Source of the DNA: Dechloromonas hankyongensis
GTDB lineage: Bacteria; Pseudomonadota; Gammaproteobacteria; Burkholderiales; Rhodocyclaceae
Direction: 5' to 3'
DNA length: 64,000 bases
Assembly (NCBI RefSeq): GCF_022012295.1
Contig: NZ_JAKLTN010000002.1
Coordinates: forward strand, 1,302,001 to 1,366,000
The translations under genes were made by a program, and so were the position numbers. Of this stretch, positions 1 through 64,000 are shown one piece after another. Position 1 is the first letter of the stretch. Every line of letters begins with the position of its first letter. The notes under the pieces were generated by a model. It saw nothing but the letters and a program-made list of their open reading frames with translations. It had not been told where the DNA came from and did no database searches.

Positions 1-610
1 CACCGAAAGCGCCGATCGGGGCAACCTTCATGATTACGCCGACGATACCGAACAGCACGTGCGACAGCTTCTCGATCAGGTCGAACACCGGCTTGCCGCG
101 CTCGCCGAAGGCATGCATGGCGTAACCGAACAGGATGGAGAAGAACAGCACCTGCAGCATGTCGCCCTTGGCAAAGGCGTCCACCACGCTGGTCGGAATG
201 ATGTTCATCAGGAAATCCGTCGTCGTCTGCATCTTGCCCGGGCCGACGTACTTGTCGATGCCCTTGGTGTCGAGCGAAGCCGGATCGACGTTCATGCCCG
301 AACCCGGCGCCCAGACGTTGACCACGATCAGGCCGATGATCAGGGCGATGGTGCTGACCACTTCGAAATACAGCACGGCATATCCGCCGGTCTTGCCGAC
401 CTTCTTCATGTCTTCCATGCCGGCGATGCCGACGACGATGGTGCAAAAGATGATCGGGGCGATGATCATCTTGATCAACTTGATGAAGGCATCACCGAGC
501 GGTTTCATGTCGGCGCCGGCCGACGGATAGAAGTGCCCCAGCGTCACGCCCAAGGCGATGGCGATCAGGACCTGCACATATAGACTTTTGAATAACGACT
601 TCTTGGCCAT
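1..610 (-). CDS. dctA: C4-dicarboxylate:cation symporter DctA (N-terminal part, cut by window edge)
   Basis: Reading the minus strand from the ATG at 610 gives an open frame of 203 codons that runs off the left edge. It begins [20 protein letters not shown], then has hydrophobic segments and the family stretches [19 protein letters not shown] and [20 protein letters not shown], typical of DAACS-family DctA. The protein imports succinate, fumarate and malate across the inner membrane with cations. It is divergent from the kinase/regulator pair at 748-3335, the usual arrangement of dctA with its own sensor system. The C-terminal half, with the substrate and cation sites, is outside the window. 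Confidence 0.95.
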
Positions 611-692
611 GAGTTTGTCTCCGAAATGGCTTATTTAAATTTCACGCGCAGTATTCCCGCTCGCTGCCCTTTCGACCATTGTGGCTATCCGA

Positions 693-710
693 ATTGTGGA
701 AAACCACAAT
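693..710. promoter_or_regulatory. Palindrome in the dctA/dctS divergent promoter region
   Basis: A perfect inverted repeat, ATTGTGG-AAAA-CCACAAT, lies between dctA and the kinase gene. The half-site ATTGTGG also occurs at 678-684 in the same orientation. A second short inverted repeat, TCACG-AAAAA-CGTGA, is at 718-732. These are natural candidates for binding by the LuxR/FixJ-type regulator encoded next door. I saw no convincing -24/-12 sigma-54 element in front of dctA, which fits a non-NtrC-type regulator. Function is inferred. Confidence 0.4.
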
Positions 711-747
711 CGGTTCCTCACGAAAAACGTGATGTACCATTTTCGTC

Positions 748-2736
748 ATGAAACCATTGATTCCCGCATCGCCAAATAGTTCGCGCCGTATCCGCTGGCT
801 GCTGGCCCTGCCCAAGCTTGGCCTCGTCCTGCTTTTGCTGGCGCTCGTTTCGCTGCTTTGGTTGCTCCATCTCAACGAAGCGGAAGAGGACAAGGCGGCG
901 CTAATCAAGGATGTCCTGTGGCTGGAACAGAGCCTGCAATTCCACCTGAACAGCAACGAGGAACAACTCCAGCAACTGGCCCTCGACATGGGCAATCCGC
1001 TCGACCGGCGCAAAACGTTTCGCCTGCGTGCCGAACACATGCTCAAGAACTCGCCCGAAATCGCGCAGATCCTGTGGCTAGACACCAAACGGCAGGTCAT
1101 CGACGCCTTACCCAACACCACCCCGCCCGACCAGGAAATCGAATCCTTCGGCCCGTCGGCGACGAGCAAGGCCTTCGACGTCGCTGTGCGCCTTGGCAAG
1201 CCGCACTACAGCGAGCCCTTCTTTCTCGAAGGCAACCGGGCGCACATCGAGTTGATCATGCCCGTCTACGGGGAAAATCGGCGCATCACGAGCATGCTGG
1301 CGCTCCTCATGCCGCTCGACACCCTGCTCGCCAACCAGGTGCCGTGGTGGTTTACCGAAAAATACAAAGTCGAGATCATCGACGACAACGACCTGCTGTA
1401 CGCCACCAAGACGCGCATCGAAGGCAAAGGAGACCAACGCTACGTAATCCCCTTCGATCCGCCGGGGTCTGGTCTGCTCCTGCGCGTCACCAGCTACCGA
1501 TCGCCCGACAATTCACTGCAGCGCATCCTGGTCGCCGCCATCGTCCTGCTCGCGGCCGGCGTGTTCTGGAGCCTGTGGCTGGTGCGCGACCTGATGAAGA
1601 AGCGCAGCCAGGCCGAAGAAGCCTTGCGTGCCGAACACGCCTTCCGGGCCGCCATGGAGGACTCGTTGACGGTCGGCATGCGCGCCCGCGACCTGGAGGG
1701 GCGTGTCATCTACGTCAATCCGGCCTTCTGCAAGATGACCGGCTTCAGCCCGGAAGAACTGGTCGGCGCTACCCCGCCCATGCCGTACTGGGCGCCGGAA
1801 CAGCTCGAAGAAAGCTATGCCATGCACCAGACCGTACTGGCCGGCGAGGCCCCGGTCGACGGCTTCGAAATGACCTTCATGCGCAAGAACGGTGAGCGCT
1901 TCAACGCCCTGGTCTATGAAGCCAAGCTGATCGATGGCAAGGGCAACCACACCGGCTGGATGGCCTCGGTGCTCGACATCACCGAACGCAAGCACGCCGA
2001 GGAACTCGCCCGTCAGCAACAGGAGCAACTGCAATTCACGTCTCGCCTGGTCACCATGGGTGAGATGGCGTCGACCCTGGCCCATGAACTGAACCAGCCG
2101 CTGGCAGCGATCGCCAGTTACAACACCGGCTGTCTCAACCTGTTCGCCAGCGAGAACGCCAATCCGTCCGAAATCCGCCCGGCGCTCGAAAAAATCGGCC
2201 TGCAGGCCCAGCGCGCCGGCAAGATCATTCGCCGCGTCCATGACTTTGTGCGCAAGAGCGAGCCGAAGCGCGCCCCCTGTCAGCTGGGCGAAGTGATCGA
2301 GGACTGCCTGGGCTTCGTCGAGGCCGAGGCGCGCAAGCGGCACGTCCATATCGAATCGGACGCCACCCCGCTGCTGCCGGTGCTCGCCGACCGCCTGATG
2401 CTGGAACAGGTGCTGCTCAACCTGATCCGCAACGCCATGGAAGCGATGGCCAAAACGGCGGAAGCCGACCGCCTGCTGCGCATCGCCATTGATGTCAGCG
2501 GCGACGAATTGCGCATCAGCGTCAGCGACCAGGGCTGCGGCATCGCCCCGGAAGTCCGCGACAAGCTGTTTACGGCATTTTTCACCACCAAGCCGGACGG
2601 CATGGGCATCGGCCTGTCCATCTGCCGGTCGATCATCGAGTTCCATCGCGGCCGCCTGTGGGCCGAGGACAACCCCCATTCAGCGACGGGAAGCGGTACG
2701 ATATTCCACTTCACCCTCCCTATCGAAGCCGCATGA
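748..2736 (+). CDS. dctS: PAS-containing sensor histidine kinase, DctS-like
   Basis: 662-residue membrane kinase. A first membrane segment lies at about residues 16-36, an extracytoplasmic sensing region at about 40-250, a second membrane segment near 258-278, a PAS domain at about 290-415, and then HisKA with phosphoacceptor His446 in LAHELNQPLAA. The HATPase domain has the N box (LLNLIRNAMEAM) and the G boxes (DQGCGIAP, GMGIGLSICRSI). The PAS domain and the FixJ-type partner match Rhodobacter DctS/DctR rather than rhizobial DctB/DctD. Its stop overlaps the regulator start (ATGA at 2733-2736), so the two are translationally coupled. It probably senses external C4-dicarboxylates and controls the divergent dctA; ligand specificity is inferred from context. 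Confidence 0.85.
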   Translation: MKPLIPASPNSSRRIRWLLALPKLGLVLLLLALVSLLWLLHLNEAEEDKAALIKDVLWLEQSLQFHLNSNEEQLQQLALDMGNPLDRRKTFRLRAEHMLKNSPEIAQILWLDTKRQVIDALPNTTPPDQEIESFGPSATSKAFDVAVRLGKPHYSEPFFLEGNRAHIELIMPVYGENRRITSMLALLMPLDTLLANQVPWWFTEKYKVEIIDDNDLLYATKTRIEGKGDQRYVIPFDPPGSGLLLRVTSYRSPDNSLQRILVAAIVLLAAGVFWSLWLVRDLMKKRSQAEEALRAEHAFRAAMEDSLTVGMRARDLEGRVIYVNPAFCKMTGFSPEELVGATPPMPYWAPEQLEESYAMHQTVLAGEAPVDGFEMTFMRKNGERFNALVYEAKLIDGKGNHTGWMASVLDITERKHAEELARQQQEQLQFTSRLVTMGEMASTLAHELNQPLAAIASYNTGCLNLFASENANPSEIRPALEKIGLQAQRAGKIIRRVHDFVRKSEPKRAPCQLGEVIEDCLGFVEAEARKRHVHIESDATPLLPVLADRLMLEQVLLNLIRNAMEAMAKTAEADRLLRIAIDVSGDELRISVSDQGCGIAPEVRDKLFTAFFTTKPDGMGIGLSICRSIIEFHRGRLWAEDNPHSATGSGTIFHFTLPIEAA

Positions 2737-3335
2737 ATACTCCCCAAGCCTACCTGGTCGACGACGACGAAGCGATCCGCGATGCCCTTTCCTGGTTGCT
2801 CAAGTCGCGCGGACTGCCGAGCACCACCTTCGATTCGGCCGAGAGCTTTCTTGCCGCCTGGAGCAAGGGGATGAGTGGCTGCGTCGTACTCGATATGCGG
2901 ATGACGGGGATGAGCGGCCTCGACTGCTTCGAGCAGTTGCAGGCCAGGGAATCGACCCTGCCGGTCATTTTCCTGACCGGCCACGGCGACGTGCCGCTGG
3001 CCGTCGCCACGCTGAAAAAAGGCGCTTTCGACTTCTTCGAAAAGCCTTTCAACGACAATGAGCTGGTCACCCGCATCGAGGAAGCCATGGCGCTCGACGC
3101 CCAGCAGCGCGTCACCAACGCTACCGTCGACTCAGTCAAGGCCCGGCTGTCCTGCCTGACCACCCGCGAACGGCAAATCATGGAACTTGTGCTGGCCGGC
3201 AAGTTCAATAAGGTCATTGCCGACGAACTGAACATCAGCATGCGCACCGTCGAAGTCCATCGGGCGAACCTTTTCGACAAGATGCAGGTCAAGACCGCCG
3301 TCGAGCTGGCCAACCTGCTCAAAAACGGTAGCTGA
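2733..3335 (+). CDS. dctR: FixJ/NarL-family response regulator, DctR-like
   Basis: 200 residues. The receiver domain (about 1-120) has an acidic pocket at Asp10-12 and phosphoacceptor Asp54 in CVVLDMRMTG. The C-terminal LuxR-type helix-turn-helix (about 135-195) includes LTTRERQIMELVLAGKFNK and MRTVEVHRANLFDKM. The ATG at 2733 was chosen because it starts exactly at the receiver domain and overlaps the kinase stop; the open frame extends further upstream but only inside the kinase gene. As the output partner of the kinase it should bind in the dctA promoter region. It lacks an AAA+ domain, so it is not a sigma-54 activator, unlike the DctD-like protein at 37-38 kb. Confidence 0.87.
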   Translation: MNTPQAYLVDDDEAIRDALSWLLKSRGLPSTTFDSAESFLAAWSKGMSGCVVLDMRMTGMSGLDCFEQLQARESTLPVIFLTGHGDVPLAVATLKKGAFDFFEKPFNDNELVTRIEEAMALDAQQRVTNATVDSVKARLSCLTTRERQIMELVLAGKFNKVIADELNISMRTVEVHRANLFDKMQVKTAVELANLLKNGS

Positions 3336-3430
3336 TGCTTCCCTAAGGTATTTTTTTTCGCTAGCATCACGCCAACTTTCCTGCTGCCATCCCGGCGCAA
3401 TCAACTCACACCCCATCCCATGAGGAAACC

Positions 3431-3757
3431 ATGAGCGAGCACATCCATTACGTCACCGACGACACCTTTGAAGCCGAAGTGCTGCAATCGCAGCAGCCGG
3501 TTCTCGTCGACTACTGGGCAGAATGGTGCGGCCCCTGCAAGATGATCGCTCCCATCCTCGACGAAGTCGCCAACGAATACGCTGGCAAGCTCAAGGTAGC
3601 CAAGGTCAACATCGACGACAACCAGGCGACCCCGGCCAAGTACGGCATCCGCGGCATCCCGACCTTGATGATCTTCAAGAACGGCAATATCGAAGCCACC
3701 AAGGTTGGCGCACTGTCCAAGTCGCAACTCGCGGCCTTTATTGACAGCAACCTGTAA
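3431..3757 (+). CDS. trxA: Thioredoxin
   Basis: 108 residues with the canonical active site WCGPC (Cys33 and Cys36) and the cis-proline stretch [13 protein letters not shown]. It is a cytosolic disulfide reductase that is recycled by thioredoxin reductase and supplies electrons to ribonucleotide reductase and other targets. The start is preceded by ATGAGGAAACC, a good ribosome site. The gene directly precedes rho, an arrangement found widely in proteobacteria. No signal peptide is present, so it is the cytoplasmic form. Confidence 0.97.
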
Positions 3758-3774
3758 TCTCCGTAGTCTCCCGA

Positions 3775-3801
3775 CCTGAAGGTGCGCCCTGCACCTTCAG
3801 G
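3775..3801 (+). other. Strong hairpin without U-tract between trxA and rho
   Basis: A perfect 11-bp inverted repeat, CCTGAAGGTGC and GCACCTTCAGG, has a 5-nt loop and begins 17 nt after the trxA stop. It is followed by CAGACGCGACAGG, not a T-run, so it is not a classic intrinsic terminator. It may protect the trxA mRNA 3' end or be part of the rho leader. E. coli rho is autoregulated by attenuation in its leader. Confidence 0.5.
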
Positions 3802-3911
3802 CAGACGCGACAGGCAAGCTGTCCGGCGTCATTCCCCTCCCCCAAGCTTCTGTAATTTGCGCCCTGGCCTCCGGGCACTCGCCCGTTCTTTAACCGGCGC
3901 CACATTCCCAC

Positions 3912-5171
3912 ATGCAACTTTCCGAACTCAAGACATTACACGTCAGCAAACTGCTGGATATGGCCACCGACCTTGGCATCGAAAATGCCAACCGGATGCG
4001 CAAACAGGAGCTGATCTACGCCATCCTCAAGGCAAAGGCCAAGAACGGCGACACCATCTACGGCGACGGCACGCTGGAAGTCCTGCCTGACGGCTACGGC
4101 TTCCTCCGCTCGGCCGACACCTCCTATCTGGCCAACCCGGACGACATCTACGTCTCCCCGTCGCAGGTCCGCCGCTTCAACCTGCGCACCGGCGACACGG
4201 TCGAGGGTGAAATCCGCACGCCGAAGGACGGCGAACGCTACGTCGCGCTGACCAAGCTCGAGCGCATCAACGGCTTCTCTCCCGAAGCCAACAAGAACAA
4301 GATCATGTTCGAGAACCTGACGCCGCTGCACCCGACGCGTCACCTCAAGCTCGAACGTGAGATCAAGTCTGACGAAAACATCACCAGCCGGGTCATCGAC
4401 ATGATCGCTCCGATCGGCTGCGGCCAGCGCGGCCTCTTGGTCGCCCCGCCGAAGACTGGCAAGACCGTGATGCTGCAGAATATCGCCCACGCCATCACCG
4501 CCAACCATCCGGAAGTCGTGCTCATCGTGCTGCTGATTGACGAGCGCCCGGAAGAAGTCACCGAAATGACCCGTACCGTCAAGGGCGAGGTCGTCGCCTC
4601 GACCTTCGACGAACCGGCCACCCGCCACGTCGCGGTCGCGGAGATGGTCATCGAGAAAGCCAAGCGCCTGGTCGAGCACAAGAAGGATGTAGTCATCCTG
4701 CTCGACTCAATCACCCGCCTCGCCCGCGCCTACAACACCGTACAGCCTGCCTCCGGCAAGGTGCTGACCGGCGGCGTCGACGCCAACGCCCTGCAGAAGC
4801 CGAAGCGCTTCTTCGGCGCTGCGCGCAACATCGAGGAAGGCGGTTCGCTGACCATCCTCGCCACCGCGCTGATCGATACCGGCTCGCGCATGGACGAAGT
4901 GATCTACGAAGAATTCAAGGGCACCGGCAACTCGGAAATCCATCTCGACCGCCGCATGGCCGAAAAGCGCATGTACCCGGCGGTCAACGTCAACCGCTCC
5001 GGCACCCGCCGCGAAGAGCTGCTGCTCAAGCCGGACGTCCTGCAGAAGATGTGGGTGCTGCGCAAGCTGTGCTACCCGATGGACGACCTCGAAGCGATGG
5101 AATTCCTGCTCGACAAGGTCAAATCGACCAAGGGCAATGCGGAGTTCTTTGACGCCATGCGTCGCGGCTGA
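3912..5171 (+). CDS. rho: Transcription termination factor Rho
   Basis: 419 residues, the normal length for Rho. The N-terminal domain (about 1-47) is followed by a cold-shock-like RNA-binding domain with DGYGFLRS. The RecA-type ATPase has Walker A (PPKTGKT, near residue 180), the [13 protein letters not shown] strand-loop, and the secondary RNA-site region [20 protein letters not shown]. It forms a hexameric ATP-dependent RNA translocase that ends transcription of untranslated RNA. No insertion domain of the kind seen in Actinobacteria is present. Upstream is trxA and a 154-nt leader with a hairpin; downstream is rpmE with its own promoter. Confidence 0.98.
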
Positions 5172-5202
5172 GAACTCAAACCGTCGCTCCCAATCAAAGG
5201 CA

Positions 5203-5231
5203 TTGCAAGCCCGCGTGTTTTAGAGGATAAT
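5203..5231 (+). promoter_or_regulatory. Sigma-70 promoter of rpmE, straddled by an inverted repeat
   Basis: TTGCAA (5203-5208) and GATAAT (5226-5231) are separated by exactly 17 nt, a good housekeeping promoter 55 nt upstream of the rpmE start. A perfect 9-bp inverted repeat, AAGCCCGCG (5207-5215) and CGCGGGCTT (5232-5240), brackets the -10 element. It could be a regulator site or an RNA hairpin formed by read-through from rho. Confidence 0.7.
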
Positions 5232-5285
5232 CGCGGGCTTCCCAGATCGGCCACATCCGCCGGTCGCTCGCTTAAAGGATAAAAG

Positions 5286-5510
5286 ATGAAAGCCGATACC
5301 CACCCGAATTACAAAGAAGTCGCCGTGACCTGCTCTTGCGGCCACACCTTCACGACCAAGTCGACCATGGCCAAGGATGCCTTCCACGTTGAAGTCTGCT
5401 CCCTGTGCCACCCGTTCTACACCGGCAAGCAGAAGATCGTCGATACCGCCGGCCGCGTCGAGAAGTTCAACCAGAAGTTCGGCGCCATGCGCGGCAAGGC
5501 TGCAGCCTGA
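5286..5510 (+). CDS. rpmE: 50S ribosomal protein L31 (zinc-binding type)
   Basis: 74 residues, beginning [20 protein letters not shown] and containing [26 protein letters not shown]. The cysteines in CSCGH and CSLCH form the zinc-ribbon signature of the C+ form of L31. The protein sits at the subunit interface of the ribosome. The ribosome site AAAGGATAAAAG precedes the ATG. Its own promoter lies upstream and an intrinsic terminator follows, so it is likely a monocistronic unit between rho and the glycosyltransferase gene. Confidence 0.97.
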
Positions 5511-5533
5511 TCGGCTTGATTTTCGCCGCCTCG

Positions 5534-5559
5534 AAAGGCAGCCTGTGGGCTGCCTTTTT
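5534..5559 (+). terminator. Intrinsic terminator after rpmE
   Basis: A perfect 10-bp stem, AAAGGCAGCC and GGCTGCCTTT, with loop TGTG runs into a T-run (TTTTTC). It lies 24 nt after the rpmE stop and just before the next gene. Confidence 0.85.
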
Positions 5560-5573
5560 CATTTCCGGAATAC

Positions 5574-7196
5574 ATGCCTGATTTCCTCGCCCTGATCCGT
5601 CGCGGCATCCGCCTGCCCCCGTCAGGCTGGATGCTGGCCGGCATGCTGGCCTTCTATGTGCTGGCCGGCCTGTTCGGCCGCGACCCGTGGAAGGGCGAGG
5701 ACGCCATCCATATCGGCACCGCCTGGCACATGCTGCACTATGGCGACTGGCTGTCGCCCGACCTGGCTGGCCGGCCCTTCCACGAACCGCCGCTTTACTA
5801 CTGGAGCGCCGCGCTGACCGGCAAGGCCTTCGGCTGGTTCCTGCCGCTGCACGAAGCGATGCGTATCGCCAGCGGCATCTGGGTCACCCTGGCTTTGATG
5901 GGGCTCTACTACGCCAGCCGCGAGCTCTACGGCGAGGAATGGGCGGCGGCCAGCCCGATGCTGCTCGCCGGCTGCGCCGGCCTGCTCTTCCATGCCCACG
6001 ATGCACAGCCCATGCTCATTGCGCTGGCGGCCTATGGCGGCGGCCTCGGCGCCCTCGCCGCCATCGGCCGCAAACCGCGGCTCACCGGTATCTTTTACGG
6101 CCTCGCCCTCGCCGCCTGCCTACTCGGCACCGGCATAGCCCCCACCCTGCCGCTGCTCGCCATCGCGCCGGTTGCGTGGTGGCTGTCGCCTGATCGCCCG
6201 AAAGCCCTGCACACCCTGCTCATCGGCCTGGCCATCGCAAGCGTGCTGATCATGCCTTGGCCGTTGCTCCTGCTCAACCTGGAACCGGCCCGTTTCCATG
6301 CCTGGCTAGCCACCGAACTGGCGCCCTTCACCACCCCGTTTTCGTTTACCGGCCTCGGGCGCTTCATCGGCATGGTGCCCTGGTTCGCCTTTCCGGCCAT
6401 GCCGCTGGCGGCGTGGACGCTGTGGATACGGCGCAAGGAACTGCAGGTGCCCAACCTGTTGCTGCCGCTAGCCTTTTTTACCATCACGCTACTCCTGCTG
6501 GCGTGGGCATTCCGGCCGCGCGAAATTCCCTCCCTGCTCCTGCTGCCGCCGCTCGCCCTGCTCGCCACGCCCGGCGCCTTGGCCTTACGGCGCGGTGCGG
6601 CCAGCGCCTTCGACTGGTTCGCGATGTCCACCTTCAGCCTGTTCGCGGTGGTCGTCTGGGTCGGCTGGTCGGCCATGGCGCTGGGCTGGCCGAGCAAGCT
6701 TGCCGAACGGGCAGTCATCCTGCGCCCCGGCTTCGTCGGCCAGGTTCACTGGTTCGCCTTGGTCATCGGCCTGACCGCCACCGTCTGGTGGCTATGGCTG
6801 ATCGTCACCGCCCCGCGTTCGCCCTACCGCAGCCTGACGCACTGGACACTGGGTTTCACCACGCTGTGGCTGCTGGCAACCAGCCTGATCCTGCCTTGGT
6901 TCGACTATGGCAAGACCTATCGCCCGGTAGCCCAGGCCATAGCCAGGGCGCTACCCGACAATCACGGCTGCCTGGCCGAGCGCGGCCTGAGCGATACACA
7001 ACTGGCGTCGATGGCTTATTTCGTCGAGATCGAACCGGTCGCCGAGGACTCGAAGGCAGGCAAGGCCTGCGACTGGCTGCTGGTGGTCGGCGATACGCGC
7101 CGCGAACTGGCGGCACCGAGTGGCCAGTGGACCAAGATATGGGAGGGCAACCGCCCGGGCGACCGTAAGGAAAAATTCCGCCTGTACCGCCGCTGA
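5574..7196 (+). CDS. ArnT/PMT-like membrane glycosyltransferase (GT39/GT83 type)
   Basis: 540-residue polytopic protein. About a dozen hydrophobic segments occupy residues 15-465, followed by a roughly 80-residue hydrophilic C-terminal part. The early acidic loop (FGRDPWKGEDAIHIG) and the GRPFHEPPLYYW stretch are typical of GT-C fold enzymes such as ArnT and protein O-mannosyltransferases. These transfer a sugar from a polyprenyl-phosphate donor to lipid A, protein or another periplasmic acceptor. Donor and acceptor cannot be told here: no arn genes are nearby. It starts 14 nt after the rpmE terminator and converges with orn. Confidence 0.75.
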   Translation: MPDFLALIRRGIRLPPSGWMLAGMLAFYVLAGLFGRDPWKGEDAIHIGTAWHMLHYGDWLSPDLAGRPFHEPPLYYWSAALTGKAFGWFLPLHEAMRIASGIWVTLALMGLYYASRELYGEEWAAASPMLLAGCAGLLFHAHDAQPMLIALAAYGGGLGALAAIGRKPRLTGIFYGLALAACLLGTGIAPTLPLLAIAPVAWWLSPDRPKALHTLLIGLAIASVLIMPWPLLLLNLEPARFHAWLATELAPFTTPFSFTGLGRFIGMVPWFAFPAMPLAAWTLWIRRKELQVPNLLLPLAFFTITLLLLAWAFRPREIPSLLLLPPLALLATPGALALRRGAASAFDWFAMSTFSLFAVVVWVGWSAMALGWPSKLAERAVILRPGFVGQVHWFALVIGLTATVWWLWLIVTAPRSPYRSLTHWTLGFTTLWLLATSLILPWFDYGKTYRPVAQAIARALPDNHGCLAERGLSDTQLASMAYFVEIEPVAEDSKAGKACDWLLVVGDTRRELAAPSGQWTKIWEGNRPGDRKEKFRLYRR

Positions 7197-7239
7197 GAGC
7201 TGCGCCCGCCGCCTGGCGAGCACAGCCCGGCTGAAACGC

Positions 7240-7785
7240 TCAGCCCTTCAGGAAATGCTCCCGGTAGTACTTGAGTTCGTCGATGGACTCGTAGATATCG
7301 GCCAGCGCCGTGTGCTTGCTTTTTTTCTTGAAACCCTTGTACACCTCCGGCTGCCAGCGCTTGCACAGTTCCTTCAAGGTGCTGACGTCGAGGTTGCGGT
7401 AGTGGAAGAAGGCTTCCAGGGTCGGCATGTAGCGGGCCATGAAGCGGCGGTCCTGGCCGATGGAGTTGCCGCACATCGGCGAATGGTTGGCCAGCGAATA
7501 TTTCTTCAGGAATTCCAGCGCCGCCGCTTCGACCTCAGCCTCATTCATCGTCGATGCCTTGACCTTGTCGATCAGGCCGGAACGGCCGTGGGTTTTCTGA
7601 TTCCACTCATCCATGGCGGCCAGCGTTGCGTCGGATTGATGCACCACCCAGGACGGCGACTCGGCAACCATTTCGAGATCCGAATTAGTAACCACCATGG
7701 CCATCTCAATAATGCGATCGCCATCCGGATTCAAACCCGTCATTTCCATGTCCAGCCAGACGAGGTTGTTTGCATTGCCTGCCAT
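7240..7785 (-). CDS. orn: Oligoribonuclease
   Basis: 181 residues from the ATG at 7785. It has the DEDDh exonuclease motifs: WLDMEMTGL (Exo I), [15 protein letters not shown] (Exo II) and [12 protein letters not shown] (Exo III). It degrades 2-5-nt RNA oligomers, and in many bacteria also pGpG, the end product of c-di-GMP breakdown. That fits a window rich in c-di-GMP enzymes. The frame is open far upstream, but [17 protein letters not shown] is the conserved family start. It is divergent from the M48 protease with 54 nt between starts. Confidence 0.96.
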
Positions 7786-7839
7786 ATAATTGCCCGATTC
7801 CTTTAAAACCCCGATTTTCGCACAGCTTCGCCGACCTTC

Positions 7840-9090
7840 GTGACCCAAAACTTCACCCTGACTTTCCTCGCCTTCCTGGCGCTGACCCTGACCATACGCC
7901 TGTGGCTGAAGCTGCGCCACATCCGCTTTGTCGCCGCCCATCGCGAGACGCTGCCGCGCGAATTTGCCGAACGGATCACGCTGCCGACGCACCAGAAGGC
8001 GGCCGACTACACGGTCGATCGTAGCAAGGCGGCGGTGGTCGGGATCTTTGTCGATGCCGGCCTGCTGCTGGTGCTGACGCTGGGTGGCGGCCTGGCCGCG
8101 CTGCACGGTTTCTGGTCGCCGCGCCTCGAAGGCCTGCCCTACGGCCTGGCCATGATTTTCAGCGTGATGTTCATTTCCGGCGTGGTGGACCTGCCGCTTT
8201 CGCTGTACAACCAATTCGTCGTCGAGGCCCGCCACGGCTTCAACCGGATGACCCTGGGCCTGTTCTTCGCCGACCTCGTCAAGCAGACGCTGCTCGGTGC
8301 CCTGATCGGCGCCCCGGTCATCCTCGCCGTGCTGTGGCTGATGGGCGCCATGGGTGAAGCCTGGTGGCTGTACGTCTGGCTGTTCTGGTCGGCCTTCAAC
8401 CTGCTGCTGATGTTCGTGTACCCGACGTGGATCGCGCCGTTGTTCAACAAGTTCTCGCCGCTCGAGGAAGGCGAGATGAAAACGCGGGTTGAAGCCTTGC
8501 TCACCCGCTGCGGTTTCCGCTCCTCCGGTCTGTTCGTGATGGACGGCTCGAAGCGCTCCAGCCACGGCAACGCCTATTTCACCGGCTTCGGCAACAACAA
8601 GCGCATCGTCTTCTTCGACACCCTTCTCACGCGTCTCGATCCGCCCGAAGTCGAGGCCGTACTCGCCCACGAACTCGGCCATTTCCGCAAGAAACATGTA
8701 CTGAAGCGGATGATCATGATGTTCGCCGGCTCGCTCGCTTTCCTGTGGCTGCTCGGCCAGCTTATCGATGCGCCGTGGTTCTATGCCGGCCTCGGCGTCG
8801 ACACCCAGAACACCGCGCTAGCTCTGATCCTGTTCTTCCTGGCCATGCCGGTCTTCACTTTCCCGGTGACGCCGCTGATGAGCTGGCTGTCGCGCCGCAA
8901 CGAATTCGAGGCCGATGCCTATGCCGCCGAACACGCCGCCGCCAGCGACCTCATCCAGGCTCTGGTCAAGCTGTACCGGGACAACGCCTCGACCCTGACC
9001 CCCGACCCGCTCCACTCGCTGTTCTACGATTCCCACCCGCCCGCCGCGCAGCGTATCGCGCACCTGCAACTGCAGCCGGGCAAAGCCTGA
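7840..9090 (+). CDS. M48-family zinc metalloprotease (Ste24/CAAX protease-like)
   Basis: 416-residue integral membrane peptidase starting with GTG at 7840. The zinc motif HELGH lies in [17 protein letters not shown] (about residue 280), and a downstream glutamate in [15 protein letters not shown] provides the third ligand. Several membrane helices are present before and after the catalytic motif. An N-terminal peptidase_M48_N-like region with [25 protein letters not shown] (spanning about residues 110-135) is characteristic of the Ste24 group rather than short HtpX. Likely role is membrane protein quality control. Its stop overlaps the rsgA start (TGATG), implying coupled translation. Confidence 0.87.
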
Positions 9091-9956
9091 TGGAGGGCCG
9101 GGTCATCGCCGCGCACGGCCGGCAATATGTCGTCGAACTGGCCGACGGCAGCTTGCTGCCCTGCTTCCCGCGCGGCAAGAAAAGCGAGATCGCCTGCGGT
9201 GACCGCGTGGACCTCAAGCGCACCTCCGATGATCAAGGCGTGGTCGAGGCGATCCAGCCGCGGAGCAGTCTGCTCTATCGCTCCAATGAAATCCGCCAGA
9301 AACTGATTGCCGCCAACGTCGACCAGATCGTCATCGTCGTCGCCACCGAGCCCGCCTTTTCCGACGAACTGATCGCCCGCGCCCTGCTCGCCGCCGAAAG
9401 CGAGGATATCGCGCCGCTGATCGTACTCAACAAGTGCGACCTGGCCGACAAGCTGCCGGCGGCGCGCGAGCGTCTGGCCATCCTGGCGGCGCTCGGCTAC
9501 CCGATTCTCGAACTGTCGGCCCGCGACCATGCCGAAGACCTGCGCCCCCATCTGGCCGGCAAGACCAGCGTGCTGGTCGGCCAGTCGGGGATGGGCAAAT
9601 CGACGCTGGTCAATGCGCTGATCCCGGCCGCCAATGCGGCGACGCGCGAAATCTCGCAGGCCCTCGATTCGGGCAAACACACGACGACGCACGCCACGCT
9701 CTACCATCTGGACGACAGCAGCGACCTGATCGATTCCCCCGGCCTACAGGAATTCGGCCTCGGCCATCTCGACCGCCAGGAAATCGAAGTCGCCTTCCGC
9801 GAATTCCGCGACCACCTCGGCCAATGCCGCTTCCGCGACTGCCGGCATGACCGCGAGCCGGGCTGCTCCCTGGTCGCCGCCGTGGCGAGCGGCCAAATCG
9901 ACCCTAACCGCTTCGCCATCTATCACCGCATCGTCGGAACACGCCGCGTGGCCTGA
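9090..9956 (+). CDS. rsgA: Small ribosomal subunit biogenesis GTPase RsgA
   Basis: 288 residues. An N-terminal OB domain (about 1-65) is followed by a circularly permuted GTPase domain with G4 (VLNKCD), G1/P-loop (GQSGMGKST), G3 (DSPG) order, and a C-terminal zinc motif in FRDCRHDREPGCSL. It checks 30S subunit maturation. The ATG at 9090 overlaps the stop of the protease gene and matches the normal N-terminus ([17 protein letters not shown]); earlier codons in this frame lie inside the protease gene. Confidence 0.95.
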   Translation: MEGRVIAAHGRQYVVELADGSLLPCFPRGKKSEIACGDRVDLKRTSDDQGVVEAIQPRSSLLYRSNEIRQKLIAANVDQIVIVVATEPAFSDELIARALLAAESEDIAPLIVLNKCDLADKLPAARERLAILAALGYPILELSARDHAEDLRPHLAGKTSVLVGQSGMGKSTLVNALIPAANAATREISQALDSGKHTTTHATLYHLDDSSDLIDSPGLQEFGLGHLDRQEIEVAFREFRDHLGQCRFRDCRHDREPGCSLVAAVASGQIDPNRFAIYHRIVGTRRVA

Positions 9957-10061
9957 TGGTCCGCGCTCCGGGCGTCGGAAAAATACAAAGATGGCAATAT
10001 TTGTCAGGGACGGAGATAATTCCTACAAAATCGCCACTTTCGGGCGATCTATATCTAGCCT

Positions 10062-11147
10062 ATGGACGCCCGCCAACCGACTATCCTGATCGTCGACGAT
10101 ACGCCGGAGAACCTCAGTGTTCTCGGTGAGTTGTTGCAACCCAGTTTCCGCGTCCGTGCCGCCAACTCCGGGCGACGCGCCTTGCAGATCGCGATGGCGG
10201 ACCCGACGCCCGACATCATCCTGCTCGATGTCATGATGCCGGACATGGACGGCTATGCCGTTCTGGCCGAACTGAAAGCCACGGAAGCGACGCGCCGGAT
10301 TCCCGTCATCTTCGTCACCGCCATGGACGGTACGGCCGACGAGGAACGCGGACTGGAACTGGGTGCGGTCGACTACATCACCAAGCCGATCCGCCCGACC
10401 ATCGTCCTCGCCCGGGTGCGCACCCAACTCGAGCTCAAGGCGGCCCGCGACCTGCTCAGCGACCAGAACGCCTTCCTGGAAAGCGAGGTCACTCGCCGGA
10501 TGCACGAGAACCAGGTGATCCAGGAAGTCAGCATCCATGCCCTCGCCCGCCTGGCCGAAACCCGGGACCCGGAAACCGGCAAGCACCTGCGCCGCACCCA
10601 GGAATACATGCTGACCCTGGCCAACCGTCTGCGCCAGCACCCGCGCTTTGCCGACTATCTCGACCAGCGCACCATCAATGCTCTGGTCCAGTCGGCGCCG
10701 CTGCACGACATCGGCAAGGTCGGCATCCCCGACAACATCCTGCTCAAGCCCGGCAAACTGACGCCGGACGAGTGGGAGATCATGAAGACGCACGCCGAAC
10801 TGGGCAGTAACGCCATCGCCCTGGCCGAGGCCGACGCCGAAACACCGGTCGACTTCCTGGCCGTGGCCAAGCTGATTGCCCGCTCGCATCACGAGAAATG
10901 GGACGGCAGCGGATATCCCGACGCCCTGGTCGGCGACGCCATTCCCATCGCCGCCCGCCTGATGGCGCTGGCCGACGTGTTCGACGCCCTGACCTGCAAG
11001 CGGGTGTATAAGCCGGCCTTCTCGTTCGACGACGCCTATCGCATCATCGTCGAGGGTAGCGGTGCCCATTTCGATCCGGATGTCGTCGCCGCCTTCGTGG
11101 CCGACTACGACAAATTCATCGCCATCGCACAAGCGTACGCCGAATAG
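10062..11147 (+). CDS. Response regulator with HD-GYP domain (probable c-di-GMP phosphodiesterase)
   Basis: 361 residues. The receiver domain (about 1-125) has an acidic pocket at Asp12-13 and phosphoacceptor Asp56 (ILLDVMMPDMDGY). A helical linker leads to the HD-GYP domain (about 155-355) with HDIGKVGIPDNILLKPGKL, an HHEKWDGSGYP motif containing the GYP triad, and LADVFDALT. This is the RpfG/PdeR-like architecture that hydrolyses c-di-GMP on phosphorylation. It sits 47 nt upstream of a giant hybrid kinase that ends in receiver and HPt domains, so the kinase is its likely phosphodonor. Confidence 0.9.
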   Translation: MDARQPTILIVDDTPENLSVLGELLQPSFRVRAANSGRRALQIAMADPTPDIILLDVMMPDMDGYAVLAELKATEATRRIPVIFVTAMDGTADEERGLELGAVDYITKPIRPTIVLARVRTQLELKAARDLLSDQNAFLESEVTRRMHENQVIQEVSIHALARLAETRDPETGKHLRRTQEYMLTLANRLRQHPRFADYLDQRTINALVQSAPLHDIGKVGIPDNILLKPGKLTPDEWEIMKTHAELGSNAIALAEADAETPVDFLAVAKLIARSHHEKWDGSGYPDALVGDAIPIAARLMALADVFDALTCKRVYKPAFSFDDAYRIIVEGSGAHFDPDVVAAFVADYDKFIAIAQAYAE

Positions 11148-11194
11148 GGCGCCGGCCGCCCTCCCGGGATGCCGATAAACCAGCCGACACCGTC

Positions 11195-14100
11195 ATGCAC
11201 ACCATCCCGCCCCTGACCCTCGCCAACATCATGACCTGCGAGGTGCGCAGCCTGCCGCCCGAAGCCAGCCTGCAGACGGCATCGCAGACGATGGCCGACG
11301 AGCACATTTCCAGCCTGCTGGTGGTCGCCGACGGCAAGCCGCTGGGCATCCTGACCGAAACCAACATCGTCCGCTCGCTGCACTCCCGCCTGGCCCTCGA
11401 CATGCCGGTCGCCGCCATCATGTCGCAGCCACTGATCACGGCCCCCGGCGACCTGGACCTGCTCAGTGCCCGCGGCCTGATCGAGGCCAAGGGCATCCGC
11501 CATCTGGTCGTCACCGACGGCGGCGGCAACATGATCGGCATCGTCAGCGAAACCGATTTCCGCCTGCACCTGGGCAACGCCGCATTCAGCCATCTGCGCA
11601 CCCTGGAAGACGTGATGGATCGCAAGATCCCGCATCTACCGCCGGAGGCCCGCCTCGACCAAGCCATCGCCGGCATGGTCGATGACGGTGCCGACTACCT
11701 GATCGTCTGCGTCGGCGAAAAACCGGTCGGCATCCTGACCGAGCGCGACATCCCCCGCCTGCTCGTCCGCTTCGGCACGCCGCACGACGTCACACTGGGC
11801 GAGGCGATGACCCAGCCGCTGCGCAGCGTACACGTCAGCGCCTCGGTCAATAGCGTGCTGGAGGCGATGACCCGTTTCCACCTGCGCCACATGGTGGTGA
11901 CCGACGACGCAGGACGCTTCGTCGGCGTCATCAGCCAGCGCCGGCTGTTCGAGCAACTGGCCGTCGAGCGGCTGGAAAATGCGCTGCAGCACGTCCAGCT
12001 GGAGCGCGACCACCAGCGCCTGGAAGCCCACCTGCAATTGGCTCTCGACGGGCGCGGCGCGGGCAGTTGGGAATACCAGCACGATACCGACCAGCAGATA
12101 CTCAGTGACGGGGTTCTGGAAATCCTCGGCTGCACACCGGAAACCGCCCCCCGTTCGCTGCAGGCCTGGCTCGACCTGATCCATCCGGATGACCGCCATG
12201 GCGTGGCCGATGCCATCGGCAGCGCGGCGCAAGACCAGAACGAGTCGCAGCCCATCGAATACCGCATCCGTCACACCGCCGGGGCCTGGCGCTGGATCGA
12301 GGATCGCCGCTGCATCACCGAACGTCACGCCGACGGCAGTCCGCGCGTCACGGCCGGTGTCATCCACGACATCACCATGCGGGAGAACGACCGGCGGCAG
12401 ATCAATCGCCAGAACCGGGCCCTGCGCATGATGAGCGGCGTGGCCCAGACCATCGTTCGCCACCACGACCGGCCGGACATGCTGGCCGATGTCTGCAACA
12501 TCATCGTGGACGCCGGCGGCTACGCCCTGGCCTGGATCGGCGAAGCGCTGCACGACGAACACCGGCAGATCGCCCCGGTCGCCCATTCCGGCACCGACCC
12601 GGACTGCCTGGCCTACCTCGATATCACCTGGGCCGATGACGCCAACGGCCAAGGACCGGCCGCTTGCGCCATCCGCACCGGCCAGGCCCGTATCGCCCGC
12701 GATAGCGATGCCGATCCGCAGTTGAGCCATTGGCGCGACATTGCCGCGGCGGGCGGCTTCAGTGCCTCCATTGGCCTGCCACTAAGCGTCGAAGGCCGCA
12801 TTTACGGTAGCCTGAACATCAATGCGGCCGGTTCCGGCGCTTTCGACGACGAGGAGGTCGCCCTGCTCTGCCACTTGGCCGGCGAAATCGAACTCGGCAT
12901 TGGCATGCTGCGCTCACGCCAGACGCTGGCACACAGCGAGGCGATGCTGCTCCAGGCCCAGCGCCTGGCGCGCATCGGCCACTTCACTTTCGAGGCCGAC
13001 ACCGACACCCTCAACTGCTCGCCCACGCACAACGAAATCCTCGGCGTAGCACCGGCCGAGGTGCTCGACACCCAACGCTGGCTCGCCCTGATCCATCCGG
13101 ACGACCGGGAGAACGTGGCCGAATACTCGCGCGACCATGTCTTCCGCAAGCGCCAGCCTTTCGATTTCGAATATCGCGTCGTCCGCCGCCACGATGGCGA
13201 AGAACGCTGGATCCACACCGTCGGGCAACTGGCGATAGCCGCCAACGGGCGGGTCAAGCGCCTGTTCGGCACCAGCCAGGACGTCACCGAACGTAAGCAG
13301 TTCGAGCAGCGCTTGAGCCAGAACGAGGCCGCGTTGAAGGAAGCCCAGGCCATCGCCCATCTCGGCAGCTGGACGCTGGACATCACCAACGACCGGCTGA
13401 CCTGGAGCGACGAGGTGTACCGCATCTTCGGCCACAGCGACGAAACGCCGCTGCAGCTGGCCGACTTTATCGGGCGCATCCATCCGGAAGACCAGGAGCG
13501 CGTCGTCGCCGACTGGACGGCGGCCCTGCGTGGCCGAGATTACGACAGCGAGCACCGCATTGTGATCGGCGAGCGGGTGCGCTGGGTCCGCGAGCGGGCC
13601 AACATCCGCTTCGACGAGACCGGACAGGCGGTCTTCGCGGTCGGTACCGTGCAGGACATCACCGAGCGCCACGAAGCCGAGGACCAACTCCGCAAGCTGT
13701 CGCTGGCCATCGAGCAGAGTCCGCACAGTATCGTGATTACCAATACCGTGCCCGAGATCGAATACATCAACGATGCCTTCGTCCGCAACACCGGCTATCG
13801 CTCCGAGGAAGTGGTCGGACGCAACCCCAGCCTGCTCGGCTCCGGCCTGACCCAGCCCGCCGTCTATCGGGATCTGTGGCAGACGCTGGCCAATGGCAAA
13901 GTGTGGCACGGCGAGTTCATCAACCGGCACAAGAATGGCGCGCTGTTCGAGGAAAAGGCGATCATTTCACCGGTACGCCAGCCGGACGGCCGGGTGACCC
14001 ATTACCTCGGCATCCAGGAAGACATCACCGAGAAGAAGCGCATCCAGACCGAGCTGGAAAACTACCGCCAGCATCTGGAAAAGCTGGTGGACGAACGGAC

Positions 14101-15889
14101 CGAGCAACTGATCCGGGCCAAGGACGAGGCGGAATCGGCCAGCCGGGCGAAAAGCACCTTCTTGGCCAACATGAGCCACGAAATCCGCACCCCGATGAAC
14201 GCCATCATCGGCCTGACCCACCTCGCCCAGCGCAGCACCACCGATACCGAGCAATTCAAGCGTCTGAGCAAGGTCACCGATGCCGCGCATCACCTGCTGG
14301 CCATCATCAACGACATCCTCGACATTTCGAAGATCGAGGCCGACAAGCTGATCCTCGAGCACACCGACTTTTCGCTCGACAAGGTCTGTTCCATCGCCTG
14401 CGAATTGGTCACCCCCCGCGCCGAGGCCAAGCACCTGCCCATCCGCTGCGAATTCGATCCGGCCATGCCGCACACGGTGCGCGGCGATCCGATGCGCATC
14501 CAGCAGATCCTGCTCAATTTCCTGTCCAACGCCATCAAATTCACCGAAGGCGGCGAAATCATCCTGCGCACCCGCATGCTCGGCCAGAGCGATGGCAGCG
14601 TCACCATCTACTGCGAGGTCAGCGACACCGGCATCGGCATCGCGGCCGACAACCTGTCCCGCCTGTTCCAGCCCTTCGAGCAGGGCGACACCTCGACCAC
14701 CCGCCGTTATGGCGGCACCGGACTCGGGCTGGCCATCAGCCAGCGCCTGGCAGCCGCCATGCACGGCGAAGTCGGCGTCAAGAGTACCGCCGGCTCGGGC
14801 AGCACCTTCTGGTTCACCGCCCGCTTGGCGGCAGGCGGCGTCGAACAGCAGCCGGGTAACGGCCAGCTGCCGGCCGCCCACCACCGCCGCGGCGCCCACG
14901 TCCTGCTGGCCGAAGACAACGCCATCAATGCCGAAGTGGCCTGCGACCTGCTTGAGGGCGCCGGTCTGAAGGTCGATCTCGCCCAGGACGGCGCCCAGGC
15001 TCTCGATATGGCGCGCCGCCAGCATTACGACCTGGTCCTGATGGACATGCAGATGCCGGTCATGGACGGCCTGCGAGCGACCCGGGAAATCCGCCGGCTC
15101 CCTGGGTGGGAGAAAATTCCCATCCTGGCCATGACGGCCAATGCTTTCGACGAGGACCGCGAGGTCTGCATGGCGGCCGGCATGAACGATCACCTGGCCA
15201 AACCGGTCGCCCCCCATGTCCTCCACGCCACGCTCGCCCGCTGGCTACCCATCCAAAAACCGGTCACCTTGCCCGGCACTCCGCCACCGACCGTGGCGCT
15301 GCTCGCCAACATCGAGGGCCTGGACAGCCGTTTCGGCCTGCAGGCCGTACGTGGCAAAGTCGACACCTACCTCCGCCTGCTCGCCAAATTCGCCGAAACC
15401 CATGGCGCCGATTTCACCAACCTGCGCCGCACCCTGGCCGAAGGCAACCGCGACGAAGCGCGGCGCATCGCGCATTCGCTGAAGGGCGTCTCGGCCACGC
15501 TCGGCGCGGTGCTCATCAACCAGGCGTCGGTCGCCCTCGAACAGGCCATCCGCGACGAACTCGACACCCCCGCCCTGCTGCCGCTGATCGATGCGGCCGA
15601 AGACAGCTACCAGGCCCTGCACGAACAATTGGCTACGCTGGGTACGGCCGCCGCCCCACCCACGCCGGTGGCCGACGCGCCCGCCGCCACGGCCCTGCTG
15701 GAAAACATCCGGCGCGACCTGCAGCAAGGCGAAATGAGCGTTCAGGAATTGATCCGCCAGCAGGCCGGTACGCTCAAACAGGTTTTCGGCCTGCGCTATC
15801 CGCAATTTGAGAACCTGGTGTCGTCCTTCGATTTCGAAGGGGCGCTCGATTTCCTCGACCGCCATGCGCCCGGCGGAAATCCGGGTTGA
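11195..15889 (+). CDS. Giant hybrid histidine kinase: 4xCBS-PAS-GAF-3xPAS-HisKA-HATPase-REC-HPt
   Basis: 1564 residues with no obvious membrane segment, so probably cytosolic. Order: two CBS pairs (about 1-260), PAS (about 280-400), GAF (about 415-575), three PAS/PAC units (about 580-965, one with VGRNPSLLGSG), a short coiled coil, HisKA with His995 in NMSHEIRTPMNAIIG, HATPase (about 1095-1215), receiver with Asp1284 in LVLMDMQMPVMDG, and HPt with His1427 in IAHSLKGVSATLGA. CBS pairs usually bind adenine nucleotides, so it may couple energy state and redox or ligand input to phosphorelay. The final 75 residues match no domain I know. It follows the HD-GYP regulator and probably feeds it. Confidence 0.9.
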   Translation: MHTIPPLTLANIMTCEVRSLPPEASLQTASQTMADEHISSLLVVADGKPLGILTETNIVRSLHSRLALDMPVAAIMSQPLITAPGDLDLLSARGLIEAKGIRHLVVTDGGGNMIGIVSETDFRLHLGNAAFSHLRTLEDVMDRKIPHLPPEARLDQAIAGMVDDGADYLIVCVGEKPVGILTERDIPRLLVRFGTPHDVTLGEAMTQPLRSVHVSASVNSVLEAMTRFHLRHMVVTDDAGRFVGVISQRRLFEQLAVERLENALQHVQLERDHQRLEAHLQLALDGRGAGSWEYQHDTDQQILSDGVLEILGCTPETAPRSLQAWLDLIHPDDRHGVADAIGSAAQDQNESQPIEYRIRHTAGAWRWIEDRRCITERHADGSPRVTAGVIHDITMRENDRRQINRQNRALRMMSGVAQTIVRHHDRPDMLADVCNIIVDAGGYALAWIGEALHDEHRQIAPVAHSGTDPDCLAYLDITWADDANGQGPAACAIRTGQARIARDSDADPQLSHWRDIAAAGGFSASIGLPLSVEGRIYGSLNINAAGSGAFDDEEVALLCHLAGEIELGIGMLRSRQTLAHSEAMLLQAQRLARIGHFTFEADTDTLNCSPTHNEILGVAPAEVLDTQRWLALIHPDDRENVAEYSRDHVFRKRQPFDFEYRVVRRHDGEERWIHTVGQLAIAANGRVKRLFGTSQDVTERKQFEQRLSQNEAALKEAQAIAHLGSWTLDITNDRLTWSDEVYRIFGHSDETPLQLADFIGRIHPEDQERVVADWTAALRGRDYDSEHRIVIGERVRWVRERANIRFDETGQAVFAVGTVQDITERHEAEDQLRKLSLAIEQSPHSIVITNTVPEIEYINDAFVRNTGYRSEEVVGRNPSLLGSGLTQPAVYRDLWQTLANGKVWHGEFINRHKNGALFEEKAIISPVRQPDGRVTHYLGIQEDITEKKRIQTELENYRQHLEKLVDERTEQLIRAKDEAESASRAKSTFLANMSHEIRTPMNAIIGLTHLAQRSTTDTEQFKRLSKVTDAAHHLLAIINDILDISKIEADKLILEHTDFSLDKVCSIACELVTPRAEAKHLPIRCEFDPAMPHTVRGDPMRIQQILLNFLSNAIKFTEGGEIILRTRMLGQSDGSVTIYCEVSDTGIGIAADNLSRLFQPFEQGDTSTTRRYGGTGLGLAISQRLAAAMHGEVGVKSTAGSGSTFWFTARLAAGGVEQQPGNGQLPAAHHRRGAHVLLAEDNAINAEVACDLLEGAGLKVDLAQDGAQALDMARRQHYDLVLMDMQMPVMDGLRATREIRRLPGWEKIPILAMTANAFDEDREVCMAAGMNDHLAKPVAPHVLHATLARWLPIQKPVTLPGTPPPTVALLANIEGLDSRFGLQAVRGKVDTYLRLLAKFAETHGADFTNLRRTLAEGNRDEARRIAHSLKGVSATLGAVLINQASVALEQAIRDELDTPALLPLIDAAEDSYQALHEQLATLGTAAAPPTPVADAPAATALLENIRRDLQQGEMSVQELIRQQAGTLKQVFGLRYPQFENLVSSFDFEGALDFLDRHAPGGNPG

Positions 15890-15986
15890 GATCAGGCTTG
15901 TTGCCCATTCCGGCGCCGAGGGAAGCCCAGCGGCCGATGTTCAGGATGCCCGCCGCGCCGGGACTGAGCGCTAAGGCGGCACCCGC

Positions 15987-17219
15987 TTAAGCGCCGGCCG
16001 CTGCGGCGCGCGCTTCCAGCCAGCGCAGCATCCCTTGCCCGGCCACCCGGCCGCTGGCCAGGCAGGCGGTAAGCAGGTAGCCGCCGGTCGGCGCTTCCCA
16101 GTCGAGCATTTCACCGGCGCAGAAGATGCCAGGCAGGCCGCGCAGCATCAGACCATCATCCATGGCTGAGAACGTGACGCCGCCCGCCGTGCTGATCGCC
16201 TCGTCGAGCGGACGGGTGGCGGTCACCATCAAAGGCAGGCCCTTGATCGCGGCGGCCAGGGCTGACGCCGACTCCAGTTTTTCCGGCGGGTAGGCTTCGC
16301 GCAGCAAGGCGGCCTTGACGCCTTCAATGCCGGCCCGCCGGCGCAGGTGGTTGGCCAGGGTATCCCGGCCGCGCGGCCGGTCGAGATCGGCCTGCAGGCG
16401 CTGCAGGGTGCGTCCCGGTGCCAGGTCGAGGCTCAGCTCGGCCCGCCCGTCGCGTTCCAGCGCATCACGCAGCGGCGCGGCCAGGGCATAGATCAGGCCG
16501 CCCTCGATGCCGCTGGCCGTGATATTGAATTCGCCCTGCCGGGTATGGCCTGCCGCGCTGGCGATCACCGGCTTGATCGGCTGACCGGCAAAGCGCTCGC
16601 GGAAATAGGGCGACCAGGCGACCTCGAAGCCGCAATTGGCCGGTTTAAGCGCCGCCACTTCGACGCCGCGCTCGCGCAGCAGTGGGACCCAAGCGCCATC
16701 CGACCCCAGCTTGGCCCAACTGCCGCCGCCGAGGGCGAGCAGCACCGCATCGGCCTTCACCGTCACCTCGCCGCCCGGCGTGGCGAAGCGCAGCGCGTCC
16801 CCGGCCCAGCCCAACCAGCGATGGCGGACATGGAAATGCACGCCCTGCGTCCGCAGCCGGTGCAGCCAGGCGCGGAGCAGCGGCGCCGCCTTCATTTCGC
16901 GTGGGAATACCCGACCCGAGGTGCCGACGAAGGTTTCGATGCCCAGGCCGTGAATCCAGTCGCGCAAGGCCTCCGGGCCGAAGGCGTCGAGCCAGCCCGC
17001 CACCTTCCCGGCCCGCGCACCGTAGCGGCCGACGAAATCGGCCAGCGGCTCGGAATGAGTGATGTTCATGCCGCCCTTGCCGGCCATCAGGAATTTGCGG
17101 CCGACCGACGGCATGGCATCGTACACCTCGATCTGCAGCGAACCGTTGGCCGACAGCACTTCGGCGGCCATCAGGCCGGCCGGGCCGCCGCCGATGATTG
17201 CGACGCGAAGGGCGGTCAT
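15987..17219 (-). CDS. HI0933/BaiN-type flavoprotein (TIGR03862 group)
   Basis: 410 residues. The N-terminal Rossmann motif VAIIGGGPAGLMAAEVL binds FAD. The stretch VGRKFLMAGKGGMNITHSEP is diagnostic of the HI0933 family, and the C-terminal GGVTFSAMDDGLMLRGLPGIFCAGEMLDWEAPTGGY region (spanning about residues 345-385) closes the FAD site. Enzymes of this family reduce or oxidise undefined substrates; no reaction can be assigned. The ATG overlaps the stop of the upstream transglutaminase gene (ATGA), so it is the last cistron of the ATP-grasp/transglutaminase operon. Confidence 0.88.
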   Translation of the reverse strand: MTALRVAIIGGGPAGLMAAEVLSANGSLQIEVYDAMPSVGRKFLMAGKGGMNITHSEPLADFVGRYGARAGKVAGWLDAFGPEALRDWIHGLGIETFVGTSGRVFPREMKAAPLLRAWLHRLRTQGVHFHVRHRWLGWAGDALRFATPGGEVTVKADAVLLALGGGSWAKLGSDGAWVPLLRERGVEVAALKPANCGFEVAWSPYFRERFAGQPIKPVIASAAGHTRQGEFNITASGIEGGLIYALAAPLRDALERDGRAELSLDLAPGRTLQRLQADLDRPRGRDTLANHLRRRAGIEGVKAALLREAYPPEKLESASALAAAIKGLPLMVTATRPLDEAISTAGGVTFSAMDDGLMLRGLPGIFCAGEMLDWEAPTGGYLLTACLASGRVAGQGMLRWLEARAAAAGA

Positions 17220-18172
17220 TCCTTGTTCGCCCGGGCTGCGCTGGCCGCCGACAGTTCGGCCGGCAGCTCTTCCTCGTCGATGGGGAAGACAGTCACCGCC
17301 ACTTCCGGTTCGGCGCCACCGCCGCCCAGGATGATGCCCCGCAGCGGCGAAATGTCGGAAAAATCGCGGCCAAAGGACAAGGTGATGTGCTCGGTGTCGG
17401 GCAGCAGGTTGTTGGTCGGATCGAAATCGACCCAGTCGTGCTCGCTGCCGGGCGCATAGACCGAAATCCAGGCATGCGACGCGTCAGCGCCGATCAACCG
17501 CGGCTTGCCCGGCGGCGGCCGGGTCAGCAGGTAGCCACTGACGTAGCGGGCAGCCAGGCCGAGGGCACGCAGGCAGGCGATCATCAGGTGGGCGAAGTCC
17601 TGGCAGACGCCGCGCTTCTTTTCCAGCACTTCGAGGACGGGGGTGGCGACCGTGGTCGCTTCCGGATCGAACTTGAACTCGCGGAAAATCTTCGCCATCA
17701 GGGCCTGGGTGCCGACTAGGACGGGCGTTCCCGGCGGAAAGCAGTCGGCGGCGTAATCGGCCAGTTCGTGCTTGACGCGGACATGCGGACTTTCGAACAG
17801 GAAGCGCACGGCGTCGAGGTCTTCCGGCCGGGGTTCAGTCGAATCGTAGGCCAGGCGGTCGCGCACCTCTTCCCACGGCAGCGAATCGTGCAGATCAGCC
17901 GGTACGTGCGGCTCGACGGCGATGGTCATCACCGAGCGGATGAGCAGCGCGTCGTGCGGGGCATGGAAGGCGACCCAGCACACCGGGTTGCCGAAGGCAT
18001 CCTGGCCGTCGCGCCGCCAGCTTGGGGCTGGTTCGATCTCGATGCTCTGCTCGTCGATGCGCTGCCAGGACAGGATGCGCGGCGACAGGTGCAGTTGCTG
18101 CTGGGACAGCGACACCGCACTGCCATAGTCGTAGCGGGTCTCGTGCAGAACGTGATAGCGGACGGTGGTCAT
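17216..18172 (-). CDS. Transglutaminase-like cysteine protease family protein
   Basis: 318 residues. An N-terminal beta-rich domain (Bact_transglu_N type, starting YHVLHETRYDYGSAVSLSQQ) is followed by the transglutaminase core with catalytic Cys in KKRGVCQDFAHLM, His in DASHAWISVY and Asp in WVDFDPTNN. The start at 18172 was chosen because it begins the conserved N-terminal strand and overlaps the upstream gene's stop (ATGA). Such proteins are consistently encoded beside circularly permuted ATP-grasp and alpha-E proteins and are thought to cleave or form amide bonds in that system. No signal peptide is visible. Confidence 0.9.
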   Translation of the reverse strand: MTTVRYHVLHETRYDYGSAVSLSQQQLHLSPRILSWQRIDEQSIEIEPAPSWRRDGQDAFGNPVCWVAFHAPHDALLIRSVMTIAVEPHVPADLHDSLPWEEVRDRLAYDSTEPRPEDLDAVRFLFESPHVRVKHELADYAADCFPPGTPVLVGTQALMAKIFREFKFDPEATTVATPVLEVLEKKRGVCQDFAHLMIACLRALGLAARYVSGYLLTRPPPGKPRLIGADASHAWISVYAPGSEHDWVDFDPTNNLLPDTEHITLSFGRDFSDISPLRGIILGGGGAEPEVAVTVFPIDEEELPAELSAASAARANKE

Positions 18173-20691
18173 AGCGCCATGGTCTGCCGGCTGACATCGC
18201 CGACATGGGTGAAGTAACGCATGCCGAGCCAGTCGGAAAGCTGGCCGGCCGCGCTGTCCAGTTCCCGCAGCAGCCGGGCCAGTTCCTCGCAGGGCGAGCA
18301 TTCCTGGCAATGGCTGAATTGCAGGTTCTCCAGGCGGCTCAGATCGAAATTGCGCAGGCGCTCGATGGCGGCCGGCAGGTCGCCGTCGAAATCGGCGCCC
18401 AACTCGCGCTGCATGCGCTCGAGATAGCGGGTCAGGACGCCGGCCTGGAACAGCACGCCGTGCGGATTGCTGTCGTCGAAAACCAGCAGGTCGACGACCG
18501 GCAGCAGTTCGGGCAGGCGCGAATAGCGCGAGCGGTAGGTAATGATCGAGTCAGACAGTTCGAGCAGCCACTCCAGCGAACCGGGCCCGCGCGCCGACGG
18601 CATGCGCAGGAAATGGGCGATGCTTTGCGCCAGGAAGGACAGACGCTCCAGGCGGCGGCCGATGATCAGAAAGCGCCAGCCGTCGTCGCGTGTCATGTTG
18701 TCCATGGCGAAGCCGGTCAGCGACGACGAGACTCCGAGCACGCGATCGAGGAAGGCGATGGCTTCGGTCAGGGTCGGATGCTTTTTCAGCGCCGCCTGCT
18801 GGTCGCGCTGCAGGCGGTTGAGCGAATGCCAGTGGTCGAGCGACAGGCGTTCGCGGACATGGGTCGCCGACCACATCAGGCTGCGGATATTGCCGGCCAG
18901 GCTGCCCGCCTGCTCGGGGTCGTAGATGGCTTCGAGCAGGGCGTGCTCGCTGCCTTCCCGGATTTCGTCATCCTCTTCCGGCGACGGCAGGACACCCAGC
19001 CGCATCGCCATTTCCATGGCCGAAATCACCGCTGGGGTCTTGGCGCCACCGGCTTCGACGACGCGCGACAGGGCGACGCGCAGCATGCGGGCGCTGTTGT
19101 CGAAGCGCTCGGAATAGCGGCCAAGCCAGAAAAGGTTCTCGACCACGCGCGACGACAGGTTGGCGCCGGCCCGCACCAGGTCGCGTACGCCGACAGAGGG
19201 CTTGAGCAGCGTGAATTCGCTGACCGGGCCGTCGGTCAGCACCCAGGTATCCTTCGAGGCGCCGCCGCGCTGCATCGAGATGGTGCGCGTATTGGCGCCG
19301 GTGGCGACGCGGGCAAGGCCGCCCGGCATCACCGAATAGCCGCCGTCGGCATCGCTCACCGCATAGGCGCGCAGGCCGACCGGCCGGGCGAGCAGCCGGC
19401 GCTCGTGCGAGCGGCTCCAGGTCGGCGCCTGCGACAGCTCGATCATTTCCTGGGCGACGTAGGCGTGCGGCCGCGCCTCGATGCGGCGCAGCATCTCGGT
19501 GCGCTCCGCGCCCTTCAGCTCGTAGCCGAAGACCGGATCCATGTGCTGCGTCGGGTAGGCCGGCTTGATGACCAGATCGTCGAAATGCTCCTTGACGTAG
19601 TCCAGCGCCGGTTTTTCGCCGCACCACCAGGTCGCCACCGACGGCATCATCAGCTTTTCGCCGAGCAGGCGCTCGCAGATGGCCGGCAGGAAGCCCATCA
19701 GGGCGCCGGAAGCGAGCAGGCCGCTGCCCAGGGCATTGGCGATGACCACCCGACCGGCGCGCGCCACGTTGAGCAGGCCGGGCACGCCGAGTGCCGATTC
19801 GCCGCGCAGTTCGAGTGGGTCGCAGTAGCTGTCGTCCTGCCGGCGCAGGATGACATGGACGCGCTTCAGGCCGCGCAGGGTTTTCAGATAGACGGTATCG
19901 CCGCGCACCGTCAGGTCCTGCCCCTCGACCAGCGGGAAACCGAGGTAGCGCGCCAGGTAGGCGTGCTCGAAATAGGTTTCGTTGTACGGCCCCGGCGTCA
20001 GCAGCACGATGTGCGGCTGCTCGTCGCCGTCGACCGGCGCCAGCGCGCTCAGGCCGTCGAGCTGGTCGCGGAAGAAGTCGGCGAGGTGCTGGACGTGCAG
20101 GTCGCGGAACATCTCCGGGAAGACGCGCGACACCACCAGCCGGTTTTCCAGCGCATAGCCGGCCCCCGACGGCGCCTGCGTGCGGTCGGCGATCACCCAC
20201 CAGCGGCCGTTCGGCGAGCGTGCCAGATCGACCGCGTAGTTGTGCAGCCAGACGCCGCCCACCGGCTTAACGCCCTGGCAGGGCCACAGGTAGCCGTGCT
20301 GGCCATAGACCAGCGCCGGCGGCAGCAGGCCATCGGCGAGCAGTTTCTGCTCGCCGTACAGATCGGCCAGCATGGCGTTGAGCACGGCGGCGCGCTGGGC
20401 GACGGCGGCCGACACCTCGGCCCATTCGTCGGGCGGGATGATCAGCGGCAGCGGATCGAGCGCCCACGGCCGGTCGGCGCCGCTGGGGTCGGCATAGACG
20501 TTATAGGTGACGCCGTTTTCCTGGATGCGCCGATCGACGAAATCGAGCCGCCGGTGCATTTCGTCGGGGGCCACCGAATCGAGATGGATGAAGAACTGCC
20601 GCCAGTGCGGACGAACGCCGCCCTCCGCCGTCAGCATTTCGTCGTAACGGCGGGAACTCTGGGGATAGATGGCGAGGAGCGTGCGGGCCAT
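18169..20691 (-). CDS. Fusion of circularly permuted type 2 ATP-grasp and alpha-E (DUF403) domains
   Basis: 840 residues. The N-terminal part (about 1-490) is a circularly permuted ATP-grasp of the DUF404/DUF407 type, with GGVWLHNYAVDLARSPNGRWWVI, VLLTPGPYNETYFEHAYLARY and VIKPAYPTQHMDPVFG stretches. The C-terminal part (about 515-835) is an alpha-E domain starting LSSRVVENLFWLGRYSERFDN, all-helical. The family is predicted to ligate amino acids or peptides using ATP. In the second locus at 47-49.5 kb the two domains are separate genes, so this is a genuine fusion. It lies between the two transglutaminase genes. Confidence 0.9.
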   Translation of the reverse strand: MARTLLAIYPQSSRRYDEMLTAEGGVRPHWRQFFIHLDSVAPDEMHRRLDFVDRRIQENGVTYNVYADPSGADRPWALDPLPLIIPPDEWAEVSAAVAQRAAVLNAMLADLYGEQKLLADGLLPPALVYGQHGYLWPCQGVKPVGGVWLHNYAVDLARSPNGRWWVIADRTQAPSGAGYALENRLVVSRVFPEMFRDLHVQHLADFFRDQLDGLSALAPVDGDEQPHIVLLTPGPYNETYFEHAYLARYLGFPLVEGQDLTVRGDTVYLKTLRGLKRVHVILRRQDDSYCDPLELRGESALGVPGLLNVARAGRVVIANALGSGLLASGALMGFLPAICERLLGEKLMMPSVATWWCGEKPALDYVKEHFDDLVIKPAYPTQHMDPVFGYELKGAERTEMLRRIEARPHAYVAQEMIELSQAPTWSRSHERRLLARPVGLRAYAVSDADGGYSVMPGGLARVATGANTRTISMQRGGASKDTWVLTDGPVSEFTLLKPSVGVRDLVRAGANLSSRVVENLFWLGRYSERFDNSARMLRVALSRVVEAGGAKTPAVISAMEMAMRLGVLPSPEEDDEIREGSEHALLEAIYDPEQAGSLAGNIRSLMWSATHVRERLSLDHWHSLNRLQRDQQAALKKHPTLTEAIAFLDRVLGVSSSLTGFAMDNMTRDDGWRFLIIGRRLERLSFLAQSIAHFLRMPSARGPGSLEWLLELSDSIITYRSRYSRLPELLPVVDLLVFDDSNPHGVLFQAGVLTRYLERMQRELGADFDGDLPAAIERLRNFDLSRLENLQFSHCQECSPCEELARLLRELDSAAGQLSDWLGMRYFTHVGDVSRQTMAL

Positions 20692-20767
20692 TGAGCCTTG
20701 TCTGACGCGAACAGGCCGGATTCGGCTTACTGCCGGCCTGCAGGTGCGCGGGACGCGTTAATTGGGG

Positions 20768-23700
20768 TCAAAAACGGCGCAAGTCTAGCGTAAACGGGTG
20801 TTCGGCGCTGACCGCCACCGGCTTGGCGACGACCGTTCCCGGCGTATGCCCGAAGCGGAAGAAGCGCGCCAGACGGCGGCTTTCGGCTTCGTAGGCATTG
20901 ACCGGGAAGACCTCGTAATTGCGGCCGCCCGGGTGAGCCACATGGTATTGGCAGCCGCCCAGCGAACGCAGCATCCAGGTATCGACGATGTCGAAAACCA
21001 GCGGCGCATGGACACCGATGGTCGGATGCAGGCACGAGCCCGGCTGCCAGGCCCGGTAGCGCACGCCGGCGACGAATTCGCCATTGGTGCCGGTGGCGGT
21101 GAGCGGTACCGGCTCGCCGTTGCAGGTCAGCACGTAGCGGTCCGGCGCCATGCCCTTGACCTTGACCTGAACGCGCTCGACCGACGAATCGACGTAGCGC
21201 ACCGTGGTGCCGGCCGCCCCCTCCTCGCCCATGACGTGCCAGGGTTCCAGCGCGTGGCGCAATTCGAATTCGATGCCCCTGACGGCGAAATCGCCGTATT
21301 TCGGGAAACGGAATTCGAAATGCGGGGCGAACCATTCCTGCTTGAAGGGGTAGCCGGCCTGCTGCATTTCTTCCATCACATCGGCGAAATCCTGGGCGAC
21401 GAAATGCGGCAGCATGAAGCGGTCGTGCAGCTCCGTACCCCAGCGGGCGAGGCGTTGCGGCGCGTAGGGTTCTTCCCAGAAGCGGGCGACCAGCCCGCGC
21501 AGCAGCAGTTGCTGGGCCAGCGACATGCGGGCGTGCGGCGGCATTTCGAAAGCACGCAGTTCGAGCAGGCCGAGACGGCCGGTCGTGCTGTCCGGCGAGT
21601 ACAGCTTGTCGATGCAGAATTCGGCGCGGTGCGTGTTGCCGGTGACGTCGATGAGCAGGTTGCGCAGCACGCGGTCGACCAGCCAGGGCGCGATGTAACC
21701 GCTCACGGGCGGAATCTGCTTGAAGGCGATTTCCATCTCGTAGAGCGAGTCGTTGCGCGCCTCGTCGATGCGCGGTGCCTGGCTGGTCGGCCCGATGAAC
21801 AGGCCGGAGAACAGGTAGGACAGGCTGGGATGGTTGTGCCAGTAAGCGATCAGGCTGCGCAGCAGGTCCGGCCGGCGGAGGAAGGGCGAGTCGTTCGGCG
21901 TGGCACCGCCGAGCACGAAGTGGTTGCCGCCGCCGGTGCCGGTATGGCGGCCGTCGATCATGAATTTCTCGGTGGTCAGCCGCGTGTAATAGGCCGACTC
22001 ATAGAGATGGGTGGTCTGGTCCACCAGCTGGTCCCAACTGCGGGCCGGATGGATGTTGACCTCGATGACGCCAGGGTCGGGTGTAACGCGGAAATGCGTC
22101 AATCGGGGATCGGACGGCGGTTCGTAGCCCTCCATGATGACCGGCAGTTGCATTTCCTCGGCCGTCGCCTCGACGGCGGCGACGACTTCCAAGTAGTCCT
22201 CCAGTTTCTGGGTCGGCGGCATGAAGACGTACAGCTTGCCGCCACGCGGCTCGGCGCACATCGCCTGGCGGGTGATCCAGCCGGCGGACTCCTTGAAGCC
22301 GGGCGCGGTATCGGCCGGCTTGTCCCACGGATGGCCCTTGCCGCCTTGGTCACCGATGCCGCCCCGACCGAAAGCCGGGCTCTGCATGCGCACCTGGGCG
22401 CGCGCCGGCGCCTGCCCGGCGCGCTGCCCCCTGGCCGCCGCCATGTACTCGGCGTGGCTGGCCAGCGGTGCCTGCGCCATCTCGGCATCGGGCGCATTGA
22501 CGTAGGGGTAGTCGCTCTGCGCCGTCCACGGCTGCGAATCGAGCGGCAGGCGATAGCCGAGCGGCGAATCGCCGGGGAACAGGTAGCAGCGCTCGCTGCG
22601 CAGGAACCACGGGCCGGTCTGCCACTGCTCGGAAACGTTCTTCATGATGGGCAGGACGTGGCCGACGGTATGGGTCATACCCTGCGTGAACACCTTCATC
22701 AGGCGTTCGCGTTCGAGCGGATCGTCCACCCGCGAATCGAAGGGATCGACGTTGCCCGGCAGGCGCCGTTCGCGCCACAGGTAGTAATAGACGTCCTCGT
22801 AGGCCGGGAAGACGTGTTCGGCGGTAACGCCCAGGCGCTCGGCGACCTGCTTCAGGAAACGGCCGGCCTGCTCGGCGCTGGCGCCGTAGTCCTTGCGTTC
22901 GTCGGCATAGAGGTCTGGTGCGTTCCAGATCGGCTCGCCGTCCTTGCGCCAGAAGCAGTTCAGCGACCAGCGCGGCAGCTGTTCGCCGGGATACCACTTG
23001 CCCTGGCCGAAATGCATCAGGCCGTGGGGGGCGTATTTTTCGCGCAGGCGATGGAAGATTTCCGCCGCGTAGAAGCGCTTGGTCGGGCCGAGGGCGGCGG
23101 TATTCCATTCGGCGCCGTCCGGGTCGTCGCTGGCGACGAAGGTCGGCTCGCCGCCCTGGGTGAGGCGCACGTCCATGGCCTGCAGCTTGGCGTCGATGGC
23201 GTGGCCGAGACCTTCGATCTCGACCCATTGCTCGTCGGTGTACGGCTTGGTGACGCGCGGCGCTTCCCATACTCGGGTGACCTGCATGTGGTGGACGAAT
23301 TCGGTTTCGCACTCGTCGATGCCGCCGGTGACCGGCGCCGCCGAGGCCGGTTCCGGCGTGCAGGCGAGCGGGATGTGGCCTTCGCCGGCGAACAGGCCGG
23401 AGGTCGGGTCGAGGCCGACCCAGCCGGCGCCCGGCAGATAGACCTCGGCCCAGGCGTGCAGGTCGGTGAAGTCGGCTTCCGGGCCGGACGGACCGTCGAG
23501 CGACTTGACGTCCGGTGTCAGTTGGATCAGGTAGCCGGAAACGAAACGGGCGGCCAGGCCGAGATGGCGCAGGATCTGCACCAGCAGCCAGGCCGAGTCG
23601 CGGCACGAGCCGGTCTTCCTGGTCAGCGTTTCATCGGGCGTCTGCACCCCCGGCTCCATCCGGATGGTGTAGCCGATCGCCTGCTGCACCTGGGCATTGA

Positions 23701-24142
23701 GGGCGACCAGGAAATCGACGCTGCGCTTCTTTGCCAGCGGAATGCCCGCCACGTAGGCATCGAACAGTTTGCCGCCGGGCACCTTGTACAGATAAGGCGT
23801 CAGCTCGTGGCGCTGCCAGTCCTCGTACTGAAAGGGGAATTCCTCGGCATGCGGTTCGAGGAAGAAGTCGAAGGGATTGATGACCGACATCTCGGCCACC
23901 AGATCGACCTCGAAGCGGAACTGGCGGGTCTTTTCCGGAAAGACCAGGCGGGCCAGGTAATTGCCCTGCGGGTCCTGCTGCCAGTTGATGAAATGGGCTT
24001 CCGGCGTCACCTTCAGCGAATACGACAGGATGCGGCTCCGCGAATGCGGACAGGGGCGCAGGCGGATGATCTGCGGCCCGAGGTTGACCAGGCGGTCGTA
24101 GGAATAGTGGGTGACGTGATTGAGGGCGACGTGTATGGACAC
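20768..24142 (-). CDS. Large transglutaminase-like protein with C-terminal DUF2126
   Basis: 1124 residues from GTG 24142, preceded by GGAG seven nt upstream. The N-terminal domain (about 1-130) and transglutaminase core (about 140-290) carry the catalytic Cys in TRKTGSCRDSAWLL, His in DLHAWAEVYLPG and Asp in GLDPTSGL. The remaining ~800 residues form the DUF2126 region, with GGEPTFVASDD, GQGKWYPGEQLPRW, HTGTGGGNHFVLGG and DKLYSPDSTTGRLGLLELRAFEMPPH (split over about residues 850-990). Full length for the family. It is the first gene of the operon. The frame remains open upstream to 24949 but that part is antisense to the phasin gene and does not resemble a protein. Confidence 0.9.
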   Translation of the reverse strand: MSIHVALNHVTHYSYDRLVNLGPQIIRLRPCPHSRSRILSYSLKVTPEAHFINWQQDPQGNYLARLVFPEKTRQFRFEVDLVAEMSVINPFDFFLEPHAEEFPFQYEDWQRHELTPYLYKVPGGKLFDAYVAGIPLAKKRSVDFLVALNAQVQQAIGYTIRMEPGVQTPDETLTRKTGSCRDSAWLLVQILRHLGLAARFVSGYLIQLTPDVKSLDGPSGPEADFTDLHAWAEVYLPGAGWVGLDPTSGLFAGEGHIPLACTPEPASAAPVTGGIDECETEFVHHMQVTRVWEAPRVTKPYTDEQWVEIEGLGHAIDAKLQAMDVRLTQGGEPTFVASDDPDGAEWNTAALGPTKRFYAAEIFHRLREKYAPHGLMHFGQGKWYPGEQLPRWSLNCFWRKDGEPIWNAPDLYADERKDYGASAEQAGRFLKQVAERLGVTAEHVFPAYEDVYYYLWRERRLPGNVDPFDSRVDDPLERERLMKVFTQGMTHTVGHVLPIMKNVSEQWQTGPWFLRSERCYLFPGDSPLGYRLPLDSQPWTAQSDYPYVNAPDAEMAQAPLASHAEYMAAARGQRAGQAPARAQVRMQSPAFGRGGIGDQGGKGHPWDKPADTAPGFKESAGWITRQAMCAEPRGGKLYVFMPPTQKLEDYLEVVAAVEATAEEMQLPVIMEGYEPPSDPRLTHFRVTPDPGVIEVNIHPARSWDQLVDQTTHLYESAYYTRLTTEKFMIDGRHTGTGGGNHFVLGGATPNDSPFLRRPDLLRSLIAYWHNHPSLSYLFSGLFIGPTSQAPRIDEARNDSLYEMEIAFKQIPPVSGYIAPWLVDRVLRNLLIDVTGNTHRAEFCIDKLYSPDSTTGRLGLLELRAFEMPPHARMSLAQQLLLRGLVARFWEEPYAPQRLARWGTELHDRFMLPHFVAQDFADVMEEMQQAGYPFKQEWFAPHFEFRFPKYGDFAVRGIEFELRHALEPWHVMGEEGAAGTTVRYVDSSVERVQVKVKGMAPDRYVLTCNGEPVPLTATGTNGEFVAGVRYRAWQPGSCLHPTIGVHAPLVFDIVDTWMLRSLGGCQYHVAHPGGRNYEVFPVNAYEAESRRLARFFRFGHTPGTVVAKPVAVSAEHPFTLDLRRF

Positions 24143-24252
24143 GGTGGGTCTCCGGAAAGATGACTGAGGCCCTAAAAGCAAGACACGAACCAGCCCGCAA
24201 ACCGGCGTTATTGGCATGACATGCCCCCTGCGGCGCACCCAATGCAGGCTTG

Positions 24253-24264
24253 CTGCGAGCGCAG
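24253..24264. promoter_or_regulatory. Candidate PhaR-type site CTGC-N4-GCAG
   Basis: CTGCGAGCGCAG, a perfect inverted repeat, lies 152 nt upstream of the phasin start. From memory, PhaR repressors of alpha- and betaproteobacteria recognise TGC-rich dyads of the CTGC-N3/4-GCAG kind. The 11-mer GCAGTGCACCA begins here (24261) and recurs at 24338. Confidence 0.4.
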
Positions 24265-24333
24265 TGCACCAGCATGGGGCATGGCCGCACCATGCGCCGA
24301 GGCGCTCGGCTATGCCGCCCTGAAAACTTATTT

Positions 24334-24348
24334 TGTTGCAGTGCACCA
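24334..24348. promoter_or_regulatory. Imperfect dyad shared with second phasin promoter region
   Basis: TGTTGCAGTGCACCA, with core TGC-AGT-GCA, lies about 70 nt upstream of the first phasin start. It matches TGTTGCAATGCAACA at 44702 upstream of the second phasin at 13 of 15 positions. A candidate operator for the polyhydroxyalkanoate-responsive repressor PhaR. Confidence 0.5.
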
Positions 24349-24415
24349 TTTTTGCCAGAAGTACTCTATACTGTGTCCGAACACATCGATTCCCCACTCT
24401 TTTCAGGAGACAGCA

Positions 24416-24931
24416 ATGTCCATCAACACCGAACAATTCACCGCCGCCAACAAGGCCACCGTCGACTCCCTGCTGGCTGTCGCCAACACCGCCCTGGCCT
24501 CGGCCGAGCGCATCGCCGCCCTGAACCTGAACGCTGCGCGCAGCGCCCTGGAAGACACCGCTTCCGGCGTCCAGTCCGTGCTCGCCGCCAAGGACCCGCA
24601 AGCCGCTTTCGCCGCCCAGAAGGCCCTGGCTCAGCCGGCCGTCGACAAGGCTGTCGCCTACGGCAAGTCGGTGTACGAAATCACCAGCCAGACCCAGCAG
24701 GAACTGGCCAAGATGGTTGAAGCCCAATTCGGCGACTTCCAGAAGTCCGTTGCCGGCCTGGTCGACCTGGCCGCCAAGTCCGCTCCGGCCGGTTCCGAAG
24801 GTGCCGTCGCCGCCATCCAGAACGCCATCGCCGCCGCCAACTCGGCTTTCGGCAACATGAACGCCGTCGCCAAGCAATTCGCCGACGCCGCTCAAGCCAA
24901 CATCGCCGCAGTGACCAAGAAAGTTCGCTAA
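24416..24931 (+). CDS. phaP: Phasin family protein (copy 1)
   Basis: 171 residues, Ala-rich and mostly helical, starting MSINTEQFTAANKATVDSLL. It belongs to the Phasin_2 family that coats polyhydroxyalkanoate granules. It is closely related to the protein at 44783-45325: the first 35 residues and the VDKAVAYGKSVYEI / KMVEAQFG.FQK segments are nearly the same. The ATG at 24416 is preceded by CAGGAGACAGCA. An intrinsic terminator follows. The TGC-rich dyads upstream suggest control by a PhaR-like repressor. I infer granule binding from family only. Confidence 0.92.
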   Translation: MSINTEQFTAANKATVDSLLAVANTALASAERIAALNLNAARSALEDTASGVQSVLAAKDPQAAFAAQKALAQPAVDKAVAYGKSVYEITSQTQQELAKMVEAQFGDFQKSVAGLVDLAAKSAPAGSEGAVAAIQNAIAAANSAFGNMNAVAKQFADAAQANIAAVTKKVR

Positions 24932-24955
24932 ATCGCTGCCGTAAGGCAAAATGCG

Positions 24956-24984
24956 AGGCCCTGCGCAGTCGGCAGGGCCTTTTT
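24956..24984 (+). terminator. Intrinsic terminator after phasin 1
   Basis: A perfect 9-bp stem, AGGCCCTGC and GCAGGGCCT, with a 7-nt loop is followed by TTTT. It ends the phasin transcript. Confidence 0.85.
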
Positions 24985-25024
24985 ACTGTCCAACAACGAG
25001 CCATCGAGACGAATGGAGAAGCGC

Positions 25025-25219
25025 ATGTCTGACCAGGACATCGACCGACAAGCCGAACGCATGCTGGAAGCAGCCCTCGGCGGCATGACGCCGCACCAGG
25101 CGCTGCTCGAATCCTCGCGCGCCGAGAGTGCCGACGTGACCGCCCGCACCGCCGCCATCGCCAAAAACCGCGAACGCGCGCTGAAACTGTTGGCCGCCCT
25201 CGAAGGATCGCTGGACTGA
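25025..25219 (+). CDS. Small hypothetical protein, 64 residues
   Basis: I do not recognise a family. The predicted protein starts MSDQDIDRQAERMLEAALGG, is hydrophilic and largely helical, and ends LKLLAALEGSLD. The ATG at 25025 follows GGAGAAGCGC, a good ribosome site; an in-frame ATG at 25013 has no such site. It has normal codon use for the region and lies 40 nt after the phasin terminator. It may be a small helical regulator or partner protein, but nothing shows this. Confidence 0.55.
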   Translation: MSDQDIDRQAERMLEAALGGMTPHQALLESSRAESADVTARTAAIAKNRERALKLLAALEGSLD

Positions 25220-25422
25220 GCGCATTCCCGACGGCGCCAAGACGCCATCGTCGCCACCAGCCCTACCACTCGATATAAGCAACCAAACATCTGACCGACA
25301 GTCCAAATCTGTGGACTGGCGTTGACGGAAGCCAACCGGGCACCTAGCGTGAACCAGGAACGCGGTGTCGGCGGCTGAGTCGGCGCCACCCTTTTCGATG
25401 AAGTCCGGCACGAGGGGTTTTG

Positions 25423-27069
25423 GTGAGCAGTAACCCGGCGGATGCAGCGCAGTGCGGCGAGAACGGCCCGTTGGCGGGGGCGTGTGGGAACGCGCATGCC
25501 AAAGGCCCGGAACGCCATATCTCGCTGCGCACCAGCCTGATCACCCTGGTTCTGGTCTGCATACTGCCCGGCGTGGCGTTCAGTGCCTATCTGGTCTACG
25601 CCAACTACCAGCTGGAAAAACAGAAAATCACCCGCGAGACGGAATTGCTCGCCGGCCAGATCCTGGTCGAACTGGATCGCGAACTGTCGGCCATGGAATC
25701 CGGCCTGCGCGTGCTGGCCACCGCCGACTCGTTGAAAAGCGGCGATCTGCAGCGCTTCCACCAGACTGCCCGCGCCGCGCTGAAGTCGCAGATGGCGTAC
25801 AACTATTTCCTGATCGACCGCGAGGGCCGTCAGGTAATCAACACCCTGCGCCCGCCGTGGGCGGCACTGCCGGCGACGGGCAATCCGCCGCAACTGGAGG
25901 AGGTTTTCCGTTCCGGGAAGACGGTCTTGACCGACCTGTTCGACGGACCGGTCACCGGCAAGCCGACCATCGCGCTGGGCGTGCCGGTCTACGGCAAGAG
26001 CGGCGAAATCATCTATGCCCTCAATGTCGGCCTGCAGCCGGATTATCTGACCGGGCTGTTGAAGCGCCAGGCCCTTCCCAAAGGCTGGATGGCCGCCATC
26101 ATCGACGGCGCCGGCACCATCGTCGGCCGCACGCGCGACGCCGAGCGTTTTGTCGGCCAGAAGGTCGTTCCCGAGCTGCGCGAGCGTCTGGACAACAGCC
26201 GCTACGGCTCGCTGGCGGTTTCGTCCAAGGAAGGCATACCGGTCACTACCGCCTATGCCCGTTCGGCGCTGTGGAACTGGAGCGTCGCCACCGGGGCGCC
26301 CAAGTCGCTGGTCGAGGGCGAAATGTTCCGGCTGTTCGCCGGCATCGCGCTGGCCGCGCTGATCTTCATCGTCATCGGCACCTGGCTCGCGGTGCGCATC
26401 ACGCGGCGGGTGGTTTCCTCGGTCGAGTACCTCAACGACGCCGCCCTCGCCCTGCGCGAAGGCAAGCCGCTGACCCTGCCCAAGGTGCAGCTGTACGAGG
26501 CCGAGGCGGTCGGCCACGCCATCGTTCAGGCCTCGCACCTGATGGCCAAGGTGCATCACCGCGCCTACCACGACCCGCTGACCGAACTGGGCAACCGCTC
26601 GCTGTTCTACGAACTGGTCCAGCACCAGTTGGCCGTCGTCGATCGGGAAAGCGGCAGCCTGGCCATCCTGGCCATCGATCTCGACAATTTCAAGGTGGTC
26701 AATGACGAGGAGGGGCACGCCGCCGGCGACCACCTGCTCGAAGTGGTCGCCCGCCGCATCGAAGGGACGATACGCGCTTCGGATGCCGCAGCGCGCATGG
26801 GCGGCGACGAGTTCGCCATCCTGCTTTTCGACGCCGACCAGTGCAGCGCCGAGGAAACCGCCCAGCGCCTGGTCGCCCGCCTGTCGGAACCCTACGACGG
26901 CGTCCAATGCTATGTCACCGCGAGCATAGGCATCGCCGTCTATCCCGCCGCCGGCAACGATCTCGGCGAATTGCTCGAAAATGCCGACCGCGCGCTGTAC
27001 GCGGCCAAGCGCAGCGGCCGCAACACCTTCTGCCTGGCCGGCTGCCGGGAGCAGGCCAAGGCTTCCTGA
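25423..27069 (+). CDS. Membrane-bound diguanylate cyclase with periplasmic Cache-like sensor
   Basis: About 548 residues. After an N-terminal cytoplasmic stretch comes a membrane segment near residues 40-62 (LVLVCILPGVAFSAYLVYA), a periplasmic double-Cache-like region to about residue 295, a second membrane segment near 300-325 (LFAGIALAALIFIVIGTWLAV), a short HAMP-like linker and a GGDEF domain (about 380-545) with intact active site MGGDEFAILLFDAD. The family makes c-di-GMP from two GTP. No EAL or HD-GYP domain is present. The GTG at 25423, preceded by GAGGGG, is the preferred start. It could oppose the HD-GYP protein at 10-11 kb. Confidence 0.88.
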   Translation: MSSNPADAAQCGENGPLAGACGNAHAKGPERHISLRTSLITLVLVCILPGVAFSAYLVYANYQLEKQKITRETELLAGQILVELDRELSAMESGLRVLATADSLKSGDLQRFHQTARAALKSQMAYNYFLIDREGRQVINTLRPPWAALPATGNPPQLEEVFRSGKTVLTDLFDGPVTGKPTIALGVPVYGKSGEIIYALNVGLQPDYLTGLLKRQALPKGWMAAIIDGAGTIVGRTRDAERFVGQKVVPELRERLDNSRYGSLAVSSKEGIPVTTAYARSALWNWSVATGAPKSLVEGEMFRLFAGIALAALIFIVIGTWLAVRITRRVVSSVEYLNDAALALREGKPLTLPKVQLYEAEAVGHAIVQASHLMAKVHHRAYHDPLTELGNRSLFYELVQHQLAVVDRESGSLAILAIDLDNFKVVNDEEGHAAGDHLLEVVARRIEGTIRASDAAARMGGDEFAILLFDADQCSAEETAQRLVARLSEPYDGVQCYVTASIGIAVYPAAGNDLGELLENADRALYAAKRSGRNTFCLAGCREQAKAS

Positions 27070-27163
27070 CGACGGTACCCGGCCGGAGCGCAGGCAATTT
27101 CCGATTGTTCGATAGCCGGCCGTCCGCTATCCTCCAGCCCGCAGCCACGCCCGGGGAATAGTC

Positions 27164-27547
27164 GTGTTTTACATAGTCGAAAGCAGCAAGTCGTTCTACG
27201 AAGCCAACCTCGACCTGGGGCCGGTGGTCGAACGCCTCGGCTTCGTCATCGTGCATCGTCAGGACCTCGGCGAAACCTTGCAGCGGCGCGGCATCGAACT
27301 CGACGAAGACTGCCAGGTGCACGAGGTCATCAATTACCGCTACGCCGCCGACCTGCTCAATATCGACATGCGTTTCAGCCTGGGTTGCCCGTGGCGCATC
27401 GCGGTATTCACCGAAAACGGCGCCACCAAGATCGGCATCGCCCGTCCGCCGGCGCTGGCCGCCGCCCTCGGCGACCATGCCGAACTCGCCCGTCTGGCGG
27501 CCGAAGTCGAGGCCAAGCTGATCCTGATCGTCGACGAAACGCGCTAA
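27164..27547 (+). CDS. DUF302 family protein
   Basis: 127 residues from a GTG with GGGGA upstream. The sequence VFYIVESSKSFYEANLDLGP, then HEVINYRYAADLLNIDMRFS and CPWRIAVFTENGATKIGIARP, fits the DUF302 fold. The function of the family is unknown; members are often near redox and sulfur genes. No signal peptide or membrane segment is seen. It follows the diguanylate cyclase by 94 nt and is followed by a dispersed-type palindrome and the bestrophin gene. Confidence 0.75.
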   Translation: MFYIVESSKSFYEANLDLGPVVERLGFVIVHRQDLGETLQRRGIELDEDCQVHEVINYRYAADLLNIDMRFSLGCPWRIAVFTENGATKIGIARPPALAAALGDHAELARLAAEVEAKLILIVDETR

Positions 27548-27570
27548 GAAGCTACTGATTTACCGCAAAA

Positions 27571-27598
27571 TGTCATTCCCGCGCAGACGGGAATGACA
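27571..27598. repeat. REP-like palindrome (TGTCATTCCCG...CGGGAATGACA)
   Basis: A perfect 11-bp inverted repeat with a 6-nt loop (CGCAGA). Palindromes with the GTCATTCCCGCG core are scattered through intergenic regions of many beta- and gammaproteobacterial genomes. I found only one copy in this window. It has no T-run, so it is unlikely to be a simple terminator. Confidence 0.65.
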
Positions 27599-27636
27599 AA
27601 TATACAGTGCTCCCCTAACTCCCTCCGCCATACCCC

Positions 27637-28557
27637 ATGATCGTCCGCCCCCATCTCCACTGGTTTCGCCTGCTTTTCGTCTGGCGCGGCTCGGTGCTGC
27701 CCTACATCCTGACCCGCCTGCTGCCCGTGCTGGCCGTTTCCGTCGCCAGCGTGCTCAGCCAGGACTGGTGGATGAGCGCCCATGCCGCCTCGGCGCTGTC
27801 CATTCCGCCCTTCACGCTGATGGGCGTGGCACTGGCCATCTTCCTCGGCTTCCGCAACTCGGTCAGCTACGACCGCTACTGGGAAGCGCGCAAGCAATGG
27901 GGCAACCTGCTCATCGCCGCCCGTTCGCTGACCCGCGAAGTGGCCAGCTTTGCCCCCGAGGCCACCGAATTGCAGCGCCGCGTCGCCCGCACCCTGGGCG
28001 CCTTCGCCTATGCGCTGAAGCACCAGTTGCGCAGCACCGATCCGCGCGTCGACCTGGCCTGCCGCCTCGATGCGGATGTCCTCGAACAGGTCTGTGCCGC
28101 CCGCTTCCCGCCGTCCGCCCTGCTCCTCTGCCTCGCCCGGGACATCGCCACGGCGCAGAAGGCCGGCCAGATCAGCGACCTGCAACTGCAAGCGCTCGAC
28201 CGCAACCTCAACCTGCTCACCGAAGCCTCCGGCGCCTGCGAGCGCATCGCCAACACGCCCATCCCCTACACCTACCGCGTGCTGATGAACCGCACCGTGG
28301 TGGTCTATTGCCTGCTGCTGCCCATCGGCCTGAGCACTTCCATCGGCTGGCTGACCGCCCTGGTCGCCCCGTTCATCGCCTATACGTTCCTGGCGCTGGA
28401 CGTCATCGGCGAGCAGATCGAGGAACCCTTCGGCAAGGAACCGAACGACCTGGCGCTGGCCTCGATGTGCCACGGCATCGAAGTCTCGGTCTGCGAACTG
28501 GTCGGTGAAACGCCGCGCGGCACGGCGCCGGAAGTGGTCGATTACGTCGTTACCTGA
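27637..28557 (+). CDS. Bestrophin family (YneE/UPF0187) ion channel
   Basis: 306 residues starting MIVRPHLHWFRLLFVWRGSV, with membrane segments near 25-45, 52-72, 215-250. The conserved FLGFRNSVSYDRYWEARKQWG stretch (about residues 69-89) and the late FIAYTFLALDVIGEQIEEPFG stretch (about 247-267) are diagnostic of bacterial bestrophins. These form pentameric channels in the inner membrane; characterised bacterial members conduct cations. The start is an ATG after a weak ribosome site. It precedes the cytochrome c' and FAD dehydrogenase genes by 64 nt and could be co-transcribed with them. Confidence 0.88.
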   Translation: MIVRPHLHWFRLLFVWRGSVLPYILTRLLPVLAVSVASVLSQDWWMSAHAASALSIPPFTLMGVALAIFLGFRNSVSYDRYWEARKQWGNLLIAARSLTREVASFAPEATELQRRVARTLGAFAYALKHQLRSTDPRVDLACRLDADVLEQVCAARFPPSALLLCLARDIATAQKAGQISDLQLQALDRNLNLLTEASGACERIANTPIPYTYRVLMNRTVVVYCLLLPIGLSTSIGWLTALVAPFIAYTFLALDVIGEQIEEPFGKEPNDLALASMCHGIEVSVCELVGETPRGTAPEVVDYVVT

Positions 28558-28621
28558 CGTCAGGAAAAGGACAGGGCGCAGCACGTATAATTCGCCCTTT
28601 CCCGTCCGTCCTGCCGCCACC

Positions 28622-29074
28622 ATGTCCAAGCCCTTCCGAATCGGCCTCGTCGTCCTCGCCGCCACCCTGCTCGCCGCCTGTGGCGAACCGGAGGACACCC
28701 GTCCCGGACAGCCGGTCAAGCACCGCCAGCAGGCGTTCAAGGAGATCATCAAATCCTTCGAGCCAATGGGCGTCATGCTGCGCAAGGGCAGCTTCGATGC
28801 CGAGCGTTTCGACAAGCTGTCGGCCGAGCTGGTCGCCAAGCGCGACGGGCCATGGTCGTACTTCGGGCCGGACACCAACTACCCGCCGACCAAGGCGACC
28901 GCCGAGGTGTGGAAGCAGCCGGAAGAATTCGAGAAGGACAAGCAGGCCTTCATCGCCGCCACCGACAAGCTGCAGGAAGCGGTCAAGAGCCGCGACAAGG
29001 CGGCGGTCGAAAAGGCCTACGATGCCGTGCACGACAGCTGCAAGACCTGCCACAAGCAGTTCAAGGAACGCTGA
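28622..29074 (+). CDS. Lipid-anchored cytochrome c' family protein
   Basis: 150 residues. The N-terminus MSKPFRIGLVVLAATLLAAC is a lipoprotein signal with lipobox LAAC, so the mature protein is predicted to be membrane-tethered in the periplasm. The C-terminal helix carries one haem site, CKTCH, close to the end as in class II cytochromes c'. Such proteins bind NO or other gases and can transfer electrons. Most cytochromes c' are soluble, so the lipobox is notable. The ATG at 28622 begins the signal. The FAD dehydrogenase gene starts 14 nt after its stop. Confidence 0.85.
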   Translation: MSKPFRIGLVVLAATLLAACGEPEDTRPGQPVKHRQQAFKEIIKSFEPMGVMLRKGSFDAERFDKLSAELVAKRDGPWSYFGPDTNYPPTKATAEVWKQPEEFEKDKQAFIAATDKLQEAVKSRDKAAVEKAYDAVHDSCKTCHKQFKER

Positions 29075-29088
29075 GAGACCGCCCCGCC

Positions 29089-30717
29089 ATGCTGCGCCTC
29101 ACCGAACTGAAGCTCCCGCTCGACCACGCGGCCGATGCCCTGCGGCCGGCCATCTGCCAGCGCCTGGGCATCGCCGATACCGACCTGATCGATTTCTCGC
29201 TCTTTCGCCGCGGCTACGACGCGCGCAAGAAATCGGCCATTACGCTGATCTACACCGTCGATTGCACACTGCGTGACGAGGCCGCCGTTTTCAAGCGCCT
29301 GGACTGCGACCGCAACATCGGCCCGACGCCGGACATGGCCTACAAGGTCGTCGCCCAGGCACCGGCCGATCTGAAGGAGCGCCCCATCGTCATCGGCATG
29401 GGCCCCTGCGGTTTCATGGCCGCCCTGCTTCTGGCCCAGATGGGTTTTCGCCCCATCGTGCTCGAGCGCGGCAAGATCGTCCGCGAGCGGACCAAGGACA
29501 CCTGGGGCCTGTGGCGCAGGAACACGCTGAATCCGGAATCCAACGTGCAGTTCGGCGAAGGCGGCGCCGGCACCTTCTCGGACGGCAAGTTGTACAGCCA
29601 GATCAAGGACCCCAACTTCTACGGGCGCAAGGTGCTCGAGGAGTTCGTCAAGGCCGGCGCGCCGGAAGAGATCATCTACGTCAGCAAGCCGCACGTTGGC
29701 ACTTTCCGGCTGGTCAAGATGGTCGAGAACATCCGCCAAAACATCGTCGACCTGGGCGGCGAAATCCGCTTCGAGGCCAAGGTAGACCAGCTACTGCGCG
29801 ACAACAGCCAGGTGGTCGGCGTCGAACTGGCCGGAGGCGAGCGCCTGATGAGCCGCCATGTCGTGCTGGCGGTGGGCCACAGCGCCCGCGACACCTTCCA
29901 GATGCTGTACGACGCCGGCGTCTACATCGAAGCCAAACCCTTCGCCATCGGCTTCCGTGTCGAGCACCCGCAGACCCTGGTCGACCACGCCCGCTTCGGC
30001 CCCAATGCCGGCAACGAAATCCTCGGCGCCGCCGACTACAAGCTGGTCCATCACTGCAAGAACGGCCGTGCTGCCTACAGCTTCTGCATGTGCCCAGGCG
30101 GCCAGGTGGTCGCCGCCACCTCGGAACCCGGCCGCGTGGTGACCAACGGCATGAGCCAGTATTCGCGCGCCGAACGCAACGCCAACTCGGCGCTGGTCGT
30201 GAATATCGATCCCGAGGATTTCCCCGGCGATTTCAAGAAGAACCCGCTGATCGGCATGGACTTCCAGCGCCACTGGGAAGCAGCTGCCTTCGTCGCCGGT
30301 GGCGGCGACTACAGCGCCCCGGCACAAAAGATCGGCGACTTCCTGGCCGGCCGACCATCCACGGCCCCGGGCACGGTCGAACCGTCCTACCAGCCGGGCG
30401 TACGGTGGACCGACCTTGGTAGCTGCGTACCAACTTACGTGACCGAGGCGCTGCGCGAGGCAATTCCCGCCTTCGACCGCCAGATCAAGGGTTTCGCCAT
30501 GGCCGACGCGGTGCTCACCGGCGTCGAGACGCGCACCTCGTCGCCGATCCGCATCAAGCGCGGCGCTGACTACCAGAGCATCAACACCCGCGGCCTCTAC
30601 CCGGCCGGCGAAGGTGCGGGCTACGCCGGCGGCATCCTGTCGGCCGGCGTGGACGGCATCAAGGTCGCCGAGGCCGTGGCGCTGTCCATGGTAAACGCAG
30701 AAAAAAACCTGGCCTGA
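29089..30717 (+). CDS. FAD-dependent dehydrogenase (COG2509 type)
   Basis: 542 residues. A ~95-residue N-terminal domain (MLRLTELKLPLDHAADAL) precedes the FAD-binding motif PIVIGMGPCGFMAALLLAQMG. Further family stretches are FGEGGAGTFSDGKLYSQIKD, KPFAIGFRVEHPQ, AYSFCMCPGGQVVAA and YPAGEGAGYAGGILSAGVDG. The family is a widespread uncharacterised flavoprotein; the reaction is unknown. The ATG at 29089 was chosen because it starts the conserved N-terminal domain and lies 14 nt after the cytochrome c' stop; the frame is open further upstream but overlaps that gene. Confidence 0.88.
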   Translation: MLRLTELKLPLDHAADALRPAICQRLGIADTDLIDFSLFRRGYDARKKSAITLIYTVDCTLRDEAAVFKRLDCDRNIGPTPDMAYKVVAQAPADLKERPIVIGMGPCGFMAALLLAQMGFRPIVLERGKIVRERTKDTWGLWRRNTLNPESNVQFGEGGAGTFSDGKLYSQIKDPNFYGRKVLEEFVKAGAPEEIIYVSKPHVGTFRLVKMVENIRQNIVDLGGEIRFEAKVDQLLRDNSQVVGVELAGGERLMSRHVVLAVGHSARDTFQMLYDAGVYIEAKPFAIGFRVEHPQTLVDHARFGPNAGNEILGAADYKLVHHCKNGRAAYSFCMCPGGQVVAATSEPGRVVTNGMSQYSRAERNANSALVVNIDPEDFPGDFKKNPLIGMDFQRHWEAAAFVAGGGDYSAPAQKIGDFLAGRPSTAPGTVEPSYQPGVRWTDLGSCVPTYVTEALREAIPAFDRQIKGFAMADAVLTGVETRTSSPIRIKRGADYQSINTRGLYPAGEGAGYAGGILSAGVDGIKVAEAVALSMVNAEKNLA

Positions 30718-31500
30718 ATGACGTCCGTGCAGTGCCCGAGTGCTTGGTAAGTGCTCGGCAATCAGCTTCAGTTCGATATTTTGCTTGTCGGCCTTTGCCG
30801 ACGTTCAAGCATCCAGCCGACAGTCTGCCAAGCGTCAGGGAGCGGATGCTCAAGCTTCACTTGCGCCGAACAGCCGCTTTGCGATTCGGCGAATGCGAAC
30901 TATTGACACAAAAGCGGACCTTTAATACTGGAGTAGGCCATCATTTGCACTACCCTCGGTGGCTGCCTCGACATACGTTCGGCATACAAATAGCCGTTGG
31001 CACCGCAGAGCATTGCGCAGTTGGCATAGGGGCTGGCGGTCAGGTGAACAAGTTGGCCCTTTGCAAAAGTGACGGTCACCGTACATGAGTCCTCGGTATT
31101 GTCGCTTCGCGCCACGAGTGCTCGGCCGTTCCATTTCCCAACTCCCGAGAAATCACAGACGTGCAGATCATCGAACGTGAAGCTAACTTCAATTTGAAAG
31201 TGTGATGGGTCAATTCGTGCAACTAGCACTCGATCCGTCACAGTGACCCGATCACATTGGGCAGGGTGCCCGCCAGGACATTGACCAACCCAATCTCGAA
31301 CTTGATGAGGCCGAGTGTACTGTCCGACAAGGCGGCTGGGATGTCTGCTATCGGGAGAAATCGACAATGGCCGAATGAGGCCGACTCCTGCCTAATCCAA
31401 TTACATCTCAGGCATGATGCCCCACCAATGGCTGCTCTCAAAATTGGACTGAAAGCCTGCGCCCCATTACGGCCGGCTAGTTTTAGCAGCCGTTGGCAGG
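30718..31500. other. AT-richer, gene-poor stretch with degenerate repeat fragments
   Basis: Base composition drops visibly compared with neighbours. It holds an inverted repeat CGCCGAA (30864-30870) and TTCGGCG (30885-30891), a TGTCTGCTATCGGG-like fragment near 31341 and the 12-mer AGCAGCCGTTGG at 31485-31496, which recurs at 33117-33128. One possible hypothetical gene on the minus strand is listed separately. The rest shows nothing I can support as coding. Confidence 0.5.
30900..31367 (-). CDS. Hypothetical protein, possibly a decayed gene
   Basis: A 155-codon frame on the minus strand. The middle and C-terminal part (HVCDFSGVGKWNGRALV, then CTVTVTFAKGQLVHL and CAMLCGANGYLYAE) looks like a beta-rich cysteine-containing domain found in small uncharacterised periplasmic or lipoproteins. 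No signal peptide is present at the N-terminus, where the residues look random, and there is no clear ribosome site, so the true start may be lost or further in. It could be a fragment left after transfer. Composition is lower in GC than flanking genes. Confidence 0.35.
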   Translation of the reverse strand: MSISPDSRHPSRLVGQYTRPHQVRDWVGQCPGGHPAQCDRVTVTDRVLVARIDPSHFQIEVSFTFDDLHVCDFSGVGKWNGRALVARSDNTEDSCTVTVTFAKGQLVHLTASPYANCAMLCGANGYLYAERMSRQPPRVVQMMAYSSIKGPLLCQ

Positions 31501-32739
31501 CTAATCCGGAAGCTCTGCGTCACACATTGCGGCGGTGCTCACCGAATGCAAAGACTGTGCATAAGCGCTACCTTGATTGCCATCACTAATCAGGGAGTCG
31601 AATATACACAAGAGATGCGTCAGTTCGTCGCCATGGGCATAGGTGGTGACAAAATGTTCACGACAGTTTGCCGAAGCTTGACTCCAATAGAGGTCGTCCA
31701 CAAATAGACGCTCTACTTCATTTGCTGCGGCTTGCGGGTCTATAACGACCCGATGTCCCGATATCACCCCCTGTTGCGCGCTGACTTCAGTGAATGCGAG
31801 CGTCGGGACACCGCGCGCCCAAGCCTGTAGGAATACATTCGGCATACCTTCGACAGTAGATGTATTGACGACGACCCGTGCCCGATCGAAGTATGGCTCG
31901 ACTTTGGCAAGAGGCAGAAATCCCATGAACTCAACATTCGACATCGCGTTGGCCGCGCTCCGTATGGCCTCGAAATACGATGCATCGTTGGGACCGTTGC
32001 TTCCGCCAATCATTACAAAGCGCCGCTGAGGCAACAGCCGGGCTAGTTCAAGCAAAAGTTCGGCTCGTTTGTGCGGACGGAGCATGGCTACCCAAAGAAC
32101 GTATTCGCCAGGTCCGGGAGATGCATCCGCTGGCAGTTCATAGCAGCTAGGGATAAGGATCGCCGAGCGGCCATAATGCTCACGGCAATTCCGCTGCTGA
32201 ATTTTGTTTTGAGCAAGCACCGTATCGACTGCGGCCAATCCGCGCTCGAAGAGCCATCGATCACGGCGGTAGCGGATGAGCTGGTGCCCAGGGATAAAAT
32301 CCGTATCTAGGGCACCTGCATAGACCGAGTGCTTGCCGTATGTACGGCAAAATCCGGCCATGACTGCCGTAATCACGCCAGCCGAGCGCTGATAGTAGAT
32401 ATCGGCATCTACCTCACGCATTGCTTGCCAAATACTGCTCAAGCGCGGATGCAGGAAGCGTAGTACCGGAAGTCCAGCATCAGCCGAATAAGCACGAACA
32501 ACTGTTATGTTGTCCACAACGGCTTGTTTCGGCTGGCCGTAATCTAGGCAGATCATGGACACCCGGTAACCGTTGCGCACCAGCAAACGGGCAAGAATGC
32601 ATTGCTGCACTTCAGCGCCACCCACTACCTCAATGCTGGCTTGCCCGGACAGTACCGGCCATGCGTTAGGGGCGACAAAGCAAATGTGCGGCTTTCGGCT
32701 TGAAGTTGGCCCCTGGGAGGTCGGCGCGTCGTCGCGCAT
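31501..32739 (-). CDS. Glycosyltransferase family 4 (group 1)
   Basis: About 412 residues from ATG 32739 (an upstream TTG at 32817 is possible). The N-terminal Rossmann half begins HICFVAPNAWPVLSG and has the GGAEVQQCILARLLVRNGY stretch. The C-terminal half has YVLWVAMLRPHKRAELLLEL and NTSTVEGMPNVFLQAWARGV, in which the E-x7-E-like nucleotide-sugar motif of GT4 enzymes is replaced by the EGMPN form. It would transfer a sugar from an NDP-sugar to a surface glycan or lipid. It is alone, without a glycan cluster, and its composition is clearly AT-richer than its neighbours, suggesting acquisition by transfer. Confidence 0.8.
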   Translation of the reverse strand: MRDDAPTSQGPTSSRKPHICFVAPNAWPVLSGQASIEVVGGAEVQQCILARLLVRNGYRVSMICLDYGQPKQAVVDNITVVRAYSADAGLPVLRFLHPRLSSIWQAMREVDADIYYQRSAGVITAVMAGFCRTYGKHSVYAGALDTDFIPGHQLIRYRRDRWLFERGLAAVDTVLAQNKIQQRNCREHYGRSAILIPSCYELPADASPGPGEYVLWVAMLRPHKRAELLLELARLLPQRRFVMIGGSNGPNDASYFEAIRSAANAMSNVEFMGFLPLAKVEPYFDRARVVVNTSTVEGMPNVFLQAWARGVPTLAFTEVSAQQGVISGHRVVIDPQAAANEVERLFVDDLYWSQASANCREHFVTTYAHGDELTHLLCIFDSLISDGNQGSAYAQSLHSVSTAAMCDAELPD

Positions 32740-33410
32740 GGGACTTTCGGATATACGTCGCACGATGCACGGACCAGACAATGGTTTGGTATCCAATTCG
32801 GCGCTCCTGAGTGACAACGTTCACGATGCAGTATCGATGTGCTTCACCACGAGTCTAGCCAGCGCTTTAATGCCGCCCGTTAATCAGCGATAGTTCCAAC
32901 GGCAGCGACCATTTGGCATATGTCACCGGTAACCAAGCGATGCCGGTCACACAGTTGAATAGCCGAGGACCTTGTTCAGCTGCCATCAGCGTTAATTTCA
33001 ACGTGCTTGCCTAAACCCGACGGTCTGAGTCCGTGGACGCATTACCTATTGATATTCGATGACGCCCTTGAAAGGCAGCTTGTGGCCGGTAGCACCAGGT
33101 GGCCACAGTGCAGATAAGCAGCCGTTGGAAAAACGGAAATATTTGAACGTCGGCATACTGGGATATAGCCCCGAAGGCACCCCCAAAGATCGTCCTTGAT
33201 CTTCTCGGCATGACCGACGCCTGGGTTCTCGCGATGAGCGAAGCCGACGCGCAGATTGCCGCGTTGGCTTGAGGCCGGCAGCAGGTGCAAAAAGGCCCGG
33301 ACGCTCCTAGCAAGACTGACGGCAAGGAGCATTCGGAACGGCAACTCCTGGGGAATGGAACGCCGCGGCTCGACCGTTGTCATCTGAAGAATTCCCCAGG
33401 GAGTTCGGTC
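32740..33410. other. Non-coding stretch with repeat fragments, possible gene remnants
   Basis: About 670 nt without a convincing gene. The 12-mer AGCAGCCGTTGG recurs at 33117-33128. A short open stretch at 33147-33272 ends DAWVLAMSEADAQIAALA and could be the C-terminus of a lost gene, but I do not recognise it. Near the 3' end, CTCCTGGGGAAT (33345-33356) and ATTCCCCAGGGAG (33391-33403) form an inverted repeat with one bulge, overlapping the ribosome site of the next gene. Confidence 0.45.
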
Positions 33411-33728
33411 ATGCAAGAACGAGAATCGTCGCCGGTCTTTTACCGCTATTTTTTCTTCAGTTGGCTGTTCCGCGACGCCGGCCGGGGCAGTCTGTCCGAG
33501 CGCCGCGCTGCGTGGCACCACAACTTGGCCCAAGCGCGCTGGCTGCCGACCTATCTGCGGCGCTGGCTGACGCTGAGCGCACTGTTCTTCTCGGGCGGCG
33601 TCGGCGCGGAAGCCATCGGCGGCGTCTGGTCGTGCGCCGCATGCTTCGTTCTCTTTTCGTCGGCGCTGCCGGTCGTCTCGGTCATTATCGTCGCGATGCT
33701 CGGCTTCCGCTATTTGCCGAGCCCCTGA
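33411..33728 (+). CDS. Small membrane protein of unknown function
   Basis: 105 residues starting MQERESSPVFYRYFFFSWLF. It has an aromatic N-terminal segment, a basic middle (WHHNLAQARWLPTYLRRW) and two hydrophobic segments near 57-75 and 78-98. The ATG at 33411 is preceded by CAGGGAG. GC content returns to the chromosomal norm here. I recognise it only as a type of small inner-membrane protein seen in Rhodocyclales; no function can be assigned. Confidence 0.6.
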   Translation: MQERESSPVFYRYFFFSWLFRDAGRGSLSERRAAWHHNLAQARWLPTYLRRWLTLSALFFSGGVGAEAIGGVWSCAACFVLFSSALPVVSVIIVAMLGFRYLPSP

Positions 33729-33861
33729 ACTGCGGTTCGGCGGGCACTTAGTGGGAACAGTTTTCTTAGGCAGGTCTGAGCGGCGGGAATGGCCGATTTC
33801 CTACCTGGCACCCCACCCGCATTTGTTGGCCAAGCGCATGGAGTGGGCGTGCGCCTCGCCA

Positions 33862-34623
33862 TCACGCCAGGTAACGCAGCACCAGGCTGGCCCCGCTGAC
33901 CACCAACAAGCCGTTGAGCAACCTGAACAACTGCTGGCGGCTGATGCGCAGGTCGATGTGGTGGCCGGTATAGACGCCGAGCGCCATGGCCGGCACGAAA
34001 GCCAGGGCCGTGGCCAGCAGCTTGAGGTCGAGCAGACCGAGCGACAGGCAGAGCACGATGCGCCAGGCCGTCGACAAGGCGATCAGCGCCGCCTGGGTCG
34101 CCCGGAAGGCAGTGCGGCTCTCGAGGGTGCGTTCCAGATAGGCGGCGTAGATGAAGCCGCCGCTGCCGAACAGGCCGCCCAGTACACCGCCGAACAGGCC
34201 GTGGCCGAAGGCAAAGCGCGGTAGCCCTGCCTCCTCCTGGCGTTTGATCAGCCCCTTGAGGCCCTGGACGACGACGAAGCCGCCGAGCGCTACGGCCATC
34301 AAGGCCGGCGGCAGTTGGGCCAGGACCAGCACCCCGAGCAGTTGCCCGGCCAGCATGCCGGGGAACAGCCGCATGAAGGCGCCCCAGGCGACTTCCTTGC
34401 GGGCCCGCCAGCCGCGCAGCGAGGAACCGGCGAAATCGAGGATGGCGAGCAGCGGGATCACCTTGCCGACCGGCATCAGCATGGCCAGCGGCCCGCTGGC
34501 CATCAGCGCCGAACCGAAGCCGACCAGGGTGAATACGGCATAGGCGACAACCACCCCGAGCAGCGCCCAGGCCAGGGCGGCGGGATGGTTCGCCAGGTCG
34601 AGAAGAAAAGTGAAATCGGGCAT
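33862..34623 (-). CDS. TauE/SafE family transporter (sulfite exporter type)
   Basis: 253 residues with about eight hydrophobic segments. The two inverted half-repeats are marked by FTLVGFGSALMASGPLAMLMP and GGVLGGLFGSGGFIYAAYLE, each with the Gly-rich loop of the family. Members export sulfite, sulfoacetate or other organic anions. It is divergent from a LysR regulator with 94 nt between starts, a layout that suggests the regulator controls it. Substrate is unknown. Confidence 0.87.
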   Translation of the reverse strand: MPDFTFLLDLANHPAALAWALLGVVVAYAVFTLVGFGSALMASGPLAMLMPVGKVIPLLAILDFAGSSLRGWRARKEVAWGAFMRLFPGMLAGQLLGVLVLAQLPPALMAVALGGFVVVQGLKGLIKRQEEAGLPRFAFGHGLFGGVLGGLFGSGGFIYAAYLERTLESRTAFRATQAALIALSTAWRIVLCLSLGLLDLKLLATALAFVPAMALGVYTGHHIDLRISRQQLFRLLNGLLVVSGASLVLRYLA

Positions 34624-34717
34624 GGTCGCCGCCTCCGGGTAATGAACGATTTCATTTTGCGGAGCGATGCGGTATAAAACAAATACCGATTTATTGCCTT
34701 ATCCATGCCGAAAACGC

Positions 34718-35617
34718 ATGCCTAGCCTGAAGCAGATCCGCTATTTCCTGACCGTCGCCGATCTCGGCGGCTTCACACCGGCCGCCGCCGCCCTGTTCGT
34801 CGCCCAGCCCGCGCTCAGCCGGCAGGTCGCCCAACTGGAGGAGGAACTTGGCTTTGTGCTGTTCGAGCGCGAGCCGCGGGGCGTGCGCCTGACGCCGGCC
34901 GGCGCCGTCTATCGCGACCGGGTGACTGCCGTCCAGAACCTGCTGGCTGCGGCGGCCGAGGAAGGCGGGCAACTGGCCAATGGCGAAGCGGGCGTGCTGC
35001 GCCTGCTGCATTCCAGCTCCATTCCGGCGAGCAGCCTGCTGCCGGTCATCGAACGCTTCCTGCATGCCTGCCCGAAGGCCCGCATCGATCTCGACCGCAT
35101 CGCTTCCGAACTGCAGGTGACGGAAGTGGCGAGCGGCAAGGCCGACCTCGGGGTCATCCGCCTGCCGGTCCTGCGGCGCGACGCCGGCGTGCGCTTCATC
35201 AAACTGCCGGCCGAGCGCCTGTGGGTTGCCCTGCCCGCCGGGCATGCGCTGGCCGGCCACGACAGTCTCTGTATGGCCGACCTGCAGCGGGAAGCCTTCG
35301 TTTCCGCCGTCCATCGCGAACGCGGCGGCCTGGCCCGGCTGGTCACCGACCTCTGCCTGCGCCAGGGCTTCGTGCCGCGCACCGCCCGCGTCGTGTCACG
35401 CAAGACGTCGATGCTCAACCTGGTCGCCGCCGGGCTGGGCATCGCGGTGATCCCCGAGCGCATGACGACGCAACAGCTCGCTGGCGTGGCCTACCGGCCG
35501 CTGCGCGACCCCGAGGCCGTCGCTCTCAGCGCATTGGTGTTGCCGGCGCAGCCAACGCCGCTGGCCCAGGCTTTCGCCGACCTGATGACGCAGGACGCAG
35601 CGCCCGAAACAGCCTAG
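34718..35617 (+). CDS. LysR-family transcriptional regulator
   Basis: 299 residues. The N-terminal winged helix-turn-helix (about 1-60) is MPSLKQIRYFLTVADLGGFT followed by ALFVAQPALSRQVAQLEEEL. The C-terminal periplasmic-binding-protein-like effector domain spans about 90-290. The ATG at 34718 begins the canonical HTH. It is divergent from the TauE/SafE gene and likely regulates it. Its stop codon overlaps the stop of the convergent GST gene within CTAG (35614-35617). Confidence 0.93.
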   Translation: MPSLKQIRYFLTVADLGGFTPAAAALFVAQPALSRQVAQLEEELGFVLFEREPRGVRLTPAGAVYRDRVTAVQNLLAAAAEEGGQLANGEAGVLRLLHSSSIPASSLLPVIERFLHACPKARIDLDRIASELQVTEVASGKADLGVIRLPVLRRDAGVRFIKLPAERLWVALPAGHALAGHDSLCMADLQREAFVSAVHRERGGLARLVTDLCLRQGFVPRTARVVSRKTSMLNLVAAGLGIAVIPERMTTQQLAGVAYRPLRDPEAVALSALVLPAQPTPLAQAFADLMTQDAAPETA

Positions 35618-36285
35618 CGCAGCCCGCCGTACTCGTCGGCCAGCCGGTCGTAATGGGCGTGCGCCTCGCTTTCGCGGATGCCGGCTTCGTACCATTCGCG
35701 CATCGCCGGATGTGCCCGCAGCGCCTCGCTGTAGGCGGCCGCCACCGGCGGCAGCGGCACGTTGTAGATGTGCAGGCGCCAGACGATGGGGGCATACATC
35801 GCATCGGCCACCGAAAAATCGCCAAAGAGGTAGGGGCCGTCGCCGGTGGCGAATTGCGTGCGCGCCTCTTCCCAGATTTCGATCACACGGTCGATGTCGC
35901 GCTGGACTTCCGGCGCCGAGGGCTTGCCTTTCAGCTTGAGCTTGAGGTTCATCGGCATCGCCGTGCGCAGCTTGGCGAAACCGGCGTGCATCTCGGCCGA
36001 AATGCAGCGCGCCCGCGCCCGTGCCTGGGCATTGGCCGGCCACATCTGTGGATGGCGCTCGGCCAGGTATTCGGCGATGGCGATGCTCTCCCAGACCTGG
36101 AAGCCGTCATCGTGCAGGCAGGGCACCTTGGCGTTACCGGCCAGCGGCTTGAGCGCCGCGTTGTAGTCGCGGCCGGCCACCGACACCATGTGCTCGGTGA
36201 ACGGCAGGCCGAAATGCTTCATCAGCAGCCAAGCACGCAGGGACCACGACGAGTAGTTCTTGTTGCCGATATAGAGGTCGTACAT
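35614..36285 (-). CDS. Glutathione S-transferase family protein
   Basis: 223 residues starting MYDLYIGNKNYSSWSLRAWL. The thioredoxin-fold N-terminal half has a Ser-Ser-Trp-Ser region that usually supplies the catalytic serine, then GNAKVPCLHDDG with the cis-proline, and WESIAIAEYLAERHP for glutathione binding. The all-helical C-terminal half has YLFGDFSVADAMYAPIVWRL. CTGGAGAAAGCG precedes the ATG. It lies 14 nt downstream of the AlkD-like gene. Substrate is unknown; detoxification of electrophiles is the usual role. Confidence 0.92.
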   Translation of the reverse strand: MYDLYIGNKNYSSWSLRAWLLMKHFGLPFTEHMVSVAGRDYNAALKPLAGNAKVPCLHDDGFQVWESIAIAEYLAERHPQMWPANAQARARARCISAEMHAGFAKLRTAMPMNLKLKLKGKPSAPEVQRDIDRVIEIWEEARTQFATGDGPYLFGDFSVADAMYAPIVWRLHIYNVPLPPVAAAYSEALRAHPAMREWYEAGIRESEAHAHYDRLADEYGGLR

Positions 36286-36299
36286 CGCTTTCTCCAGGT

Positions 36300-37009
36300 T
36301 TAAAGTACGCCGGACAGGTGCTTGCCGGCTTCGCGCCGGCTGAGGGCAGACAGCCCCCTGCCCGCGCCGTTCAGAAAATCGACCACGGCCTGCGGCTCGG
36401 TGCGCGCGAAATCGCGCAGCGCCCAGCCGATGGCCTTGCGGATGAAGAAATCCGCTTCGCCGGCCTGCGCCAGAGCATAGCCGAACAGCCGTTCGCAGTC
36501 GGTAGCGCCCCGCCAGCCGAGTTGATGCAGCAGGGCGATACGGCGCACCCACAGGTTGTCGTGGCGCAAGGCCGCATCCATCGCCTGCTGCGCCGCCGGA
36601 TCGGCGAGGCGTGCTGCAAGTACGACATCGCCGACCACGCCGGCCAGGCCATCGACGCTGTCCCACCACGACTTGGCCTGGACCAGATCGATGATGGCCG
36701 GGATATCGGCCATGCCCAGGGCACGATGCTGGCGGGCGAGCAGATCGACCGCGACGTACTGGCATTCCCGTTCCGGCATGGCCCACAGCGCGCGGGCATG
36801 GGCGAGTAGTTCGCTGGCCGTCTGGCGTGGCCGGACCAGGGCGGCCACGGCCTGCCGGCGAACCGGCGTCGGGATGCCGCAAAAGACGAACTGGCCGCGC
36901 ATGTAGGCCTGCATGGCCGGCGCCCGCTGCGGGTCGGCCAGCGCTTGCAAGGCACGGCGGACCTGTGTCGGCCAATCGACGGAAGGTGCTGCCGGCGCCA
37001 CTGCATTCG

Positions 37010-37013
<4 letters not shown>
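36300..37013 (-). CDS. DNA alkylation repair protein, AlkD-like HEAT-repeat glycosylase
   Basis: 237 residues from a GTG at 37013. The helical HEAT-like repeats include MRGQFVFCGIPTPVRR, ALWAMPERECQYVAVDLL and the pair VQAKSWWDSVDGLAGVVGD and IRKAIGWALRDFARTEP. The Trp-Trp-Asp motif corresponds to the DNA-binding and catalytic Asp region of AlkC/AlkD enzymes, which excise N3- and N7-alkylpurines. The GTG overlaps the stop of the DctD-like gene by 4 nt (GTGA), so it is probably co-transcribed with that operon although functionally unrelated. Confidence 0.85.
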
Positions 37014-38339
<1,326 letters not shown>

Positions 38340-38347
<8 letters not shown>

Positions 38348-38702
38348 GAACGACGGCCTTGGCGTAAGTCGGGCGATGCAGGTCGCTGGTCTCCACGCTG
38401 AGTTGCACCTCACCGACCGCCTTGCCGATCAGCAGCGGCATCAGCGCGTCGAGCAGACTGTCGGCCAGTGCCTTGCGTTCCTCATCGCTGCGCCCGGACA
38501 GCATCGCGACATTGACGTGCAGGAAGCCGCGCGGCGTGTCGCGGACGCCGACCTGATAGCAGTCCAGCCCGAGCGCCCGACTCTTGATGTCGGCTTCACC
38601 GAACAGGCCGGAATCGAACATTGCTTCGTTGAGCGCCGACAGCGCCCGGGCCGGATCGAAATCGACCAGGCTGCGGGTGTATTCAAGCGTCAGGTGCGGC
38701 AT
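38340..38702 (-). CDS. 5-carboxymethyl-2-hydroxymuconate isomerase-like tautomerase
   Basis: 120 residues starting with Pro after Met (MPHLTLEYTRSLVDFD). Pro2 is the catalytic base of the tautomerase superfamily. RGFLHVNVAMLSGRSDEERK and a late VQLSVETSDLHRPTYAK stretch match the CHMI (HpaF-like) family, which acts in homoprotocatechuate breakdown. No other hpa genes are present. The gene overlaps the kinase stop by 20 nt and the regulator start by 8 nt, an unusually tight nesting inside a two-component operon. It could convert the imported ligand or signal, or be a bystander. Confidence 0.85.
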
Positions 38703-40506
38703 GCGTTTCTCCAGAGGCCGGCAGGCTGAGCAGGAACTCCGCCCCGCCCTCGGGGACGTTGTGGGCGCTCAGCGTGCCGCCGTAACTTTCGACGATGGTA
38801 AGCGAAATAGCCAGCCCGAGGCCCAGCCCTTCGCCGACCGGCTTGGTGGTGTAGAAGGCTTCGAACAGGTGGGCGCGCACGTCGTCCGACAGGCCGGGGC
38901 CGCGGTCGCGCACAGCGATGCACACGGTATTGCCGTCACGGCGGGTGGCGATGTCGAGCACCGGTTCGGCCTGCCCGGCCATGGCGTCCAGGCCGTTGCG
39001 CAGCAGGTTGACCAGCACCTGCTCCAGGCGGCCGGCCTCGGCCACCGCGAGCAGCGGTTCCGGCGCAGCCGTTACGGCGATGCGCGCCCCGATTTCCCGG
39101 CGCCGCGGCTCGACGATAAGCAAGGCATGCTCGATGGCGCCGGCCACGGTGACCGGCTGCGGCGTCGGCGCCTCCTTGCGGGCGAAGGTCTTGAGCTGGC
39201 GGACGATACGCCCGGTGCGGTCGACCAGTTCGCTGATCATCTGCAGGTTGTCGCCGACTTCGGCGTAACGGCCGCGTTCGAGCAGGGCGCGGGCGTTGTC
39301 GGCGAAGGTCTGCAGCGCGGCCAGCGGCTGGTTCAGTTCGTGGCTGATGCCGGCCGACATCTGGCCCAACGTCGCCAGCTTGCCGGCCTGCACGGCGGCA
39401 TCGCGCGTCTCGCGCAGGATGGCCTTGGTCCGTTCGAGCGCGGCGATCTGCTCGGTAAGGTCGGCGGTGCGTTCGGCAATGCGGGTTTCCAGTTCGGCAT
39501 AAACGCGGCGCAATTCCTCGCGTCGGCGGGTGCGATGGCGGAAGTGCGCCGCCAGTCCGAGCACGAAGGCAGCCGCAAAAGCCACCGCCGCCCCGCCCCC
39601 GGCAGCGGCCGCGCGCGCCTCCGCCGGATCGCCGAGCTGCACCACCTGCCAGCCCAGCGTGCCGACCGGCCGGGCGTGGATGAGCCGCTCGCGCGGCGTC
39701 TCGCCGGGCAGCGCGACGCGCACCGGCTGCATGGCATTGAGCGGTAGCGGCTGGTCGGCCAGCGGCTGCAGCGGCTGGCCGCCGTATTGCTGCGTCTGGC
39801 GCAGGCGCTCGGTCACCGCATCATCGAGCCGGGCTAGCACCCGATAGCGCCATTGCCGGTTGGCGGACAGGAAGACGATCCCGTCGCCGTCGGCCAGCAG
39901 CAGCGTATCGCCGCCCTTGCCCAGGGCCTGCTCGATGCTCTCCAGCCCGAGCTTGAGGACGATGACGCCGAGCGTCTTGCCTGCCTCGCGCACCGGCGCC
40001 GCCAGGAAATAGCCGGGCTCGCCAGTCGTCACGCCGACCCCGTAGAAGCGCCCCAGCCCCTTGTCCAGCGCATCGCGGAAATACGGCCGGAAAGCGTAGT
40101 TGTGGCCGACGAAGCTCTGCGGCTGCCGCCAGTTGCTGGCCGCCACGGTCTTGCCGCGGGTGTCGATCAGAAAATTGACGGCGACGGCCGCGCCTTGCTG
40201 CGCCGCTTCGAGATAGGCATTGGCGGCGGCGATGCGCTGGGGGTTGTCCGGCTCGCGCAGCACGGCGGCGAGTGAGGGATCGAGCGCCAGCAGGCCGGGC
40301 AGCGACTCATGGCGCGACAGCGTGGCGTCGAGTGACAGCGCGAAGGCGTCGAGGCGCTGGGCCGCCTGCCGCCGGTCGTTGTCGAGATGGATGGCGAACA
40401 GCGTCCGGTAGCTCAGCCAGCCGAGCAGCAGGCACAGCGCCAGTGCCGCGCCGGACAGAAGCAGGACGCGGCGCTGCGGGCGGATGGCGGAGTCGGGAGC
40501 AGTCAC
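38683..40506 (-). CDS. dctB: Sensor histidine kinase, DctB-like
   Basis: 607 residues. A membrane segment at about 14-34 is followed by a large periplasmic tandem-PAS (double Cache) sensor region to about 290, including NWRQPQSFVGHNYAFRPYFRD (split around residues 125-146) and GVGVTTGEPGYFLAAPV, typical of DctB. A second membrane segment lies near 297-315, then a coiled coil, HisKA with His389 in ISHELNQPLAALQTF, and HATPase with GLGLAISLTIVESYGG. It senses C4-dicarboxylates or a related carboxylic acid. Partner is the DctD-like protein. It starts 28 nt downstream of the ABC ATPase gene, so sensor, regulator and transporter appear to form one operon. Confidence 0.87.
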   Translation of the reverse strand: MTAPDSAIRPQRRVLLLSGAALALCLLLGWLSYRTLFAIHLDNDRRQAAQRLDAFALSLDATLSRHESLPGLLALDPSLAAVLREPDNPQRIAAANAYLEAAQQGAAVAVNFLIDTRGKTVAASNWRQPQSFVGHNYAFRPYFRDALDKGLGRFYGVGVTTGEPGYFLAAPVREAGKTLGVIVLKLGLESIEQALGKGGDTLLLADGDGIVFLSANRQWRYRVLARLDDAVTERLRQTQQYGGQPLQPLADQPLPLNAMQPVRVALPGETPRERLIHARPVGTLGWQVVQLGDPAEARAAAAGGGAAVAFAAAFVLGLAAHFRHRTRRREELRRVYAELETRIAERTADLTEQIAALERTKAILRETRDAAVQAGKLATLGQMSAGISHELNQPLAALQTFADNARALLERGRYAEVGDNLQMISELVDRTGRIVRQLKTFARKEAPTPQPVTVAGAIEHALLIVEPRRREIGARIAVTAAPEPLLAVAEAGRLEQVLVNLLRNGLDAMAGQAEPVLDIATRRDGNTVCIAVRDRGPGLSDDVRAHLFEAFYTTKPVGEGLGLGLAISLTIVESYGGTLSAHNVPEGGAEFLLSLPASGETHAAPDA

Positions 40507-40534
40507 GCCGCCATCCTACCGGCTTGCCCGGTTT

Positions 40535-41329
40535 TCAGTCGACCGCCGCCAGCTTGAGTTCGGCATTGGCGTGGCGTTGCTGCTCTTCCATGACCAGATG
40601 GCCGAGTTCGCGCTTCAGGTCGTTGAAGGCGGCCGACGACGGGTCGCGCGGCCGCGGCATGTCGACCTTCTGGTCGCGCTTGACCGTGCCCGGCCGATAA
40701 GTCATGACCACGATGCGGTCGGCCAGGTAGATCGACTCCTCGATCGAATGGGTGACGAACAGGATGGTCTTGCCCAGCTTTTCCCAGATGCGCAGCAGCT
40801 CGTCCTGCAGGTTGCGCCGGGTCAGCGCATCGAGCGCGCCGAACGGTTCGTCCATCAGCATGATCGGCGAGTCGAGAGCCAGTACGCGGGCGATGGCGAC
40901 GCGCTGGCGCATGCCGCCGGACAGGTCCTTGGGGAAGCGGTCGCGAAAATCCTTGAGGTGCAGCAGGTCGAGCAGTTGGCTGACCGTCAGGTCGATCTCG
41001 GCCTTGTCCTTCTTCTGGACCTCGAGGCCGAAAGCGATGTTCTGGGCCACGGTCATCCACGGAAACAGCGCGTATTCCTGGAAGACCATGCCGCGGTCCG
41101 GCCCGGGCTTGAGAATCGTCCTGCCTTCGATGACGACTTCGCCGGCCGACGGCGGCTGGAAACCGGCCACGGCGTTGAGCAGGGTGGATTTGCCGCAGCC
41201 TGAGGGTCCGAGCAGGCAAACGAACTCGCCAGGGCGGATGCTCAGGTTGATGTCCTTCAGCGCGACGACATCGCCGCCCGGGGTCTTGAATACTTTCTGG
41301 ACGTTGCGCACGTCGATATGGGTTTGCAT
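40535..41329 (-). CDS. ABC transporter ATP-binding protein (nitrate/sulfonate/taurine class)
   Basis: 264 residues. Walker A is GPSGCGKST, the Q-loop region is GMVFQEYALFPWMTV, the signature is LSGGMRQRVAIARVL and Walker B is IMLMDEPFGALD. This is the SsuB/TauB/NrtD type that powers import with a single SsuC-like permease. It is the fourth gene from the promoter, 10 nt after the LIV-type binding protein. Substrate is unknown; neighbours suggest an organic acid. Confidence 0.93.
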   Translation of the reverse strand: MQTHIDVRNVQKVFKTPGGDVVALKDINLSIRPGEFVCLLGPSGCGKSTLLNAVAGFQPPSAGEVVIEGRTILKPGPDRGMVFQEYALFPWMTVAQNIAFGLEVQKKDKAEIDLTVSQLLDLLHLKDFRDRFPKDLSGGMRQRVAIARVLALDSPIMLMDEPFGALDALTRRNLQDELLRIWEKLGKTILFVTHSIEESIYLADRIVVMTYRPGTVKRDQKVDMPRPRDPSSAAFNDLKRELGHLVMEEQQRHANAELKLAAVD

Positions 41330-41339
41330 GGTGTATCCC

Positions 41340-42461
41340 CTAGCGTATGAGTTTGCCGCCGGCGCCGATCATGGTCAGTTCGACGAAATCGCTGCCTTCG
41401 TGCTTGCCGGAAGTGAAATTGATCTGGTAGCCGCCGAGTTCGAAGGGCGCCGCGGACAGGGCCTTGACCAGCCCCTGAGTCGTCGGTTTCGGGCCGGCCC
41501 GCTTCAGGGCCTCGACCAACACCTTGCCGTAGAGGTAGCCCTCCATGCTCGACACGCTGGGTTCGGCGTCCGGCTGGTACTTCTTCAGCAGCCCCTGGTA
41601 GGCGCGGGTCACCGGCATCACGCCGGAAGTCGGGAACGGCACCACCTGCGTAATGCCCAGGCCGCGCGCCCGTTCGGCCCCGATGGCGGCGACCACTTCG
41701 CGGTCGTTGTTCACCGACAGGGCATAGAGTTGGGCCAGGCCACCCTTTTCGCGGTAGGCCTTGACGAAGGTGGCAGTCGCCTGGCTGTTCGAGACCAGCA
41801 CGATGGCCTGCAGGTCGGGCGCCTTGAGCAGGGTTTCCACCGCTGCTTCGACCTTGGTCGTGTTCTTCTCGTAGCCGGCGCTGGCGAGCAGCGGCAGCTT
41901 GCGCTTGTCGAGGGCGCGCTGCACCGCCTGCAGACCGTCCTGGCCGAAGGGATCGTTCTGGTACATGACGCCGAAACGGGTGTTGCCGATGGTGCTCGCC
42001 ACCTCGACCAGCTTTTCCACCTCGGCAGCGTACGAGGCCCGCAGGTGATAGACCAGCGGATGGCCGGGCTGGCGCAAGGAACTGGCCCCGGTGCGCACGC
42101 CGATGACCGGCACACCGATTTCATCGACGATGCCCTCCTTGATCAGTGCTGCGACGTTGCCGGTGCCGACAAGGCCGAGCAGAGCCACCGGCTTCTCCGG
42201 ACGCTTGGCGACTTCGCGGGCCAGGCGCACGCTCTCCTCAGCCTTGTAGGCATCGTCCAGCGTCTCGAAGACGATTTTCTGGCCATGCACGCCGCCGGCG
42301 GCATTGGCCTCGGCGAAGGCGAGCTGGGCGCCCTGCTGCAGCTGCTTGCCGGTCCCGGCGAGCGGGCCGGACAGCGGGGCGATCTGCACGACGCGCAACT
42401 GGGCTTGCGCCACGCCGGCCGCCACGAGCAGCAATGCGGGCAGGAATCTGACGAGCTTCAT
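41340..42461 (-). CDS. LIV-type periplasmic substrate-binding protein (Peripla_BP_6)
   Basis: 373 residues. A signal peptide (MKLVRFLPALLLVAAGVAQA) precedes a mature protein with LRVVQIAPLSGPLAGTGKQL, GGVHGQKIVFETLDD, GNTRFGVMYQNDPFGQDG and MEGYLYGKVLVEALKRAG, all typical of branched-chain amino acid/amide/aromatic acid binding proteins. Such proteins usually work with LivHM permeases, which are absent here. It is instead embedded between a TauC-type permease and a TauB-type ATPase. The ATG is 3 nt after the permease gene, so it is translated in the same operon. Confidence 0.9.
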   Translation of the reverse strand: MKLVRFLPALLLVAAGVAQAQLRVVQIAPLSGPLAGTGKQLQQGAQLAFAEANAAGGVHGQKIVFETLDDAYKAEESVRLAREVAKRPEKPVALLGLVGTGNVAALIKEGIVDEIGVPVIGVRTGASSLRQPGHPLVYHLRASYAAEVEKLVEVASTIGNTRFGVMYQNDPFGQDGLQAVQRALDKRKLPLLASAGYEKNTTKVEAAVETLLKAPDLQAIVLVSNSQATATFVKAYREKGGLAQLYALSVNNDREVVAAIGAERARGLGITQVVPFPTSGVMPVTRAYQGLLKKYQPDAEPSVSSMEGYLYGKVLVEALKRAGPKPTTQGLVKALSAAPFELGGYQINFTSGKHEGSDFVELTMIGAGGKLIR

Positions 42462-42463
42462 GT

Positions 42464-43276
42464 TCAGTGCTCCAGGCCGCGGTGCCAGCGCAGCAGATGG
42501 TTGTTCAGGCGGCTCACCGCAGTGTCGATGGCCAGGCCGAGCAGGCCGATGGTGATCATGCCGGCGATGATCTTGTCCGACCACATGAATTCCCGGGCTT
42601 CGAGGATGCGGAAGCCGAGGCCGTCATTGACCGCGATCATCTCGGAAACGATGACCACGATGAAGGCGGTGCCGATGCCGATGCGCACGCCGGCGAGGAT
42701 GTAGGGCGTGGCAGCGGGCAGGATGACGCGGGTGAACATCGTCCATTGATTGACGCCGAGATTGCGCGCCGCCCGCAGGTAGATGCCGTCCACCTGCCGT
42801 ACGCCGGCGATGGTGTTCATCAGCACCGGGAAGAAGGCGCCGATGGCGATCAGGAAGAAGGACGGCGGATTGCCCAGGCCGAACCACAGGATGGCCAGCG
42901 GGATATAGGCGATGGGCGGAATCGGCCGCAGGATCTGCATCAGCGGATTGAACAGGGCATAGACCCGGGTGCTGGCGCCCATCATCAAGCCGAGCGGCAG
43001 GGCCAGGCCGGCGCCGATCAGGAAGCCGGCGATGACGCGGAAGAGGCTGGAATAGGCGTCGTGCAGCATTTCGCCGGAGAGCAGCCAAGTCAGGGTGCTC
43101 TGCCCTTCCACCGGCTGCTGAGCCGGCAGCAGGTAGGCCCACCACTTGGCGGCGACGGCCGACGGCGCCGGCATCACCACCGCCGAGAACAGGCCGGCCC
43201 GCGAACAGGCTTCCCACAGGATCAGGACCAGTACCGGCACCAGAGCGCCGTGGGCGAAGTTTTTCAGTTTCTGCAT
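42464..43276 (-). CDS. ABC transporter permease (SsuC/TauC/NMT1 class)
   Basis: 270 residues with six predicted membrane segments. The cytoplasmic EAA-type loop is AARNLGVNQWTMFTRVILPAATPYI (about residues 165-190), and IPPIAYIPLAILWFGLGNPP is typical of the BPD_transp_1 domain in taurine, nitrate and thiamine-precursor transporters. It follows the NMT1-type binding protein gene by 7 nt. It pairs with the ATPase at 40535-41329. Confidence 0.93.
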   Translation of the reverse strand: MQKLKNFAHGALVPVLVLILWEACSRAGLFSAVVMPAPSAVAAKWWAYLLPAQQPVEGQSTLTWLLSGEMLHDAYSSLFRVIAGFLIGAGLALPLGLMMGASTRVYALFNPLMQILRPIPPIAYIPLAILWFGLGNPPSFFLIAIGAFFPVLMNTIAGVRQVDGIYLRAARNLGVNQWTMFTRVILPAATPYILAGVRIGIGTAFIVVIVSEMIAVNDGLGFRILEAREFMWSDKIIAGMITIGLLGLAIDTAVSRLNNHLLRWHRGLEH

Positions 43277-43283
43277 GGCGGCC

Positions 43284-44264
43284 TCACATCACCTTCAGGT
43301 CGGCCTTGGCCTTCTGCAACAGGTCGAGCTTGACCCACTCGGCGGCTTTGGGCGGCTTGGCCATGCGTCCTACGCCGTACTTGTTCATGAACTCGGTGGT
43401 GATGTCGATATGCTCGAGCGTCACGTCGTAGGTGTAGTCGGCATTGTCCATCGCGTCCTTGAAATCCTGCGACGTGATCTGGCCCTTGAACATCTGCTCG
43501 CGTACGTACTTGTCCGCCAGCGCCGTGTCCTTGTTGAACAGTGCGGTGGTCTCGACGAAGCACTTCATCAGACGCTGTGCGACGTCCTTCTTTTCGTTGT
43601 ACATCTTCTCGGTCATCACCAGCAGGCGGACCGGCTCGCCCATCCGGGTCGAGTACGGCTTCATGATCTCGACGCCGAACTTCTTGTTCAGCGCCTGCGA
43701 CGACTGCGGTTCGGACTGGCACATGGCGTCGATCTGCTTGGCGGCCAGCGCCTGGTTGAGGTCGGCGAAAGCGAGGAAGACGATCTGCACGTCCTTGCCC
43801 GGCTTGTCCGACCAGGTCAGGCCGGCTTTTTCCAGTTCGGCGTAGAGCAGCAGTTCGTGTGCGCCGCCACGGGTGACGCCGACCTTCTTGCCCTTCATGT
43901 CGGCCAGCGACTTGATGCCGCTATCGACGCCGGCGACGATGCGCGCCCCACCCTTGGCGAAGCCAGCCACGGTGACGATCGGCACGCCGTTGGCACGGCC
44001 GGAAATGGCGCCGTCGGACGCCAGCGCGGCGATGTCGATTTCACCGGCGACGATGGCCGGCATGATGTCCGGCCCCTTCGGAAACATGCGCTCCTCGACC
44101 TTCAGGTTGTACTTGACGCAGGCCTCCTTCATGTACGACACGGCACCGTAGTGGGCGAACTTCAGGTTGCCGAGGCGGACCACGTCGGGCGTCTGGGCGT
44201 GGCCGACCAGCGGGGCGGCAAGGTACAGGGTGGTGATGAGGGCAAGGGATGTGGTTTTTTGCAT
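43284..44264 (-). CDS. ABC substrate-binding protein, NMT1/TauA class
   Basis: 326 residues from ATG 44264, preceded by GGAGGAGATCCCC. The signal peptide MQKTTSLALITTLYLAAPLV ends at GHAQ. The mature part begins VVRLGNLKFAHYGAVSYMKE and contains IVAGEIDIAALASDGAI, GKKVGVTRGGAHELLLYAEL and QALAAKQIDAMCQSEPQSS, the type II fold of SsuA/TauA/NrtA proteins. It is the first gene of the operon and sits about 40 nt downstream of a predicted sigma-54 start point. Ligand is unknown; a carboxylic or aromatic acid is suggested by the DctBD-like system. Confidence 0.92.
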   Translation of the reverse strand: MQKTTSLALITTLYLAAPLVGHAQTPDVVRLGNLKFAHYGAVSYMKEACVKYNLKVEERMFPKGPDIMPAIVAGEIDIAALASDGAISGRANGVPIVTVAGFAKGGARIVAGVDSGIKSLADMKGKKVGVTRGGAHELLLYAELEKAGLTWSDKPGKDVQIVFLAFADLNQALAAKQIDAMCQSEPQSSQALNKKFGVEIMKPYSTRMGEPVRLLVMTEKMYNEKKDVAQRLMKCFVETTALFNKDTALADKYVREQMFKGQITSQDFKDAMDNADYTYDVTLEHIDITTEFMNKYGVGRMAKPPKAAEWVKLDLLQKAKADLKVM

Positions 44265-44316
44265 GGGGATCTCCTCCGGATTCAATCAGGACCGCAACGC
44301 GGACAGATCCGATATC

Positions 44317-44331
44317 GCACAACACATGCCA
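44317..44331 (-). promoter_or_regulatory. Predicted sigma-54 (-24/-12) promoter of the ABC operon
   Basis: On the minus strand the sequence is TGGCATGTGTTGTGC. The invariant GG and GC dinucleotides are exactly 10 nt apart, and TGGCA and TGC match the consensus TGGCAC-N5-TTGC. The start point would be about 44305, giving a leader of roughly 40 nt before the binding-protein ATG. Confidence 0.65.
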
Positions 44332-44420
44332 GTCCAGAATAGAACACACGTCAATGAATTCACAAGGGAAGTTAGACGACCAAGCAGGCCGTTCGTGCAG
44401 TTTTCCGGATAGAGGGTGCA

Positions 44421-44446
44421 ATTCTGTGCGGAATTTCGCACAGAAT
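44421..44446. promoter_or_regulatory. Palindromic upstream activator site, probable DctD-type binding site
   Basis: ATTCTGTGCG and CGCACAGAAT form a perfect 10-bp inverted repeat with a 6-nt spacer. The centre is about 130 bp upstream of the predicted sigma-54 start point, the normal position for an enhancer-binding activator. The TGTGCG...CGCACA core resembles what I recall of rhizobial DctD sites; this recollection needs checking. Confidence 0.6.
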
Positions 44447-44701
44447 CGCCTCGCCTTTTGCAGCGTGGCGCAGCGAAAGATTTTCCGTACGCCACGCCAG
44501 CGGCGGAAAGCGGCCATGGGAGCATGGTTTCGGCCTACGCAGCGCAACACCGCTGCACCGAAACATGCAAGCGTGCTGTAAGCAAATCCCCGTAAGCTGA
44601 CTGCTGACTTGGAAAACATTCGTTTGTTTACAATGACGTGCGCACGCACATCGGCTTCAACAAAAACCACAAACGAGTTGACCCAAGTCAATAGATATTT
44701 A

Positions 44702-44716
44702 TGTTGCAATGCAACA
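44702..44716. promoter_or_regulatory. Perfect dyad upstream of phasin 2 (candidate PhaR operator)
   Basis: TGTTGC-AAT-GCAACA is a perfect 6-bp inverted repeat with core TGC-AAT-GCA, 67 nt upstream of the phasin start. It corresponds to TGTTGCAGTGCACCA at 24334, at a similar distance from the first phasin. Confidence 0.5.
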
Positions 44717-44782
44717 ATATTCAAAGAACATTGTTACAATTTCATCGCCGTAATTATTAATTTCTTTCGCAAGGAGCTTCCC

Positions 44783-45325
44783 ATGTCTATCAATCCCGAA
44801 CAATTCGCCGCCGCCAACAAAGCCGCCGTCGATTCCCTGCTGGCTGTCGCCAACACCGCCCTGGCTTCCGCCGAGCGTATCGCCAGCCTGAACCTCGAAA
44901 CCGCCCGCTCGGTTCTCGAAGATTCCGCCGCCAACGCCAAGGCCCTGATCGGCGCCAAGGACGTCAAGGACGCCGTCTCCATCCAGGCCTCCCTGGCCCA
45001 GCCGGGTGTCGAAAAGGCTGTCGCCTACGGCAAGTCGGTCTACGAAATCTCGACCCAGCTGCAAGAGCAAGTCAGCAAGATGGTCGAAGCCCAGTTCGGC
45101 GAATTCCAGAAGAACGTTACCGGCATGCTGGAAAAGGCCGCCAAGTCCGCTCCGGCCGGTTCTGACGTTGCCGTCGCCGCTGTGCAAAGCGCCATCGCCG
45201 CCGCCAACTCCGCCTTCGACAACATGCGCAAGGCTGCCCAGCAAGTGACCGACCTGACGCAAAACAACATCGCCGCTGCCACCAGCGCCACCGTCAAGGC
45301 CGCCAAGAAGGCTTCCGGCAAGTAA
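44783..45325 (+). CDS. phaP: Phasin family protein (copy 2)
   Basis: 180 residues starting MSINPEQFAAANKAAVDSLL, a close paralogue of the protein at 24416-24931, with a slightly longer Lys/Ala-rich C-terminus (KAAKKASGK). It is the Phasin_2 type that binds polyhydroxyalkanoate granules. CAAGGAGCTTCCC precedes the ATG and an intrinsic terminator follows. The shared upstream dyad suggests co-regulation of both copies. The nearby BktB-like thiolase at 49.7 kb supplies precursors, but no synthase gene is in the window. Confidence 0.92.
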   Translation: MSINPEQFAAANKAAVDSLLAVANTALASAERIASLNLETARSVLEDSAANAKALIGAKDVKDAVSIQASLAQPGVEKAVAYGKSVYEISTQLQEQVSKMVEAQFGEFQKNVTGMLEKAAKSAPAGSDVAVAAVQSAIAAANSAFDNMRKAAQQVTDLTQNNIAAATSATVKAAKKASGK

Positions 45326-45349
45326 TCTCGCCGTACCCTCAGCAGGAAA

Positions 45350-45378
45350 AAGCCCGCGTCGATCGCGGGCTTATTTTC
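45350..45378 (+). terminator. Intrinsic terminator after phasin 2
   Basis: AAGCCCGCG and CGCGGGCTT form a perfect 9-bp stem with loop TCGAT, followed by ATTTTC. It starts 25 nt after the phasin stop. Confidence 0.85.
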
Positions 45379-45608
45379 TCTGGGGAGCACGCCTGCATAG
45401 AATTTCGAGATACGGATATTCATTCGTGCAGCGATCATTTGACCTAGCGCAAGCTCGGGCGGGCACGACGAAAATAGTATGCGCGACGCGCTGACGCGGC
45501 ATGGCCGCGCTATGGCTGGCAAACGCCAGGGGGGCGACGCCGCGTGGCGTGATTTGCCTTGAATATTCAGGATGGCGTTTTGGCCACCCATCATCTTGTG
45601 GATCAGGA

Positions 45609-46112
45609 ATGATGAATCTAGTGGGAAAACTGGTTTGGCAGCGGGAATACGATACCGGCGTCACCGAGATCGATTTGCAGCACCGTACCCTGTTCAGGAT
45701 GTTCAACAAGGTGAATCTCGAGCTGCGGGATGACAGCGGCCGCGACGTCTGGGAACAAGCCATCCACGATTTGCTGGGCTATGCCCTGTTTCACTTCTGG
45801 TGCGAAGAGGATCTGGCGACGCGCTATGGTTATGATCAGGAAAAGCACGCCGACGCGATAGAGCATTTCAACGAGCACCTTGCCTTCGCCGAGGCGATGA
45901 ACGACATGCGTTCCCGCCTTCGCACCGGCGAACGCATTTCCAAGGCGGCACTGATCGATTTTCTACGCGACTGGCTGTCCCGCCACGTTACCGACAGCGA
46001 TCAGTGGCTGCTCGCATTCATTCTCGACAAACAGCGTCAAGCAGGCCTACACGCCATCGAATCGGCCAAGCGGAGCGCTGTACACTCATCGGGCGAGTGC
46101 ACCGCCGCCTGA
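45609..46112 (+). CDS. Bacteriohemerythrin
   Basis: About 167 residues. The di-iron ligands are visible as His in IDLQHRTLF, HFWCEEDLA (His and Glu), HADAIEHFNEHLAF (two His) and LSRHVTDSDQWL (His and Asp). The fold is a four-helix bundle that binds oxygen reversibly and in bacteria serves O2 storage, delivery to oxidases or sensing. It is a single-domain protein with a ~30-residue C-terminal tail. Either ATG 45609 or the adjacent ATG 45612 may be used; AGGA lies just upstream. Confidence 0.87.
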   Translation: MMNLVGKLVWQREYDTGVTEIDLQHRTLFRMFNKVNLELRDDSGRDVWEQAIHDLLGYALFHFWCEEDLATRYGYDQEKHADAIEHFNEHLAFAEAMNDMRSRLRTGERISKAALIDFLRDWLSRHVTDSDQWLLAFILDKQRQAGLHAIESAKRSAVHSSGECTAA

Positions 46113-46130
46113 CCCTGCTCCGGGCGAACG

Positions 46131-46349
46131 CTAGCGCAACGTGTGGAGATAGAGGGACTCGACCCGCTCCCGCGCCCACGGGGTCCGCCGCAGGAATTTC
46201 AGGCTGGAAGCGATGCTCGGCTCGTGGTTGAAGCAGCGTATGTCGATCTGGCGACCGAGTTCGGCCCAACCATAATGGGCGACGAGATGGTGGAGTATCG
46301 CCTCCAGCGTCACGCCGTGCAGCGGGTTGTTCGGTTGTTCTTGCGTCAT
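46131..46349 (-). CDS. VF530-family (DUF2132) small DNA-binding-like protein
   Basis: 72 residues: [20 protein letters not shown], then [20 protein letters not shown] and [16 protein letters not shown], which is the VF530 family signature. The fold is a small helical domain reported as SNF2-like DNA-binding in annotations, with no firm function. It converges with the bacteriohemerythrin gene, with 18 nt between the stops. Confidence 0.85.
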
Positions 46350-46438
46350 CTCTGAACTGTATGGACTCGATCCGCCCCCGGTTCGTTTATATCGCTAGCC
46401 GGCCATCGCCGCATGCGACCTGGCAGTGCCGTTGGTGA

Positions 46439-46921
46439 TCACCGTTTGCGCTGCTTGGGCATCGGCTTGCGTTGCCGCTGGCCGGGGCGTGCCTGGGCCT
46501 GTTCGGGCTTCGGCTTGGGGACCAGCAGGTTCTTGGCGGTCGTGGCTGCCGCCGCGCGATGGGCGAGCATCGCTTCGCGCAGACTCTCGGGCGCAATGGC
46601 GATGGCCGCCCCCTCGCTTGCTACGTAGGATGCCAGCAAGCCGCGCAGCGCGATCAGGCGATCCGCCATATCGCCCTTGCCCGGCAAGGCCTCGATCAAC
46701 TGCTCGGCACCCGGCGTCAAGGCCAGGCCGCCATCGCGCTCGACCAGCAGACCGCATAGGCCGAGGCGGGAAAACGCTTCGCTCAGCTTGCCCTCGGCCG
46801 GAATATTGCCCTGGACAAGATCGATGGCCGCCATGATTTCCAGCAGCTCGGCAGGGCGGCGCTTGGCGGCCAGGGCCGTGGCAAGCAGGAGAAGCGGATC
46901 GTGATCGTGAATCGGGTACAT
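46439..46921 (-). CDS. Conserved hypothetical protein with basic C-terminal tail
   Basis: 160 residues from ATG 46921 (MYPIHDHDPLLLLATALAAK). The N-terminal ~115 residues are helical and include AELLEIMAAIDLVQGNIP and KLSEAFSRLGLCGLLVERDG, which looks like a winged-helix arrangement. The last ~30 residues are rich in Lys, Arg, Pro and Gln (QRQRKPMPKQRKR), so it may bind nucleic acid. I cannot name the family. Confidence 0.6.
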   Translation of the reverse strand: MYPIHDHDPLLLLATALAAKRRPAELLEIMAAIDLVQGNIPAEGKLSEAFSRLGLCGLLVERDGGLALTPGAEQLIEALPGKGDMADRLIALRGLLASYVASEGAAIAIAPESLREAMLAHRAAAATTAKNLLVPKPKPEQAQARPGQRQRKPMPKQRKR

Positions 46922-47077
46922 GGGCAGCCTTGATGAATGGGCAAAAGGCAGCCGGAAATCGGTTTGCCTTTGCAAGGCTGGCAGTTTAAGGCCAGCCACC
47001 CGAAATCATCCGATTGATTTGCCGCAATTCAGAAAATATCGCCCGTTCAGTGGCTTGAGGCCCACATCAGGCGACAC

Positions 47078-47106
47078 CAAGAAGAAGGCCCGACGTCACC
47101 GGGCCT
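47078..47106 (-). terminator. Probable terminator of the unlinked ATP-grasp/alpha-E operon
   Basis: On the minus strand AGGCCCG and CGGGCCT form a 7-bp stem with a 7-nt loop, followed by TTCTTCTT. It is 24 nt after the alpha-E stop. The T-tract is interrupted, so strength is uncertain. Confidence 0.5.
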
Positions 47107-47129
47107 ACCTGCCATGCTCGCGCCAGCGA

Positions 47130-48077
47130 TCAGGCCGCTTCGGCCATCGGCACCAGGAAGTCCTTGCTGATCCCGTCGCCGAGCAGATAGATGCGATCCA
47201 TGAAGTCCTCCAGCCATTCGTGCAGGCCATGTTCGAGGATATTGCCGATCCGCCCGTAGTGCAGTTGGGCGTGCAGCAGACCGGCCTGGCGGGTGGTCTC
47301 GCCCGAGTGCTGGTTGGCGATCAGGTCGAGGGTCTTGATCACGCCGTTCATGCAGAAATGCAGCGAGCGCGGCATGTCCTTGTTGAGGATCAGCAGCTCC
47401 GCCACGCGGTCCGGCGTGATCACGTCGCGATAAACCTTGCGGTACACCTCGAAGGCCGACACCGAGCGCAGCAAGGCCGCCCACTGGTAGAAATCGGTCG
47501 CCCCCTCGTCGCCATGCGGGCGCAGCACGTGGTACTTGAAATCGAGGATGCGCGCCGTGTTGTCGGCCCTTTCGAGCAGCGTGCCGAGCCGGATGAAGTG
47601 GTAGCCCTCGTCCTGCAGCAAGGTGCCGAGCGTCGTGCCGCGCGTCAGCGACGAACGCATCTTGACCCATTCGAAATACTCGCTGATGCCGGCGCTGACC
47701 AGTTGCTCGAAGCTGCGCCCACGCGCCTCCAGCCACGTGTAGTTCAGCGTCTCCCACATTTCGGTAGTCAGCGTGCCGCGCACGGCATGGGCATTTTCCC
47801 GCGCCATGCGCAGGCAGCTATGGATGGACGAGAAATTGTCGGCATCGCTGACCATGAACTTCAGCACGTTCTCGCCATTGACCGCCGAATATTTGGCGGC
47901 ATAGGCTTCCTCGAGGCTGTTCAGGGCGATGATGGCATTCCAGCTCTGGTTGGCCGCTTCCTCGGATTGCGGCACCAGCGACATCTGGTAGGTCACATCG
48001 AGCAGACGGGCGAGATTCTCGGCGCGCTCCATGTAGCGCGACATCCAGAACAGGTGATCGGCAGTACGGCTCAGCAT
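47130..48077 (-). CDS. Alpha-E domain protein (DUF403)
   Basis: 315 residues, all-helical, starting MLSRTADHLFWMSRYMERAE, the alpha-E signature also present in the C-terminal half of the fusion protein at 18169-20691. Other stretches are HAVRGTLTTEMWETLNYTWL and FIRLGTLLERADNTARILDF. The domain always accompanies circularly permuted ATP-grasp proteins; its own activity is unknown. The ATG is 2 nt after the ATP-grasp stop, so the two are translated together. Confidence 0.9.
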   Translation of the reverse strand: MLSRTADHLFWMSRYMERAENLARLLDVTYQMSLVPQSEEAANQSWNAIIALNSLEEAYAAKYSAVNGENVLKFMVSDADNFSSIHSCLRMARENAHAVRGTLTTEMWETLNYTWLEARGRSFEQLVSAGISEYFEWVKMRSSLTRGTTLGTLLQDEGYHFIRLGTLLERADNTARILDFKYHVLRPHGDEGATDFYQWAALLRSVSAFEVYRKVYRDVITPDRVAELLILNKDMPRSLHFCMNGVIKTLDLIANQHSGETTRQAGLLHAQLHYGRIGNILEHGLHEWLEDFMDRIYLLGDGISKDFLVPMAEAA

Positions 48078-48079
48078 GA

Positions 48080-49492
48080 TTAATCCTCCAGAACCCAGGT
48101 GTCTTTGGTGCCGCCGCCCTGCGATGAATTGACGACCAGCGAGCCCTTGGTCAAGGCAACGCGGGTCAGGCCGCCAGGCACCATGTTTATGCATTCGCCC
48201 GAGGACAGCACGAAGGGGCGCAGGTCGAGGTGGCGCGGCGCAATGCCCTCCTCGACGAAGGTCGGGCAATTGGACAGGGCCAGCGTCGGCTGGGCGATGT
48301 AGCCCTCCGGCTTGGCGATCAGCAATTCTCGGAAGTGCGCGATCTGTTCCTTGCTCGATGCCGGGCCGACCAGCATGCCGTAGCCGCCGGCGCCATGCAC
48401 TTCCTTGACCACCAGTTCCGGCAAATGATCGAGCACGTACTTCAGGTCGTCCGGTTTGCGGCACATGTAGGTCGGCACGTTGTTCAGCTTCGGCTCTTCG
48501 CCGAGGTAGAAACGGATCATGTCCGGGACATACGGGTAGATCGACTTGTCGTCGGCGACGCCGGTGCCGACCGCATTGGCCAGTGTCACGTTGCCGGCCC
48601 GATAGGCCTGCATCAGCCCCGGTACGCCCAGGGCGGAATCGGCACGGAAAACCTGCGGATCGAGGAAATCGTCATCGATGCGGCGGTAGATCACATCGAC
48701 GCGCTGCGGCCCCTGCGTCGTGCGCATGTAGACCACCTCGTCCTTGACGAAGAGATCGCGCCCCTCGACCAGTTCGACGCCCATCTGCTGGGCCAGGAAG
48801 GTGTGCTCGAAATAGGCGCTGTTGTAGGCCCCCGGGGTCAGCAGCACTACCGTCGGATCGGAAACCCCCTTGGGCGACACCGCGCGCAGCTTCTCGAGCA
48901 GCACGTCCGGGTAGTGCTGGACCGGCGCCACCTTGTGCCGGGCGAACAGTTCGGGGAACAGCCGCATCATCATCTTGCGGTCTTCGAGCATGTACGACAC
49001 ACCGGACGGCACGCGCAGGTTGTCTTCGAGCACGTAGAACTCGCCGGCGCCGGCCCGCACGATGTCCACGCCGGTAATGTGCGCATAGATCCGGCCCGGC
49101 ACATCGACGCCGCGCATGATCGGCCGGTACTGGGCATTGTTCAGTACCTGCTCGGCCGGAATGACGCCTGCCTTGAGGATTTCCTGATCGTGGTACACGT
49201 CCCACAGGAACATGTTGATCGCCTTGACCCGCTGGCGCAGGCCGGACTGCAGGGCCCTCCATTCGGCTGACGGAATGACACGGGGAATGATGTCGAAGGG
49301 GATCAGGCGCTCCTTGCCGGCCTCCTCGCCATACACGGCGAAGGTGATGCCGACGCGGTGGAAGGCCAGATCGGCCTCGGCCCGCTTGCGTTCGATGCGC
49401 TCCGGCGGTGTCGCCTTGAGCCAGTCTTCATATCCCTTGTAATGCGCCCGGACGCCGCCTTGGGCGTCGTACATCTCGTTATAGAAGTTCAT
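48080..49492 (-). CDS. Circularly permuted type 2 ATP-grasp protein
   Basis: 470 residues starting MNFYNEMYDAQGGVRAHYKG. Conserved stretches are FDIIPRVIPSAEWRALQSGL, GVDVPGRIYAHITGVDIVRA, VVLLTPGAYNSAYFEHTFLA, GTGVADDKSIYPYVPDMIRF and LVVKEVHGAGGYGMLVGPAS. The last two carry nucleotide and metal-binding residues. It is predicted to be an amide or peptide ligase. Unlike the locus at 17-24 kb it is not fused to alpha-E and has no transglutaminase beside it. Confidence 0.9.
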   Translation of the reverse strand: MNFYNEMYDAQGGVRAHYKGYEDWLKATPPERIERKRAEADLAFHRVGITFAVYGEEAGKERLIPFDIIPRVIPSAEWRALQSGLRQRVKAINMFLWDVYHDQEILKAGVIPAEQVLNNAQYRPIMRGVDVPGRIYAHITGVDIVRAGAGEFYVLEDNLRVPSGVSYMLEDRKMMMRLFPELFARHKVAPVQHYPDVLLEKLRAVSPKGVSDPTVVLLTPGAYNSAYFEHTFLAQQMGVELVEGRDLFVKDEVVYMRTTQGPQRVDVIYRRIDDDFLDPQVFRADSALGVPGLMQAYRAGNVTLANAVGTGVADDKSIYPYVPDMIRFYLGEEPKLNNVPTYMCRKPDDLKYVLDHLPELVVKEVHGAGGYGMLVGPASSKEQIAHFRELLIAKPEGYIAQPTLALSNCPTFVEEGIAPRHLDLRPFVLSSGECINMVPGGLTRVALTKGSLVVNSSQGGGTKDTWVLED

Positions 49493-49636
49493 TTTGGACT
49501 CGTCGCTGAGGATGCTCTCACACCGGATTCAGCAGGTTCCATGCCACCTGCAAATGACCTTCAAATCATACGCTCGGTACTACTTTGCGACTATTGACGC
49601 ACTGTAAAGGTGCGCCTCGAATTCATGATGGTGCAA

Positions 49637-49670
49637 ATAAAAAAACCCGCTGGATCGCTCCAGCGGGTTT
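49637..49670 (-). terminator. Intrinsic terminator after the thiolase gene
   Basis: A perfect 12-bp stem, AAACCCGCTGGA and TCCAGCGGGTTT, with loop TCGC. Read on the minus strand it ends in a T-run (TTTTTATT), 25 nt after the thiolase stop. Confidence 0.9.
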
Positions 49671-49694
49671 GGTACAAAACGTACTGCGAACGGC

Positions 49695-50876
49695 TTAGAC
49701 GCGTTCGAAGATCACGGCAATGCCCTGACCGCCACCGATACACATGGTGACCAGGCAGTACTTGCCGCCGATGCGGTTCATTTCGTAAATCGCCTTGGTG
49801 GCGATGAAAGCACCGGAGCAGCCGACCGGGTGGCCGAGGGCGATGGCGCCGCCGTTCGGGTTGGTCTTGGCCGGATCCAGGCCGAGCACCTTGGAAACGG
49901 TCAGTGCCTGGGCAGCGAAGGCTTCGTTGGATTCGATGACGTCCATCTGGTCCAGGGTCAGGCCGGCCTTCTTCAGAGCCAGCTTGGTCGCCGGGATCGG
50001 GCCTTCACCCATGACGTCGTTCGGCACGCCGGCAACGGCGTAGGAGACCATGCGGGCGATCGGCTTCTGGCCGGCAGCGGCAGCCTTGGCAGCATCGGCC
50101 AGGACGAAGAAGGCAGCGCCGTCGTTGATGCCGGAAGCGTTACCGGCAGTGACCGTACCGTCCTTCTTGAAGGCTGCCTTCATCTTGGCCAGCGATTCCA
50201 TCGTCGTGCCACGCTTCAGGTGCTCGTCGGTGTCGAACACGACTTCGCCCTTGCGTGTCTGCTTGACGATGGGCAGGATCTGCGACTTGAAGTGGCCAGC
50301 GTCGATGGCGGCAGCGGCACGGCGCTGCGATTCGACGGCGAAGGCATCCTGGTCTTCACGGGTGAAGCCGTGCTTGGTGGCCAGGTTTTCTGCGGTGATA
50401 CCCATGTGGCCGACGCCGAACGGGTCGGTCAGCACGGCGACCATGGCGTCGATGGCCTTGGTGTCGCCCATGCGGGCGCCGGAACGCAGCGTCGGCATCA
50501 GATAGGCTGCCTTGGACATCACTTCGACGCCACCGCCGATACCGTAGTCGCAATCGCCGAGCAGAATGTTCTGGGCGGTGGTGACGATACCCTGCAGGCC
50601 GGAGGCGCACAGACGGGAAACCTGCATGGCGACGGAGTCCATCGACAGGCCGGCCTGGATGGAGGCCACGCGGGACACGTAGGCGTAACGGGAATCGACC
50701 GGCATCGTGGTGCCGACGGTCACATAGTTGATCTGCTGCGGATCGACGTTGGAACGGGCGATCGCTTCTTTCATGACGGTGCTGGCCAGATCGCACGGAT
50801 CCATGTCAGCCAGAGAACCACCGAAGGCACCGATGGGGGAACGAACTGCGCTCAGAACGACAACATCTTTGCTCAT
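49695..50876 (-). CDS. Acetyl-CoA acetyltransferase / beta-ketothiolase (BktB-like)
   Basis: 393 residues. The nucleophile Cys90 is in VSRLCASGLQGIV, the general base His is in GGAIALGHPVGCSGA, and the second Cys is in VTMCIGGGQGIAVIFE. It condenses two acetyl-CoA, or acetyl-CoA with a longer acyl-CoA, and also runs in the degradative direction. The sequence resembles Cupriavidus BktB closely in length and motifs, so a role in polyhydroxyalkanoate precursor supply is plausible given two phasins nearby. It lies 24 nt after the CobD/AmpE-like gene and ends at a strong terminator. Confidence 0.93.
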   Translation of the reverse strand: MSKDVVVLSAVRSPIGAFGGSLADMDPCDLASTVMKEAIARSNVDPQQINYVTVGTTMPVDSRYAYVSRVASIQAGLSMDSVAMQVSRLCASGLQGIVTTAQNILLGDCDYGIGGGVEVMSKAAYLMPTLRSGARMGDTKAIDAMVAVLTDPFGVGHMGITAENLATKHGFTREDQDAFAVESQRRAAAAIDAGHFKSQILPIVKQTRKGEVVFDTDEHLKRGTTMESLAKMKAAFKKDGTVTAGNASGINDGAAFFVLADAAKAAAAGQKPIARMVSYAVAGVPNDVMGEGPIPATKLALKKAGLTLDQMDVIESNEAFAAQALTVSKVLGLDPAKTNPNGGAIALGHPVGCSGAFIATKAIYEMNRIGGKYCLVTMCIGGGQGIAVIFERV

Positions 50877-50900
50877 GAAACACCTCCAGATATAGATTAT

Positions 50901-51824
50901 TCAGCCCACCAGACTAGCGAGCCCCAGCAAAAAGAGCAACAACATCCACACGACCGTGGCTCGCCAGACGAGGCCCACGGCACTTTGCATGAAATCTACG
51001 TCGGCTGGATCGCCCAGCCCCAATTCTGCGCGGTCGGAGACCTCGACGCCATCGACCACCGGCCGGCCCAACTGCACGCCCAAAGCCCCTGCCCCGGCTG
51101 CCAGCACGATGCCCAGATCGCGGTCCGGCCATTGCGCCGGCTGGGTGCGCCAGCAGTACGCCGCATCCTCGAAGTCGCCGACGATGGCAAAAGCCGAAGC
51201 GGTCGCGCGCAGCGGCAGCCAGTCGATGATACCGAAAACCTGGCGCGAAAATAGCGTAAATGCATTTTCCTGGTCGATCCGCTCGGCATTCCAGCGATCG
51301 CGGACGATCAGCGCCAGCCGGTAGAGCAAGGCGCCGCACGGTCCGGGCAGCAGGACGAACCAGAGCAGCACGGCAAAGACATGGCGGTGCGAAGCGGCCA
51401 GCGCCCCTTCGATGGACAGGCGTGAGATGTCTTCCGAACCGAGGTTGTAGGTCGAACAGCCCTGCCATTCGGCGAGCAACTGGCGCGCCCGTTCAAGGTC
51501 GCCCAGGCGCAGAGCCAACTGGATCTCGGTGTAATGGTGGCTGAACTGGCGGAAGCCCATGGTCAGGTAGAGCACCGCCACGTTGAGCAGCAAACCGAAC
51601 AGCGGACTCAGCGCGTATAGCGCAGCATAGACGAGGCCGACCAGGGCCACCGGCAAGAGGACGGCGAAGCACCAGGCCAGCACACCATGGCGATAGGCAC
51701 CTGCATTGAAACGGGATTCGATGAAATCCGCCCAGGCGCCCAGCGGCTCGGCAATGATGCGACGGTAATCAAGGGGCTGCAGTTGCTCGATGAGAAAAAC
51801 TGCAATCAGCGAGAGGAGACTCAT
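50901..51824 (-). CDS. CobD/CbiB or AmpE-like membrane protein
   Basis: 307 residues starting MSLLSLIAVFLIEQLQPLDY with about four hydrophobic segments. Stretches such as VAVLYLTMGFRQFSHHYTEI, SIEGALAASHRHVFAVLLWF and LPGPCGALLYRLALIVRDRW match the CobD/CbiB family branch often annotated as AmpE-like in betaproteobacteria. No cobalamin genes are nearby, so the cobinamide synthase role is unlikely. Some relatives act as regulatory membrane proteins. It sits between nudL and the thiolase in an apparent operon. Confidence 0.75.
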   Translation of the reverse strand: MSLLSLIAVFLIEQLQPLDYRRIIAEPLGAWADFIESRFNAGAYRHGVLAWCFAVLLPVALVGLVYAALYALSPLFGLLLNVAVLYLTMGFRQFSHHYTEIQLALRLGDLERARQLLAEWQGCSTYNLGSEDISRLSIEGALAASHRHVFAVLLWFVLLPGPCGALLYRLALIVRDRWNAERIDQENAFTLFSRQVFGIIDWLPLRATASAFAIVGDFEDAAYCWRTQPAQWPDRDLGIVLAAGAGALGVQLGRPVVDGVEVSDRAELGLGDPADVDFMQSAVGLVWRATVVWMLLLFLLGLASLVG

Positions 51825-51888
51825 GTGGGGCTAAGCATTGCCGTATTCGGCTTATTTTCATATAGCAAAGTGTCACGATACCACAAGC

Positions 51889-52485
51889 TCAGGCGACGTG
51901 GAGAAGGCCTAGCCGCTCGGACAGCGAGCGGATCATGCCCGCCGTTGCGCCCCAGATGAAATACTCGCCGTAGGGCATGGCGAAATAATTGCGCAGCGCC
52001 CCGCGGTAATGCAGCGAATGCTGCTGGTGATTGGCCGGGTCGAGCAGAAATGACAGCGGCACCTCGAAAATCTCCGCCACTTCGAAAGGGTCCGGCTGCA
52101 GGTCGAACGGTGGCCTGACCAGCGCCACCACCGGCGTCACCCGGAACCCGGTGCCGGTGCGGTATTCCGGCAGGAAACCGACAATCTCGATCCGCTCCCG
52201 CGCCAGGCCGATCTCTTCCTCGGTCTCGCGCAGGGCGGTATCCGTCGGCGACCGGTCATGTTCCTCGACGCGGCCGCCGGGAAAACTGACCTGCCCGGCG
52301 TGGTCCCGCAGATGGGCCGTGCGCTGGGTGAGCAGAACGGTGTAGCCGTCATCGCGCAGGACGATAGGAAACAATACCGCCGCCGGGGTCAGCGGCAGGT
52401 CTGCTGCGCCATCTTCCTGCACAAACTCGCCGGCCAGCGGCTCGGGAAGCAAGCTGGCCCGCAAACGCTCCAGATCAACCGTCAT
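51889..52485 (-). CDS. nudL: Nudix hydrolase, coenzyme A pyrophosphatase type
   Basis: 198 residues. The Nudix box is complete: GGRVEEHDRSPTDTALRETE followed by EEIGL. The preceding LTQRTAHLRDHAGQVSFPGG is the CoA pyrophosphatase (UPF0035) signature. It cleaves CoA and CoA esters to 3',5'-ADP and phosphopantetheine derivatives. The ATG overlaps the stop of the upstream small gene by 4 nt (ATGA). Confidence 0.92.
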   Translation of the reverse strand: MTVDLERLRASLLPEPLAGEFVQEDGAADLPLTPAAVLFPIVLRDDGYTVLLTQRTAHLRDHAGQVSFPGGRVEEHDRSPTDTALRETEEEIGLARERIEIVGFLPEYRTGTGFRVTPVVALVRPPFDLQPDPFEVAEIFEVPLSFLLDPANHQQHSLHYRGALRNYFAMPYGEYFIWGATAGMIRSLSERLGLLHVA

Positions 52486-52739
52486 TTCGCCGCGGAGTCT
52501 TCCTCGATTTCGGCATTGACCGACGCCAGCGCGTCCTGCAACGTTTCTTCGGACAAATCGTTGATCGACGTGGCGACCAGGTCGGCCGACTCGACCGCAC
52601 CGACCGGCAGCCGCTTGCTGTCCAGGCTGGCGATCAGTACCGCCGCCGAACCGGCCACGCGCAACAGCGCCTGGCGCTCACCCATCAGCATTTCCAGCTC
52701 TTCGCGCAGCAGCGCTATTTCCTGATCTCGTTGCGGCAT
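52482..52739 (-). CDS. Small conserved hypothetical protein, 85 residues
   Basis: Starts MPQRDQEIALLREELEMLMG. The N-terminal half is a predicted coiled coil, followed by an alanine/valine-rich helix (LLRVAGSAAVLIASLD) and an acidic C-terminus. No family recognised. It lies 10 nt downstream of the protease gene and overlaps nudL by 4 nt, which strongly supports that it is translated. Confidence 0.7.
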   Translation of the reverse strand: MPQRDQEIALLREELEMLMGERQALLRVAGSAAVLIASLDSKRLPVGAVESADLVATSINDLSEETLQDALASVNAEIEEDSAAK

Positions 52740-52749
52740 CTGCTCTCTC

Positions 52750-53400
52750 CTAGAATCGTTTTTTAAGTGTCATGGTACTGCCGTCGCGCTGCATTTCCAT
52801 CCGGTTCAAAAAGCTCATGCCCAACAGGGCAATCGGCATGTCGGTCTGATGGATCAGCGCGCCCACGTTGTGCAAGGTCACATCGCCGATGCGCACGGTA
52901 TCGAGTTGCACCTTGCTCACCACGGCCTGTCCATTGGCCGTATTGGTCAGCGTTTTCTCGCCACGATTGAAATCGACACCAACCCGCCGTGCATCGCTCA
53001 TTCCCAGCGAAATCATCGTCGCTCCGGTATCGACCAGGAAGCGGACCGACGTCCCGTTGATCGTGCCGGTGGTGAAGAAATGGCCCTGCCCGTCCGCCGT
53101 CATGACGATCTTGCCGGAGCCATCGCCATTCGCCGCGCCGACGGCATACTGCCCGACGCGCAAGGGGCGCTTCTTGCCACCGATCTCGATCATCACCTGA
53201 TCGCCCTGAACGGATAGTACCTTGACGCCATCCAGAGTCTGCCCGACCGGGACGGCCTGCGGCTCGCTGCCGTTGATCATCAGCATCGCCTTGCTGCCCA
53301 TGATGCCGGCCAGGCCGACTTCCTGGGCCACAGCGACAGGGGACATCGAGAAAAAGAGCGCAGCGAGCAGCGTAGAATGACAACTCACTTTCGAGGACAT
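52750..53400 (-). CDS. Retropepsin-like aspartic protease (clan AA, TIGR02281 type)
   Basis: 216 residues. A signal peptide (STLLAALFFSMSPVAVAQ) precedes a small domain (GLAGIMGSKAMLMINGSEPQ) and a single retropepsin domain with catalytic motif FLVDTGATMISLG and the later IALLGMSFLNRME. Such proteins dimerise to form one active site. Location is predicted to be periplasmic. The start was taken at 53400; an ATG at 53412 would overlap the divergent amidotransferase start at 53411. It heads a minus-strand run of genes down to the thiolase. Confidence 0.87.
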   Translation of the reverse strand: MSSKVSCHSTLLAALFFSMSPVAVAQEVGLAGIMGSKAMLMINGSEPQAVPVGQTLDGVKVLSVQGDQVMIEIGGKKRPLRVGQYAVGAANGDGSGKIVMTADGQGHFFTTGTINGTSVRFLVDTGATMISLGMSDARRVGVDFNRGEKTLTNTANGQAVVSKVQLDTVRIGDVTLHNVGALIHQTDMPIALLGMSFLNRMEMQRDGSTMTLKKRF

Positions 53401-53410
53401 TTTCCGCACC

Positions 53411-54124
53411 ATGAAACCCGTTGCCATCTTCCGCCACTCCCCTACCGAAGGTCCGGGCTATTTTGCCATATTCCTTGAGCAGCACGGGATTCCCTGGCAA
53501 TTGATCGCCATTGACGAAGGCGCCGCCGTGCCGGCCAAACCGGACGACTTCTCCGGCCTCTGCTTCATGGGCGGCCCGATGAGCGTCAATGACCCGCTGC
53601 CCTGGATCGAGCCGGTGTGCGCGCTGATCCGCTCGGCTGTCACTGCCGACATCCCGGTCATCGGCCACTGCCTGGGCGGCCAGTTGATGAGCAAGGCGCT
53701 CGGTGGCGAGGTCACCCGCAATCCGGTCAAGGAAATCGGCTGGGGCCAGGCCTTCGGCGAGGCCAATGCTACCGCGCGGCACTGGCTGGGCGACTTGGCC
53801 GGCAAGAGCGGGATCGTTTTCCAGTGGCACGGCGAAACCTTCAGCATCCCGGGCGGCGCGACGCGCCTCTTTTCCAACAACTACTGCGCCAACCAGATGT
53901 TCGCCCTCGGCCCCCACCTGGCCATGCAGTGCCATGTCGAAATGACGCCCGAAATGATCGCCAAGTGGTGCGAACAATGGGCCGACGAGGCGAATGCCGT
54001 AGCCGATCAGCCGAGCGTGCAAACCCCGCAGGCCATGGAAGGCGAAATCGCCGCCCGCCTGCCGACCATGCGACAGTTGTCGGAACAGCTGTATTCGGTG
54101 TGGATCAAGGGCCTGGCCCGCTGA
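53411..54124 (+). CDS. Class I glutamine amidotransferase
   Basis: 237 residues. The nucleophile Cys87 is in PVIGHCLGGQLMSKALGG, and the His-Glu pair of the triad is in MQCHVEMTPEM. The stretch GWGQAFGEANATARHWLG is typical of the GuaA-like stand-alone GATase group. These hydrolyse glutamine or gamma-glutamyl amides. The acceptor or true substrate is unknown. It is divergent from the retropepsin gene with only 10 nt between starts, so the promoters must lie within coding sequence. Confidence 0.88.
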   Translation: MKPVAIFRHSPTEGPGYFAIFLEQHGIPWQLIAIDEGAAVPAKPDDFSGLCFMGGPMSVNDPLPWIEPVCALIRSAVTADIPVIGHCLGGQLMSKALGGEVTRNPVKEIGWGQAFGEANATARHWLGDLAGKSGIVFQWHGETFSIPGGATRLFSNNYCANQMFALGPHLAMQCHVEMTPEMIAKWCEQWADEANAVADQPSVQTPQAMEGEIAARLPTMRQLSEQLYSVWIKGLAR

Positions 54125-54131
54125 TCAAGAC

Positions 54132-54160
54132 AAAGGGCAGCCGAAGCTGCCCTTTTCGTT
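54132..54160 (+). terminator. Intrinsic terminator after the amidotransferase gene
   Basis: AAAGGGCAGC and GCTGCCCTTT form a perfect 10-bp stem with loop CGAA, running into TTTTCGTTTT. Confidence 0.88.
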
Positions 54161-54181
54161 TTATCCGGCCGGATCAACCGG

Positions 54182-54676
54182 TCAGTCGCGGAAATTGCCC
54201 GCCTTGATCGGGAAATCGGTCACTTCCTTGCGGATCAGGGAAATGCAATCCTGCAGGTCGTCACGCTTGGCGCCCTGCACGCGCACCGCATCGCCCTGGA
54301 TCGAGGCCTGCACCTTGAGCTTGGCATCCTTGATCATTTTGACGAGTTTCTTGGCCAGTTCGGTCTCGATACCCATCTTGATTTTCAGCTCCTGCTTCAC
54401 CTTGTTGCCGGACACCTTCTGTACCGGCTGGTGATCGAGGCGCTTGGTGCTCTCGACTTCTTTTTTCTCCATGGCCGGGAACAGGATGTCCTTGATCTGG
54501 TCGAGCTGAAAGTCCGAATCGCCGTGCAGGGTGATGACCTTGTCCTTCTCGTTGAACTCGACCTTGGCCGAGGTACCCTTGAAGTCGTAGCGGTTGTCGA
54601 TCTGGCGAACGGCGACGTCGATGGCGTTCTTCAACGCCACCATATCGGCTTCGGAAGTGAAGTCAAAACTGGGCAT
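54182..54676 (-). CDS. yajQ: YajQ-family nucleotide-binding protein
   Basis: 164 residues starting MPSFDFTSEADMVALKNAID, preceded by CAGGAGATTTC. Further family stretches are RYDFKGTSAKVEFNEKDKVI and IQGDAVRVQGAKRDDLQDCI. It has two ferredoxin-like domains that bind nucleic acid and, in Xanthomonas and Pseudomonas homologues, c-di-GMP. That would make it a possible effector for the c-di-GMP enzymes elsewhere in the window. Confidence 0.95.
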   Translation of the reverse strand: MPSFDFTSEADMVALKNAIDVAVRQIDNRYDFKGTSAKVEFNEKDKVITLHGDSDFQLDQIKDILFPAMEKKEVESTKRLDHQPVQKVSGNKVKQELKIKMGIETELAKKLVKMIKDAKLKVQASIQGDAVRVQGAKRDDLQDCISLIRKEVTDFPIKAGNFRD

Positions 54677-54690
54677 GAAATCTCCTGAAA

Positions 54691-54715
54691 TCAAAAGCCC
54701 GGCGACGGCCGGGCT
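54691..54715 (-). terminator. Hairpin between ppnP and yajQ
   Basis: On the minus strand AGCCCGGC and GCCGGGCT form a perfect 8-bp stem with a 4-nt loop followed by TTTTG. It should limit read-through into yajQ. Confidence 0.65.
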
Positions 54716-54733
54716 GGTTGGCTCACCGGCTGT

Positions 54734-55045
54734 TTAGCCGAAGTGGCAAACGTAGTGGTAAGGCTCGTCGCAGGCGATTTCGAAGCTGGAATTGCCCGGC
54801 ACGTTGAAGGACTGGCCATCGCCGTAGGTCTTCCACTCGCTTTCGCCTTTCAGCTTGACGCGGCAGGAACCGCCGACACCTTCCATGATTTCCGGCGCAC
54901 CGGTATTGAAGGTCAGGCTGGACGGCAGGATCACGCCGACCGTCTTCTTGGTGCCATCGGCCAGCACCACGGTGTGGCTGACGCACTTGCCATCGAAATA
55001 AACATTGGCCTTCTTGACCACCGAAACGTTGTCGTATTGCGACAT
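54734..55045 (-). CDS. ppnP: Pyrimidine/purine nucleoside phosphorylase (DUF1255, YaiE)
   Basis: 103 residues, a small cupin-like protein starting [20 protein letters not shown], with [20 protein letters not shown] and [12 protein letters not shown] at the C-terminus. It is full length for PpnP, which phosphorolyses uridine, adenosine, inosine, guanosine and other nucleosides. The gene abuts the DUF2788 gene (stop at 55046, start at 55045). Confidence 0.93.
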
Positions 55046-55267
55046 TTAAATACCCCAGAGTTTTTGAATGATTCCCTTGGCGATGAAACCGACCATGCCG
55101 AAAGCCAGCACGAAGAAGAGCACGAAGGTACCCGTCTTGCCGGCCTTGGACTTGTAGGCGATCTCGCCGATGATGAACAGCATGAAGAGAATGAAGGCAC
55201 CCACGCCCCAGGTCGAGAAGAAATCCGCGATCTGTTCTTCGTTGAGTCCGAAAACGGTGCCTTCCAT
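55046..55267 (-). CDS. DUF2788 membrane protein
   Basis: 73 residues with two hydrophobic segments (about 20-38 and 46-66) and the start MEGTVFGLNEEQIADFFSTW. It matches the DUF2788 family of small inner-membrane proteins. Function is unknown. It starts 3 nt after the argG stop and is immediately followed by ppnP, so all three could be on one transcript. Confidence 0.85.
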   Translation of the reverse strand: MEGTVFGLNEEQIADFFSTWGVGAFILFMLFIIGEIAYKSKAGKTGTFVLFFVLAFGMVGFIAKGIIQKLWGI

Positions 55268-55270
55268 CGC

Positions 55271-56722
55271 TTAGCCCTTCTTCTTGGCGGCCGGCTTCTT
55301 GGCGACAGCCTTGGCCGGTGCAGCAGCTTTCTTGGCCACCGGAGCGGCCACGGCCTTCTTGACCACGGCCTTGGCAGCTACCGGCTTGGCGACGGCTTTC
55401 GGTGCAGCCTTGGCGACCTTGGCTGCCGGCTTGGCTGCCGGTTTAGCGGCAGCGGCCTTCTTCGGCGCCGCCTTCTTGGCAGCGGCCGGCTTACCGGTCT
55501 TCTTCGCCGTCAGGTTGGCCGCAATGCGCATGCGCAGGGCGTTCAGCTTGATGAAGCCGCCAGCATCACGCTGGTCGTAGGCACCGGCGTCGTCTTCGAA
55601 GGTAGCGATGGTCGAATCGAATAGCGAATCGGTCGCCGAATCGCGGCCGACGACGATGACGTTGCCCTTGTACAGCTTGAGGCGAACGGTACCGTTGACC
55701 GTCTGCTGGGTGTGGTCGATCAAGGTCTGCAGCGCCTTGCGCTCCGGGCTCCACCAGTAGCCGTTATAAATCAGGCTGGCGTAGCGCGGCATCAGGTCGT
55801 CCTTGAGGTGGGCGACTTCGCGGTCCAAGGTAATCGATTCGATGGCACGGTGGGCGCGCAGCAGGATGGTGCCGCCCGGGGTTTCGTAGCAGCCGCGCGA
55901 CTTCATGCCGACGTAGCGGTTCTCGACCAGGTCGAGACGGCCGATGCCGTGCTTGCCGCCCAACTCGTTGAGCAGGGCCAGCACTTCGTGGGCCTTCAGC
56001 TTCTTGCCATTGACGGCGACCACGTCACCCTTGGCGAACTCCAGATCCAGGTATTCAGCCTTGTTCGGAGCCTTTTCCGGCGACACCGTCCACCGCCACA
56101 TCGACTCTTCGGCTTCGGCCGCCGGGTCTTCCAGGTGACGGCCTTCGTAGGAAATGTGCAGCAGGTTGGCGTCCATCGAATACGGCGAGCCGCCCTTCTT
56201 ATGCTTCATGTCGATTTCGATACCGTGCTTCTCGGCATAGGCCATCAACTTTTCGCGCGACATCAGATCCCACTCGCGCCACGGGGCGATGACCTTGATG
56301 CCTGGCTTCAGCGCGTAGGCACCCAGCTCGAAACGTACCTGGTCGTTACCCTTGCCGGTGGCGCCGTGGCAGATGGCGTCGGCGCCGGTTTCGTTGACGA
56401 TCTCGACCAGGCGCTTGGCGATCAGCGGACGGGCGATGGAGGTACCGAGCAGGTACTCACCCTCGTAAACGGTGTTGGCGCGGAACATCGGGAAGACGAA
56501 GTCGCGGACGAACTCCTCGCGCACGTCGTCGATATAGATGTTCTTCGGCTTGATGCCGGCCTTCAGTGCCTTGGCGCGTGCAGGTTCGAGTTCTTCACCC
56601 TGGCCGAGATCGGCCGTGAAGGTGACCACTTCGCACTTGTACACGTCCTGCAGCCACTTGAGGATGACTGAGGTATCCAGACCGCCCGAATAGGCCAGCA
56701 CAACCTTCTTGATATCGCTCAT
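55271..56722 (-). CDS. argG: Argininosuccinate synthase with histone-H1-like C-terminal tail
   Basis: 483 residues. The catalytic part (1 to about 407) is complete: N-terminal PP-loop [16 protein letters not shown], citrulline/aspartate site [17 protein letters not shown], and [16 protein letters not shown]. It joins citrulline and aspartate using ATP in arginine synthesis. The normal end is near [14 protein letters not shown]. Here about 76 further residues follow (coding 55274-55501), composed almost only of Lys, Ala, Pro and Val, in repeats like AAKPAAK and AVAKK. This resembles histone H1/AlgP-type DNA-binding tails and is not part of normal ArgG. The frame is continuous, with no sign of frameshift. 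Confidence 0.95.
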
Positions 56723-56761
56723 TTGCGTTCCCTTGTTTCGATTTTGATTTAATCCAGCCGC

Positions 56762-57682
56762 TCAGCCCTGAATACGGCCCAACAGCAAATACTCCATCAA
56801 CGCCTTCTGGACGTGCAGGCGGTTCTCCGCCTCATCCCAGACCACCGATTGTGGTCCGTCGATCACTTCGGCCGTCACTTCCTCACCGCGATGCGCCGGC
56901 AGGCAGTGCATGAACACGGCTTGCGGGTCGGCCACCCGCATCATGTCGCCATCGACGCACCAGTCGGCGAAGGCCTTGATCCGCTCCTCGTTCTCGGCTT
57001 CGAAGCCCATCGAGGTCCACACGTCGGTGGTGACCAGATCGGCGCCGCGGCAAGCGTCCATCGGATCGGCGAAAATCTTGAAGCGGGCCGGATCGATTTT
57101 GCCGACCAGTTCCGGCTGGATCTCGTAGCCCGGCGGGGTCGATACATGAACCTTGAAATCGAGCACTTCGGCCGCCTGCAGCCAGGTGTTGCACATGTTG
57201 TTGGCGTCGCCGACCCAGGCCACGGTCTTGCCCTGGATGTCGCCGCGATGCTCGATGTAGGTATAGATATCGGCCAGTATCTGGCACGGGTGATATTCGT
57301 TGGTCAGCCCGTTGATCACCGGCACGCGCGAATTGGCCGCGAAACGCTCGATAATCTCTTGCTCGAAGGTGCGGATCATCACAATGTCGCTCATCCGGGA
57401 GATGACTTGCGCCGCATCCTCGACCGGCTCGCCACGCCCGAGTTGGGAATCGCGAGTATTCAGGTAGATCGCCGAGCCGCCCAGCTGCTGCATCCCGGCC
57501 TCGAAGGACAGACGCGTCCGCGTGCTGGCCTTTTCGAAAATCATCACCAACGTACGGTCGGAAAGCGGCCAGTACTTCTGGTAGGACTTGAACTGGTTCT
57601 TGATCCACGCCGTGCGTTCGAACACGTAGTCGAACTCGTCGCGGGAGAAATCCTTGAATTGCAGAAAATGTTTGATTGCCAT
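56762..57682 (-). CDS. argF: Ornithine carbamoyltransferase
   Basis: 306 residues. The carbamoyl-phosphate site is EKASTRTRLSFEAGM (STRTR motif), the ornithine site is near FMHCLPAHRGEEVT (HCLP motif), and WVGDANNMCNTWLQ and DVWTSMGFE are conserved. It makes citrulline from ornithine. The gene starts 2 nt after the argD stop and is followed after 39 nt by argG, so argD-argF-argG form one operon. Confidence 0.97.
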   Translation of the reverse strand: MAIKHFLQFKDFSRDEFDYVFERTAWIKNQFKSYQKYWPLSDRTLVMIFEKASTRTRLSFEAGMQQLGGSAIYLNTRDSQLGRGEPVEDAAQVISRMSDIVMIRTFEQEIIERFAANSRVPVINGLTNEYHPCQILADIYTYIEHRGDIQGKTVAWVGDANNMCNTWLQAAEVLDFKVHVSTPPGYEIQPELVGKIDPARFKIFADPMDACRGADLVTTDVWTSMGFEAENEERIKAFADWCVDGDMMRVADPQAVFMHCLPAHRGEEVTAEVIDGPQSVVWDEAENRLHVQKALMEYLLLGRIQG

Positions 57683-57684
57683 GA

Positions 57685-58857
57685 TTAAGCAGCCAGAAAT
57701 GCCTTGATCAGCGGCGCGGTGCGCACCACCAGCTCGCGGGCGTCGCTTTCGCTGAAGATCAGCGGCGGCAGGAAACGGACGACGCTATCCGCCGTCACGT
57801 TGATCAGCAGGCCGGCCTCTAGGCCCCGGCCGACCAGGGCGCCGCACGGACGATCGAGTTCGATGCCGATCATCAGGCCATGGCCGCGAATATCGACTAC
57901 CCCCTTGGTGCCAGCAAGCGCTTCGCCGAACAGCTGGCGAATCTGGCTACCGATATGCGCAGCGTTGGCCAGCAGGCCGTCCTGCTCGATGACCTCGATG
58001 GTCGTCAGCGCAGCGACGGAGACCAGCGGATTGCCGCCGAAGGTCGAACCGTGGTTGCCCGGCCCGAAGAGGCCAGCCGCCTTGCCGCGCGCCAGACAGG
58101 CACCGATCGGCACGCCCGAGCCGAGGCCCTTGGCCAGAGTGGCGATATCCGGTTGTACGCCGACCTGCTGGAAGCCGAACCAGCTTCCGGTACGGCCCAT
58201 GCCGCACTGCACTTCGTCGCAGATCATCAGCCAGTCGTGGCTATCGCACAGCTCGCGAACGCCGCGATAGAAGGCCGGATCTACCAGATGAATGCCGCCC
58301 TCGCCCTGAATGACCTCGAGCATGACGGCAACGATATTCTTGTGATGTTCGGCGACGTTGCGGATCGCCTCCAGATCGCCATAAGGCACCCGGACGAAGC
58401 CGCTCACCAGCGGCTCGAAGCCGGCCTGCGCCTTGCGATTTCCGGTCGCCGACAAGGTCGCCATGGTGCGGCCATGGAAAGCCTTTTCCATGACGATGAT
58501 GGTCGGCATCTCGATGTTCTTCTTGTGGCCGAAGAAACGCGCCAACTTTATGGCCCCTTCGTTGGCTTCGGCACCCGAATTGCCGAAGAACACCTCGTCC
58601 ATGCCTGACAGGGAACACAGCTTGTCGGCCAGTTGCTCCTGCTCGCGAATGCAGTACAGGTTAGAGGTATGCAACATGCGACCGGCTTGGGCGGAAATCG
58701 CCGCCACCAGCCTGGGATGGGCGTGCCCCAACGTCGAAACGGCAATCCCGGACAGGGCATCCAGGTACTCCTTGCCTTCGGTATCGGTAATCCGGGAGCC
58801 CTGGCCGTGACTGAATGTCACCGGCAAACGGGCATAGGTATTCATGACATGCGACAT
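57685..58857 (-). CDS. argD: Acetylornithine aminotransferase
   Basis: 390 residues, class III PLP aminotransferase. Conserved parts are FGNSGAEANEGAIKLARFFG, AFHGRTMATLSATGN, MICDEVQCGMGRTGSWFGFQ and the PLP-lysine region IATLAKGLGSGVPIGA. It converts N-acetylglutamate semialdehyde to N-acetylornithine and may also act in lysine synthesis. It is the first gene of the arg operon. A GC-rich hairpin with a T-rich tail lies immediately upstream of the start. Confidence 0.95.
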   Translation of the reverse strand: MSHVMNTYARLPVTFSHGQGSRITDTEGKEYLDALSGIAVSTLGHAHPRLVAAISAQAGRMLHTSNLYCIREQEQLADKLCSLSGMDEVFFGNSGAEANEGAIKLARFFGHKKNIEMPTIIVMEKAFHGRTMATLSATGNRKAQAGFEPLVSGFVRVPYGDLEAIRNVAEHHKNIVAVMLEVIQGEGGIHLVDPAFYRGVRELCDSHDWLMICDEVQCGMGRTGSWFGFQQVGVQPDIATLAKGLGSGVPIGACLARGKAAGLFGPGNHGSTFGGNPLVSVAALTTIEVIEQDGLLANAAHIGSQIRQLFGEALAGTKGVVDIRGHGLMIGIELDRPCGALVGRGLEAGLLINVTADSVVRFLPPLIFSESDARELVVRTAPLIKAFLAA

Positions 58858-58866
58858 GAGGCAACC

Positions 58867-58898
58867 TCATAAAACGAAAACGGCGGCAATTGCCGCCG
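58867..58898 (-). promoter_or_regulatory. Terminator-like hairpin in the argD leader
   Basis: CGGCGGCAATTGCCGCCG (58881-58898) is an 18-nt perfect palindrome. On the minus strand it is followed by TTTTCGTTTTATGAGG and then the argD start 23 nt after the stem. Placement directly before the start codon suggests attenuation or control of ribosome access. No leader peptide was recognised. Confidence 0.5.
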
Positions 58899-59054
58899 AA
58901 ACGACCACCACCCGACGGGTCATACAACCCAGGCCAAGCAGCAGAAAGCCGAATTTTATGAGAAAAACAAGGCATTGTATAGAACGCCGCTCGCCCACCA
59001 AGCCCCGCCGCATCGCGCCCTGTGCGCCATAATTATGGAAAGGTTAAGCGCTTC

Positions 59055-59063
59055 TGCTAGAAT
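59055..59063 (+). promoter_or_regulatory. Extended -10 promoter of the DUF3579 gene
   Basis: TGCTAGAAT is a good extended -10 element, 45 nt upstream of the ATG. A weak TTATGG lies at 59033, 19 nt before the TAGAAT, as a possible -35. Confidence 0.5.
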
Positions 59064-59107
59064 GCGCCCACGCAAGGTCGTATCGCCCGAAAACGCAGAG
59101 TAGAACA

Positions 59108-59407
59108 ATGACAAACCTAGAATCGACCACATTCATCATTGTTGGCCTCACCAAAGAAGGACGCAAATTTCGCCCCAGTGATTGGGCCGAACGCCTATGC
59201 GGCGTCATGTCCGCTTTTGGTGCCGAGCGCAAGATGAAATACTCCCCTTACGTCGGCCCCGGAGATTACAACGGCGAAAAAGCTGTCTTCGTTGACGGCC
59301 GCCTGGGCGAACTAGAACCAATGGCTTACCGCTTCATGCTCAATTTTGCCCAGGACAACGACCTGCAAATCGTCGACGGTGTTTGCTCGATCGACGGCAA
59401 GAAATAA
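59108..59407 (+). CDS. DUF3579 domain protein
   Basis: 99 residues starting MTNLESTTFIIVGLTKEGRK with RPSDWAERLCGVMSAFG and PYVGPGDYNGEKAVFVDGRL. The family is small, cytosolic and largely restricted to betaproteobacteria, where it often lies next to argD/argF as here. Function is unknown. A bidirectional terminator separates it from rpsT. Confidence 0.88.
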   Translation: MTNLESTTFIIVGLTKEGRKFRPSDWAERLCGVMSAFGAERKMKYSPYVGPGDYNGEKAVFVDGRLGELEPMAYRFMLNFAQDNDLQIVDGVCSIDGKK

Positions 59408-59433
59408 GCAGCAGTAATCAGAAACGGCAGAAA

Positions 59434-59464
59434 TAAAAAAGGCGCCCGCAGGCGCCATTTTTAT
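59434..59464. terminator. Bidirectional terminator between DUF3579 gene and rpsT
   Basis: GGCGCC-CGCA-GGCGCC with an A-run on the left (AAATAAAAAA) and ATTTTTATT on the right. It can serve both convergent genes. Confidence 0.85.
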
Positions 59465-59482
59465 TGGGGCAATCTACCGCGA

Positions 59483-59752
59483 TTAGGCAGCAGCAAGCGC
59501 CTTGATCTGAGCGGACAGACGGCTCTTGGTACGGGAAGCCTTGTTCTTGTGAACAATCTTCTTGTCGGCAATGCGGTCGAGCACTGCGACGGATTGCTGG
59601 AAGACGCCCTGTGCGGCGGCTTTATCACCAGCTTCGATCGCCTGGCGCACGCGCTTGATCGCGGTACGCAGGGTCGAACGCAGGCTGGCGTTGTGGGAGC
59701 GCTGCTTGTCAGCTTGACGGGCGCGCTTGCGGGCTTGTGCGCTGTTGGCCAT
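59483..59752 (-). CDS. rpsT: 30S ribosomal protein S20
   Basis: 89 residues starting [20 protein letters not shown], Lys/Arg/Ala-rich and helical, ending [13 protein letters not shown]. It binds 16S rRNA early in 30S assembly. The ATG at 59752 gives the conserved N-terminus; an in-frame start further upstream adds residues not seen in S20. Transcribed toward the bidirectional terminator. Confidence 0.97.
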
Positions 59753-59945
59753 GAATGAATTCCAATGGTGTTTCGATAAACCGAGGATTCTAACCGCACT
59801 GAGAACAAAAAACAAGATGCCGCATTGAAATCAGTGATGCATAGCCAAAATATACGCCGCTCATCGCCCCCAGCGGACCGTTGATTGATCCTGATATACA
59901 CAATCCGAAAATCGGAGTCGATAATTCAAAATAAGGAGATGATCC

Positions 59946-60500
59946 ATGAGGAAACAAAGCCTTCCGTTACCTAAAGGTTTCACGATAATAGAGTTGGTTA
60001 TCACCATCGCCGTTCTAGGCATAGTGATAACTTTAGCAGCTCCGTCGTTTCAGCGAACGATCGCTGCCAATCGCGCCCAAGCCGTTAGCATGGACTTAGC
60101 GTCTGCTTTAATGCAAGCACGAGCTGAAGCAGTCAAAAGAGCAACCAAAGTTACTCTTTGCAAGAGTGTAGACGTCGCTAGCAATGCGAACCCGACCTGC
60201 ACATCGGCCTCAGGGACATCCTGGGCCAATGGCTGGGTTTCCTTTACGGATGCCGGTACCGCCGGAAGCATTGACGGAAGCGACGCAAGACTAAAAATGG
60301 CGCAGCCCAATATTGGCTCTGGCACCCTCACTAGTTCAGATAGCAACTTTGGCAACTTTATATCGTTTGACTCCAGAGGGGCCGTCATCTCCAGCGGGGG
60401 AGCGTCAACAACAACATTCTCAATTTGTATAACCCCCTCGTTGCGAACGATTCAGATCTCTCCAATGGGTCGCATTCATACAGACTCAGGAAGCTGTTGA
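59946..60500 (+). CDS. fimT: Type IV minor pseudopilin, FimT/GspH family
   Basis: 184 residues. The prepilin peptidase site is KG/FTIIELVITIAVLGI with Glu5 conserved, followed by one hydrophobic helix. The C-terminal half is a GspH-like beta domain with several cysteines. AAGGAGATGATCC precedes the ATG. It is the first gene of a minor-pilin cluster that primes pilus assembly. Upstream (59905-59915) is a short CCGA-AAA-TCGG dyad of unknown meaning. Codon use and GC content are lower than in the housekeeping genes. Confidence 0.9.
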   Translation: MRKQSLPLPKGFTIIELVITIAVLGIVITLAAPSFQRTIAANRAQAVSMDLASALMQARAEAVKRATKVTLCKSVDVASNANPTCTSASGTSWANGWVSFTDAGTAGSIDGSDARLKMAQPNIGSGTLTSSDSNFGNFISFDSRGAVISSGGASTTTFSICITPSLRTIQISPMGRIHTDSGSC

Positions 60501-60501
60501 C

Positions 60502-60957
60502 ATGACTTCAAGGCCACCTCTCTCCTTTCATCATCAACAAAATGGCATGACGATGATCGAAACTCTAATCTCGATTGTCATTATCGCTATCGGCCTGCTG
60601 GGCTATGCCGGCCTTCTCCTGCAATCCAACAAGGCCAATCTGACATCCTATCAGCGCAGTCAGGCAACCTTACTGGCCTATGACATCGCCGATGCCATGC
60701 GTGCAAACCGCAGCAGCGCGCTAGCCGGACAATACAACATTGCCATGGGTTCTGCTGCCTCAAGCGGATCTGCTGTATCCACGCAGGATCTCGTACGGTG
60801 GAAATCGAATCTCTCGAAGGCGCTTCCGTCTGGTGACGGATCCATCCAAGTCAACGGAACAGGCAGCGCAACGATAACGATACAGTGGTCGAATACTAGC
60901 CAAGTACACGCTGGCGAGGACAGTAGCACCACATTCGTCACCCAAACCAGGATCTAG
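60502..60957 (+). CDS. pilV: Type IV pilus minor pilin PilV
   Basis: 151 residues. The prepilin motif is NG/MTMIETLISIVIIAIGLLG, with Met at +1 after cleavage and Glu5 present. The DIADAMRANRSSA stretch is typical of PilV. It lies 1 nt after fimT and is part of the minor-pilin set at the pilus tip. Confidence 0.92.
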   Translation: MTSRPPLSFHHQQNGMTMIETLISIVIIAIGLLGYAGLLLQSNKANLTSYQRSQATLLAYDIADAMRANRSSALAGQYNIAMGSAASSGSAVSTQDLVRWKSNLSKALPSGDGSIQVNGTGSATITIQWSNTSQVHAGEDSSTTFVTQTRI

Positions 60958-60970
60958 GGATTACAGAGCA

Positions 60971-62053
60971 ATGGCGCCAAGAATCCATCCCCATTCCGCA
61001 AAGCAAGACAGCCCTGTTCTTGCCGCTGGCTTTTCCTTGGTCGAGCTAATGGTTTCCATGGCTGTCGGCTTAGCTTTGATTCTCGTGGTCAGCTACACCT
61101 ATGTCGGTAGCAAACAAACGTTCAGGACACAGGAAACACTATCGCGCATGCAGGAAACAGCTCGTTTTGTCTTTGAAACCCTCGGCTACGACATTCGGAT
61201 GGCCGGATTCACAGGTTGCGGCAATACCGCGACCGCCGTCAATACACTCAACGATTCCGCCGCTTGGGACAAAGACATTCTTAACTCCCCGCTAATTGGC
61301 TATGAAGGGGGAGTCAGCACCTTCCCCTCAGGGGTTGCTGGCAATGTTCTTCGCGGTGATTCGCTAACTGTGCTGCGTGGCGATGGCTCTGATTACACAG
61401 TCGCCTCTCACAATCCTTCCGCAGCATCGATGCAACTTACAGCCAACCATGACATCAAGCAAGGAGAAATCCTGATCGCCACCGACTGTCAACACACAGC
61501 CATCTTCCAGATGAGCAACGTCAATAATAACAATACTGTTTCCGTGGTTGACCACAATACTGGAAGTGGCATTAGTCCCGGAAACTGCACCAAAGGCCTA
61601 GGATCGCCGCTTCTCTGTACTGCACTCGGAACACCCTATACCTTTGGGCCGGGATCAAAGCTTCTTCGCATGAGTAGCGTGAATTACCACATCCGTTCCA
61701 ATGCCTACGGGGAACCCGCTCTCTATCGGCTGCGCTTGGGTGCCAACTCCAGCGGGGCAGCAACTCAATTTCCAGAAGAACTGGCCGAAGGCGTTGAAAA
61801 TATGCAGATCACCTATGGCATCGATGCCGGCACAGACAAACAGGTGGACCAATACGTCAAGGCTGACGCTGTCACCGATTGGTCGAAAGTATTAAGTGTC
61901 CGCATTTCCTTATTGATCGCTTCAACCGGAACTACGACATACACGACAGAAGCTCAGGCATACACCTACGACGGTGCGGCAGTGACGCCTACTGATCGGC
62001 GCCTAAGGAAGGTTTTTGACATGACAATTGCTGTCCGGAACAGACTGCCATGA
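60971..62053 (+). CDS. pilW: Type IV pilus minor pilin PilW
   Basis: 360 residues. The prepilin motif AG/FSLVELMVSMAVGLALIL is followed by the PilW region QETLSRMQETARFVFETLGY and IRMAGFTGCG. It belongs to the minor-pilin initiation complex with PilV, PilX and PilY1. Its stop overlaps the pilX start (ATGA at 62050-62053). Confidence 0.93.
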   Translation: MAPRIHPHSAKQDSPVLAAGFSLVELMVSMAVGLALILVVSYTYVGSKQTFRTQETLSRMQETARFVFETLGYDIRMAGFTGCGNTATAVNTLNDSAAWDKDILNSPLIGYEGGVSTFPSGVAGNVLRGDSLTVLRGDGSDYTVASHNPSAASMQLTANHDIKQGEILIATDCQHTAIFQMSNVNNNNTVSVVDHNTGSGISPGNCTKGLGSPLLCTALGTPYTFGPGSKLLRMSSVNYHIRSNAYGEPALYRLRLGANSSGAATQFPEELAEGVENMQITYGIDAGTDKQVDQYVKADAVTDWSKVLSVRISLLIASTGTTTYTTEAQAYTYDGAAVTPTDRRLRKVFDMTIAVRNRLP

Positions 62054-62541
62054 CACGCCAGCACATACACTTGAATCCTGCTCGCTCTCAACAAGGCGCC
62101 ACCTTGATGGTTGTGCTGATTTTTTTGATGGTACTTTCGATGCTGGGTGTGGCAGCTGTTCAGAACAACATATTTCAGGAAAAAATGTCCGGAAACACCC
62201 GTGACCGTGAGCTTGCCTTCGAAGCTGCGGAAGCGGCGGTACGCGATGCCAGTGCAAACATAATCTCTTTAAGGGCCGGCCCATGGACTGGCGGAGGGGG
62301 ATTAAGCACTTACGATGCGAACAATGCAAACGATTCGACATATTGGAATACGTCAAGTAACTGGTCGAGTTACCGTAATCCGTCGGCAACGGTGGCCAAG
62401 GTCGCCACTCAACCTCAATATCGTATCGAGAAAAAACCGAACATCGGGACTGTTGAATATTATCGCGTGACTGCTCGCGGCTTTGGCGCAGACAGCACGA
62501 CGATTGTGATTATTCAGGCTGAATTCACCTATACCCCTTGA
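62050..62541 (+). CDS. pilX: Type IV pilus minor pilin PilX
   Basis: 163 residues. The N-terminal motif QQGATLMVVLIFLMVLSMLG lacks the usual Glu5, as in PilX/GspK-type proteins, followed by NTRDRELAFEAAEAAVRDAS, which is diagnostic of PilX. Start overlaps the pilW stop. It works with PilY1 at the pilus tip. Confidence 0.92.
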   Translation: MTRQHIHLNPARSQQGATLMVVLIFLMVLSMLGVAAVQNNIFQEKMSGNTRDRELAFEAAEAAVRDASANIISLRAGPWTGGGGLSTYDANNANDSTYWNTSSNWSSYRNPSATVAKVATQPQYRIEKKPNIGTVEYYRVTARGFGADSTTIVIIQAEFTYTP

Positions 62542-62554
62542 GCGAGAGACGATC

Positions 62555-64000
62555 ATGAACGATATGTTTACGAGCCGTTCTTCCCTGCGGAAAACGCTAC
62601 TGTCAATTTCATTTGGCTTTTGTGCATCCGCATTTGCTGTAGATGTCGCCAATACCCCCCTCTTTTTGACCGTCGATGTCCCACCGAACCTGATTCTGAC
62701 ACTCGACGACTCAGGCAGTATGGCACGCGCATTCACACCGGACCTGTGCGGCAATCCGGATGACGTCTGCGACAACAATCCGGATACCCGTTTGAATGAT
62801 CGTTTTGTGAAATCAGCGCACTTCAATCCACTTTTCTACAATCCGAATATCAAATACGAAATTCCTAAGGATGCCAACGGCAATTTCGTTAATGCCGGAA
62901 CTCAAACAAGTTTTACCGCTGCTTATCTCAACGGATTCGATCCAGCCTTCGGAACAATTGATTTGAGCTCGGGCTATCGTCCCAGTGCAGGCCTTCATAT
63001 CAATACAGCCCATAAAAACCATCGGCTGATGAACCACTATCTTAGTGGCACAACAGGGGACGTCCGTTGTTCATCCGCGAACAAATGCCAGTACACCACC
63101 AACAAAGGGGGAAATTGGACCAACATGACTTCTGCCACGTCCTGCGCTGGCAGCAATGCAACATGTCAAGCCTATACCATGCCGGCGTATTACTATGTAT
63201 TCGACACCAGTGTTTCCGGGTGCTCGGCTACAAACGTCGCAAACAAGACGAATAACAACTGCTACAAGATGGTGGTAGTCGGCAGTACTTCAGGAACCGG
63301 AACCGTTGACCTTAATGGTGACGGCGCTCTCAGCAATGCCGACAAGGATGAACGGCAGAATTTTGCCATCTGGTATTCCTATTACCGGACGCGCAACCTT
63401 ATGACCATCAGCGCCGCTGCTCGTGCTTTTGCCAACGTTCCAGCAACTACGCGCGTGGGCTGGCAGGGCCTTAATAGTTGCCGAGGAGGCAACTCCAGTT
63501 TTGTCACTGCCGACTGCGAAGGCTGGGAGACGACAACCACCAATTTTTCCAATGCTATCAAGCCGTTCACCGGAACCCATCGCAGCAACTTCTACTCGTG
63601 GCTTTTCCGCCTCCCAATGAACCCCAGCACGCCACTGCGTACTGGCCTGAAGCGTGTCGGCGATTATCTGACGGTGAACAGCAATACGGTCGCAGCCCTA
63701 GCCAACACGCCATATGATCATTTCACGGAGACCTATACGGCGACCTATCTACCGATATCTTGCCGCAAGAATTTCCATATCGTCATGACCGATGGCATAT
63801 GGGGAGACGCGCTGACAACGAACAACGCCGATAACGCGTCTGCGACCCTGCCTGATGGAACCACGTACACTCCCATTGCCCCGTTCAGCGCCACCGAAGC
63901 AGACACTCTAGGGGATATCGCCTTCTATTTCTGGAAAACCGATCTTTCTTCAGGGACCAATGGCCTGAACAATTCCATCATCCCAACCTGGCATGACCGC
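62555..64000 (+). CDS. pilY1: Pilus tip adhesin/retraction factor PilY1 (N-terminal part, cut by window edge)
   Basis: 482 codons remain open to the right edge. A signal peptide (LLSISFGFCASAFA) is followed by LILTLDDSGSMARAF, a von Willebrand A-type metal site with D51-x-S53-x-S55. LNGDGALSNADKDE is an EF-hand-like calcium loop. The stretches AIWYSYYRTRNLMTISAAAR and RKNFHIVMTDGIWGD are typical of PilY1/PilC. The protein combines adhesion with control of pilus extension. The C-terminal beta-propeller (Neisseria_PilC domain) is outside the window. It starts 13 nt after pilX. Confidence 0.92.
   Translation, partial: MNDMFTSRSSLRKTLLSISFGFCASAFAVDVANTPLFLTVDVPPNLILTLDDSGSMARAFTPDLCGNPDDVCDNNPDTRLNDRFVKSAHFNPLFYNPNIKYEIPKDANGNFVNAGTQTSFTAAYLNGFDPAFGTIDLSSGYRPSAGLHINTAHKNHRLMNHYLSGTTGDVRCSSANKCQYTTNKGGNWTNMTSATSCAGSNATCQAYTMPAYYYVFDTSVSGCSATNVANKTNNNCYKMVVVGSTSGTGTVDLNGDGALSNADKDERQNFAIWYSYYRTRNLMTISAAARAFANVPATTRVGWQGLNSCRGGNSSFVTADCEGWETTTTNFSNAIKPFTGTHRSNFYSWLFRLPMNPSTPLRTGLKRVGDYLTVNSNTVAALANTPYDHFTETYTATYLPISCRKNFHIVMTDGIWGDALTTNNADNASATLPDGTTYTPIAPFSATEADTLGDIAFYFWKTDLSSGTNGLNNSIIPTWHDR

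Follow-up and report, generated by a model that had tools for sequence, protein, structure and literature searches.

A lysine-rich C-terminal tail on argininosuccinate synthase appears to mark one of two types of the enzyme at one locus in Dechloromonas

Lysine-rich arms are known on bacterial proteins linked to the nucleoid, to granules and to ribosomes. The closest described systems are AlgP and PhaF of Pseudomonas. The KPAA tail of AlgP is described as necessary for normal spacing of polyphosphate granules, and as resembling the tail of PhaF, a presumed DNA binder (PMC9239181). In the case of the H1-like proteins, Hc2 of Chlamydia is reported to vary in size by lysine-rich units (PMC2848022). 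For the Pseudomonas proteins EngA and SrmB, a GTPase and a helicase, lysine-rich ends are described as required for polyphosphate shifts or binding (PMC12077175), and in E. coli the regions with which YihI and RNase R bind polyphosphate are likewise given as lysine-rich (PMC12345225). More generally, Lys-rich low-complexity regions are reported to be enriched in DNA-binding proteins (PMC6821194), and a title cited in the same paper places lysine repeats at the C-terminus of an enzyme, Streptomyces topoisomerase I.

Here we describe a tail of this kind on a biosynthetic enzyme, which is the new aspect compared with AlgP and PhaF. The window is the whole stretch of DNA that was analysed, 64,000 nucleotides of the Dechloromonas hankyongensis contig NZ_JAKLTN010000002.1; the gene is argG, coding for argininosuccinate synthase (ArgG), and the features are collected in Table 1. 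Like AlgP and PhaF, the tail has a K/A/P composition, a C-terminal position, expected disorder and, over the tails of the genus, a tendency to a Lys at about every fourth residue. Unlike them it follows another N-terminal domain and contains more Val, and it has 76 residues with four perfect KPAA (counted by eye) compared with the 154-residue repeat region and 25 KPAA described for AlgP/PhaF (PMC9239181). With Hc2 it shares lysine-rich low complexity, but it is appended to an enzyme and scores far below the cut-off of the HC2 family. EngA and SrmB are similar in that a lysine-rich C-terminal region sits on a protein with another main function; their lysine runs, however, are denser (9 in 20, four consecutive) than in ArgG, which has 8 Lys in its last 20 residues and a longest run of 3 (by eye). 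This density falls between the published polyphosphate positives (9 in 20) and negatives (5-7) (PMC12077175). Topoisomerase I, unlike ArgG, has DNA as its own substrate. In the main text on polyphosphate targets, neither ArgG nor argininosuccinate occurs as a term (PMC12345225).

Table 1. Positions in the window of argG, its parts and the neighbouring features
Feature	Position	Strand	Evidence or remark
argG, argininosuccinate synthase, 483 aa (core + tail)	55271..56722	(-)	PF00764, PF20979, NF001770
K/A/P/V-rich C-terminal tail, residues 408-483	55274..55501	(-)	sequence; outside ArgG models; selected in relatives
last four argG codons, Lys-Lys-Lys-Gly, AAGAAGAAGGGC	55274..55285	(-)	sequence; arrangement kept in many relatives
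core residues 201-250, 150-nt window of greatest type divergence	55973..56122	(-)	69-76% DNA identity
class-III aminotransferase, probably argD	57685..58857	(-)	PF00202; argD name inferred from position
argF, ornithine carbamoyltransferase, tailless	56762..57682	(-)	PF00185, PF02729
DUF2788 small protein	55046..55267	(-)	PF10981, 72.7 bits vs 25
ppnP, pyrimidine/purine nucleoside phosphorylase	54734..55045	(-)	PF06865, 128.1 bits
terminator-like hairpin 3' of ppnP, candidate operon end	54696..54715	(-)	consensus scan

In the whole genome, argG gave a single match. The protein scored 213.7 bits with PF00764 and 267.1 bits with PF20979 (cut-off 27), as well as 632 bits with NF001770 (cut-off 334). 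Two solved enzymes, 4nzp and 1j1z, aligned to residues 2-402 (665 bits) and 6-404 (556 bits), thus over nearly the full length and with the N-terminal AYSGGLDTS stretch included. By domains and alignment the protein is a normal argininosuccinate synthase with predicted catalysis; in known structures this enzyme is a homotetramer. As the Pfam and NCBIfam matches over cut-off stop at residues 400-405, the tail lies outside the ArgG models. The sequence-only reading of this DNA had described a Lys/Ala/Pro/Val tail of about 76 residues on a 483-residue ArgG, and this holds in the open frame: 73 of the 76 residues are K, A, P or V, 22 of them Lys, with no Arg, Asp or Glu (counted by eye), and the chain ends in KKPAAKKKG. 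Its statement that ArgG usually has 400-410 residues was also close, as 77 of 80 loci code for 400-412 aa; the exceptions were 475 (L002), 434 (L056) and 589 aa (L012). Among the 274 stop-to-stop frames of at least 100 aa in the six frames of the window, argG alone had a last 60 residues with K at 18% or more and KAPVT above 60%, and all 40-residue stretches with at least 10 Lys and at least 34 KAPV were inside the argG frame. An AlphaFold model of ArgG (18-row alignment) was poor throughout, with a mean pLDDT of 48, and supports neither fold nor disorder.

The likeness to H1-like proteins and AlgP proposed by the sequence-only reading stands for composition and for lysine periodicity. Over the genus tails longer than 45 aa, a Lys-Lys spacing of 4 was strongly enriched (1.88x shuffled, z 15) and a spacing of 5 less so (1.41x), with spacings of 2 and 3 strongly depleted. 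Family membership is another matter: the tail gave 9.9 bits with HC2 (E 0.98), below the cut-off of 40, and no match over cut-off was found in the whole genome, so that membership was rejected. L277, a weak HC2 match at another genomic site, shares its DNA with open frames of a different look. In the N-terminal part of ArgG, no family besides ArgG was over cut-off, and neither an AlgP helical nor a phasin domain was seen. Capture of the tail from a histone-like gene, suggested by the same reading, finds no support in three results: the tail matches argG alone, HC2 is absent over cut-off from the genome, and at this position other lineages carry their own kinds of K/A/P tail. A search of the genome with the tail (62 candidates scored, with a bias correction that may miss low-complexity relatives) returned argG only, and recent capture from another gene of this genome was rejected on this basis.

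Comparison of ArgG lengths and tails in relatives, proposed beforehand as a check, showed that the tail recurs in the genus. Of its 76 genomes, 73 gave an argG match, with a tail in 36 and none in another 36; in the last one (G027) the contig stops short of the gene end. The tailed count takes in L168 and L169, which are split or partial matches, and the tailless count the partial L170 and L171 and the fused L166. In L168 (G046) the match is split in three within a single contig, which may reflect a broken copy or a sequencing error. Tailed members of the genus extend 27-103 aa past the conserved core motif LNALRxRI, and in a second genus (g22) tails start from 22 aa past it. Dechloromonas agitata is5 has a tailed ArgG of 475 aa and Dechloromonas sp. 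H13 (L008/L160) a tailless one. Tailless ArgG of the genus is like the tailed form in enzyme family, locus and neighbours; unlike it, the protein ends 9-11 residues past the core motif, has a mean core charge of -11 and belongs to a separate type.

Beyond the genus, the family search covered 395 genomes, with ends read for 20 genomes of other genera, and the order search 300 genomes, with ends read for the 30 best loci, which is no census of tails. In 6 of these 30 best loci the ends reach at least 20 aa, each of its own make (L247 106 aa, L265 57, L253 56, L268 38, L271 25, L266 22). K/A/P ends are also present on the database proteins P0035-P0040, P0051, P0053 and P0054. Among them P0040, P0051, P0053 and P0054 carry Lys/Ala/Pro-rich N-terminal extensions besides the C-terminal ones. 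The remaining 24 of the 30 best order-level loci (L246-L275) have ends below 20 aa. Many of these are short and strongly basic, e.g. AANRKKRK or AARLAKKRKH on near-neutral or basic cores; such ends are possibly the starting state for tail growth. Among the matches listed for the literature on ArgG or lysine-rich tails, subscription papers being outside the scope, no title on a tailed ArgG was found.

The ArgG tail is a real coded feature, kept in frame. An assembly error, which the sequence-only reading had named as one outcome that would undo it, is contradicted because 36 of the 73 genomes have an in-frame tail at the same place, and because purifying selection is seen between close relatives. 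Across 13 selected close pairs, dN/dS was 0.04-0.20 in the tail and 0.004-0.044 in the core, with a tail dS of 0.15-1.4; therefore, most amino-acid changes in the tail are removed. In all 13 pairs lysine sites were kept more often than other tail sites. With the same tail end recurring in frame in other genomes and in database proteins, and with selection acting on it, a sequencing or assembly artefact or the loss of a stop codon has a negligible probability, and assembly error and read-through were ruled out.

The main rival to a docking function holds that the tail is a weakly constrained low-complexity extension, grown by codon-level duplication at the tolerant C-terminus of a GC-rich gene, harmless as it has few hydrophobic or acidic residues, and perhaps an aid to solubility with no specific partner. 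Tail length is indeed loose: among 21 pairs with near-identical cores (printed identity of at least 0.995 over 400 residues), lengths were equal in 13 and 1-12 aa apart in 8, and at a core identity of 0.993 L104 and L091 have tails of 34 and 98 aa. Half of the matching genomes are tailless (36 of 73), tails have arisen several times at the same place, and the tail exceeded the core in dN/dS in 13 of 13 pairs. However, the low tail dN/dS itself with its best-kept lysine sites, the Lys spacing of 4, and a net charge of +8 to +29, thus at least +8, in all 34 full genus tails argue against weak constraint. We regard it as a distinct possibility, although below an even chance. Stability of tail length within species, our first reading, is not established by the comparison of close pairs. 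The related suggestion that the tail may expand and contract by repeat slippage is supported as far as lengths differ between relatives; the DNA has a single tandem pair over threshold (12 bp x 2) and is thus not a plain slippage tract.

The cores themselves fall into two groups, and on the sequence evidence the tail is the mark of one of two ArgG types that occupy the same locus. In a tree of argG core DNA with the tail removed (94 rows), 2 changes account for tail state. Tailed enzymes of the genus cluster there with those of g13, g22, g20 and g33, and the tailless members of their own genus stand apart. The neighbouring DNA behaves differently. For the upstream neighbour argF, which served as control gene (85 rows), genus membership needs 2 changes and tail state 13, at least 5 of them forced by starred branches; in the downstream 560 bases (82 rows) the numbers are 2 and 10. 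Over 60 genomes, leaving out 27 of the 87 argG genomes for want of a usable rpoB, tail state needs 9 changes on the rpoB tree (5 forced by starred branches) and 1 on the argG core; within the genus (53 genomes) it needs 7 and 1. Here rpoB is a distant marker standing in for the species tree, and all trees are of single genes built by quick methods. AU tests in argG, on groups picked after tree inspection, reject three species-tree groupings, G018+G021, G062+G007+G056 and G004+G005+G063 (p 2e-7, 1.5e-6 and 6e-71), and in rpoB, on groups picked in the same way, one tailed clade is rejected (p 5e-54). G018 and G021 are sister genomes of opposite type, tailed and tailless. The trees, like the charge counts below, leave out L166 with its fused frame and the partial L168-L171.

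False clustering of the tailed cores by convergent lysines was considered and ruled out. At third codon positions tail state needs 2 changes, or 1 within the genus, and the result of 2 holds without the discriminating codons and residues 195-261; therefore the split between types is not simply one of convergent lysines. Mean identity within and between types in the genus was 0.835 and 0.826 on the argF side, 0.879 and 0.835 in argG, and 0.819 and 0.808 downstream. With 1 change of tail state on the argG core against 9 on rpoB, the simplest account of the tree conflict is that argG has apparently been replaced in place repeatedly by homologous recombination. An old duplication with differential loss appears less likely because no genus genome has two full argG matches (73 genomes with a match). 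G046 and G047 contain several argG fragments each, G047 with 10% contamination. One database contig codes for a mosaic ArgG (P0030, 456 aa), which is nearer the tailless type as far as about residue 280-300; beyond that, its core windows are identical to those of the tailed L094. It is either a natural recombinant or a chimeric assembly.

The types differ at sites all along the gene, most densely around residues 226-250, and at many of these sites the tailed type has a lysine. In seven between-type pairs, DNA identity was 80-92% in the remaining core windows, compared with 69-76% at 55973-56122. Seven core positions (60, 63, 111, 118, 176, 217 and 220) separate 34 tailed from 33 tailless members of the genus without exception. 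Uncorrected for descent, core net charge in the genus was -3.7 (sd 0.9, n=34) in tailed and -11.0 (sd 1.3, n=33) in tailless members, and among the top-scoring members of other genera -1.0 (n=9) and -8.7 (n=11). In the neighbours of argG within the genus, DUF2788 showed no charge difference between tailed and tailless genomes (p 0.39), nor did ArgF (-13.9 vs -13.7, p 0.71, uncorrected for descent). PpnP differed slightly (-2.3 vs -2.9, p 8e-4, uncorrected for descent), and outside the genus ArgF was less acidic in the tailed group (-14.9, n=7, vs -18.0, n=10, uncorrected for descent). Part of the charge difference may therefore be general.

To see how tail and core charge go together, 230 distinct ArgG sequences were tabulated, with core charge counted from LAYSGGLD on and L012 and L166 left out, in a sample biased to relatives of two queries. 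Tails of at least 20 aa occur in 6 of 122 sequences with a core charge of -7 or below, one of these being the mosaic, and in 77 of 108 with a higher core charge. A core of -3 or above without a long tail was found in 30 of the 147 tailless sequences, many of them with a short basic tip. A tree of 229 rows requires 9 changes of tail state and 6 of core class; among 7 independent tail/no-tail pairs, at most one (0 or 1) also differs in core class, which argues that tail and core charge have not repeatedly changed together. Judged from the sequences, the association is largely inherited, with no repeated joint change, and tails seem to have changed several times, mostly on cores that were already less acidic. 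Our first idea, that cores turned less acidic with each tail gain, is unsupported by this tree.

What the tail does can be approached largely by analogy. We propose that it may be a flexible, polycationic arm through which the enzyme attaches to a polyanion, be it RNA, DNA or polyphosphate; our confidence in this reading reaches the halfway mark. The arm would be disordered and would bind polyanions non-specifically and non-covalently. As has been suggested for AlgP, PhaF and the lysine-tailed polyphosphate targets, it would hold the enzyme on polyphosphate, on the nucleoid, or on RNA or ribosomes. The core would have lost acidic surface first, letting the arm grow. Tail and less acidic core come as a package, which has apparently moved between species by in-place replacement. 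For docking speak the selection on the tail with its best-kept lysines, the Lys spacing of 4 and the net positive charge of all 34 full genus tails. Against it stand the loose tail length, with 34 vs 98 aa at 99.3% core identity, the 36 of 73 genomes that are tailless, and the lysine density between published polyphosphate positives and negatives. If docking is true, the step from citrulline to argininosuccinate, which releases pyrophosphate, would be placed on ribosomes, the nucleoid or polyphosphate granules, and a bacterial housekeeping enzyme would have been recruited to a polyanion scaffold.

As to the partner, polyphosphate is a fair guess, given that the genus includes polyphosphate accumulators, and is not favoured over nucleic acid. 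Azonexus, formerly Dechloromonas, is named among the polyphosphate-accumulating genera (PMC12455942), and ppk1 is present in the genome. The tail is not required for this physiology, because about half of the genus is without it. Quite tentatively, and with more doubt than confidence, one genus may hold two exchangeable forms of the enzyme, one soluble and acidic, the other less acidic, equipped with a histone-like arm and docked on a polyanion; they would be swapped between species as a gene-sized cassette at a fixed locus. With real docking, a single pathway step would have two biochemical versions that are exchanged at the scale of a gene. Close species that share the remainder of the locus either have or lack the arm, and this amounts to a natural experiment on its function. 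Sister genomes of opposite type, together with named records of both types, make the docking idea testable.

Instead of a polyanion, the tail could act on the enzyme or its partners, folding back on the tetramer or loosely holding ArgF or ArgH to channel intermediates. The surroundings fit this in so far as argF and argG lie next to the argD-type gene, all read in the same direction, and ArgF is acidic (charge about -14) in all groups compared. However, ArgF has the same charge in tailed and tailless genomes of the genus, and docking on the enzyme itself is weakened as the tailed core is less, not more, acidic. Action on the enzyme or its partners is thus unlikely.

On the minus strand the co-directional run consists of the argD-type aminotransferase gene, argF, argG, the DUF2788 gene and ppnP, followed by the terminator-like hairpin, a possible operon end found by consensus scan. 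The DUF2788 start codon lies 3 nt past the argG stop. At the end of argG, AAG AAG AAG GGC TAA stands at Shine-Dalgarno distance from this start, likewise in many relatives, and the KKKG codons may double as a Shine-Dalgarno-like AAGG(G) for it; this is perhaps why the very end of the tail is its most constant part. One could thus suppose that the tail codons serve translation coupling to DUF2788 at the RNA level, with the peptide as a by-product. Many tailless relatives, however, have an AAGG-like signal before the DUF2788 start without any tail, the tail dS is high while amino acids are kept, and such a constraint would account for the conserved last residues only. As an explanation of the tail it is highly improbable, and beyond the last codons it is ruled out by the tailless signals and the high dS.

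Two further frames of the locus were noted. In Dechloromonas sp. SSD3 (L012/L166, G037) the argG frame runs through the next gene into ppnP, giving 589 aa, and its counterparts in relatives are separate genes; either the genes are truly fused, or this metagenome-derived chromosome contains a small assembly error. In the window, an open frame of 293 codons at 54743-55624 (+) lies antisense to the argG tail, DUF2788 and ppnP, and is most likely a mechanical effect of codon usage.
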